From NCBI GenBank assembly GCA_019694955.1, contig JAIBAX010000047.1, positions 1 through 38,914 on the forward strand: a DNA stretch of 38,914 nt. The letters are read 5' to 3'. The translations under genes and the position numbers were made by a program. Position 1 is the stretch's first letter; each line of letters begins with the position of its first letter. Of this stretch, positions 1-38,914 are shown piece by piece. Under the pieces are notes generated by a model. It did no database searches and was not told the DNA's origin. It saw nothing but the letters and a program-made list of their open reading frames with translations. This DNA comes from Chitinophagales bacterium (GTDB taxonomy: Bacteria; Bacteroidota; Bacteroidia; Chitinophagales; JADIYW01).

Positions 1-2
1 AT

Positions 3-119
3 CTTGACGAATATTGTTACAAATTCAATAGGAGATATTTTGGTGAAAAAATATTCGATAGACTACTAATTGCCTCAGTTTCATCACCTTGGTATGGAAA
101 TGTTTATAAAAGCGGATAG
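3..119 (+). mobile_element. IS1595 (ISXO2-like) transposase, C-terminal fragment
   Basis: The frame beginning at base 3 is open from the window edge to a TAG at 117-119 and gives 38 residues. It opens with LDEYCYKFNRR, which closely matches the conserved C-terminal stretch (Y-L-D-E-[FY]-x-[FY]-[RK]-[FY]-N-R-R) of ISXO2-like DDE transposases in the IS1595 family. The remaining residues, including IFDRLL, fit the usual short tail of these proteins. The rest of the insertion sequence lies outside the window. The stop is only about 10 bases before homology to an M61 peptidase resumes, so the right end of the element must lie near 119-130. I could not identify a convincing terminal inverted repeat from one end alone. 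The assignment rests on motif recognition in a short fragment. Confidence 0.7.
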
Positions 120-126
120 TCATTAA

Positions 127-1278
127 AAAATATCTAAAATTGTTGATGCTGCCCTAAGTTATTTGAATGGTCAGCTTCCTGTTGACAAATATGCCTTCAT
201 TATCTATCTTTTCGACCCAATGCAAGAGCGTAATGCCGCCATTTTCGGTGCAGGAGCATTGGAACACAATAGCTCAAGTGTTTATTTTATGCCGGTACAG
301 CAAGAGCAGGATTTATTAAAATCCATGGCAGATGTTGCCTCACATGAATTCTTGCATATCATTACGCCTTTAAACATCCATTCAGAAGAAATAGGTTATT
401 TCGACTTCCAACACCCAAAAATGTCGAAACATTTGTGGTTATATGAGGGTTCTACAGAATACAATGCGCATTATGTACAACTTCGTGCCGGATTAATTTC
501 TTTTGAAGATTTTATCAATGAGATGAAATCCAAGATAAAAATTTCTCGCACCCAATTTAATGATACCATGCCGTTTACGCAACTTAGCCTAAATGCTTTG
601 GATTTGCAAAATGATTACCTGAATGTATATATGAAAGGCGCGCTTATCAACTGGTGTCTTGATATCGAATTAAAAGACCTGTCAGATGGGAAATACGGTC
701 TGCAAGAACTCATTCAAGACTTGAGTGCCAGATATGGTCAGGACAAACCCTTTAAAGATGAAGAATTATTTGACGCCATTACGGCGTTAACCTATCCGGA
801 AATTAGGACTTTCTTTACAAAATATGTCGAAGGAAACGAGCCATTGCCACTAGAAGCCACCTTGAATAAAATCGGCATTAAGTATTCTCCTGTGGAAAAA
901 GAACTGGGTTACTCGTTCGGCTTTAGTAAACCTGGATTCGACTATGAGCAAGGTAAGTTAAAAATAGATGCAAACAATTTAGACGATTTTGGTAAAGAAC
1001 TCGGCTACAAAGACGGTGATTTAATCAGCAAAATTGATGGCGTAGAAGTAAGCTTCAAAACTTTCAAATTCTTTAAAGATTATTATCTGCCATCCTTAAG
1101 TGGCGATGAAACCATGACCATTGAAGTATTAAGGAAAAACAAGAAAGGCAAATATAAAGCAAAACAACTGTCCGCAAAAGTCCGCAAAGTAGATACTGTT
1201 GCATCCCATGTAACCAAAATCATAGACAAACCAACACCGGAGCAATTAAAGCTAAGGAATCAGTGGATGGATAAGTAA
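127..1278 (+). pseudogene. M61 family metallopeptidase, N-terminally truncated
   Basis: This is the C-terminal part of an M61 (glycyl aminopeptidase-like) zinc peptidase. Counting from a possible TTG start at 163, the zinc site HEFLH is at residues 61-65 and the third ligand glutamate is in LYEG at about residue 95. A PDZ-like domain occupies about residues 245-340. Full-length relatives are usually near 600 residues and have an N-terminal beta domain before the catalytic domain; here only about 371-384 residues remain. In-frame codons continue upstream of 163 to a TAA at 124-126 and look homologous (SKIVDAAL), so the TTG is unlikely to be a native start. The upstream DNA is an IS1595-like transposase tail. 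I infer disruption by IS insertion. No signal peptide remains, so the product is probably non-functional. Confidence 0.75.
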
Positions 1279-1385
1279 GTTGTGCGTTTTGGGTTTTTAG
1301 TGAGGAGTTGTCTGAGATTACCGAGTTACCACGAGTTTTAACAGTTTGATGGTTGTCATTGCAAACAAAATAATTAACACCAAAA

Positions 1386-2015
1386 ATGGACAATAAACAA
1401 ATAGAAGAAATTTACCATCAAACTTTTAGTGGTTTGACACTTTTTTACAGAGATACTTCTCTTCTTGAAAATCTGATTTCAAAATATCACGTTGGACAGA
1501 TCTTGACAGAACGTGGGTTTACTGATATGACCTACAAAGGTGGTGGACTTGCAACAAACTTTCGTTATTTAATTGCTTCTGCTAACGGAAAGGATTTGTC
1601 AGCATTCAATGCGGACGCTGCCCAATTAGGACATATTCTTTTAACTTCAAACGCCTTTTTTAAAGTATTGGACATTTATAAAATTGGCGACAAGACGCAA
1701 GTTTTTCTGTTAGAAATTCCAGCAACGGCGGTTGACTTTTTCGCAAATGCTACTTCTAACATTGAAGAAGACATCACAATAAAGGCAAAAGAAAATTTCG
1801 ACACAAATTGTAATGCAGTGCCAATTCCAGAACTTCAAAATCAAGAATGGAAACAAAGAACTGAATTCCCAATTGGCATGTCAGACAAAGGAGAATTGTT
1901 CTACCAATCTGTCAATAAAAAGCAAGTTTTAGCTGACAATAAAACTAAAAATCAAAACGAAACAGACAACAAGAACCAAACCGAACAAGAAAAACCTTGG
2001 TGGAAATTTTGGTAA
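1386..2015 (+). CDS. Uncharacterised protein, 209 aa
   Basis: I do not recognise this protein. It starts at an ATG after a 107-bp gap. It has no signal peptide or membrane segment, so it is probably cytoplasmic. Residues 1-170 look like a single mixed alpha/beta domain. From about 180 to 203 there is a polar, Lys/Asn/Gln/Glu-rich linker. The protein ends in the aromatic sequence KPWWKFW, which looks like a short peptide for docking or membrane contact. The next gene is convergent and its stop lies only a few bases away. Its AT-rich, lysine-rich coding and its position beside an IS-disrupted gene are compatible with accessory DNA, but that is inference. Confidence 0.7.
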   Translation: MDNKQIEEIYHQTFSGLTLFYRDTSLLENLISKYHVGQILTERGFTDMTYKGGGLATNFRYLIASANGKDLSAFNADAAQLGHILLTSNAFFKVLDIYKIGDKTQVFLLEIPATAVDFFANATSNIEEDITIKAKENFDTNCNAVPIPELQNQEWKQRTEFPIGMSDKGELFYQSVNKKQVLADNKTKNQNETDNKNQTEQEKPWWKFW

Positions 2016-2018
2016 TAA

Positions 2019-2453
2019 TTATCCGTTGAACTTTATGGTATAGCCATACGTTACTTTGGGTTGCTCTTGCGGCTTATGGGTATTGCTCTTTGCTTTAACC
2101 TGATAATTAATTTGGGTATTTGGTGGTGGTAGTGGTAATTTGAAGTGTATATTGATTTTTTGTTGCGTTGATACCTTGACACCATGGTTATTTTGTGGAG
2201 AAAATGCCAACAGAGACACCACACGGCAGGCTTCTTGATTGCAAGCATCATCTAAGCCTTTATTTACTTTTATTTCTATCGTCTTTCCATCAAAATCAAC
2301 ACGATAGGAGATATAGACAGTACCTTCAATTTTATTTTCTATGGAAGTAGCAGGGTATTTTAAATTGCTTTTAATAAATTCTTGTAATGCTTTTTTACCA
2401 CCCGGATATTCCGGCTTTAATATAAAAGGTTGCTTCTTCAGGTTACGGTTCAT
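2019..2453 (-). CDS. Small TonB C-terminal domain protein
   Basis: The 144-residue product carries one TonB C-terminal-like domain at about residues 12-112. It opens with the characteristic EYPGG followed by ALQEFIKSNLKYP, then EGTVYISYRVDFDGK, and ends in the INIHFKLP strand. In TonB this domain contacts outer-membrane receptors. In Bacteroidota many short free-standing copies exist whose partners are unknown. There is no N-terminal membrane anchor or signal peptide, unlike true TonB, so it cannot transduce energy alone as written. The C-terminus is a Pro/Asn/Gln-rich tail ending in YGYTIKFNG. The gene is convergent with the preceding one (3-bp gap) and its upstream side faces repeat copy A. 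Confidence 0.8.
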   Translation of the reverse strand: MNRNLKKQPFILKPEYPGGKKALQEFIKSNLKYPATSIENKIEGTVYISYRVDFDGKTIEIKVNKGLDDACNQEACRVVSLLAFSPQNNHGVKVSTQQKINIHFKLPLPPPNTQINYQVKAKSNTHKPQEQPKVTYGYTIKFNG

Positions 2454-2520
2454 CGATGGAAATAATTATTACAATTTTAGTCATTAAATATAGAACCTTG
2501 ATAAAGAGTTATACACATGA

Positions 2521-2894
2521 AATCACTATTGTCCGATAAAAATATTTACTTCATCATTTCAATTCTTAATTAATTGATTATCAATTGTATTTACAATAAA
2601 TAATTGACAATTTTAAAACACAAGCCGGTATCATACAATAGCTTCTCAATTAACGTTATGATTTGTTGACGATTGATAAATAAATATAGTAAGAAATATA
2701 AGAAATTTTAATTATTAGCATTAATTAATCAGCAAGTGTCAATTATAACTATTTGATTTTCAAACTAAATGTTTGTCACTTTTTTGTCTTGATACAAAAA
2801 AGTAACCAAAAAAAATCAAGACAAAAATAACGCTCCACGCCTCAACAACCCACGCTCGCCGCCGATTTTTGTCATGCCCACGCACATTTTTATT
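2521..2894 (+). repeat. Dispersed repeat, copy A
   Basis: This stretch is matched, in reverse complement, by about 35066-35402. The 109 bases at 2770-2878 are identical to 35082-35190 by direct comparison. The outer AT-rich part (about 2521-2769) aligns along its length but with many differences and small gaps. The core holds an AT-rich hairpin region followed by a GC-rich block. It fills most of the 583-bp gap between the TonB-C gene and the MuiA-like gene. I see no protein-coding gene in the gap. Confidence 0.9.
2778..2827. other. Two mutually exclusive hairpins in repeat copy A
   Basis: Bases 2778-2787 (ACTTTTTTGT) pair perfectly with 2794-2803 (ACAAAAAAGT) around a 6-nt loop. Bases 2781-2793 (TTTTTGTCTTGAT) pair perfectly with 2815-2827 (ATCAAGACAAAAA) around a 21-nt loop. 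The two stems share 2781-2787, so only one can form at a time. The same arrangement exists in copy B. Confidence 0.8.
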
Positions 2895-3036
2895 TTTTCT
2901 GGACAATAATGACATGAAATCTAAAAAACGCTTTTGAATGTTAATTTTCGCTAATTATTATTTAGAAGGAGCTGCGAATATTGAATGTGAATGGTTTTTG
3001 TACCTTATCTTGCACTGATAATTGTAAAACAACATT

Positions 3037-4668
3037 ATGAAAAACATGCTTTTCGTTGCCTTCTTTTTAAGTATTGGCAACCAAATCTTCGCAGAAGAAA
3101 TCATTGCAGAAACCAAACTTTCTCAGGTAACCGTATATAGAGTGCTTGCCAAAGAGCTCAGAAATGGGACAGTTTCCATTCCTAAAGGCACCTCGGAAGT
3201 TATCATCAGCAACGTCTCACTGAATATGATAGACAATAGCTTGCAAGTAGCTGTTAAAGGAAACGCTACGCTGCTAACGGTCTCTACCAGAACGAATTAC
3301 TTTTCGCAAGAAAGCAATAACAACAACAAGATGGTCGCTAAAATCAAAGATACCATCCAAGAATTGGATGATGAGTTGGCATGGCTATCAGAACAAAAGT
3401 CCGTTTATAATGGCGAAATTAACCTCATCAATGCGAATAATAAATTGGGTGGCACGGAAGGACTTAAGCCGGGCGATGTAACCACTTTGGCAGATATTTA
3501 CAGGGCAAGAACCCTAGAATTGAAGAAAAAAATCTACGATTTGGGTTTAAAAGAAAGAGAATTGCGCGAGAAAAGAGATAAATATCAAGGACAACTCAAC
3601 GAGATGAATGGCAAAAAGTCGAACCCTGTCAAAGAACTGGTGCTTAATTTTTCTTCTGAAACGGGTGCGACCCTCAACCTGAGGTGTTCCTACCTGGTTT
3701 CTTCTGCGGGATGGTCGCCCATGTACGATATTAAGGTATTGAATACCAATTCCCCCGTAAACCTTGATTATAAAGCAAAAATATACCAAAGCACAGGTTT
3801 TGATTGGAAAGATGCAAAAATAACAGTCTCTACCGGCAATCCAAATCGCGACAATAGCCGCCCGATCTTAAACCCTAAATTTGTTGATTTCACCTATTAT
3901 GCACCGAAGCCTTCCTATTCCGGCGGATATAACGCTCCTGTGCAGATGATGGAAAAATCCAATATGGCGATGGATATCGGCAGAGATGGTGCTGATGATG
4001 AGGAAAGGTTGCGTGAAGGAAATGAAGCTTATAATTATGATGTGAATGTAAATGAAAACCAACTGAATGTAGAATTTGAAATAGATATCATACAAAATAT
4101 CCCTTCAGATGGCAAGGAACATGTTTGTGCTATACAGTCTTATAAAGTTCCGGCGACGTACAAGTACCATGCCGTTCCAAAATTAGACCCCAGTGCCTTC
4201 CTGCTAGCGAAAGTAACTGACTACGGTCAGTACAATTTACTTCCCGGCACAGCGAATATATTTTTCGAGGATATGTATGTCGGTCAGGCGACGATTAACC
4301 CAAATACTTCAGGAGATACATTGTTGCTATCGCTTGGCAGAGATGACAAAATTGTCATAAAACGCACCAAAATCGTTGACAAGACTTCAACGAAAATTGT
4401 GGGCGGTAGTAAAAAGGAAACCTATGCTTGGGAGACGATGATTCGGAATAATAAGGGAACGGCCATCGATATTGAAATATTGGATCAGGTACCCATTTCT
4501 AAAAATAAAGAAATAGAAGTGGAGTTGCAAGAATATGATGGCGCCCAATATACCGAAGAATATGGAAAGCTCTTGTGGAATGTTACCATTAAGCCAAATG
4601 AAACCAAGAAAATCAAATTGGTATATGCTATCAAGTACCCGCAAGATAAAACCATACAGGAATACTAA
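3037..4668 (+). CDS. MuiA-like protein with DUF4140 and DUF4139 domains
   Basis: The 543-residue protein has an N-terminal signal peptide (about residues 1-19, ending IFA) and is probably periplasmic or surface-exposed. Residues about 20-130 match the DUF4140 domain (SQVTVYRVLAKELRNG, followed by rules for binding or packing that are not known). A helical, charged coiled-coil segment follows at about 100-195. Residues about 200-540 form the DUF4139 beta-rich domain (LRCSYLVSSAGWSPMYDIKV and KIYQSTGFDWKDAKITVSTGNP are family hallmarks). Relatives are annotated as mucoidy inhibitor MuiA family proteins; their biochemical activity is not established. Length agrees with the family. The gene stands alone downstream of repeat copy A, with a methyltransferase gene 94 bp further on. 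Confidence 0.85.
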   Translation: MKNMLFVAFFLSIGNQIFAEEIIAETKLSQVTVYRVLAKELRNGTVSIPKGTSEVIISNVSLNMIDNSLQVAVKGNATLLTVSTRTNYFSQESNNNNKMVAKIKDTIQELDDELAWLSEQKSVYNGEINLINANNKLGGTEGLKPGDVTTLADIYRARTLELKKKIYDLGLKERELREKRDKYQGQLNEMNGKKSNPVKELVLNFSSETGATLNLRCSYLVSSAGWSPMYDIKVLNTNSPVNLDYKAKIYQSTGFDWKDAKITVSTGNPNRDNSRPILNPKFVDFTYYAPKPSYSGGYNAPVQMMEKSNMAMDIGRDGADDEERLREGNEAYNYDVNVNENQLNVEFEIDIIQNIPSDGKEHVCAIQSYKVPATYKYHAVPKLDPSAFLLAKVTDYGQYNLLPGTANIFFEDMYVGQATINPNTSGDTLLLSLGRDDKIVIKRTKIVDKTSTKIVGGSKKETYAWETMIRNNKGTAIDIEILDQVPISKNKEIEVELQEYDGAQYTEEYGKLLWNVTIKPNETKKIKLVYAIKYPQDKTIQEY

Positions 4669-4762
4669 GATACGCTCATTGTAGATTATCATTATGGCTA
4701 TTGCTGTGTTGTATGCGCTGATGGATATTTCTTATTTGTAAAACAATGACATCATTCTCTAT

Positions 4763-5530
4763 ATGAAAATTGACAATCCAGCTTTTAACTACAATGCCTT
4801 TGGACAAAAGTATTCCGGTTATAGGAAGACGGATCCAAGGATTGAAAGCTATGTGCATCAAGCCCTTGGCGATGCAAAAACAGTTTTAAATGTGGGCGCA
4901 GGAACAGGTTCCTATGAACCTATCGACAAGTACGTAATTGCTGTGGAGCCTTCTCACGTGATGCGCCATCAAAGAAAACTGCTGGGTCGGTTACCAGCCA
5001 TCCACGCTTATGCTGATGCGCTTCCGTTTGACGATAAATCATTCGATGCCGTTATGGCAATGGTCACGGTTCACCATTGGCCAGATATGGAAAAAGGACT
5101 TAAAGAACTGAGCAGGATTGCCAAAAAAAGGGTAGTGGTCATGACTTTTGACCCGACGCATTTGGATGATTTTTGGAATGCAGCATATTTTCCAGAGTTG
5201 ATTGAAGTAGAGAAAGCCAGGTATCCAACCCTTCCATTTATTGCAGCATCATTGGGAGGACGGATAGAAATCGTTCCCATTCCGATACCGCTAGACTGTA
5301 CGGATGGGTTTCAAGAGGCATTTTATGGTCGACCGGAGGCATTTCTCGAAGAAGCGGTTCGAAAGGCACAATCGGCGTGGGGATTTTTATCCAATGAAAC
5401 GGCATCACGGCTTGTAAAAAACCTAGAAGATGCGCTCATATCCGGAGAATGGGACAGAAAATATGGGCATTATAGGACGCAGCCATATTTCACCTGCGCC
5501 CTGAGGCTCGTCATTGCTCATTTGGAGTAA
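4763..5530 (+). CDS. Class I SAM-dependent methyltransferase
   Basis: The 255-residue protein has the Methyltransf_11-type fold. Motif I, VLNVGAGTG, lies at residues 41-49; the acidic end of strand 2 is in AVEPSH; motif II-like DALPFDDKSFDAV and motif III-like VTVHHW follow. SAM binding is therefore well supported, but the methyl acceptor is not. Residues about 135-255 are the variable substrate-recognition part. It has no signal peptide and is presumably cytoplasmic. It follows the MuiA-like gene on the same strand by 94 bp and could be co-transcribed. Downstream, 246 bp of non-coding DNA with a palindrome array separates it from a convergent hydrolase gene. Confidence 0.85.
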   Translation: MKIDNPAFNYNAFGQKYSGYRKTDPRIESYVHQALGDAKTVLNVGAGTGSYEPIDKYVIAVEPSHVMRHQRKLLGRLPAIHAYADALPFDDKSFDAVMAMVTVHHWPDMEKGLKELSRIAKKRVVVMTFDPTHLDDFWNAAYFPELIEVEKARYPTLPFIAASLGGRIEIVPIPIPLDCTDGFQEAFYGRPEAFLEEAVRKAQSAWGFLSNETASRLVKNLEDALISGEWDRKYGHYRTQPYFTCALRLVIAHLE

Positions 5531-5612
5531 TGATGTAGGTGGGCGTTGTATTGGGCGATATAGTATTGTATCACAAAGTTTCTTGAAGAAGGCACTAAGA
5601 ACGCAGCGACTA

Positions 5613-5743
5613 TTCAAAGTTTGCAACTTTGAACACCTATCACAAGATTGCATCTTGACACCTACCACAACTTTTAAACGAACATTACTTTACGCAAGTT
5701 ATAAACTTGCACAATCATTGGCTCTAAGTTGCAAACTTAGAGC
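5613..5743. repeat. Array of four short perfect palindromes
   Basis: Four inverted repeats, each with a 3-nt loop, lie within 131 bp: 5613-5621/5625-5633 (9-bp stem, loop TGC), 5643-5648/5652-5657 (6 bp, loop TGC), 5694-5700/5704-5710 (7 bp, loop ATA) and 5721-5730/5734-5743 (10 bp, loop GCA). Two are followed by a similar spacer, CACCTATCAC and CACCTACCAC. The stems differ in sequence while loop size is constant. The array fills the gap between the convergent methyltransferase and hydrolase genes. It resembles REP-like elements in design; no relation to a transposase can be shown here. Confidence 0.8.
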
Positions 5744-5776
5744 AGTAAGAGGAGATTAGTTGTTTTTGTTTCGAGT

Positions 5777-6799
5777 TCACTTTAAAAATAATTTTATAGC
5801 CTCTAAGTATTCGTTTGGCTTTTCGATATATACATCATGCCCTGCTTTTTCTATTATTTTTAATTGACTGTTTTTAAAAATATCTAAATATTCATTTGTA
5901 TTGCCCCAAGGAATATTGTCGTACTGGCCTTTTATAATTAGTACAGGAATGTTATTATTTTTAAGTTTTGGTCTTGGGTCTGATAATTTTTTATAGCTAG
6001 TAGGAACTTTAATGTTGCAGTAGCCACCACCACCACCTTCTTCAGTTAATACTTTAGTAGGGGCATAAACAAGTCCTTTGGTAAACTTCTCAGCCATTTT
6101 GTTTAAATAACTATCCGCTTCTTCATCACTTGCAATTTTTTTACCTGCAAATGCCCATAAACGAATTGCTATGTACCTAGGCTTTAATGCAAATTTAATT
6201 GTCTCACGGTTAACATCTAAAGGTTCTTTGAGATGTAAACTATCTGGTACTTTTAATTTTTCTATAGAATCAATAACTGGTTTTACTGCACCCGGACAAG
6301 TGAATATTATTTTGTCAACTTTTGTGAGATTGTCAGCTACATATAATGTTGCTAAAGCACCGCCCCAAGATTGTCCAATTAAAATTATTTTTTCTGCTTT
6401 TAATGCTTCCACAATAGATTCAAGGTCTTTTTGATGTCGGGTCGCTGTATATTCATTTACGTTTTCAAGTCTTGCAGATAAACCACTACCTATTTGGTCA
6501 TATAAATATACATCAAACCCATTTTCTGAAAGTTGCCCCAAAACTTCAATTACTTTAGAGTGTACATATCCGCCTGGGCCACCGTGCAAGTATATAACAG
6601 GGTACGGCTTTTTAATTCCCTTACCTTCAATAAATGTGTACGCAATTTTTGAACCCGTATTCAAATTCCAATATTTGGTTGATTGTCGTGGTTTGATTGT
6701 TGGAGTGTCTTGTTTTGAAGGTAAACAAGCCTTAAAGAAAAACAGGGTAAGAAGTAATAGAAATGTCCACTTTAATATCTTTTTAATCTTTTGCTTCAT
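5777..6799 (-). CDS. Alpha/beta hydrolase, proline-iminopeptidase-like (S33)
   Basis: The 340-residue protein has the S33-type hydrolase layout. The oxyanion motif HGGPG is at residues 72-76 and the nucleophile elbow GQSWGG at 142-147 (Ser144). An acid in GQYDNIPWG (about Asp294) and the catalytic histidine in AGHD (about His321) complete the triad. Family members cleave N-terminal proline from peptides or hydrolyse esters; substrate cannot be inferred. Residues 8-24 are strongly hydrophobic and followed by Cys25 in FKAC, so it is either membrane-anchored or a lipoprotein with an imperfect lipobox. Coding is AT-rich. Palindrome clusters lie on both sides of the gene, suggesting an accessory setting. 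Confidence 0.85.
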   Translation of the reverse strand: MKQKIKKILKWTFLLLLTLFFFKACLPSKQDTPTIKPRQSTKYWNLNTGSKIAYTFIEGKGIKKPYPVIYLHGGPGGYVHSKVIEVLGQLSENGFDVYLYDQIGSGLSARLENVNEYTATRHQKDLESIVEALKAEKIILIGQSWGGALATLYVADNLTKVDKIIFTCPGAVKPVIDSIEKLKVPDSLHLKEPLDVNRETIKFALKPRYIAIRLWAFAGKKIASDEEADSYLNKMAEKFTKGLVYAPTKVLTEEGGGGGYCNIKVPTSYKKLSDPRPKLKNNNIPVLIIKGQYDNIPWGNTNEYLDIFKNSQLKIIEKAGHDVYIEKPNEYLEAIKLFLK

Positions 6800-6846
6800 T
6801 TTGATTAATTTATTAATGAACTGATTTAAACTTTAAATAAAAAGAA

Positions 6847-6909
6847 GAGCAACTCAAAAGTTATAATTTAGTATTGAAAACGAATAAATTATAATCTTAT
6901 GAATTGCTC
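6847..6909. repeat. Nested inverted repeat upstream of the hydrolase gene
   Basis: An outer pair GAGCAA (6847-6852) and TTGCTC (6904-6909) encloses an inner perfect pair TTATAATTTA (6861-6870) and TAAATTATAA (6885-6894). The structure lies 48 bp upstream of the hydrolase start on the minus strand. It could be an operator, a transcript hairpin or the edge of a small element; the sequence alone does not decide. Confidence 0.55.
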
Positions 6910-6990
6910 ACTTGCAAAGTTAACAAAAAACGAATTTGAAATCTGTATTTTGCCATTTATTCCAAAAAATAAAAGAGGCTTTTCATTGCT

Positions 6991-7151
6991 GTTCGACCTA
7001 TTCTGGAAGGCATGTCGAACTCCAAACAGGGCGGATTTGCAATCTGCTTCCACTGCACACTTTTATAACTTCTCAAAATGCTTATTTATACGGGGATTGC
7101 AAATCCCCAACGTCCTCACTTCGACATGCGCTTCCGCTTAACATGTCGAAG
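6991..7151. repeat. Second palindrome cluster
   Basis: Four hairpins occur in 161 bp: 6991-6997/7014-7020 (GTTCGAC/GTCGAAC), 7031-7037/7041-7047 (7 bp with one G-T pair, loop TGC), 7092-7098/7102-7108 (GGGGATT/AATCCCC, loop GCA) and 7119-7128/7142-7151 (CTTCGACATG/CATGTCGAAG, 10 bp, 13-nt loop). The outer two share the core GTCGAA/TTCGAC. The inner two have the same 3-nt loops as the array near 5.7 kb. This cluster fills most of the 430-bp gap between the hydrolase and the next gene. Open frames across it are short and unlike any protein I know. Confidence 0.75.
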
Positions 7152-7229
7152 AGCAATGTACATAAAATGTACAAATGTTCGATTTAGCACTTCAGTCCCG
7201 CTTTTGGCAATACCTTGTTGGCTGTCAGG

Positions 7230-8138
7230 CTATTTTTCTAATAGTTTAATAAATTTTTCAATTACTTTTTTTAGCTCATCTTTTTTGTCATATTCAAATT
7301 GAAGTTTGTCAAACTCTTCCATAATTTCATTCATTTCTTTTGAAGTATTCTTATGTTTAAGTCTATTCATAAAATTGTCGGCAATCCAATATTCGTCTTC
7401 CTTTAAATTTTTGAGTTTCGTAAATAAAAAATCATCAATTTGTGTTTCGTTGTCTTTGTATACTAAATCAACTAGTCCAAAATCTACCATTTCTTGAGAA
7501 GTTAATAAAGCATTTTTCAGTCTGTTTTTTTGTTCTGGATTAATTACACTTTTAAAGTCTTGCCTTTCATTTCTTGAGTAATATGACATAAAATTACTTT
7601 CAGGACTTAATTCAAAAGTTCCTTCCCATCTTGTTGTTTCATTTTCTGCACATTTCACAAGCCATTCAACTGTTTCAGTTCTTTGTTTTTCAGCGTCTTT
7701 AATATTAAGAATTTGTTGAATTTCAGAAATTCGTTGTTTATAAATTTCTATTTCATCTTTTTTAAGTGTCTTTGAGCCATAATTTAAAGCGTGTGTATAA
7801 AATTTACCACTTTTTTTGTCTTTGTCTATAAATGAAATTACAAAAGTGCTGTCAAAATATCTGTCAGGTGCAGGACAAATCATATAAGGATTAAATTCTA
7901 TTTCAATAGTGTCTTTATTAATTTTTCCTTGCAAATTTTCTAAAACAGCAATTCTTGCAACTTTTGAACCCCAATCGTCATTATCTTTTTTCTTGTCAAA
8001 TGTTTTCACAACATAGCCAACGATAATATATTGACTTTCTGTTACAAGTTGTCTTAAGGGTCTTGGTGAAATTGGATATGCAAAAACATTGCTTGTTAGT
8101 CCAAAAAATGTCAATAATACAATGATAATTGTTTTCAT
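7230..8138 (-). CDS. Uncharacterised secreted protein, 302 aa
   Basis: I do not recognise a named family. Residues 1-20 form a clear Sec signal peptide ending in NVFA, so the product is exported. The mature part begins with PISPRPLRQLVTESQYIIVG, a strand-rich segment of about 110 residues (about 25-135) with KVARIAVLENLQGK. This resembles the opening of other exported Bacteroidota hypothetical proteins. The second half (about 140-302) is helical and very rich in Lys and Glu, ending in a probable amphipathic helix. Coding is strongly AT-rich. The flanks are palindromic non-coding DNA on both sides, which fits horizontally acquired DNA. Function is unknown. Confidence 0.75.
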   Translation of the reverse strand: MKTIIIVLLTFFGLTSNVFAYPISPRPLRQLVTESQYIIVGYVVKTFDKKKDNDDWGSKVARIAVLENLQGKINKDTIEIEFNPYMICPAPDRYFDSTFVISFIDKDKKSGKFYTHALNYGSKTLKKDEIEIYKQRISEIQQILNIKDAEKQRTETVEWLVKCAENETTRWEGTFELSPESNFMSYYSRNERQDFKSVINPEQKNRLKNALLTSQEMVDFGLVDLVYKDNETQIDDFLFTKLKNLKEDEYWIADNFMNRLKHKNTSKEMNEIMEEFDKLQFEYDKKDELKKVIEKFIKLLEK

Positions 8139-8165
8139 CTATGTCGTTTTTTTAACTTGCAGCTA

Positions 8166-8216
8166 ACATATATATACCCGCTACAAAGTAGCGCATATAC
8201 ATCTAACAGTAGCGGT
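8166..8216. other. Small structured element just upstream of the 302-aa gene
   Basis: The centre is a 6-bp hairpin CGCTAC-AAA-GTAGCG (8179-8193). It is flanked by similar AT-rich arms containing CTAACA on each side, and CGCTAC recurs in reverse as GTAGCG at 8209-8214. The element lies 28 bp upstream of the minus-strand start at 8138. It may be a repeat end or a regulatory hairpin. Confidence 0.4.
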
Positions 8217-8361
8217 TTATTTTTTTACAAAAATAAAAAAATTCCTCTTTAACGAATCATAACGTGAGATATTTTAGGGTTTAGGTCTTAGGGGTGGGAT
8301 TTTGCGTTACTATTAAAAATATCTTATATCTTAATGCTCATAACTTACAACTCAAAATTCA

Positions 8362-8424
8362 ATAGGGATAGAGGAGCAACCGTGTGCGACGAAAGCCCGT
8401 CACCCGATAGGGTGGATTGCCCTT
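8362..8424. other. GC-rich structured island
   Basis: The island is distinctly GC-richer than the AT-rich surroundings and includes CACCC-GATA-GGGTG (8401-8414), a 5-bp hairpin with a 4-nt loop. Blocks GATAG, GAGC and AAGCCCGT occur in the same order as in the island at 24180-24234. It lies downstream of the DUF58 stop at 8518. The remainder of the 379-bp gap (8139-8517) is AT-rich DNA with no gene that I can see. Confidence 0.45.
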
Positions 8425-8517
8425 ATTAAGTTGTTGGTTTTGAGTTTTTGGTTATTAGTGGTTAGGGATTTACACTACTCCCTTTGCTTTTTAAAAATTA
8501 GGAAAAAGCACTATGGC

Positions 8518-9846
8518 TTAAATCCAACCCTTTGCCTTAAATTCCAAGTATTTGTTGATGGTATTTGTAGAGAGGTCTTCAGGTGCTGTCAGGATGGCTT
8601 GTATGCCGTATTTGGAGAATTCTTTGATGATGGTTTCTTTCTCATACAAAAACTTCTTGCCGATGGTTCTGGTATACACTTCTTCTAAATCAATGGCATC
8701 GCCAAAACTATATTCTTCAATTTCTGTATTCTTAAATATCACCACCAACAGTAAATGCATTTGGTTGATTTTTCTTAGTATCGGCAAAACGCGCTCTAAT
8801 GAATAATAACTCTCAAAGTTTGTATAAATAATCAATAGACTTCTCTGCGTAATAAAGTGTTTAACCGCCTGGAACAACAATTCATAATTTGCTTCTAGAT
8901 TGCTATCCTTTTCCTTATACAAGGATTCTAAAATTGTTTTCAGCTGCGTGGGTTTGTTGTCTGCTTTGATATAGCTACCAAATCCTTCTGAAAAGGAAAT
9001 ATAGCCTGCTTTATCATATTTATGGAGTGCTGTATTAGCGATTACCAAACTGGTATTTACGGCATAATCTAATAATGACATTCCGTAAAATGGCATCTGC
9101 ATGATGCGGCTTTTGTCGATAATAGAATATACTTGCTGGGATTTCTCATCGCCAAACTGATTGACCATCAATTGGTTGCGCCTTCCGGTTGCCTTCCAGT
9201 TAATACACCTAAAATCATCTCCAATGGCATAATTTTTAATCTGTTCAAACTCATAACTATGTCCAAGTCTGCGCAATCGCTTTATTCCGGTAAACTGAAA
9301 CAGGTTTTTCTGCAATTGCAATTCATGTTTCTTCATTTGAACTATGGAAGGATAAACAGCGCCTTGTGTCGGGATATTATAAGAAACTCTTTTTTGCAAC
9401 AGGCCTAATTTTGACTGGATATACACATGACACGCTCCCCACTGATACACACCTCTTTTCAGCGCTTTTACGGGATATGATACTTCTTTCCTTTGTTTGT
9501 TTTGCAGGGAAGTGGTGATGGAGAAGTTTCTTTTTTGAAACTGTTCCGGCAACTCATCCACTAATTCAACATCTAGGGAATGGCCGCTTTGGTTAAATAC
9601 CTGAATGTGGATATTTATCTCATCACCCAATGGCAGCATGGCAGGTACTTCACGTACACAACTTACTTTCCCTTTCATGCTTTTTACATATAAAAAATCG
9701 CTGATAGTGGCAAACAGGAATCCACCCAGAAGGGCTACACAAAAATAAAAGGTAAACGGCAGTACAAAACTGCCGATAAATGCCACGATAACGATGGCGG
9801 CAATCTTATAAAACTTAGATGATATATATATGTCTTTCAGGAACAT
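8518..9846 (-). CDS. DUF58 (VWA-like) domain protein
   Basis: The 442-residue protein has two membrane segments near the N-terminus (about residues 10-50), a beta-rich middle region and the DUF58 signature GDDFRCINWKATGRRNQLMVNQF at about residues 210-232. That signature is followed by a VWA-like fold starting at YSIIDKSR. The metal-site motif DxSxS is only partly kept (DKSR), which is common in Bacteroidota members. DUF58 proteins pair with MoxR ATPases, and the adjacent upstream gene encodes one whose stop overlaps this start by one base. The gene is last in the five-gene operon. It is probably an inner-membrane protein whose VWA domain is acted on by the ATPase; the target is unknown. Confidence 0.88.
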   Translation of the reverse strand: MFLKDIYISSKFYKIAAIVIVAFIGSFVLPFTFYFCVALLGGFLFATISDFLYVKSMKGKVSCVREVPAMLPLGDEINIHIQVFNQSGHSLDVELVDELPEQFQKRNFSITTSLQNKQRKEVSYPVKALKRGVYQWGACHVYIQSKLGLLQKRVSYNIPTQGAVYPSIVQMKKHELQLQKNLFQFTGIKRLRRLGHSYEFEQIKNYAIGDDFRCINWKATGRRNQLMVNQFGDEKSQQVYSIIDKSRIMQMPFYGMSLLDYAVNTSLVIANTALHKYDKAGYISFSEGFGSYIKADNKPTQLKTILESLYKEKDSNLEANYELLFQAVKHFITQRSLLIIYTNFESYYSLERVLPILRKINQMHLLLVVIFKNTEIEEYSFGDAIDLEEVYTRTIGKKFLYEKETIIKEFSKYGIQAILTAPEDLSTNTINKYLEFKAKGWI

Positions 9847-10844
9847 TATCTTGGCACTTCAATATTTTTTATGATATTGCTCACGATGTCTTCTGCGGTT
9901 ATCCCTTCCATTTCTTTCTCCGGAGAAGGAATGATGCGGTGGTTGAGTACCGGCGTGGCCACCATTCTGATATCATCGGGAATGACAAAATTTCTACCAC
10001 TCAGCGCTGCCATTGCCTTACTGGCTTTTAAGATTGCCAGAGAGGCGCGGGGAGAAGCACCTAAAAATAAGTCACCGTTGTTTCTGGTGCCGAATACTAT
10101 TTTGGCGATATAATCCAATAGTTCTTCTTTGATATAAATATTCTCGACGATTTCCTGACATCTTTTTAAATCCTTTGCCTCCAACACTTTTTGGACATCG
10201 TTGATTTGTTTATTGCTAAAATCATTGACAAATTTTCTGAGAATGAGCTTTTCTTCTTCTAGATCAGGGTATTTCATTTTTACTCGGAACAGAAATCGGT
10301 CGAGTTGCGCTTCCGGCAATCGGTACGTTCCTTCTTGTTCGATAGGGTTTTGCGTGGCAATGACAAAAAATGGGAAGTCCATTACATGGGTGATGCCATC
10401 TACGGTAACTTGCTTTTCTTCCATTACTTCGAAAAGCGCTGCCTGTGTTTTTGCAGGAGAGCGGTTGATTTCATCTATGAGAATGAAGTTTGAAAATACA
10501 GGACCCTTTTTGAAATTAAATTCTGAACTTTTCATATTGAACACTGTAGTACCCACCACATCTGTAGGCATTAAATCGGGTGTAAACTGTATCCTGGAAA
10601 AACCTACTGAGAGGGTTTTTGACAACAACTTCGCAGAAAGGGTTTTGGCAATGCCCGGAACACCTTCTAATAATACATGCCCACCGGAAAGAATCGCCGC
10701 CAACATCAGGTCGATATATTCATTTTGTCCTACCAGCATTTTTGATATTTCTATCTTCACTTGTCTGGCCGAATTATTCAAAAAGTTTAATTCATCTTGA
10801 TATAGTCCTGCATTGCTTCCTTGATAATAATAATGTGCTTCCAT
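9846..10844 (-). CDS. MoxR-family AAA+ ATPase
   Basis: This 332-residue protein is a clear MoxR AAA+ ATPase. Walker A GVPGIAKT is at residues 61-68 and Walker B ILIDE at about 122-126. The sensor region ATQNPIEQEGTYRLPEAQLDR contains the usual Asn and the arginine finger, and a C-terminal lid domain follows. MoxR ATPases act as chaperone-like remodelling enzymes, usually with VWA or DUF58 partners, in envelope or cofactor assembly. Here it sits between DUF4350 and DUF58 genes, with a 5-bp gap to one and a one-base overlap with the other. All key nucleotide-binding residues are present. No membrane segment is visible, so it acts in the cytoplasm. Confidence 0.95.
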   Translation of the reverse strand: MEAHYYYQGSNAGLYQDELNFLNNSARQVKIEISKMLVGQNEYIDLMLAAILSGGHVLLEGVPGIAKTLSAKLLSKTLSVGFSRIQFTPDLMPTDVVGTTVFNMKSSEFNFKKGPVFSNFILIDEINRSPAKTQAALFEVMEEKQVTVDGITHVMDFPFFVIATQNPIEQEGTYRLPEAQLDRFLFRVKMKYPDLEEEKLILRKFVNDFSNKQINDVQKVLEAKDLKRCQEIVENIYIKEELLDYIAKIVFGTRNNGDLFLGASPRASLAILKASKAMAALSGRNFVIPDDIRMVATPVLNHRIIPSPEKEMEGITAEDIVSNIIKNIEVPR

Positions 10845-10849
10845 ATTGT

Positions 10850-12232
10850 TTATTTACATCTTTTATAAAAATCTTCTGTTTTGTGGTATAAATCCATGAG
10901 TATTTTTTCATTGGGTTTTGCCTGATGGTTGGTTGCATTTCCGAGTGCTTGCAGGATGGTTCTAATTTCCTGAGCCGGAATTTCAGATTTCATGCGCAAG
11001 GATTCTACAAACCTTTCTTCCTCGTCTAATAGTAAACTCAACTGATACTTATTTTTCACGAAGACAAAGAAATGGTTTCTTATTTCCCTAGCTATTAAGG
11101 CATGGTCTTTATCCAAAAAATATAGCTGCCCTACCGTTTTAATATACTCCAACGATGTATTTTTGACTGGCTCTATAATTGGAATGACGGCTTGCCTTCT
11201 TTTAGAGGCGAAAAATAAGAAAATTAAGGTAGTCGCCAATGTCAAATACCATGCCCACCGCAGGCTTCTTTGCTTGAGTATAAAACTTAAAGGTGATGTG
11301 CGAAGTGGTTGATTATTTTCATAAATTGGTCTGAAGTGGCGGGATTCCATTAGAATCGTTCCTTTGCTCATGTGCGACAATACCTTTTCTGCATATTCCA
11401 ATCTGGTTTCATCTTTTAAGGCAATATTTGTAAACAACTCCGGGCTGCAATGTAAGATAAGCTTACCTTTTCCCCAGGGAATAATAACGAAATTGATCGC
11501 ATCAGGCTGTAGTATGTAACCAGCATTGATCAGCTTAGAAGCATGCTTAGCGAAATATAAGTGTTTAAAACTTCTTACCGGAATATTCGTAGTAGTATCT
11601 ATTCCCTGTATCGAGTATAAAACGTAGTCTGTATTTTTGCGCAAGGTAGGATGAAGAAAATTATAGTTGATAGCAGTTTCTTCTGTTACTTTGGTAGACT
11701 TATTTCCTCTGAGCATATTTATCAGCGGATTATCTTCATAAGGATTATAATCTGACTTTTGCACTTCTTCCGGTTCTTCATATTCTTCTTCTTCTGCGAC
11801 TTCTTCCGGCTCTTCTTCAATATTTTTAGCGATTCTAAAGGTGGTATCTATGTTCAAATCAATGATATCGTCCAGACTTTCAAAATCTTCCAAACATATA
11901 AATGCTGTATTGCCGGCACTCATGAAACTATCCAAGGCAAATTGCTGCTCCGGTTTAAAATACAGCTTTGAACCAATGGCGATATAATTATATTTCTTGT
12001 TTTTGTCCAAAGTAGGAAGATAGCGTTCTAACGCTTGGGTGATGGTAAATATTTCCTTTTTATCGGCACTTTCGCGGATGAGCTTTTTTATAAGTGAAAT
12101 ATCGTAAGGCTTACTATTGTTATCTCCCAATCCGACACTCCAATCCTTATGCGTCTTTTTGTTGAGAAAAAGAAACAACAGAACTATCAGCAGCGCAGCT
12201 ATAACAACGATAAGTATATTTGATTTTTTCAA
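10850..12232 (-). CDS. DUF4350-type membrane protein
   Basis: The 460-residue protein has a membrane segment at about residues 5-24, a large probably periplasmic domain and a second membrane segment at about 325-342, followed by a cytoplasmic tail of about 115 residues. The domain before the second segment has the pattern of DUF4350 proteins (HLYFAKHASKLINAGYILQP, then GKGKLILHCSPELFTN). This is the component usually found between the DUF4129-like and MoxR genes. An unusual acidic stretch of alternating Glu, Val and Pro lies at about residues 138-157. The gene overlaps the upstream one by 4 bp. The assignment depends partly on operon position. Confidence 0.75.
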   Translation of the reverse strand: MKKSNILIVVIAALLIVLLFLFLNKKTHKDWSVGLGDNNSKPYDISLIKKLIRESADKKEIFTITQALERYLPTLDKNKKYNYIAIGSKLYFKPEQQFALDSFMSAGNTAFICLEDFESLDDIIDLNIDTTFRIAKNIEEEPEEVAEEEEYEEPEEVQKSDYNPYEDNPLINMLRGNKSTKVTEETAINYNFLHPTLRKNTDYVLYSIQGIDTTTNIPVRSFKHLYFAKHASKLINAGYILQPDAINFVIIPWGKGKLILHCSPELFTNIALKDETRLEYAEKVLSHMSKGTILMESRHFRPIYENNQPLRTSPLSFILKQRSLRWAWYLTLATTLIFLFFASKRRQAVIPIIEPVKNTSLEYIKTVGQLYFLDKDHALIAREIRNHFFVFVKNKYQLSLLLDEEERFVESLRMKSEIPAQEIRTILQALGNATNHQAKPNEKILMDLYHKTEDFYKRCK

Positions 12233-12966
12233 GCTTTGGAATCTAGCGTTTTAAGAAGTTGTAAAAAATGAGGTTCTATTTCTGCAAACATATCCTTGGT
12301 AGTTTCTTCCGGACCAAACCAATTCTTTTCGAATTGGACGGTTACATCCTTAAAAATTGAATAATTGCTATCTTGAAGCATCTCGTTGAGATAATGTCTG
12401 TTTGTCTTATATTTTTTCCAATTGATTTTACCTAGTTGCTGTAACTCCTTCAAAACTTTCAAATAGTAAATACGTATGGCTAATTTATAGTTTTGTAGTT
12501 GGAGTGCTTCTTTCAATAATTTATCCAAAGGCGCATCTATTTCTTCCTCATCTAAAATGCTGATATCCATTCCTTTTTGTAGGGAAGGATTCTTGTTGAT
12601 GCCTAAATATCCGTTTTTAATGAGATAATAAAGGATACCTAGAAATAGCAAGATAATTATAGCATATAGAAATATTTGAATAAGTTGTGGTGATATCAAC
12701 GGTGGGGACGTAGGTTCGGGAAAATCCCAATCTTTCTGTTTTTTTTGCTTCTTAGGTTTTTCTTTATAATCCTCAAAATTCATTCCTTTAGTAGCCTTCT
12801 TCCATGCCTTTCTATCCAACTTTTTGTGTGGAATGGTACTTTTATTATACTGCTCTTGCGAAGAAGAAATCGACTCAGATGTATTTTCCTGCGCGTATAT
12901 ACACGAAAAAACAGGGATGAGCAACATCCAACCACAAAGAATAATATAACGCCAATGTTTACGCAT
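12229..12966 (-). CDS. DUF4129-like membrane protein
   Basis: The 245-residue protein has a signal peptide or N-terminal anchor (about residues 1-26, ending in CIYA), a lysine-rich linker, one strong membrane segment at about 97-117 and a helical C-terminal domain at about 140-240. The C-terminal part, with LQNYKLAIRIYYLKVLKELQ and NWFGPEE, matches the style of DUF4129-type domains in MoxR operons. It would be cytoplasmic, where it could meet the ATPase. The gene overlaps its upstream neighbour by 8 bp and its downstream neighbour by 4 bp, indicating translational coupling. Family naming is tentative; the operon role is better supported. Confidence 0.7.
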   Translation of the reverse strand: MRKHWRYIILCGWMLLIPVFSCIYAQENTSESISSSQEQYNKSTIPHKKLDRKAWKKATKGMNFEDYKEKPKKQKKQKDWDFPEPTSPPLISPQLIQIFLYAIIILLFLGILYYLIKNGYLGINKNPSLQKGMDISILDEEEIDAPLDKLLKEALQLQNYKLAIRIYYLKVLKELQQLGKINWKKYKTNRHYLNEMLQDSNYSIFKDVTVQFEKNWFGPEETTKDMFAEIEPHFLQLLKTLDSKA

Positions 12967-14827
12967 ATTTCTTTTTTACGGCTCCAATTTTACTTAATTT
13001 TTCACTCAAATCATTGGCTTCGTTGATTTCCTTATTACTGAAAAATATGAATCCTTGGCTAAATATAATGATAGGTAAAGTACAAGCAATATTGATGACA
13101 GTGGACATGAAATATATAGTGTAACTAATCATTTCAACATTCAAGTATTGTTCAGGGAGGTTTAATAAAATTTTATCCTGAAGTACTCTTTTTATAAAGA
13201 ATGATAAGGCGAAATTTATACATATTACCATAAAGAGCATCATTAGAAAGCTAATATAAGAATGGATAAAGCGTTTGAATCCATACTTAATTCCTAATAA
13301 CCAATTTTGAAAAAAAGCGGTGTACCCTTTAGTGCCAATCCTACTAAAAATAGGCATAAAGAACAAAAAGGCAGGACTTAGAAATACCAAGTACCAAAAT
13401 CCTTTTTCTCCAAATGACAAGTAAAGATGAATGATAGCATCTGTTATGCTGATAGATAAAATAATAGAAGGATATTTAGCATAGAAAGTCCAAATATTAG
13501 GGCTTTCTTCAAAATAAGTATTGGGTATGTACTTAAAAAATATATAAACACAATATGCGATTATTAAAAAAAACAGGATAAAATTCAACGGTATGAAAGG
13601 ACTGAGTCTTTCATAACTGAAATTCACACTGAGGTTTTGCAAGATATTCTCTTCTTGGATAAATCGCTCCGCCAAGAAATTTCGTTGCGTAAAAATTGCC
13701 ACCAGTGTATAAACAACGCCGAAAGGAATAAAAATCTTTAAAATATTTACAACGACCCTACGGTATAAATAAAAAGTGTCATAAAAAACTGTTGAAAGGT
13801 TTCGTATGCTATTGATATCATTGGGGATGAAATCAGAGGCAATGACTTTTTCTTTGGTAAAGGTTCTTAATGTGCCTTTATTTCTTTTTGAAATTGGTAA
13901 CCAGATGTAATAAGTTATTAATAATGTGGCGCAAAGAAGTATAAAAAACAACCTAATTCCATCGTGAATCTCGGTGTATCTTGTAAGAAATCCTTCAATA
14001 GTTCCGGCAATTATAAATAATGGAATAGTCGTCACAAATATTTTGATACCTTTCGCTGCAGAGACCTGTAAGGCTTGTAATCTGGAATAAGTGCCTGGGA
14101 AAATGATTCCTCTTGCTAATGTTAAACCCGCCGCACCGGCAATTACAATAGATGGGATTTCTATCATACCATGTAAAAAAACTGCCAAGAAGAATTCTTT
14201 CATCAATCCATATTCATAAAACAAGTGCTGAAAAGCTCCAATCATAATTCCATTTGTCAGAAGGTTGTACAAGGTTCCCAATCCTGCGAGAATACCAGAA
14301 ATAAAGGTAATTAGTGCTACAATGATATTATTTATGGTTATGTACAGCATCATGTTCTGCTGTGCATCCTCTGATTGCTTATATACGGCCATGGGGTCGC
14401 CTTTGGCAATATTATCCTTAGTCATTTGTACATATTCCTCAGACATAATTTGGCTGACAAAGTCTGAATCGTAAGCACTTGACACAAAGCCGATGAGTAT
14501 GCTAATAAGAAAAAAAATACCCGCGACCATAAATTCTTTTCGTGAAGCGTAAATAACGGCTGGCATTTCTTCCAGTAAAAAATCGGCAATAACGCCCCTT
14601 TTTCTCTTAGGTCTCTTGTAAATGGTGCCAAAAACACGCTGCGCTAGGATATTTAGGTAATACCGTACAGAACGACTTCCATAAAAAGTCCGCGAATAGG
14701 AGAGGTCATCGGTAATTTGAATAAACAATTTACTGAGCTTATTGGAGTCTCTTTGATTTTGATTAAACTCTTCTTCGAACTCTTCCCACTTCTTTTTATT
14801 TTGCTCTATAAATTTTGTTTCACGCAT
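12959..14827 (-). CDS. SpoIIM / DUF95 family integral membrane protein
   Basis: The 622-residue protein begins with MRETKFIEQNKKKWEEFE, the usual start of Bacteroidota members of the stage II sporulation protein M (DUF95) family. A cytoplasmic helical region of about 105 residues comes first, then a multi-pass membrane core with FLHGMIEIPSIVIAGAAGL near the middle, which is diagnostic. The C-terminal third adds further hydrophobic segments beyond the basic family core, so the protein is longer than the approximately 330-residue core members. The organism is not a spore former by phylum, so the name only marks homology. It is the first gene of the five-gene operon, and the RDD gene is divergent from it across a 143-bp gap. 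Confidence 0.85.
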   Translation of the reverse strand: MRETKFIEQNKKKWEEFEEEFNQNQRDSNKLSKLFIQITDDLSYSRTFYGSRSVRYYLNILAQRVFGTIYKRPKRKRGVIADFLLEEMPAVIYASRKEFMVAGIFFLISILIGFVSSAYDSDFVSQIMSEEYVQMTKDNIAKGDPMAVYKQSEDAQQNMMLYITINNIIVALITFISGILAGLGTLYNLLTNGIMIGAFQHLFYEYGLMKEFFLAVFLHGMIEIPSIVIAGAAGLTLARGIIFPGTYSRLQALQVSAAKGIKIFVTTIPLFIIAGTIEGFLTRYTEIHDGIRLFFILLCATLLITYYIWLPISKRNKGTLRTFTKEKVIASDFIPNDINSIRNLSTVFYDTFYLYRRVVVNILKIFIPFGVVYTLVAIFTQRNFLAERFIQEENILQNLSVNFSYERLSPFIPLNFILFFLIIAYCVYIFFKYIPNTYFEESPNIWTFYAKYPSIILSISITDAIIHLYLSFGEKGFWYLVFLSPAFLFFMPIFSRIGTKGYTAFFQNWLLGIKYGFKRFIHSYISFLMMLFMVICINFALSFFIKRVLQDKILLNLPEQYLNVEMISYTIYFMSTVINIACTLPIIIFSQGFIFFSNKEINEANDLSEKLSKIGAVKKKYA

Positions 14828-14970
14828 ATTCGCTGAAAAATTAGGAATTTTCTTTAATATTGGAACATATTTTCAAAAAAAAAGTAAAAATAATCGCAAA
14901 CGAAATATCTATGAGTAAAAAATCTACAACATCGGCAATTTTAGATCAAATAAACAAGAAATAAATCCAT

Positions 14971-15705
14971 ATGAAGAAAATTGAAATTATTACTACGCAA
15001 AATGTACCTATCCAATATGAAGCTGCCGACCTAAAAGATAGGATTATCGCATGTATCATTGACTTTATCATTATTATTATTTTAGCGTTGCTATTTCTTT
15101 TTATTATATTCAAATTAGTGTTTAGATCAATAGAACTTACTGAAACATTTGCATTAATAGTGGTTATTCCGGTTTTAGGATTATATCATTTACTTCTTGA
15201 AAATGTAATGCGGGGCCAAACACCCGGAAAAAAAATAATGGGTATTAAAGTCATAAAACTCAATGGAGATGTACCAGGTTTTATTGATTATTTCATTAGA
15301 TGGTTGTTTCAATGGATTGAAATATATAGTTGCACAGGTTCCATTGCTGCCCTAATGATCAGCGCTACCCAAAACGCTCAAAGGCTCGGTGATATCCTTG
15401 CCAATACGGCTGTCATTAAAACCAAAGGTTTTCGAAACATTGGATTAAATGAACTCCTTAATTTACCGTCCCGAGAAAATTATACGGTAAAATATCCGGG
15501 CGTAACACGTTACTCAGATGAAGATATGCTTCTTTTAAAGCAATTGATGGAACGCAATAAACTATATCCCAATGACACAAATGCACAACTCTTAGAAGAT
15601 ACAGTAGATAAGATGACGGAACAACTACAATTAGATAAAAGACCTTACGATAATTTCCGCTTCCTTCAGGAAGTCATCAATGATTATATTGTTTTGACCC
15701 GTTAA
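14971..15705 (+). CDS. RDD family membrane protein
   Basis: The 244-residue protein carries an RDD domain at about residues 8-150. LKDRIIACIID supplies the conserved Arg-Asp region in the first membrane helix. A second helix follows, then RGQTPGKKIMGIKVI, a hallmark motif, and NAQRLGDILANTAVI closes the domain. Residues about 160-244 form a soluble cytoplasmic tail. RDD proteins are proposed transport or channel-like membrane proteins, but the substrate is generally unknown. The gene starts divergently from the SpoIIM-family operon and is a regular companion of that cluster in Bacteroidota. It ends 5 bp before the convergent stop of the giant surface protein gene. Confidence 0.88.
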   Translation: MKKIEIITTQNVPIQYEAADLKDRIIACIIDFIIIIILALLFLFIIFKLVFRSIELTETFALIVVIPVLGLYHLLLENVMRGQTPGKKIMGIKVIKLNGDVPGFIDYFIRWLFQWIEIYSCTGSIAALMISATQNAQRLGDILANTAVIKTKGFRNIGLNELLNLPSRENYTVKYPGVTRYSDEDMLLLKQLMERNKLYPNDTNAQLLEDTVDKMTEQLQLDKRPYDNFRFLQEVINDYIVLTR

Positions 15706-15709
15706 TAGG

Positions 15710-18700
15710 TTATTTGGTAACTATCAAAATCTTATCATAACATCCCGTAGAAGTGCAAAGTTTCAGCAAATACTGTTGTCCCGCTAGTTGGTCTGTAGAA
15801 ATGGGAATATAGTTAACCCCTTCATTCAGCAAAAACCCCATATTTGCAACCTTTCTTCCGGCAATATCTGTTATGGTAAGATTTGCAGGTGATGCCACCT
15901 TTAAAGATATATAAATATTGGTTTGTTCCGTTGCAGGATTGGGGAATAATATGAAACGTTCAGCATCTTCTATTTTTATCAAACGAATAGGGCTGTACGC
16001 AAATGTGCCATTATTATCAATTATTTTCAGACGATAATAAACAATATCAGATTTTTGGAACAAAGCCTGATCATCCAATTCCTGATACGTAGCTCCTGAA
16101 AGATGGGTTCCTTTTGAAGTTACAAAGTGTAAAATAGGCGTAAAATCCGTTCCATTTACTGAACGCTCAATGATATATCCATTGGTATTTACCTCTATAG
16201 CCGTAACCCATTGAATCACAGCATTCATACCTTCTAAGTCAACATCAAAAGATAATAATTCTACCGGCAAAGGTCTGATATCTCTCCAATCAGGCTCTAA
16301 TGGTGTAGAGCCCTGCCCGTTATTGTTGGGGTAAACAGTTTCAATAGAGTCAATAACCAATGTATTGCCACTCATATAGCTATTGTTTACATCATCTGCT
16401 GGGGGAACATTAAAACTCAAAGGATTGGTAGCGTTAATACCTGCCGTTATGGCATCATAGCAATCCAATAATCCATCTTTATCGTTATCTACCGTCGAAC
16501 ATGATATGTCGCTGGCATCATCGCCATCTGTACCATCCCAAGCCTCATTGATATCTGTAAATGAATCGCCGTCAGAATCCGCATCTAAATAATCAGGAAT
16601 ACCATCAGAATCATGGTCGTAAACTGTAGGCTGGGTACTGCCAAAACTGCCATCTTGGTTATCATAGGAAGGATCATAACCATCACCATCCACATTAGTA
16701 TTTACGGGCAATATATAAGGCCCTGTAGGTTGCCACTCAACATTGTCGACGATGCCATCATTATCCGAATCAATATCCAACCAGTCTGCAAAATTATCTG
16801 AATCGTTATTGTTTGGCGTACCACCGATGCTTCCTTCCATATTTTGCGGCCAACCATCGCCATCAGCATCTGCACCCGGAACGATGATAGAAACACCTGA
16901 AGTATTTGCCTGCGCTTCGTAATAATCCATCAAACCATCATTATCTGAATCTAGATCGATATAATTTGGTAGACCATCCGCATCAAAAGTGGGATTAAAA
17001 TTATCTGAAGTATTCGGATCGACATAGCCTTCATTGCTAACAACACCATCGCTTCCGGCATCTGCATTTGTTTTAATCAATGGACTGGTAGGTGTAAAAA
17101 TCATTTGCGTTTGATCGGGATAATTATCTAAAGGATCGATATCATCACAAAAACCGTCCTTATCATACCCTAAGTCGGTATCGATACTACAATCGATACG
17201 ACCATCATCGTCATTATCAATACCTCCGGCTTCCGTAACGTCAGGAATTCCATCATTATCGGAATCGATATCTCTATAATCAGGGAGTCCATCTCCATCA
17301 GTATCTCTAATGACTATCGGTGTGCCATCGTCGTAAACATTTGTCCAACCATCCACGTCACCATCTGTGGGCAGGGTATAATTAGTACCAGTTGCGCCTG
17401 TTCCATCTGCAATACCATCACCATTTACATCTATTCCACCCGCTTCAATTATATCCGGAATGCCGTCATCATCACTATCTTGATCTAAATAATCTGCATT
17501 AGTACATCCTGCACCGCTACAGTCTGAATTATAAATCGGCTCGGCAGTAGTGGTGATAACATCGGTTGGGCCGGTAGGCACATGGCTGTTAATATCTACG
17601 ACTTCGCTAAGCCCGTCTCCATCTGTATCCGGTATCGACGCTGAAGGTCCTGTGCCAACAATCCCATTATTATCTGGATCCGGACCTCCTGCTTCAATCA
17701 CATCAGGAATCCCATCATTGTCTGAATCTAAATCCAAATAATTGGGAATTCCATCCCCATCTAAATCAAAACTAATACAAGTACCATTCTCATTTAATCC
17801 GCCACAACCAGCAAAATCAGGATCTCTATCATTCGTAAGGCTATCACTATCTGAATTATATAAAGGATCTGCAACCGGACAAGCGGATGTGCCAAATACG
17901 GTACCTTGGTCACATCCCATTTCAACGACATCCGGAATGCCATCGTTATCATCATCAATATCCAAAACATCACAGATGTCATCCCCATCATAGTCAGAAA
18001 CATTTTTAGTGGCAATAATGTCTAATACTGCGGGTCTCCCACCAAAATTATCAAACATCATATAATAGGTGCTTCCTGCGGTAAGACCTGTCACATTTAC
18101 CTCATCACCATTTTGAAGGATATCATAGCAAATTACCTTTGTTGCATCCCAGTTAGCAGGTGTTGCAATACAAGTATTTGTTTGGTACAAAACCATTTGT
18201 GCACCGGACGTTCCACTTGGATAGGTGGCATTCGCATCTCCTTTTAAAATGGAAGAGACATTCGATAGTTGAAAACTAAACATTTCAACCCCTGTACACA
18301 CTTTGTTGGGTACAGTAAATTTATACCAAATGGTTCCTTCCAGCTGTGTGATAGGCTGTGTACCTGCCCCTGCGATACACGAAGGAATGCATAAAGCGGG
18401 ATCAGTATTACGCGGATCACCAGTTGCTAAAAAAGTATTAGCAATAAACTTTCCTCCAGAAGAGATATCTAAAGCAGAGGCACAGGTTTCTCCACCATTA
18501 GAACCAATGGGCTTTCCTGTTGTAATGGTCGCATTAAAGCCATCATCTGTAACTGAACTGTCGGAAACGAACATAAATGTCAGGCATCCACCTGTATTAG
18601 CAGTTGTAGCGCGTAAAGTACCCAATTTATTAATACCGCCTAATGTTTGTGTTCCTGAAAAAGCCCCTAATAAAGGGTCGTTTATTGAATCACCATCAAA

Positions 18701-21565
18701 AACATAGAGTTTGTCCCATATGGTTTCCAATTCTAAGCCATTCATGATGGCGTGAATTTTATCCCCGGCGGCCAATGCTGCTGCTGATGGGCAAAATGTT
18801 CTTATATCAAAGGCATTATTGGGATAAGCACCCAACGCACCTCCCGGATCGGAATAGGTAATTGTTGACCCCTGATTGACGGTTATTACAGTATTTGCAA
18901 CTACAGGAACGCAAAAAAGGCGAAATTCAAAACCCGCCGCATTGGTACTTGAATTATCAGCATCCAAAGTAAATGTAACTAAGCCTGATTTAGAAACATA
19001 TGTGCCAAATCTTCCGGTTAAAGCCAAGTTTCCTGTAATATTTGCCAATATACTGCCAGAAGCATCTCCTTCCCTAATTGTCAGCAAATCGTTGCCACCC
19101 GTATTGGATGCCACACAAGAGGCGTTTGTTTTGGCGGGTTCTATGTCTATGCTTTTTTCAATGACTTTTAGCATCGTTCCGGGTGGAGAACGAAAAGTAA
19201 CTGTCCGAGGTCCATGGGTTGGATAGTTTCCTGCAAAATCTCCTTCATCAAAGAACTGAACGGTTTCACCACATGCCATATTGATGGTTGTCCCGCTAAC
19301 TGCCGCAGTTAAAAGTACATTGTTATTAGAAGTAACTTGTATAGAGAAATCCTTTAGTCCATTACAACTAAAATCCCATAACCGTATATATAGTTGATTT
19401 CCAGGCGTCAAGCCAGTATAGGCTTGGCTAAAAACATTGTTTCCATTCGCACAAGTCCCTTGTAAGGTCAGTCCGCCATTGCAGGGATTGTTATCAGCAT
19501 CAACATAGGCCTGCATGCCAATATCATTGGTATTTGCTGCATTAAAATAATCAGGATTAATGGTAATGGTTAAACTGCCTCCTGAAGGAATAGTGGCTTT
19601 ATACCATACATTCTCACAGTTGGCTAATGAACTGAATCCGCAACCGGTCGGGTCAGGTGTTCCGGCAGGGCTGGAGGTGACACCACAAGTTTCTGCTGTA
19701 TCTACCATCAACCCGTTATCCAAGGTGTAAGCATTACAAGGAAGTGAATTGTTTGCAGGGGTGAAATAAGAATATAGCGTTACCTGTCGATTATTGTTAT
19801 TGCAATCATAATCGTATATCCTGAAGTAGTACTTGTCGTTGGTAAAACCTTCAATACATGCAATCGTAGTGGTAGCGCCTCCAGAGGTATTGCAACTGAT
19901 TTGCGTCATAGCACTGGCATTACAGGGGTCAGCATCTGAGTCTGTATAAACTGCTATATTAGTAGTATTTGAAGCGCAATCTGCCAAACATACCGATTTC
20001 AAATCGAATGTACCCGGAGCAGTAAAGGTATAGGCATACCAAATATCCTCGCAAGTATTAGCAGTTGTGTAATTGCATGTAGGGTTGGGAGCTGTAGCGG
20101 ATTGTGTAGCATTGATAATGCTTCCTACCAACGTGTCGATATCATTTAATGATATGGCATTGCATAAATTGTCGTTAGGGGGAATGACGACCTGTGTGGC
20201 TTGAATAGTGAAAATTTGATGTGCCGTTGTATCGCAGTTAAAATCCATTACGCGAATCCACGATACTGCCCCAGAACTTTGGAAATACTGCAAGGAGTCT
20301 GTGGTTGTCCCTGCTTTACAGGTTATTAAATTAAAAGGACCATTACAGGTCGCTGCACTATATGCTGCGACAAATACACCATTTGGTATAATTCCAAGAT
20401 TACCAGTAACATTGTACTTAATTTTCATTGTATTACTTGAAGTAGCCGTTACCTGAAACCAGATATCCCTGCAATAAGCGCCTTCACCGGAACACGTAGA
20501 TATTGGGATTCCTGTATTGGGTGTCGCGTGTAACAATGTATCGGTGATGGTAGCTCCGCCTACAGTTAGTGTTTGTGCGGAACAGGGTAAATCATTTAGA
20601 TTTTTAGGGCGGATAGTTGTTTCCAAATTAAAGGAACTGTACTCATCGCAATTTTGGTCAAAGACACGAATGAAAACATCTGTATTACTTAAAAAGGCGA
20701 TATCATTAATTTTAGGAGTGAGCGTATTACTGGCACATGCAATTTCTGACAAAGCACATGCCGTGCCACTAAAAGCTTGTAGGGTAATATTGGTAGAAGC
20801 TCCTGTTATACCGACATCAAGGATTTTATTACTTGGAACTGTAATTTTATACCATTTATCCTCACACCCACCTGCAATGGCATACCCAGGTGCTGAACAT
20901 TTCGAGGTAGAAATATCCGGATAAAATAGCGGCAATAAGTTATCATCTATTGTCGTGGCAGTATTGGTTACACCATTGGTGTTGGCAATAACTTGCGCTG
21001 TTTGTGGTGCATCTCCTGTTGCCAAATCTGCCATATCCGTGGCGACAATCGCAAAATCTGAAGGGAGATCGTAGCCATCACAACCGTATTGCCAAATCCT
21101 TACATAAACTATTGAACCAGGTGTAAGACAACTTAACATCACGGTTGGCTCATAAAAGATATCTGTAGTATAATAATCATCTCCTGCTGCTAAAAGTGGT
21201 CCACTGCAAGAACTGTAAACAGCCATAGATAAATCATCTGATCCATAAATGCCCGTGTGTATAACATCCAAAGCGAATCCTCCGGAAGCAGGCACTTGTA
21301 CCCTGTACCAAATGTCATCACAGGTGGCAGCATTTAAAAATATCTCGTTCTCAGCAGAAACAGTATAATAGAAACCTGTTGGGTCGGGTGTTCCTACGCT
21401 GGTGGGCGTGAGGGAATTGGCAAAAGTAAAATAATCTACATCGGCACTTCCTACGGTGGGCGTTAGTAATGTTCCACTGGCACAAACATCTGTACCTTGC
21501 GAGAAGGATGTATTAATTTGTAGTATAAAAAAAAGAATATAACAATACTTGTAGAATTTTTCCAT
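15710..21565 (-). CDS. Giant modular T9SS-secreted surface protein
   Basis: The 1951-residue product has a signal peptide (about 1-22, ending SFS). Five tandem units of about 140 residues follow at about 23-745, each with a C-x-D-x-WY block and a later YIR-x-x-D-x-x-C block, like PPC/lectin-type beta domains. Two CUB-like domains lie at about 747-885 and 887-1016, and a sixth unit of the first type at about 1017-1185. A long series of DxDxDGxxD calcium-binding repeats of the thrombospondin type 3 kind spans about 1189-1705. Next is a region starting LPVELLSFDV, and last a T9SS type A sorting domain from about 1870 (FPNPATEQ) to KILIVTK. It should be exported and attached to or released from the surface. 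Many regular cysteines suggest disulphides. Adhesion is plausible but unproven. Confidence 0.92.
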   Translation of the reverse strand: MEKFYKYCYILFFILQINTSFSQGTDVCASGTLLTPTVGSADVDYFTFANSLTPTSVGTPDPTGFYYTVSAENEIFLNAATCDDIWYRVQVPASGGFALDVIHTGIYGSDDLSMAVYSSCSGPLLAAGDDYYTTDIFYEPTVMLSCLTPGSIVYVRIWQYGCDGYDLPSDFAIVATDMADLATGDAPQTAQVIANTNGVTNTATTIDDNLLPLFYPDISTSKCSAPGYAIAGGCEDKWYKITVPSNKILDVGITGASTNITLQAFSGTACALSEIACASNTLTPKINDIAFLSNTDVFIRVFDQNCDEYSSFNLETTIRPKNLNDLPCSAQTLTVGGATITDTLLHATPNTGIPISTCSGEGAYCRDIWFQVTATSSNTMKIKYNVTGNLGIIPNGVFVAAYSAATCNGPFNLITCKAGTTTDSLQYFQSSGAVSWIRVMDFNCDTTAHQIFTIQATQVVIPPNDNLCNAISLNDIDTLVGSIINATQSATAPNPTCNYTTANTCEDIWYAYTFTAPGTFDLKSVCLADCASNTTNIAVYTDSDADPCNASAMTQISCNTSGGATTTIACIEGFTNDKYYFRIYDYDCNNNNRQVTLYSYFTPANNSLPCNAYTLDNGLMVDTAETCGVTSSPAGTPDPTGCGFSSLANCENVWYKATIPSGGSLTITINPDYFNAANTNDIGMQAYVDADNNPCNGGLTLQGTCANGNNVFSQAYTGLTPGNQLYIRLWDFSCNGLKDFSIQVTSNNNVLLTAAVSGTTINMACGETVQFFDEGDFAGNYPTHGPRTVTFRSPPGTMLKVIEKSIDIEPAKTNASCVASNTGGNDLLTIREGDASGSILANITGNLALTGRFGTYVSKSGLVTFTLDADNSSTNAAGFEFRLFCVPVVANTVITVNQGSTITYSDPGGALGAYPNNAFDIRTFCPSAAALAAGDKIHAIMNGLELETIWDKLYVFDGDSINDPLLGAFSGTQTLGGINKLGTLRATTANTGGCLTFMFVSDSSVTDDGFNATITTGKPIGSNGGETCASALDISSGGKFIANTFLATGDPRNTDPALCIPSCIAGAGTQPITQLEGTIWYKFTVPNKVCTGVEMFSFQLSNVSSILKGDANATYPSGTSGAQMVLYQTNTCIATPANWDATKVICYDILQNGDEVNVTGLTAGSTYYMMFDNFGGRPAVLDIIATKNVSDYDGDDICDVLDIDDDNDGIPDVVEMGCDQGTVFGTSACPVADPLYNSDSDSLTNDRDPDFAGCGGLNENGTCISFDLDGDGIPNYLDLDSDNDGIPDVIEAGGPDPDNNGIVGTGPSASIPDTDGDGLSEVVDINSHVPTGPTDVITTTAEPIYNSDCSGAGCTNADYLDQDSDDDGIPDIIEAGGIDVNGDGIADGTGATGTNYTLPTDGDVDGWTNVYDDGTPIVIRDTDGDGLPDYRDIDSDNDGIPDVTEAGGIDNDDDGRIDCSIDTDLGYDKDGFCDDIDPLDNYPDQTQMIFTPTSPLIKTNADAGSDGVVSNEGYVDPNTSDNFNPTFDADGLPNYIDLDSDNDGLMDYYEAQANTSGVSIIVPGADADGDGWPQNMEGSIGGTPNNNDSDNFADWLDIDSDNDGIVDNVEWQPTGPYILPVNTNVDGDGYDPSYDNQDGSFGSTQPTVYDHDSDGIPDYLDADSDGDSFTDINEAWDGTDGDDASDISCSTVDNDKDGLLDCYDAITAGINATNPLSFNVPPADDVNNSYMSGNTLVIDSIETVYPNNNGQGSTPLEPDWRDIRPLPVELLSFDVDLEGMNAVIQWVTAIEVNTNGYIIERSVNGTDFTPILHFVTSKGTHLSGATYQELDDQALFQKSDIVYYRLKIIDNNGTFAYSPIRLIKIEDAERFILFPNPATEQTNIYISLKVASPANLTITDIAGRKVANMGFLLNEGVNYIPISTDQLAGQQYLLKLCTSTGCYDKILIVTK

Positions 21566-21590
21566 CCAATAGCGTTTAACGTTTATACAT

Positions 21591-21598
21591 CAAATATA
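21591..21598 (-). promoter_or_regulatory. Candidate -7 box for the giant surface protein gene
   Basis: On the minus strand this reads TATATTTG, a perfect match to the Bacteroidota -7 consensus TAnnTTTG, 26 bases upstream of the start codon. No good TTTG -33 element is seen at normal spacing. Confidence 0.4.
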
Positions 21599-21626
21599 AC
21601 TTTTTTTTTATAAACTAACATTTACA

Positions 21627-21653
21627 CAAAAAAATACCTCCCATTGGGAGGTA
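21627..21653 (-). terminator. Rho-independent terminator after rplS
   Basis: On the minus strand, 24 bases after the rplS stop, an 8-bp perfect stem (TACCTCCC/GGGAGGTA, loop AAT) is followed by a run of seven T. It ends the ribosomal block and insulates the giant surface protein gene downstream on the same strand. Confidence 0.85.
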
Positions 21654-21676
21654 CTACATATTTGAAGCATGCTTGT

Positions 21677-22030
21677 TTATCTAGCAGTTTTCTTTTCTTT
21701 GATACGAGCCGCTTTTCCTTTAAGGTCTCTCAAATAGAATATCTTTGCTCTTCTCACTTTACCATGCTTGTTTACTTCAATTAGGTCGATATTTGGAGAG
21801 AAAAGTGGGAATACTCTTTCAACACCAACGCCATTAGAAATTTTTCTTACAGTAAAAGTTTGTGTCAAACCACTACCTTTTCTTTGGATAACATCACCAC
21901 GAAAAACCTGAATACGCTCTTTGCTACCTTCTATGATTTTATAGTGTACATTTATGTTATCACCTGCTTTGAAATCAGGAATTTTTTTGTCCGGTATTAA
22001 TTGTTGTTCAATTTGTTTGATAAAGTCCAT
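21677..22030 (-). CDS. rplS: 50S ribosomal protein L19
   Basis: The 117-residue protein has the L19 pattern throughout: the [28 protein letters not shown] core, [12 protein letters not shown], then [13 protein letters not shown] and [13 protein letters not shown]19 sits at the interface of the 30S and 50S subunits. Length is normal for the family (about 115-120). It follows trmD by 56 bp, and a separate promoter-like box lies in that gap. A strong terminator follows. The phylum-typical order rpsP-rimM-trmD-rplS supports the identification. Confidence 0.98.
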
Positions 22031-22056
22031 GACCTTTAGTTTTAAAATTCAGGGTG

Positions 22057-22064
22057 CAAAATTA
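22057..22064 (-). promoter_or_regulatory. Candidate -7 box for rplS
   Basis: The minus strand reads TAATTTTG followed by CA, a form common at Bacteroidota promoters (TAnnTTTG). It lies in the 56-bp gap between trmD and rplS, 26 bases upstream of the rplS start, so rplS may be transcribed independently of trmD. Confidence 0.5.
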
Positions 22065-22086
22065 CGATATTTTACGTAAAAAACAA

Positions 22087-22791
22087 CTATGTGGATAAAT
22101 CGTTGTCGAATTCTTTTTTTCTTAACAAATCTGGGCGGCGTTCCAGCGTTTTTTCCAGTGCCTTTTCATATCTCCATGCCTCGATTTTTGCCTCATGACC
22201 AGATAATAAAACCGCAGGTACTTCCCAATCGCCGTATTTTGCCGGCCTCGTATAAACGGGTGCTGATAATAAATCATCCTGAAAGGAATCGGAGAGGGCA
22301 GAGGTTTCATCATTCAACACACCGGGAATCAACCTACCGATGCTGTCCACCAAAACCGCCGCCGCCAATTCACCGCCACTTAGTACGTAACTACCGATAG
22401 AAATTTCTTTGGTGATAATATGCTCACGGATTCTCTCATCGATGCCTTTATAGTGCCCACATAAAAGGATGACATTTTTCTTTAGAGATAAGGTATTGGC
22501 TGTTTTTTGGTCATATAAGTCGCCATCTGGCGTTAAAAAGATAATTTCATCGTAATCTCTTTCCTTGCGCAAAACATTGATGCAGTTCAATATCGGCTCA
22601 ATCATCATCACCATACCGGCTCCTCCACCGTATTGATAATCATCGATTTGTTTGTGTTTGTAATGCGAATAGTCGCGAATATTGTGCACGAATACTTCCA
22701 ATAAGCCTCTATCCTTTGCGCGCTGCATGATAGAATGGCTCAGTGGGCTATCTAGTAATTCCGGTACCGCTGTAAGTATATCAAACCTCAT
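22087..22791 (-). CDS. trmD: tRNA (guanine-N1)-methyltransferase
   Basis: TrmD methylates G37 next to the anticodon using SAM and prevents frameshifting. The 234-residue protein shows the SPOUT-type knot region: [15 protein letters not shown] at about residues 110-125, then [16 protein letters not shown] with the essential loop. The start [13 protein letters not shown] and the [13 protein letters not shown] stretch are also characteristic. Family length is about 220-250. It starts 1 bp downstream of the rimM stop, so the two genes are coupled. Confidence 0.97.
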
Positions 22792-22792
22792 C

Positions 22793-23293
22793 TTATTCCA
22801 AATAAATATCTAAATACCCTTCCGGTAGGTCGAATATAATCTCTTTTTTTTTCTTGTGGAACGATAGAATAAAATCTTCTACCACAGGAATGAGTACTTC
22901 TTTGTTTTTGTACATTATTTGTGCCAGGGTTTGCTGTGGCATTTCCAAAATATCCGTAATCATCCCTAAGTTTTCTTTTTTGTTAAATGCCTGAAAGCCA
23001 ATCAACATTTCGAAGCCTTCACTAATAATATCCACGGAAATATCCTTTTGAAGTGCCATCAAGTCCTTTCCGGCAAATTTCGCAGCAGTTTCTCTGCCAT
23101 CGACTTCTTCCAGATATAAAATGGCAAATCCGGGCTCTGTGAGTTCCTTTTTCACAATAAAATAAGGAAGATTGAGTATTACTACGGACGCTAGTTTTTC
23201 AAAATCGTCCTTGAGTGTAGGATCATAGCTTACTTTTATAGCACCTTTGACGCCATGTACTTTGAGTACTTTGCCTATTTTTACTACTTCCAT
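22793..23293 (-). CDS. rimM: 16S rRNA processing protein RimM
   Basis: RimM binds S19 in the 30S head and assists late assembly. The 166-residue protein has the N-terminal barrel ([19 protein letters not shown] at about residues 3-21) and a C-terminal PRC-barrel ending in the usual [11 protein letters not shown] and [10 protein letters not shown]. Length fits the family (about 165-185). The gene is followed by trmD with a 1-bp gap and preceded by a hairpin with a T tract, which may attenuate reading from rpsP. Confidence 0.96.
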
Positions 23294-23311
23294 ATGGATA
23301 TTTATTGGGAT

Positions 23312-23352
23312 TAAATAAAAAACCCATCTAAAGTATCACCTTAGATGGGTTT
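23312..23352 (-). terminator. Hairpin with T tract between rpsP and rimM
   Basis: On the minus strand a 12-bp perfect stem (AAACCCATCTAA/TTAGATGGGTTT) with a 9-nt loop is followed by further T-rich sequence (TTTATTT). It lies 18 bp after the rpsP stop and 26 bp before the rimM start. It looks like an intrinsic terminator or a partial attenuator inside the operon. Confidence 0.75.
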
Positions 23353-23370
23353 GCTTATATCCTCTTGATA

Positions 23371-23970
23371 TTATTCTCCTTTTTCTTCTTCAGAAGCTGG
23401 TTCAATCACTTCAGCAGCGGGTGCTTCCTCTACCTTAGTTTCTTCAACTACTTCTGTTGTTTCCTCCACAGCAGGTGTTTCCACTACTTCTGTAGTTTCT
23501 TCTGCCACTACTTCAGGTGCTTCTTCTTCTTTTGGATTCAATTTTGCCTCAGCCTTTTCTTTTCCTGCTTCAACAGAAGCACGCAATTTGGCTGTTTTCT
23601 CATCATGGGCTTTTTGCTTTTTGTCCATGATTTTGGCATGTTTGTTTTCAAACCAATCCTTGTACATTTGTTGTGCTGTTTCTAAACTGAAAGCACCTTT
23701 TTCTACGCCTCTCATTAAGTGCTTCATGTATAAAACGCCCTTGTATGAAAGGATAGCGTTGGCCGTATTGGTCGGTTCAGCGCCTACTTGTACCCAATGC
23801 AAGGCGCGGTCGAAGTCTAAATCGATGGTTGCAGGTACTGTTGTAGGATTGTAATATCCTAAACGCTCAATAAATCTACCGTCTCTACGGTTGCGGCTGT
23901 CGGCTACGACAATGTGAAAGAACGGTTTTCCTTTTTTACCGTGTCTTTGTAATCTGATTCTTGTTGACAT
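23371..23970 (-). CDS. rpsP: 30S ribosomal protein S16 with acidic C-terminal extension
   Basis: The start is set at the ATG at 23970, giving 199 residues that begin [20 protein letters not shown], the conserved S16 N-terminus. A longer reading from 24045 would add 25 residues without S16 similarity and would overlap the promoter region. Residues 1-85 are the S16 domain ([28 protein letters not shown]). Beyond residue 110 there is a Lys/Ala linker. About 60 residues rich in Glu, Val, Ala and Pro follow, in which EETTEVVE-type units repeat. Extensions are known in Bacteroidota S16; this one is long and low complexity. S16 is needed for 30S assembly. It is the first gene of the block. Confidence 0.96.
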
Positions 23971-24042
23971 TTTTAAAAAATGATTTTGTGTTTTAAAATG
24001 CTCAGTTTGCCATCGAATGACTACCTGAGGTTTAACGGGGTG

Positions 24043-24050
24043 CAAAGATA
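24043..24050 (-). promoter_or_regulatory. Candidate -7 box of the rpsP operon
   Basis: The minus strand reads TATCTTTG followed by CA, an excellent match to TAnnTTTG. It lies 73 bases upstream of the chosen rpsP start, allowing a leader of about 65 nt. The extended reading of rpsP from 24045 would overlap this box, which argues for the shorter start. Confidence 0.6.
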
Positions 24051-24179
24051 GGAAATACTTATTAAAAATGGATGTTTTGGCAATGTTATTTTTTTGGTTA
24101 GTGTGTATTAAAAGTACACATCATTTTAAACATCATGGTGTAAAGATATAATTTTGTTTTATTTGGCATTGCGCCAACG

Positions 24180-24234
24180 ATAGGAGCGTTATCCGCCGAT
24201 AGGCGATACAAGCGGATAGCGTGCCCGGGCGCAC
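24180..24234. other. GC-rich structured island between rpsP and leuS
   Basis: CGTTATCCGC (24187-24196) pairs with GCGGATAGCG (24212-24221) as a 10-bp stem with one G-T wobble and a 15-nt loop. A short GTGC/GCAC hairpin follows at 24221-24234. GC content is far above the flanks. The order of blocks GATAG, GAGC, AGC, CGTGCCC resembles the island at 8362-8424. From 23971 to 24160, apart from the rpsP promoter, I see nothing else. Confidence 0.5.
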
Positions 24235-24285
24235 AAAGAATTCTTATTTACTAAACTTTATAGTTGTACCACACTTCATAGAGTT

Positions 24286-24310
24286 GTGCCACACTTTTGA
24301 AGTGCGGCAC
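24286..24310. repeat. Palindrome with 3-nt loop upstream of leuS
   Basis: GTGCCACACTT (24286-24296) and AAGTGCGGCAC (24300-24310) pair with one mismatch around the loop TTG. A partial copy of the left arm (TACCACACTT) lies just before it at 24267-24276. It shares the short-loop design of the palindrome clusters near 5.7 and 7.0 kb. Confidence 0.6.
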
Positions 24311-24371
24311 ATCTTATCAAGTTTTAATTTTTTCATAACTACCTCGCATCATCTTTATAGTGGTAAACCGC

Positions 24372-24379
24372 TAATTTTG
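24372..24379 (+). promoter_or_regulatory. Candidate -7 box for leuS
   Basis: TAATTTTG is a perfect TAnnTTTG match, 17 bases before the ATG at 24397. If it is real, transcription starts near 24385 and the GTG at 24379 cannot be the translation start. Confidence 0.5.
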
Positions 24380-24396
24380 TGCGACAAATGTTTGCT

Positions 24397-27336
24397 ATGG
24401 ATTATCGCTTCTCTGAAATTGAACGCTTTGCTGCACAGAAATGGGCTGAACACAATATTTATAAGGTAGAAAACAACTCCCCGAAACCAAAGTTTTATGT
24501 ATTGGATATGTTTCCTTACCCTTCCGGTGCCGGATTGCACGTCGGTCATCCGCTGGGATATATTGCTTCGGATATTTTTTCTCGCTACAAGCGTTTAAAT
24601 GGATTTAACGTCCTTCACCCCATGGGCTTTGATTCGTTCGGACTTCCGGCTGAGCAATATGCCATACAAACGGGGCAACATCCCGCAAAAACGACCAAAG
24701 ATAATATCGCCAGATATAAAGAGCAATTGGCAAAAATCGGTTTTAGCTACGATTGGTCGAGAGAAGTAGTGACTTCTGAACCAAATTACTATAAATGGAC
24801 ACAATGGATTTTTATTCAGTTGTTCAACAGTTGGTATGATAAAAATGCCGACAAAGCGCGATTCATTACGGAGTTAGAAGAGATTTTTCGACAAAATGGA
24901 AATACAACGGTAAAAGCAGCATGCAGTGAAAACACGCCAACCTTTACTGCCGAAGAATGGAACGGTTTTTCTGAAAAAGAAAAAAGCGAATGCCTCATGC
25001 ATTACCGCCTCGCCTATCTAGCCGACTCATGGGTGAATTGGTGTGAGGCTTTAGGAACCGTATTAGCCAATGATGAAGTGGTAAACGGCGTTTCTGAGCG
25101 CGGTGGGCATCCCGTAGAGAAAAAGAAAATGTCGCAGTGGTTTTTACGTATTACGGCATACGCTGAGCGCTTGTTAAAAGGTTTGGAAACCTTGGAATGG
25201 AGTGATTCCATGAAAGAAATGCAGCGCAACTGGATCGGAAAATCAAAAGGCGCTATGGTTTCTTTTGCAATGAAAGGTCATGATTTTAATATCGATGTCT
25301 TCACCACTCGAGTTGATACTATCTTTGGTGTAACCTTCTTAGTGATTGCCCCGGAACATGATTTTGTGAAAATGATAACGACAGATGAGTGTGCAGCAGA
25401 TGTGGATGCTTATGTAAAAAGAGCCGCTTCAAAATCGGATATTGAACGGCAGGCAGAAGCAAAAGAGACATCAGGACAATTTACTGGTGCCTATGTTATT
25501 CATCCCTTTACTGGTGAAGAAGTACCTGTTTTTATTGCAGATTATGTGTTGGCAGGTTATGGTACAGGTGCGGTTATGGCCGTTCCGAGTGGCGACCAAC
25601 GGGATTATTTGTTTGCCAAAAAATATCACTTACCCATTATCCCTATTTTAGATGCGCAGAAGGATTTAGAACACCAGGCAGATCCAACTAAAGAAGGTAC
25701 TTATATCAATTCTGAGTTCATCAATGGCAAAGACTATGCTACGGCTACACAGATGCTCATTGATGCTTTAGAACAACGCGGTATAGGTTATGGGAAAATA
25801 CAATTCAGGATGCGTGACGCCGGATTCAGCAGACAACGCTACTGGGGAGAGCCTTTTCCGGTTTATTATGAAAATGAAATCCCCAAATTATTAGACATCC
25901 AGCACTTGCCATTAGAACTTCCTGAAGTAGCCTCTTATAAACCTGCCGGAAATGGCGAGTCACCACTTTCTACGGCAAAAGATTGGGTACAGGCTTTGGG
26001 CGAAGGAAAAACTAGAGAAACGGATACCATGCCGGCATTTGCGGGCAGCAGTTGGTACTTTTTGCGGTATATGGATCCTGATAATAAAGATTTCTTCGTT
26101 AGCAAAGAGGCTCAAACCTATTGGCAGGATGTGGATTTGTATATCGGTGGAACGGAACACGCCGTTGGACATTTATTATACAGTCGCTTTTGGCATAAAT
26201 TCTTTAAAGACAATGGTTGGGTAAGTACGGAAGAACCTTTTAAAAAATTAGTGAATCAGGGCATGATTGGCGGGGTAAGCAAAAAGATTTTTTACTACAA
26301 CTTTATGGATGGAAAGGAAAAACTAAATCAGAATGATGTATATTTTTCCGAAGATTTATTTAAAATATTTTCACCTGATAATTCAACAAATAGTGGTGGT
26401 GGTTCAAACGCTGTAGAGAATTATTTAATAAATTACAAAGGTTTTACTCAACAGCAAATTATCGAATTATTTAATCTAAAATCAAAGCCAGTCTATTCAT
26501 CCATTTCACCCATATATGTTGATATTAAATATGTAAATGGCAATGAATTAGATGTAAAAAGGCTTAAAAAGGAGTGTTCGCAATTTGCAAATGCGAATTT
26601 TATTACTAACAAAAGTGATGTTTTTCTTTGCGTTTCTGAAAATGAAAAAATGTCAAAATCGAAACTTAATGTTGTCAATCCCGATGATGTTATTGCAGAA
26701 TTTGGTGCAGATTGCTTCCGGATGTTTGAGATGTTTTTGGGTCCTATTGAGCAACACAAACCTTGGGACACCCAAGGCATTGGCGGCGTGAGCAAGTTTT
26801 TAGCGAAATTATGGCGACTGTTTGCCATGGACGAGCAAGGTCATCCACATTTCAGTGATGGAAGTCCGGATAAAGATGCTTTGAAAACGGTACATAAAGC
26901 CATCAAAAAAGTTACGGAAGACATAGAACGTTTCTCTTTTAATACGGCAGTTAGTGCCTTTATGATTTGCGTGAATGATTTATCCAAGAATAAAACCAAC
27001 CACAAGGATGTTTTAGAACCTTTGGTTGTATTATTAGCACCGTTTGCACCATTCACAGCGGAAGCACTTTGGGAAAAATTGGGACATAACGGATGTATTG
27101 CTGCAGAAGGCGTTTGGCCAACATTCAATCCGACATATTTGGTAGAAAATACCGTCAATTATCCGATTTCTATCAATGGAAAAGTACGTGCCAAATTAGA
27201 TATCGCCGCACAAGCCACCCCTAAAGAGGTAGAAGAAATCGTGATGAAGGACGATATAGTGGTAAAATGGTTAGAGGGCAATACGCCTAAAAAGGTCATC
27301 GTTGTTCCGGGTAGGATTGTAAATATCGTTTTGTAA
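24397..27336 (+). CDS. leuS: Leucyl-tRNA synthetase
   Basis: LeuRS charges tRNA-Leu in the cytoplasm. I choose the ATG at 24397 because MDYRFSEIE is the usual family start; two earlier possible starts (GTG 24379, ATG 24388) overlap or touch the promoter box. The product is 979 residues. The HIGH-type motif HVGH is at residues 48-51 and KMSKS at 751-755. The CP1 editing region contains TTRVDTIFGVTF and the conserved FAGSSWYFLRYMDP follows. The C-terminal domain ends RIVNIVL. The region of about residues 628-748, just before KMSKS, is more AT-rich and diverges from what I expect of this enzyme, with about 60 extra residues. The active-site motifs are intact, so the enzyme is probably functional. 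Confidence 0.97.
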   Translation: MDYRFSEIERFAAQKWAEHNIYKVENNSPKPKFYVLDMFPYPSGAGLHVGHPLGYIASDIFSRYKRLNGFNVLHPMGFDSFGLPAEQYAIQTGQHPAKTTKDNIARYKEQLAKIGFSYDWSREVVTSEPNYYKWTQWIFIQLFNSWYDKNADKARFITELEEIFRQNGNTTVKAACSENTPTFTAEEWNGFSEKEKSECLMHYRLAYLADSWVNWCEALGTVLANDEVVNGVSERGGHPVEKKKMSQWFLRITAYAERLLKGLETLEWSDSMKEMQRNWIGKSKGAMVSFAMKGHDFNIDVFTTRVDTIFGVTFLVIAPEHDFVKMITTDECAADVDAYVKRAASKSDIERQAEAKETSGQFTGAYVIHPFTGEEVPVFIADYVLAGYGTGAVMAVPSGDQRDYLFAKKYHLPIIPILDAQKDLEHQADPTKEGTYINSEFINGKDYATATQMLIDALEQRGIGYGKIQFRMRDAGFSRQRYWGEPFPVYYENEIPKLLDIQHLPLELPEVASYKPAGNGESPLSTAKDWVQALGEGKTRETDTMPAFAGSSWYFLRYMDPDNKDFFVSKEAQTYWQDVDLYIGGTEHAVGHLLYSRFWHKFFKDNGWVSTEEPFKKLVNQGMIGGVSKKIFYYNFMDGKEKLNQNDVYFSEDLFKIFSPDNSTNSGGGSNAVENYLINYKGFTQQQIIELFNLKSKPVYSSISPIYVDIKYVNGNELDVKRLKKECSQFANANFITNKSDVFLCVSENEKMSKSKLNVVNPDDVIAEFGADCFRMFEMFLGPIEQHKPWDTQGIGGVSKFLAKLWRLFAMDEQGHPHFSDGSPDKDALKTVHKAIKKVTEDIERFSFNTAVSAFMICVNDLSKNKTNHKDVLEPLVVLLAPFAPFTAEALWEKLGHNGCIAAEGVWPTFNPTYLVENTVNYPISINGKVRAKLDIAAQATPKEVEEIVMKDDIVVKWLEGNTPKKVIVVPGRIVNIVL

Positions 27337-27342
27337 TATTGA

Positions 27343-27630
27343 GTGATAACAGAAATTGCCATATTATCTGTTAAAGCAGGTATGGAAGCTTCTTTCGAAA
27401 GAGATTTCGCTGTTGCGGCAAAATATATTGGCGCCACTGAAGGATATATTGCTCATCGACTGATGAAGTGCTTGGAAGAAGCGAATAAGTATTTATTGGT
27501 AGTTGAATGGAAATCCTTAGAAGCACATACTATAAATTTTAGAACTTCTCCACAATATCAGGAGTGGAAAAAACTATTGCATCACTACTATGATCCGTTC
27601 CCGGTGGTGGAGCATTATGTGGATGTGTAG
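27343..27630 (+). CDS. Antibiotic biosynthesis monooxygenase (ABM) domain protein
   Basis: The 95-residue product matches the small ABM ferredoxin-like fold. An N-terminal strand ITEIAILSVKAGMEASFERDF and a central KYLLVVEWKSLEAH are followed by the late FRTSPQYQEW and HHYYDPFPVVEHY. Members include quinol monooxygenases and many proteins of unknown activity. The only plausible start is GTG at 27343, because the codon directly upstream is TGA. The gene begins 6 bp after the leuS stop and is probably co-transcribed with it. No membrane segment or signal is present. Catalytic ability cannot be judged from sequence. Confidence 0.75.
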   Translation: MITEIAILSVKAGMEASFERDFAVAAKYIGATEGYIAHRLMKCLEEANKYLLVVEWKSLEAHTINFRTSPQYQEWKKLLHHYYDPFPVVEHYVDV

Positions 27631-27650
27631 AACGCGCTTTGCATCATGAG

Positions 27651-28439
27651 TTATTTCAATTTCCGTGCAAAAAAAATAGTAAGAAAATAAGTAGGAATAC
27701 CTGCTACATAAAGTCCTATAAAGATATTGAAAAACATGAGTAAGATTTGTTGGATGCTATAAAAGGCGTTTAATAAAGCAGTTAGTTTCCAAAATAGAAA
27801 GATATTTATTATCCACATCGTAAAGATGACTATCCATTTTTTAGTAGGAATCAATATATCTAATAATAAAAATAAGGCATTTAATAGCATATAAAATAGT
27901 ATTACTATCATCCAAAAAAATATTATCACACTTCTATTTTCCAATATTTGATGCGTGTTTATGATAAAGTTTTCTTTTAAAGTATTATCTCCCAAAATCA
28001 ACTGCATCATCTTCAAAAAGTAGTTATACAATGTAGCTAAGGAGACATCGATACTCTGGTTTCCGAAAAAAAGTAAGAACGCAGTAATAAATAATATGAA
28101 TACTGATAAGAATGGGAGCAATTTAAAGCCAACCTTTACTGGCGTTGGTTTATTACATAAATACAAATCTTTCCGATAATCATCTAATGGTTCATTTTCA
28201 ACATTATCTTCATCTTGAAGAAACGAAACACCTACAAAAATTGGCAGCCATCCTAAAATGAACCGAATTCCTTTAACTGTAGTGCTATGCAATTCAAAAT
28301 ATGCATTAGAAAAAACATAGTAGCCATTTATCCCTATTGAAAATACACGAGCATATACCGTTGCAAGGATGATTAAGCAACATAAGCTATAAAAACAAAT
28401 GATACCACCAATAAAAAAGTCGATTTTAAAAAACTCCAT
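27651..28439 (-). CDS. Uncharacterised multi-pass membrane protein, 262 aa
   Basis: I do not recognise a family. There are about five to six hydrophobic segments: residues about 8-30, 60-75 (weak), 105-127, 172-198, 205-220 and 232-255. A polar, acidic loop lies between the second and third (about 75-100, with QDEDNVENEPLDDYRKDLYL). Coding is AT-rich, as expected for a membrane protein in this genome. The gene is convergent with the ABM gene and divergent from the HMG-CoA lyase gene. No motif suggests transport, catalysis or secretion function. Confidence 0.75.
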   Translation of the reverse strand: MEFFKIDFFIGGIICFYSLCCLIILATVYARVFSIGINGYYVFSNAYFELHSTTVKGIRFILGWLPIFVGVSFLQDEDNVENEPLDDYRKDLYLCNKPTPVKVGFKLLPFLSVFILFITAFLLFFGNQSIDVSLATLYNYFLKMMQLILGDNTLKENFIINTHQILENRSVIIFFWMIVILFYMLLNALFLLLDILIPTKKWIVIFTMWIINIFLFWKLTALLNAFYSIQQILLMFFNIFIGLYVAGIPTYFLTIFFARKLK

Positions 28440-28591
28440 TTTGCTTAAGCTAATCTAAAAAAAACGCCAATTTAACTTTAAATTTAATTGTCAAGATATA
28501 AATCCTACATTTTTTTCTTGACCTTAACTTTATTAGTCTTTGAAAAAAATATTACACATAATTCCAAATAATTATTTATTTTTCGGCTGTT

Positions 28592-29464
28592 ATGACACAA
28601 TTGAATAAAGATGTAAAAATAATCGAGTGTCCGAGGGATGCTATGCAGGGAATTAAGGAATTTATTCCTACCAACAGCAAAATTGAATACTTAAATGCTT
28701 TGTTAAAAGTAGGCTTCGACACGTTAGATTGCGGAAGTTTTGTTTCTGAAAAGATGATTCCTCAAATGGCAGATACGCCTCACGTGATACCTCACTTAAA
28801 ACTGGATGAAACAGATACTAAACTCTCCGTTATCGTTGCTAACAGAAGGGGCGCTGATGAGGCTACAGCCTATGACGAAATCACCTATTTGGGTTATCTG
28901 TTTTCTGTATCAGAAACTTTCCAACAGAGAAACACGAATGTATCTATTGAAGAATCTCTAAACAGGGTAGAAGAGATCATGAATATCTGTGAATGCCATG
29001 GGAAACAGTTTGTACTATATGTCTCCATGGCTTTCGGAAACCCCTACGGCGATTTGTATGATATTGCCATCGTGGAACATTGGGTAGATATCCTACAAGA
29101 GTTGGGTGTGAGAAGAATGTCTATCTCGGATACAATTGGTGTCGCTAAACCAAAAGTTATCACTGAACTGTTGGAATTGCTAAATAATGACTATCCGAAG
29201 GTGAAATTCGGCTGTCATTTCCACACTACACCCACCACTTGGGAAGAAAAAATAACGGCAGCTTGGGAAGCAGGTTGCAATCGTTTTGATGGTGCCATCA
29301 AAGGTTTCGGCGGATGCCCCATGGCGGAAGACGACCTTACCGGAAATATGCCGACAGAAAATCTACTGCATTATTTCGAAGAAAGAGGTATCAACCACCA
29401 TTTAGATAAAGACGCCTTCTTTGAAGCTATGGCAATTGCTGCAAGGATATTCCCTCCGAGGTAG
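28592..29464 (+). CDS. mvaB: Hydroxymethylglutaryl-CoA lyase
   Basis: The enzyme splits HMG-CoA into acetoacetate and acetyl-CoA in the last step of leucine degradation. The 290-residue protein starts with VKIIECPRDAMQGIKEFIPT, where the Arg-Asp pair near residue 15 supports catalysis and metal binding. The HMGL/citramalate TIM barrel continues with FDTLDCGSFVSEKMIPQMAD. The metal-binding HFHTTP lies at about 210, and the catalytic cysteine is in GFGGCPMAEDDLTGN (Cys242). Length matches bacterial forms (about 285-300). The gene is monocistronic here. The symbol is by homology; the distinction from related aldolases rests on the conserved Cys loop. Confidence 0.93.
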   Translation: MTQLNKDVKIIECPRDAMQGIKEFIPTNSKIEYLNALLKVGFDTLDCGSFVSEKMIPQMADTPHVIPHLKLDETDTKLSVIVANRRGADEATAYDEITYLGYLFSVSETFQQRNTNVSIEESLNRVEEIMNICECHGKQFVLYVSMAFGNPYGDLYDIAIVEHWVDILQELGVRRMSISDTIGVAKPKVITELLELLNNDYPKVKFGCHFHTTPTTWEEKITAAWEAGCNRFDGAIKGFGGCPMAEDDLTGNMPTENLLHYFEERGINHHLDKDAFFEAMAIAARIFPPR

Positions 29465-29542
29465 TGAACGTAGTGCGTTTTTCGTAATGCGTAATTCGAT
29501 AATAAAGGAGTCAAATGGTCAATAGACAATAGTCTTTCGGAT

Positions 29543-29577
29543 AAAATAAAAAGTCCCGACCTTTACAGATCGGGACC
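29543..29577 (-). terminator. Terminator of the htrA gene
   Basis: On the minus strand, GTCCCGATC (29576-29568) pairs with GGTCGGGAC (29561-29553), with one G-U wobble and a 6-nt loop. It is followed by TTTTTATTTTAT. It lies 32 bp beyond the htrA stop and faces the convergent HMG-CoA lyase gene. Confidence 0.8.
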
Positions 29578-29608
29578 AAACCTAACTTAACCACCAAAAA
29601 ACTTTATA

Positions 29609-31066
29609 TTAAAACCCGAAGGCATAGTATTTAACACCATTTTTGCCGGGATATCTCCCTTCTATTAAAACACCATTTCCGCGATTTTGGTTCAATATGG
29701 TCTCAAAATCTTTCATATTTTTTACGTTGGTGTTATTTAATCTGGTAATAACAAAACCTTCTTCGATGTCTGTATTTTGTGCCAACAAACCATTTCCTAC
29801 ATCGCTTACTTTTATTCCACCGCTGATGCCCATTTTCTTTGCTTCATCGCTGCTCAATTCTTCAAAAGAAGCACCTAAAGCGGTCATAGCATTAGAAGCC
29901 TTTTCGAGTTCTTCCTTGCTGGAGAGTTTTGCCTGATTCTCTTTATTCTTAAGCGTCACTGTTTTTTCAATATTTTTGCCGTCACGAACCAATTCTATTT
30001 TCACCTTATCGCCAGGGCGAAATCTGGCAATATGCTCTTGTAATTCCGGAGATGATTTTACGGTCAGTCCATCTACTTTTACAATAATATCACCGCTTTC
30101 CAAACCGCCATCTTCGGCAGCACTTCCAGGTACGATATCTGCCACGTAAGCACCTTCCATTTTGTCATAACTAGATTTCTTTGCCAATTCAGGTGTCAAT
30201 TCAGCAATATTCACACCCAAATATCCTCTTTGAACAACCCCAAAATCCATTATATCTGCCACAACTTTCTTGGCTAGGTTAGAAGGAATGGCAAAAGAAT
30301 AGCCTGCATATGTACCGGTAGGAGTGGCAATAGCGGAGTTAATACCAATTAAATTGCCATTCAAATCCACCAAAGCGCCACCTGAATTGCCGGGATTTAC
30401 CGCAGCATCCGTTTGTATGAAGGACTCAACCGCATAGTTGCCCGCCTTTTCTCTGATGATATTTATATTTCTTGCTTTAGCACTCACGATGCCTGCGGTA
30501 ACGGTAGATGCCAAATCGAAAGGGTTGCCGACTGCCAACACCCATTGACCAACCAACACATCATCTGAATTCGCCCACGTCAGGTATGGCAAGGATTTCT
30601 CTTCAATTTTTATCACTGCCAAATCGGTGGAAGGGTCGCGACCGATTAGCTTTCCTTTATATTCTTTATTGTCAGAAAGTGACACTTCTATCTCATCTGC
30701 ACCTTCTACCACATGGTTATTGGTGACGATGTAGCCATCTTGGGTAATAATGACACCCGAACCGCTACCAACCTGTGGCTGAGGTTGCCCATAACCACCA
30801 CCAAAAAACTGAAAAAAAGGATCATATGCCTGTTTATTTGCTTTTGGGGTAACTGTAACCTTTATATGCACTACGGCAGGGGTACTCTTGGCAGCTGCTT
30901 GTACAAAGGCATCCGGTGGAAGGCCACCATTATAAGAAGCAAACTGCGCCGGAATGTTCTTAGAATCAGCTTGAATCCATTTGCTTTTGTTAAATTTGTT
31001 GTTAAGTGCCAATACACTGGCAGCACTCAATAATGCAATCAAAAAGTAAACACCGATTTTTTTCAT
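29609..31066 (-). CDS. degP: Periplasmic serine protease HtrA/DegP (Do family)
   Basis: The 485-residue protease degrades or refolds damaged envelope proteins. An N-terminal hydrophobic segment (about 4-21) serves as a signal or anchor. The trypsin-like domain has its triad in TNNHVVEG (His118), STDLAVIK (Asp148) and PGNSGGAL (Ser228). PDZ1 (about 275-365, GYLGVNIAEL start) and PDZ2 (about 390-485) follow. The second PDZ begins AMTALGASFEEL and is shorter than usual. A Gly/Gln/Pro-rich loop at about 88-100 is typical of the LA loop region. All catalytic residues are present. The gene is monocistronic with its own terminator; regulation is not visible. Confidence 0.96.
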   Translation of the reverse strand: MKKIGVYFLIALLSAASVLALNNKFNKSKWIQADSKNIPAQFASYNGGLPPDAFVQAAAKSTPAVVHIKVTVTPKANKQAYDPFFQFFGGGYGQPQPQVGSGSGVIITQDGYIVTNNHVVEGADEIEVSLSDNKEYKGKLIGRDPSTDLAVIKIEEKSLPYLTWANSDDVLVGQWVLAVGNPFDLASTVTAGIVSAKARNINIIREKAGNYAVESFIQTDAAVNPGNSGGALVDLNGNLIGINSAIATPTGTYAGYSFAIPSNLAKKVVADIMDFGVVQRGYLGVNIAELTPELAKKSSYDKMEGAYVADIVPGSAAEDGGLESGDIIVKVDGLTVKSSPELQEHIARFRPGDKVKIELVRDGKNIEKTVTLKNKENQAKLSSKEELEKASNAMTALGASFEELSSDEAKKMGISGGIKVSDVGNGLLAQNTDIEEGFVITRLNNTNVKNMKDFETILNQNRGNGVLIEGRYPGKNGVKYYAFGF

Positions 31067-31265
31067 ATACTTAACATTTTGTTTGTTCTTTTAATTTAAA
31101 TCCTTTAGTAACTTGCGACAAATTTTATACCTAAAACAATAAAAAACAAGTATATGTATGGTGCGCTCGGTTAAGAATTGTTAAGGTTTGCAATATTTAC
31201 CTTTTAATAGCCGCACTTGACCATTTATTTTTAAAAAATAATATTGATTATCAATAACTTAAGAA

Positions 31266-32051
31266 ATGCAATTCAATTTTTATAAGTTTCAGGGAACCGG
31301 CAATGACTTCATCATGATAGATGACAGATTGAGAACATTTCCCATCGATGAAACTGTCATAAATGCATGGTGTGACAGAAAATTTGGCATTGGCGCTGAC
31401 GGATTGATTTTACTCCAAAACGAAGAAGGATATGACTTTAGAATGGTATATTTCAATGCCGATGGCAAAGAGAGTACCATGTGTGGCAATGGCGGTCGTT
31501 GTATTGCTGCTTTTGCTAAGTTTTTAAAAATTCCCTTAACGCAACAACAGTTCGTAGCCATCGACGGTCCACACGACTTTATTTTTAACGGCGATATGGT
31601 TCAATTAAAAATGAAAGATGTGGCACAAATCCAGCATTTGGATGATGCATATGTCATGGATACAGGATCTCCGCACTATGTGGTTTTCGGTCGCGATATT
31701 GCAGCAATGGAATTGGTAGAAAAAGCCAGAAAAATCAGGTATAATGATAAGTTTAAGGCTGTTGGAATCAATGTAAATTTCACTGAAAAGATTAACAACC
31801 AATACTTTATACGTACCTATGAACGTGGTGTCGAAGATGAAACACTATCCTGTGGTACCGGTACAGTAGCAACCGCATTATCTTGGGCATTAAAAGAGGG
31901 GCTGGCAGATGGGAAAATAGCATTAATTACGCAGGGTGGAAAATTAAATGTACATTTTAAACAGAATAACGGACAATTTTCCGATATTTGGCTCGAAGGA
32001 GCAGCGGTGTTTGTTTTTGAAGGGACTTGTGCTATAATAAACAAAATTTAA
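31266..32051 (+). CDS. dapF: Diaminopimelate epimerase
   Basis: DapF converts LL- to meso-diaminopimelate for lysine and peptidoglycan synthesis. The 261-residue protein shows the two-domain fold with both catalytic cysteines: Cys73 in MCGNGGRC and Cys196 in SCGTGT. FQGTGNDFIMID at the N-terminus and GIGADGLILL are family signatures. Length is slightly short relative to E. coli (274) but usual for Bacteroidota. A CorA-type gene follows 9 bp downstream and then the AI-2E-type permease, so these three genes probably form a transcript. Confidence 0.97.
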   Translation: MQFNFYKFQGTGNDFIMIDDRLRTFPIDETVINAWCDRKFGIGADGLILLQNEEGYDFRMVYFNADGKESTMCGNGGRCIAAFAKFLKIPLTQQQFVAIDGPHDFIFNGDMVQLKMKDVAQIQHLDDAYVMDTGSPHYVVFGRDIAAMELVEKARKIRYNDKFKAVGINVNFTEKINNQYFIRTYERGVEDETLSCGTGTVATALSWALKEGLADGKIALITQGGKLNVHFKQNNGQFSDIWLEGAAVFVFEGTCAIINKI

Positions 32052-32060
32052 CTATGGAGG

Positions 32061-33011
32061 ATGATTCGGATATACCAAAAAATCAACGACCAAATAACCG
32101 AAACACAGGTTTTGGCGAAGGATTGTTGGGTAAATATTGCCCCGCCCTTCAATATGGACAAACTCGAAGAGTTTAGCCGGGAACTGGACATCCCTTTTTC
32201 ATTTATTATCGACTGTATTGACTTATATGAACGCTCTCGCTACGAGAAGGTAGAAGACGCGAAACTCATCGTCATCAATACACCCATTTTAAATGAATAC
32301 CAAGACATTGACGATCAAGCTGCTTATATCACCGTTCCTGTGGGTATTGTTTTGTTGCCGGATAAGATTGTCACTATCAATTCCTTACCAAATCCCATGA
32401 TTGAATGGTTTGAAAAAAATACCATCAAAAATCTGCCGCCAGAAGAAAGGACGATGTTTATTCTAAAAATATTCGAGAGGAACGTCAACTATTTCCTCCA
32501 TTACCTGAGAGAAATTAATAAGCGTATTTCTCAGGTAGAAAAAGAACTACAACGCTCTGCCAAAAATGAAGAACTGAATAAGCTTTTACAACTACAAAAA
32601 TCACTGGTATATTTTGTTAACGATCTCCGAGCCAATGAGATGGTGATGTTGAAAATTCAAAGAACAGATTTTTTGGGTATCTATGAAAATCAGGATGCAC
32701 GCGATTTCCTACAAGATATCATGATCGACAACAGTCAGGCGATGGAAATGGCGAATGTTTATAGCAATATCTTAAATGGAACGATGGATTTCTTTAACTC
32801 AATTATTTCCAATAACTTAAACGTAGTTGTAAGCCGTCTGACCTCTGTCACGATTATATTGATGATACCCACCATCATCGCCAGTTTCTTCGGCATGAAT
32901 GTACACCTACCTTTTTCAGATGCGAAATTTGCTTTTTCAGGATTATTGATTTTTTCCATATTGATTTCTATCTTACTCTCTGTTTGGTTTAGGAGAAAAA
33001 ATTGGCTTTAA
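32061..33011 (+). CDS. corA: CorA-family divalent cation transporter
   Basis: The 316-residue protein carries a large cytoplasmic N-terminal domain (about 1-245, with helices ending INKRISQVEKELQ and the long stalk) and two C-terminal membrane helices at about 255-280 and 288-310. The GMN motif at 278-280 (FFGMNVHLPF) marks the pore of CorA-type Mg2+/Co2+ channels. Transport of Mg2+ is the likely role, though other metals are possible. It lies 9 bp after dapF and its stop is 1 bp before the start of the next gene, so it is inside an operon. Confidence 0.93.
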   Translation: MIRIYQKINDQITETQVLAKDCWVNIAPPFNMDKLEEFSRELDIPFSFIIDCIDLYERSRYEKVEDAKLIVINTPILNEYQDIDDQAAYITVPVGIVLLPDKIVTINSLPNPMIEWFEKNTIKNLPPEERTMFILKIFERNVNYFLHYLREINKRISQVEKELQRSAKNEELNKLLQLQKSLVYFVNDLRANEMVMLKIQRTDFLGIYENQDARDFLQDIMIDNSQAMEMANVYSNILNGTMDFFNSIISNNLNVVVSRLTSVTIILMIPTIIASFFGMNVHLPFSDAKFAFSGLLIFSILISILLSVWFRRKNWL

Positions 33012-33012
33012 A

Positions 33013-34077
33013 ATGGATAATCAACTGGCAATATTAAAAACGATCAGAAATGTACTGATGTTTTTTGCCGGGCTTACTTTGTTATATCTGATAAAAATCC
33101 TCTCTAATCTCTTGATTCCTTTTGTTCTTGCCTTGTTTACTGCCATGCTCTTACAACCTATTTTAGCTTGGTTAGACAAGAAAAAAGTACCCTTCGGACT
33201 AAGTCTTGCACTCATATGGTTGACCATTTCAGCCACACTTTTCGGCTTGGGCATGATAATTTTTCAAACAGGTTCTGCCATTTATGGTGAAAAAGATAAA
33301 TTGCTGGAACAAGTGACGGCTAAACTACTATCTTTAGTAGAACATGTAAACAACAGTTTTGGTATCGAGTTGGCGCTAGAAGATTTTATCAAGCAAATCC
33401 CTTTCTTATTTTCTAAAGAGTTTCTTTTGTCGAGTGGGGGAGCGGTGGCTGGATTTTTAGGTGGTCTAACGGGCACATTTATGCTGTTTCTCATTTACCT
33501 CATCATCCTTTTGGGTGGTATTTTAAAATATGAACACTACTTAAAATACTTGGGTGGCAATAAAAAAAGTCAACAAAATCAATTGATTAACACATTTGAA
33601 GAGGTAAAAAAGAGTTTAGCCAACTATACACGAGTGAAGTTTATCATGAGTTTCTTCACCGGGTTGGGCACTTATATCGTATGCCTGTTGTTTCATATCG
33701 ACTTTGCCTTATTTTGGGGTTTTTTAGCCTTCGTGCTGAATTTCCTGCCAACCATAGGCTCCATTGCCGGCGTTGTACCACCCGTTTTATTAGGACTCAT
33801 TCAATTGGATTCGCTTGGTATGGTGGCATTATTGTTAGTTGTATTGTTTCTTGTGCAAACATTATTCGGCAACCTTTTGGAGCCTATCTTTATGGGTCAA
33901 AGCGTCTCATTAAACACCATCGTAGTCATCATGGGTCTGTTGTTGTGGGGTTACCTGTGGGGATTCTACGGAATGCTGCTCTCTGTACCATTAACCGTAA
34001 TGATGAAAGTAGTACTATCAAAAGTTGAAGGTGCCGGATTTTTTGTAAGGCTCTTAGGCGATACAAAAAATACATAA
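33013..34077 (+). CDS. AI-2E family transporter (PerM-like)
   Basis: The 354-residue protein has about eight membrane segments: two near the N-terminus (about 15-50), one at about 60-85, and, after a soluble helical region (about 90-150), several from about 153 to the end. The C-terminal half has the family features FALFWGFLAFVLNFLPTIGS and LEPIFMGQSVSLNTIVVI. Members export autoinducer-2-like molecules or couple to Na+/H+ exchange; the name does not prove AI-2 transport, and luxS is not in this window. The gene is translationally close to corA (1-bp gap) and ends 6 bp before the convergent fmt stop. Confidence 0.92.
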   Translation: MDNQLAILKTIRNVLMFFAGLTLLYLIKILSNLLIPFVLALFTAMLLQPILAWLDKKKVPFGLSLALIWLTISATLFGLGMIIFQTGSAIYGEKDKLLEQVTAKLLSLVEHVNNSFGIELALEDFIKQIPFLFSKEFLLSSGGAVAGFLGGLTGTFMLFLIYLIILLGGILKYEHYLKYLGGNKKSQQNQLINTFEEVKKSLANYTRVKFIMSFFTGLGTYIVCLLFHIDFALFWGFLAFVLNFLPTIGSIAGVVPPVLLGLIQLDSLGMVALLLVVLFLVQTLFGNLLEPIFMGQSVSLNTIVVIMGLLLWGYLWGFYGMLLSVPLTVMMKVVLSKVEGAGFFVRLLGDTKNT

Positions 34078-34083
34078 ATACCT

Positions 34084-34998
34084 CTAAACCCTATAACCTA
34101 ATAAAAATTCCTTCACAGACATTCTCTTTTTTCCTTCCAATTGTATTTCCTTTAACTCAAGTGCCTGTGTAGCTGTACCCACCAATATCTTATCCTTTTC
34201 CACAACGAAAGTACCCGGAGTTAAAAGAGTGGTTGCAATAACGGCCGAAAAAACCTTCAATACCTTCCCGTTGAAGAATGTAAAAGCTGATGGATACGGT
34301 GAAAGCCCTCGTATGTGGTTTCTAATCGTTTCTGCATCCTGATTCCAATTTATTTGACAATCATCTTTGAAGATTTTTGGCGCTGGCTTTTCACTCCCTG
34401 TTAGCTGTTGTGGGTAGGGTTTCAGGCTTCCTGATAGTAATTGTTCTAACGTCTCTACCACCAATTGCGCGCCTAAATGCATCATCCTATCATGTACGTC
34501 TCCGGCGGTATAATCAGGTAGTATATCCATTTTGCTTTGCAATAGTATATTTCCCGTATCGATTTCATGCTGAATGAAGAAGGTAGTTACACCCGTTTCC
34601 TGCTCCCCATTGATAACGGCCCAATTGATGGGGGCGGCACCTCTATAATTCGGCAGTAGTGAGCCATGTAGGTTAAATGTTCCCATGGGAGGCATCGACC
34701 AAATTATTTCCGGCAACATCCTGAAAGCCACTACGATTTGAATGTCAGCTTTTAATTTAGCCAAAGCCTCCACAAATTCAGGTGCCCTTAGTTTTTCTGG
34801 CTGTAATACTGTCAACCCTTGGGCCAACGCATATTTCTTTACTGCAGACATCTGCAAAAGATTACCCCTACCGGCAGGTTTATCCGTAGCAGTAACAACA
34901 CCCACTACTTGATATCCATTTTCTATCAATGCCTCTAAAGTAGCTACGGCAAAATCAGGTGTTCCCATGAACACAATACGCAAATCTTCCTTCTTCAT
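34084..34998 (-). CDS. fmt: Methionyl-tRNA formyltransferase
   Basis: Fmt formylates initiator Met-tRNA with 10-formyl-THF. The 304-residue protein begins LRIVFMGTPDFAVATLEALI and has NLHGSLLPNYRGAAPINWAVINGE, with the catalytic Asn and His, near residues 108-130. The later D of the N-H-D triad is in FIQHEIDTGNILL. The C-terminal OB-like domain ends VKEFLLGYRV. Length is slightly below E. coli (315). A TAATTTTG box lies only five bases upstream of the start codon, suggesting a very short leader or leaderless transcript if real. Confidence 0.97.
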   Translation of the reverse strand: MKKEDLRIVFMGTPDFAVATLEALIENGYQVVGVVTATDKPAGRGNLLQMSAVKKYALAQGLTVLQPEKLRAPEFVEALAKLKADIQIVVAFRMLPEIIWSMPPMGTFNLHGSLLPNYRGAAPINWAVINGEQETGVTTFFIQHEIDTGNILLQSKMDILPDYTAGDVHDRMMHLGAQLVVETLEQLLSGSLKPYPQQLTGSEKPAPKIFKDDCQINWNQDAETIRNHIRGLSPYPSAFTFFNGKVLKVFSAVIATTLLTPGTFVVEKDKILVGTATQALELKEIQLEGKKRMSVKEFLLGYRV

Positions 34999-35002
34999 AC
35001 CA

Positions 35003-35010
35003 CAAAATTA
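35003..35010 (-). promoter_or_regulatory. Candidate -7 box for fmt
   Basis: The minus strand reads TAATTTTG, 5 bases upstream of the fmt ATG. With normal spacing the transcript would start at or just inside the coding start. The match could also be coincidental. Confidence 0.35.
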
Positions 35011-35065
35011 GGGATTAATGACATTTTAAAAGGCACTTTGAAATAAATAATTATTGTTGTTTTGC

Positions 35066-35402
35066 AATAAAAAGGTGCGTAGGCATGACAAAAATCGGCG
35101 GCGAGCGTGGGTTGTTGAGGCGTGGAGCGTTATTTTTGTCTTGATTTTTTTTGGTTACTTTTTTGTATCAAGACAAAAAAGTGACAAACATTCAGCATGA
35201 AAATCAAATAGTTATAATTGGTACTTACTTATTAATCAATGCTATTTCACACTATATTTATCAATCATCGACAAATCTTAACGTTAATAGTAAAACTATT
35301 GTATAATACCATCTTGATATTTAAAATTGCAAATACAATTGATAATCAATTAATTAAGAATTAAAATAATTAAGTTTTTTTTCTAATCGGAAAATAGTGT
35401 TA
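35066..35402 (-). repeat. Dispersed repeat, copy B (inverted relative to copy A)
   Basis: This is the reverse complement of the repeat at 2521-2894. Bases 35082-35190 are identical to 2770-2878 over 109 bp with no gaps. The outer part (35191-35402) aligns along its length but differs at many positions. It fills most of the 454-bp gap between fmt and the YciI-like gene. Within the core is a 19-codon open frame beginning ATG at 35085; it is present in both copies because the core is identical, but it is probably not a gene. Confidence 0.9.
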
Positions 35403-35410
35403 AATAATAT

Positions 35411-35418
35411 TACTTTTG
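35411..35418 (+). promoter_or_regulatory. Candidate -7 box for the YciI-like gene
   Basis: TACTTTTG is a perfect TAnnTTTG match 34 bases upstream of the start at 35453, just outside repeat copy B. Confidence 0.45.
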
Positions 35419-35452
35419 GAGAAATAGATGGTTGAATAAAACACATTAGCAT

Positions 35453-35938
35453 ATGAAACATTTTGTAATAGTACTATTTACCTTATCCATGCTTGCCTGC
35501 TCTGCCAGTAAGCCCAGTGATGCTAAAGTCAGTGTGGCTAGTGTAACTACCGTAACGTACGATTCAGTTTTGGCAAAAAAATTAGGTGCAGATGAATATG
35601 GCATGCATGCCTACGTAATGGCCTTCCTGAAGAAAGGACCCAACAGAGAACAAGATCCTGAAAAAGCAAAGCTATTGCAGAAAGCCCATCTCGAGAATAT
35701 TGGAAAATTAGCAGAACAAGGGAAATTAGTAGTAGCCGGACCATTTATGGATGATGGCGATTTGCGTGGCATATATGTTTTTAATGTCGCCACCGTTGAA
35801 GAAGCTAAAAAACTTACCGAAACAGACCCACTGATCCAATCGGGTGGCTTAGTGATGGAACTCCATCCCTGGTACTGCACTGCCGGGTTGGTAATGGTCA
35901 ATGAAATACATAAAAAAGTTGCTAAAGAGGGGATATAA
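35453..35938 (+). CDS. YciI-like domain lipoprotein
   Basis: The 161-residue protein begins with a lipoprotein signal (MKHFVIVLFTLSMLAC; the lipobox cysteine at residue 16 is in SMLAC), so it is exported and lipid anchored. Residues about 45-145 are a YciI-like (YCII) domain: AHLENIGKLAEQGKLVVAGPFMDDGDLRGIYVF and a later TDPLIQSGGLVMELHPW are its hallmarks, with His in AHLE and Asp in TDP as the usual polar pair. Cytoplasmic relatives are small dimeric enzymes or of unknown role; an exported form is less common. It stands alone between repeat copy B and a hairpin-rich gap. Confidence 0.85.
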   Translation: MKHFVIVLFTLSMLACSASKPSDAKVSVASVTTVTYDSVLAKKLGADEYGMHAYVMAFLKKGPNREQDPEKAKLLQKAHLENIGKLAEQGKLVVAGPFMDDGDLRGIYVFNVATVEEAKKLTETDPLIQSGGLVMELHPWYCTAGLVMVNEIHKKVAKEGI

Positions 35939-35993
35939 CATTCTTAATCCCATAATTTATTAGAAAAAATCGTGCTTGCCAAAAGAAGAAATG

Positions 35994-36200
35994 AAATTAT
36001 AACAAGAAGATTTATAAAGTAATCCATTCATGTTCTCGTGCAGACACGAGAACATGGAATTGTATTTATCATTTTGTGATAATTATAAAACAACCCATTA
36101 TCAAAATATATCATTCATTGTTTTCGTGTCTCCACGAAAACCTATTTGGCTCACTTTAAAAGTCATTAAGTTATAACAAGTAGACTATTTATAATTACTT
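35994..36200. repeat. Direct-repeat-flanked hairpin element
   Basis: Imperfect direct repeats at 35994-36023 and 36168-36200 share TTATAACAAG, AGA and TTTATAA. Between them lie two related hairpins, CATGTTCTCGTG/CACGAGAACATG (36029-36040/36045-36056, 12 bp, loop CAGA) and GTTTTCGTG/CACGAAAAC (36120-36128/36133-36141, 9 bp, loop TCTC), each preceded by CATTCAT. A third AT-rich hairpin is at 36066-36082. This sits in the 408-bp gap before the coiled-coil gene. Confidence 0.7.
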
Positions 36201-36346
36201 CTGTGATTATGGCACCGGACACGTGCTCCATTTGTAGTCCTCATGCCACACAAACGCCACGCCATTCCGGGCTATCATTTCGCCCGTTGGTGCAATTACT
36301 CGTTAGGTAATTTAGTTGAATGTAATTGGAAAAACGTACAATATAA
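36201..36346. other. Non-coding GC-rich stretch downstream of the hairpin element
   Basis: From about 36208 to 36305 base composition rises and the DNA contains several C-rich blocks (CACCGGACACG, GCCACGCC, CCGGGC, CGCCCG). No open frame resembles a known protein. CGTTAGGT at 36301-36308 resembles a recombination core but has no matching partner. It may be part of a dispersed element; nothing more can be supported. Confidence 0.3.
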
Positions 36347-37291
36347 CTATTTCAGTGTCAAGGAACCTTGTCCAATGAGTACTCCCTTTTGATATACTTC
36401 TACTGAATAACTTCCGGCACTAATCGCACCACCGTCATCCCAAAGAGAACATACCTTTTTGGTAACATTATCATATGAAGGACGCATTTTATAGGTATAC
36501 TGCACTTCTTCACCGTTTTCCTTGGTTAGCGCACCGCTACCCAACGCCTGATTTGAAATAGTACTTCCACCGGGACCTACAATTCTGACAGCGATATCTA
36601 CCTCACCAGAAGGAGCAATTTTATTTTCAAGTAAATCGAAGCATAGCTTTATCTTATCAACATTCTTTGCTTTCGTTTCTTCTACTTCATTGCCCTTTTT
36701 ATTGATGGAAATGCCAGACAATTTAATATTTACAGCACTTAAAATGGAAGCCTTATCAATTTTCGCTTGCTTAGCAGCACTTTCAGCTTCTACCTGCGTT
36801 CTAATTTGCTTTTCTTCATTCAAAGAAGCTGATAAAGACGTTTTTTCTTCTGTAAGCACAATCTTCTCATACTCCAATTGCTTATTTACAGCAACCAAAG
36901 AATCAATTTGTGCCTGAAACTTGACACGCTCAGCCGTTAATTCATCGATTAGCTTCCTTGCTTTCGCCAACTCAGACTTACTGCCATTGCTCTGACTGAT
37001 AATTTGGGCGATGTAGTTCTTCTTCTCATCCAGTTCGCGCTGCTTCACTTGAATAATAGAGTCAAGGCTTAGGTTTTCGGCCTTAGCATTTGTTAAATCC
37101 GTAGAGGTACGATCATACTCTACCTGAAGATCTTTCAATAATTTCTCCTTATTATCCCTTTCTCCAGATACGGTTTCTATGTCAGTCTTTGATTTTCTGA
37201 GTTTTACATTTGTAAAAATCAATCCCCCAATAAGCCCCAGAATTAAGACAATATAAAGGGCATGCACTTTGCCACTAGAATTTTCTGACAT
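36347..37291 (-). CDS. Membrane-anchored coiled-coil protein, 314 aa
   Basis: No named family is recognised. A short N-terminus is followed by one membrane helix at about residues 10-28 (YIVLILGLIGGLIF). A long heptad-rich coiled coil at about 30-180 comes next, with many Lys, Glu and Gln. A probably beta-rich C-terminal domain at about 185-314 ends SVEVYQKGVLIGQGSLTLK. The C-terminal domain contains repeated charged-hydrophobic strands such as KIKLCFDLLEN and VDIAVRIVGPGG. The layout suggests a spacer holding a globular head away from the membrane. Side of the membrane is uncertain. A TAATTTTG box (37315-37322, minus) lies upstream, back to back with the box for the next gene. Confidence 0.75.
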   Translation of the reverse strand: MSENSSGKVHALYIVLILGLIGGLIFTNVKLRKSKTDIETVSGERDNKEKLLKDLQVEYDRTSTDLTNAKAENLSLDSIIQVKQRELDEKKNYIAQIISQSNGSKSELAKARKLIDELTAERVKFQAQIDSLVAVNKQLEYEKIVLTEEKTSLSASLNEEKQIRTQVEAESAAKQAKIDKASILSAVNIKLSGISINKKGNEVEETKAKNVDKIKLCFDLLENKIAPSGEVDIAVRIVGPGGSTISNQALGSGALTKENGEEVQYTYKMRPSYDNVTKKVCSLWDDGGAISAGSYSVEVYQKGVLIGQGSLTLK

Positions 37292-37302
37292 GTATTTTTG
37301 AT

Positions 37303-37322
37303 TATATTTGTATGCAAAATTA
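37303..37322. promoter_or_regulatory. Adjacent divergent -7 boxes
   Basis: On the plus strand TATATTTG (37303-37310) faces the methyltransferase gene. On the minus strand TAATTTTG (37322-37315) faces the coiled-coil gene, 23 bases from its start. The two boxes are only 4 bp apart, so their polymerase footprints would overlap and the promoters could compete. Confidence 0.45.
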
Positions 37323-37344
37323 GAAATATTTTACATATAATACT

Positions 37345-37926
37345 ATGGATAAGCAATTTTGGGAAGAAAAATATCTACAAAAGCAAACCGGTTGGGATAT
37401 TGGCAATGTCTCAACACCCTTAAAACATTATATCGACCAATTAAATAATCAACAAATATCTATACTAATACCGGGTGCCGGAAATGCTTACGAAGCAGAA
37501 TATTTGCACGAAAATGGCTTTGTAGATATTACCATCGTTGATTGGGCTGAAACTGCTATCAAGAATTTAGAAGCCAGAATGCCCAACTTTCCGAAGGATA
37601 AAATCCTTTGTCAAGATTTTTTTTCAATGGAAGGCAACTTTGACCTCATTATCGAGCAAACTTTTTTTTGTGCAATACCTAAACACCTAAGAAAAGATTA
37701 TGTGCAAAAATGCGCTACCTTATTGAATGAAGGCGGAACTTTGGCCGGACTTCTCTTTAACAACCCCATGAGCGACCCAAACCCACCAATTGGTGGCACT
37801 TATGACGAGTATGTAGAACTTTTTTCTGAAGATTTTCATATAAAAACATTAGAATTGTGCTATAATTCCATACCGCCAAGAGCAGGAAATGAACTATTTT
37901 TCATCTTTAAAAAGAATAAATGTTAG
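37345..37926 (+). CDS. TPMT-family SAM-dependent methyltransferase
   Basis: The 193-residue protein matches the thiopurine S-methyltransferase family. FWEEKYLQKQTGWDIG lies at residues 5-20, where the Trp-Asp of TGWD is a hallmark. The SAM motif ILIPGAGNAYEAEYL follows at about 40-55, then VDWAETAI and EQTFFCAIPKHLR. Bacterial members methylate small sulphur, selenium or tellurium compounds; the substrate here is unknown. The protein is cytoplasmic. Its stop overlaps the start of the exonuclease gene by 7 bp, so the two are translationally coupled. Confidence 0.9.
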   Translation: MDKQFWEEKYLQKQTGWDIGNVSTPLKHYIDQLNNQQISILIPGAGNAYEAEYLHENGFVDITIVDWAETAIKNLEARMPNFPKDKILCQDFFSMEGNFDLIIEQTFFCAIPKHLRKDYVQKCATLLNEGGTLAGLLFNNPMSDPNPPIGGTYDEYVELFSEDFHIKTLELCYNSIPPRAGNELFFIFKKNKC

Positions 37927-38651
37927 AACATATCAATCTTGAATCGATTATTTTCCTAGATGTGGAAACAGTTCCCAAGTATAAAAATTTTGAACAACTG
38001 CCAACAACAGAGCAAGAATTCTGGGAACATAAGAAGCGAAAAATGCATGCAGACGATGTCGATATCCAAGACCACTATTTCGGAAATGCAGGCATATTTG
38101 CAGAGTTTGGTAGAATCATTTGTATATCGTGTGGTATTCTTACAAAATCTAATCAAGGTATGCAACTACGTATTAAATCTTTCTATGGCGATGACGAAGC
38201 AAGTATCCTCCTCCAGTTCAAAGACTTATTAGATAAACATTTGGTGAAATTTGGCGATTTTGGCGTTTGTGGACATAATATCAACGAATTTGATATCCCC
38301 TATATTTGTAGAAGAATGTTGATTAACCAAATAGATCTTCCGGTTGTTTTAGACCGACTTTCCGGCAAAAAACCTTGGGAGAACTTAAATATAGATACCA
38401 TGCAACTATGGAAGTTCGGTGATTACAAATCTTATATCTCCTTAAAAATGCTGACGCATATCTTACAAGTACCTTCCCCCAAAGACGATATCGACGGAAG
38501 CCAAGTGGCCACGGTGTATTACGAAGAAGACGGAGGTATGGAGCGGATAAAAAAATACTGCCAGAAAGATGTCGTTGCGGTGGTTCAGTTGGTACTTAGA
38601 TTTAAAAACATGCCGCTTTTAGACGAGAAACAAATTATTATTACCAACTAA
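37920..38651 (+). CDS. DnaQ/PolB-like 3'-5' exonuclease
   Basis: The 243-residue protein has the RNase H-like exonuclease fold. The Exo I motif FLDVETVP carries Asp14 and Glu16. Exo II is in GHNINEFDIPYICRR at about residues 118-132. Exo III, with the pattern Y-x-x-x-D, is in KYCQKDVVAVVQL near 214-226. This gives the DEDDy arrangement of predicted PolB-like 3'-5' exonucleases. No polymerase domain is attached, so it is a free-standing nuclease. The ATG overlaps the upstream methyltransferase stop (ATGTTAG). Substrate (DNA or RNA) cannot be inferred. Confidence 0.88.
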   Translation: MLEHINLESIIFLDVETVPKYKNFEQLPTTEQEFWEHKKRKMHADDVDIQDHYFGNAGIFAEFGRIICISCGILTKSNQGMQLRIKSFYGDDEASILLQFKDLLDKHLVKFGDFGVCGHNINEFDIPYICRRMLINQIDLPVVLDRLSGKKPWENLNIDTMQLWKFGDYKSYISLKMLTHILQVPSPKDDIDGSQVATVYYEEDGGMERIKKYCQKDVVAVVQLVLRFKNMPLLDEKQIIITN

Positions 38652-38802
38652 AACATCCTACGTAATACGAAGTGCTAAGTGCTTTTCACAACTTGTCCCG
38701 ATTTATTGTAATCTCCAAAATTATTCCATAGATGGTGTTATTTGTCCACATCAGCCTTAAGTACTCATTCTTAATTTAGAATTTAAACCCTAACTCTTAA
38801 AT

Positions 38803-38879
38803 TTTACGGAATAATGAATAATTTTTAGCTGAAAGGCTTTGAAGAGTGGATGTTTTGTATTTATTTTGTATTCCGTAAA
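38803..38879. other. Widely spaced perfect 11-bp inverted repeat
   Basis: TTTACGGAATA (38803-38813) and TATTCCGTAAA (38869-38879) are perfect reverse complements separated by 55 bp. They lie just upstream of an ATG at 38888. They could be twin operator half-sites or the arms of a loop. The rest of 38652-38887 has nothing that I can identify. Confidence 0.5.
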
Positions 38880-38887
38880 TACGTATT

Positions 38888-38914
38888 ATGAAAAACAAAA
38901 CACAACACATCTAT
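38888..38914 (+). CDS. Possible 5' end of a gene cut by the window edge
   Basis: An ATG at 38888 opens a lysine- and asparagine-rich reading of nine codons (MKNKTQHIY) to the window end. Too little is present to identify it, and it may be a chance ATG. Confidence 0.25.

Follow-up and report, generated by a model that had tools for sequence, protein, structure and literature searches.

Identical cores and divergent arms

The question raised by this locus is why a short piece of DNA is repeated without a single change when the DNA beside it is not. In the window (the whole stretch of 38,914 nucleotides analysed here, which is contig C30 of the host genome G000, an assembly of 4.1 Mb in 103 contigs), positions 2770-2878 are the exact reverse complement of 35082-35190, with 109 of 109 bases identical. 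This inverted pair had been reported in an earlier note on the same DNA, and is confirmed here. The neighbouring arm of the first copy (2523-2769) is 72% identical to that of the second window copy, and 69-83% identical to those of the other full-length copies.

Copies of the core in the host genome were gathered by sequence searches. There are nine full copies and a tenth (L010) that carries an insert of 53 bp, and relatives are found in many other genomes. The core is therefore not limited to two copies in one genome, a case that the earlier note had considered, and its guess of a wide occurrence in Bacteroidota was right. An additional, truncated copy (L012, contig C7, positions 44018-44049) has the first 28 bases of the core joined to part of the L010 insert and to the right end of the element, and is a deletion derivative.

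Among seven copies, the mean pairwise divergence is 0.8% in the core, whereas the left arm differs by 14.9% and the short right arm by 15.0%, a contrast far greater than chance would give. At a divergence like that of the arms, 109 bases without a difference would be expected with a probability of about 4e-8 in a typical pair, and of about 1e-13 in the pair that diverges most.

The cores lie within inserted elements

All ten copies of the core sit within elements of 348-433 bp that have terminal inverted repeats. When the copies are aligned in one orientation, they share a left end CACTATTGTCCGATAAAA and a right end which, read inward, is CATTGTTGTCCGG. Beyond these ends the sequences of different copies are unrelated, except that each copy is bounded by a 9-bp direct repeat. 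This target duplication is perfect in eight of the ten copies (ATAAGAAAT, ATATTCTAT, ACATGAAAT in window copy 1, TATTCTTAA, AATAAAAAT, AAAATAAAT, ATATTTAAT and ATTAAGAAT), and matches at 8 of 9 positions in window copy 2 (ATTATTTAA/T) and in L009. The mean identity is 8.8/9, as against 4.3/9 when left and right repeats are taken from different copies. No open reading frame of 80 or more amino acids overlaps any of the ten copies. The features of the two window copies are listed in Table 1.

Terminal inverted repeats, a 9-bp target duplication and ten short, non-coding copies are together the marks of a miniature inverted-repeat transposable element (MITE). Judged by sequence, the repeats are an element of this type, each copy being a separate insertion with its own terminal repeats and target duplication. 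This was missed in the earlier note, as was the fact, described below, that the core is a covarying folded module that is present in other phyla. A sister genus has elements of 205-241 bp with a related end (TTGTGCGGTTTAA), target duplications that match at 7-8 of 9 positions, and the same core.

Table 1. Positions in the window of the features of the two copies. For hairpins and loops, the strand is that on which the module is read.
Feature	Position	Strand	Basis
Copy 1, whole element, 388 bp	2524..2911		alignment of ten copies
Copy 1, left target-site duplication ACATGAAAT	2515..2523		
Copy 1, right target-site duplication ACATGAAAT	2912..2920		
Copy 1, left terminal inverted repeat CACTATTGTCCGATAAAA	2524..2541	+	
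Copy 1, right terminal inverted repeat, CATTATTGTCCAGAAAAAA on minus strand	2893..2911	-	
Copy 1, left arm, AT-rich, ~15% divergent between copies	2542..2769		
Copy 1, conserved core (structured module)	2770..2878	- (reading strand)	
Copy 1, leader motif GTGCGTGGGCAT, upstream of P1	2874..2885	-	
Copy 1, P1 5' strand GACAAAAAT	2865..2873	-	covariation
Copy 1, P1 3' strand ATTTTTGTC	2820..2828	-	covariation
Copy 1, S1a CTTGAT, its C shared with the end of P1	2815..2820	-	
Copy 1, L1, T-run, proposed third strand	2808..2814	-	
Copy 1, S2a GTTACTTTTTTGT	2794..2806	-	
Copy 1, S1b ATCAAG, hairpin loop pairing with S1a	2788..2793	-	
Copy 1, S2b ACAAAAAAGTGAC	2775..2787	-	
Copy 2, whole element, 348 bp, inverted relative to copy 1	35052..35399		
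Copy 2, target-site duplication ATAAATAAT	35043..35051		
Copy 2, target-site duplication TTAAATAAT, 8/9 identical to 35043-35051	35400..35408		
Copy 2, leader motif GGTGCGTAGGCAT	35074..35086	+	
Copy 2, conserved core (structured module)	35082..35190	+ (reading strand)	
Copy 2, P1, paired strands	35087-35095 with 35132-35140	+	
Copy 2, S1a	35140-35145	+	
Copy 2, L1	35146-35152	+	
Copy 2, S2a	35154-35166	+	
Copy 2, S1b	35167-35172	+	
Copy 2, S2b	35173-35185	+	
Copy 2, AT-rich arm	35191..35381		
Copy 2, terminal inverted repeat, CACTATTTTCCGATTAGA on minus strand	35382..35399	-	

The duplications also bear on the idea that the two cores are sites for a programmed inversion of the 32-kb segment between them, as might be suggested by two similar elements of one contig that share 109 bp of exact identity in inverted orientation. 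An odd number of inversions would mix the target duplications, however, and each copy keeps its own matched pair; therefore no odd number of core inversions has been fixed in the assembly. Furthermore, a reading of the open reading frames places housekeeping genes in the segment (those for ribosomal proteins, trmD, leuS, dapF and fmt), and copies of the element are scattered across the genome, at least ten in all. We regard programmed inversion as extremely improbable.

A DDE-type transposase supplied in trans would presumably move the element. A search of the host genome with PF01609 found no parent transposase, only one DDE_Tnp_1 fragment, this being a draft assembly in which IS copies may be lost at contig ends. 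Likewise, no parent element was found in relatives using the pattern of the terminal repeats. An element of about 190 bp bounded by terminal inverted repeats (L357) has no module, and occurs in a genome that also has module-bearing elements; the module is therefore not strictly needed for such elements to exist, and a strict need for it in transposition is unlikely.

The core is a folded module

Read on its minus strand, copy 1 has a leader followed by the hairpin P1, S1a, the pyrimidine stretch L1, GGTTAC, S2a, S1b, S2b and GTGAC. The strand is fixed by one position: read on the minus strand, 16 of 16 sequences make U.G or U-A there, whereas on the plus strand the pair is mostly C.A. The plus strand was rejected as the folded strand on account of these C.A mismatches, which correspond to U.G on the minus strand. 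A coding explanation of the core was also rejected, since stop codons interrupt the stems, in addition to the absence of long reading frames noted above.

In an alignment of 16 sequences from the same bacterial family, both P1 and S2 have compensatory changes. Their covariation score was reached by none of 500 shuffles, and is lost when the structure is slid along the alignment. RNAalifold, run with no structure given, predicts S2 and the outer part of P1. Across taxa the pairing of P1 is kept with unrelated sequences, as in GAATTTCG/CGAAATTC, CTTTTTCCCG/CGGGAAAAAG and GAAAATCCG/CGGATTTTC.

The hairpin loop S1b is complementary to the bases directly upstream of the T-run, here called S1a, and the two change together: CTTGAT/ATCAAG, CTTGAC/GTCAAG, CTTGAA/TTCAAG, GAGCC/GGCTC, TCGCC/GGCGA and TGGCC/GGCCA. 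For 74 distinct loops, the longest Watson-Crick helix in S1 has a mean length of 3.27, as against 2.33 +/- 0.09 with shuffled partners, although the members are related, so that these pairing counts and the covariation above are not independent events. S1 is short in many members, at 3-4 pairs. The pairing of S1b with S1a, outside the hairpin and with covariation, is that of an H-type pseudoknot. On these comparisons, one strand of the core combines the hairpin P1 with an H-type pseudoknot downstream of it, and coordinated changes across phyla keep the pairings.

In three copies of the host genome (L008, L009 and L010), a perfect hairpin, ATCCCGAT-NNN-ATCGGGA, stands in place of the 3' strand of P1. 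The 53-bp insert of L010 is located inside S2a/L1.

It could be argued that the core has no function, and is merely young as a result of recent transposition or copying, the arms being prone to change. The copies of the core within the genome are indeed near-identical, and the target duplications suggest young insertions. However, the same module is found with compensatory changes in other genera, orders and phyla, and its structure has therefore been maintained over long times. Copying without function is consequently improbable.

A proposed third strand over the hairpin

The geometry of an H-type pseudoknot is established: L1 lies in the deep groove of S2, parallel to S2b. A third strand in this place would need to put U opposite A and C+ opposite G. 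Among 147 distinct elements, the base of L1 is C opposite 61 of 69 G in S2b, and T opposite 767 of 810 A; these elements were collected with patterns in which GTTAC/GTRAC was fixed and L1 mostly had to be pyrimidine, with either C or T allowed in every scan after the first (T6/A6). The parallel register scores 5.63 out of 6, compared to 4.81 for the antiparallel register and 4.96 +/- 0.04 for shuffled partners. When the elements are collapsed to 15 combinations, which lessens the effect of relatedness, the Fisher p is about 1e-9 in the parallel register and 0.10 in the antiparallel, and an antiparallel pairing of L1 with S2b was rejected on these two measures.

L1 and S2b therefore follow the U.A-U / C+.G-C code in the parallel register, for example as CTCTTT/GAGAAA, TCTTTT/AGAAAA, TTTCTT/AAAGAA and CTTCTT/GAAGAA. 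A few members break it, such as CCCTTT over GAAGAA. A genome of the same order (G601) shares the loop pairing of the host genome, but its three strands all have C/G. Both T/A and C/G versions occur in Xanthocytophaga flavus, so that the three strands change together within one genome. The pyrimidine run can thus be read as a third strand that lies on the purine strand of the hairpin, parallel to it, and the prediction that L1 forms a U.A-U / C+.G-C triple helix is strongly supported by sequence.

Major-groove U.A-U triple helices are found in the pseudoknot of telomerase RNA and in ENE-type RNAs. The module resembles these in that its L1, made of pyrimidines, would lie beside S1 and follow the purine strand of S2 in parallel along the deep groove. 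It differs in being a bacterial mobile repeat, with a predicted triplex at least 6 long and with C+.G-C substitutions. Few natural triple-helix pseudoknots are known, and these are mostly from eukaryotes, viruses and riboswitches. The module would constitute a legible structural code, in which three strands change together, with C+.G-C for U.A-U, across phyla and within one genome, and with up to dozens of copies per genome it offers a large natural set of mutations from which triplex rules might be read. We know of no protein partner of the module.

Probable exchange of modules between elements

Structural constraint by itself leaves the identity of the loops unexplained. The genealogies of modules and arms are discordant. 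Copy L002 has arms that differ by 19-28% from those of every other copy, and a module identical to that of three copies. Conversely, L010 has arms that differ by 7% from those of L006, and a module that differs from that of L006 at 7 of 109 positions and is close to that of L008. The correlation of module and arm distances is not significant (Mantel r 0.29, p 0.15), and r is -0.33 when L009 is left out. Because of this discordance, modules seem to move between elements by gene conversion or recombination. The near-uniform core in the host genome would then result from copies exchanging modules while their arms drift. Of the causes put forward in the earlier note, namely selection, recent copying and gene conversion, the results support a structural constraint together with recent copying or conversion between copies.

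Since the target duplications are nearly perfect, the insertions are younger than the divergence of the arms, and the arms had probably diverged before insertion.

Proposed role of the module

On the basis of these observations, the best explanation as a whole, to which we give a probability of roughly three in four, is that the 109-bp core belongs to a non-autonomous transposable element as its structured module.

The genes on the two sides of each window copy are divergent (TonB_C and DUF4140-DUF4139 for one, fmt and YCII for the other), and the earlier note linked the copies to genes for exported proteins. This link is not supported: only five of the ten copies in the genome have such a divergent setting, and the rest are between tandem or convergent genes. 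Among the ten there is no constant neighbour or orientation. For the same reason we rejected the proposal that the core is a cis-regulatory leader (a riboswitch or attenuator) of downstream genes, selected at each locus. The window copies are intergenic and upstream of genes on either side, and the T-run after P1 looks like that of an intrinsic terminator, but in many relatives L1 contains C, matched to S2b, unlike the T-run of a terminator. Each copy is moreover a recent insertion with a target duplication. A leader function is highly improbable.

Somewhat tentatively, and at rather less than even odds, we suggest that the module works in single-stranded, folded form, as RNA in read-through transcripts more probably than as single-stranded DNA, and that it forms a compact knot which serves the element. 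The service could be recognition or shielding of transcripts, and would not be for one particular neighbouring gene. RNA is likelier than DNA because U.G pairs are used, and because it is one and the same strand that keeps P1, S1 and S2.

The other possibility, which we consider unlikely, is that the structure acts as DNA and has no RNA function, either as an H-DNA mirror repeat or as folded single-stranded DNA bound by proteins of transposition or replication. L1 and S2a are mirror repeats, as H-DNA requires, and the inverted pairs, the selfish look and the lack of a constant orientation to genes would suit a DNA element. However, H-DNA requires the mirror repeat alone, and here the inverted repeat of S2b, S1 and P1 are also kept on the same strand. 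The position that is always U.G or U-A on the folded strand is also more easily fitted to RNA.

Distribution across genomes and phyla

A pattern consisting of the S2 hairpin, GGTTAC and the T-run occurs, among the matches listed, in Bacteroidota, Pseudomonas, Burkholderiales, other Pseudomonadota and Myxococcota (Cystobacterineae). A looser pattern, with C/T and A/G free, occurs 1-122 times per genome in 24 carrier genomes, and zero times in a reversed control. In Pseudomonadota the motif is in 17 of 398, including the centre genome, which was picked as a carrier. In this strict form it is in 4 of 395 Bacteroidota, including the host genome, with one control match in one genome. Within the same order, a covariance model of the module has matches in 82 of 198 genomes, belonging to 49 of 106 genera, often with many copies, these counts including the sequences from which the model was built. 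The motif is also found in a few viral contigs. A plasmid collection gave one match, in a Pseudomonas antarctica plasmid, and one partial match from Variovorax, and a phage collection gave no match to the module.

We put at about even odds the wider proposal that these repeats belong to a superfamily of structured mobile repeats, present in at least Bacteroidota, Pseudomonadota and Myxococcota, whose core is a triple-helix pseudoknot (of RNA or single-stranded DNA) that is exchanged as a unit between different non-autonomous elements. If true, the superfamily would be previously undescribed. Bacterial genomes are rich in unexplained intergenic repeats, and the module family would make the role of such repeats testable by probing and deletion.

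The arrangement of the modules varies. Inverted pairs are frequent, about 400-650 bp apart and with their GTGAC ends outward (L248-L253, L256; G991 contigs C10 and C17), and in several pairs the sequences directly outside the modules are themselves inverted repeats, different in each pair. In genome G002 (contig C14, near 218500-219010; L013/L073) module and flank are repeated three times in tandem, about every 222 bp, and part of P1 is absent from the third copy. Runs of variable hexamers, such as TTGCCG and GGCTTT, flank the modules of a Noviherbaspirillum (G068, L294-L322). Two Cystobacterineae metagenome assemblies (G075 and G076) have 122 and 60 copies respectively, many of them at contig ends, which suggests that the repeats break these assemblies.

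Relation to known repeats and RNA families

A literature search using sequence strings and terms found no description of the module, although an overlap with the R families of P. fluorescens or with MRSC motifs is possible. The element resembles the MITEs of Porphyromonas gingivalis (PMC4596501) and the MITE-like intergenic repeats of Pseudomonas fluorescens (PMC2718517) in being short, non-coding and multi-copy, with terminal inverted repeats and target-site duplications; a P. fluorescens family such as R178 could be the same. The present element differs from these repeats in that it carries a covarying pseudoknot/triplex module that is also found in elements of other phyla. Similarly, the REP/BIME sequences mobilised by RAYTs (PMC3733652, PMC2817692) are dispersed, structured intergenic repeats, often in inverted pairs. 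In contrast to these, GTAG/CTAC is absent from 2770-2878 on reading, and there are instead terminal inverted repeats and a 9-bp target duplication.

In Narunsky et al. (2024, PMC11109978), mobile or repeat sequence candidates are described as structured, present in many copies per genome and across phyla, and possibly selfish, whether as RNA or as DNA. The single published example that was compared, MRSC-65-2, is given there as a single long stem with a UYCCGG repeat, whereas the present module has P1, a pseudoknot and a third strand, and no UYCCGG in its core. It is possible that the module is already listed among the motifs of that paper, without the triplex.

None of the 4227 families of Rfam 15 corresponds to the module: searches at gathering and at permissive thresholds gave nothing in the window at the gathering score and nothing near threshold at the element. 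In one Burkholderia-type locus (L218), the Burkholderia sRNA candidate Bp1_684 (RF02421) overlaps the 3' half of the module, where it starts in S2b (AGAAAAGUGACC) and runs on downstream. It has no match in the window, and because it leaves out P1, S1a, L1 and S2a it misses the pseudoknot. In gammaproteobacteria, TwoAYGGAY RNA (RF01731) adjoins modules or sits between them (L114, 3593-3731; L227, 1343-1465; L223, 1609-1674 and 1961-2026), and this family may therefore belong to the same repeats.
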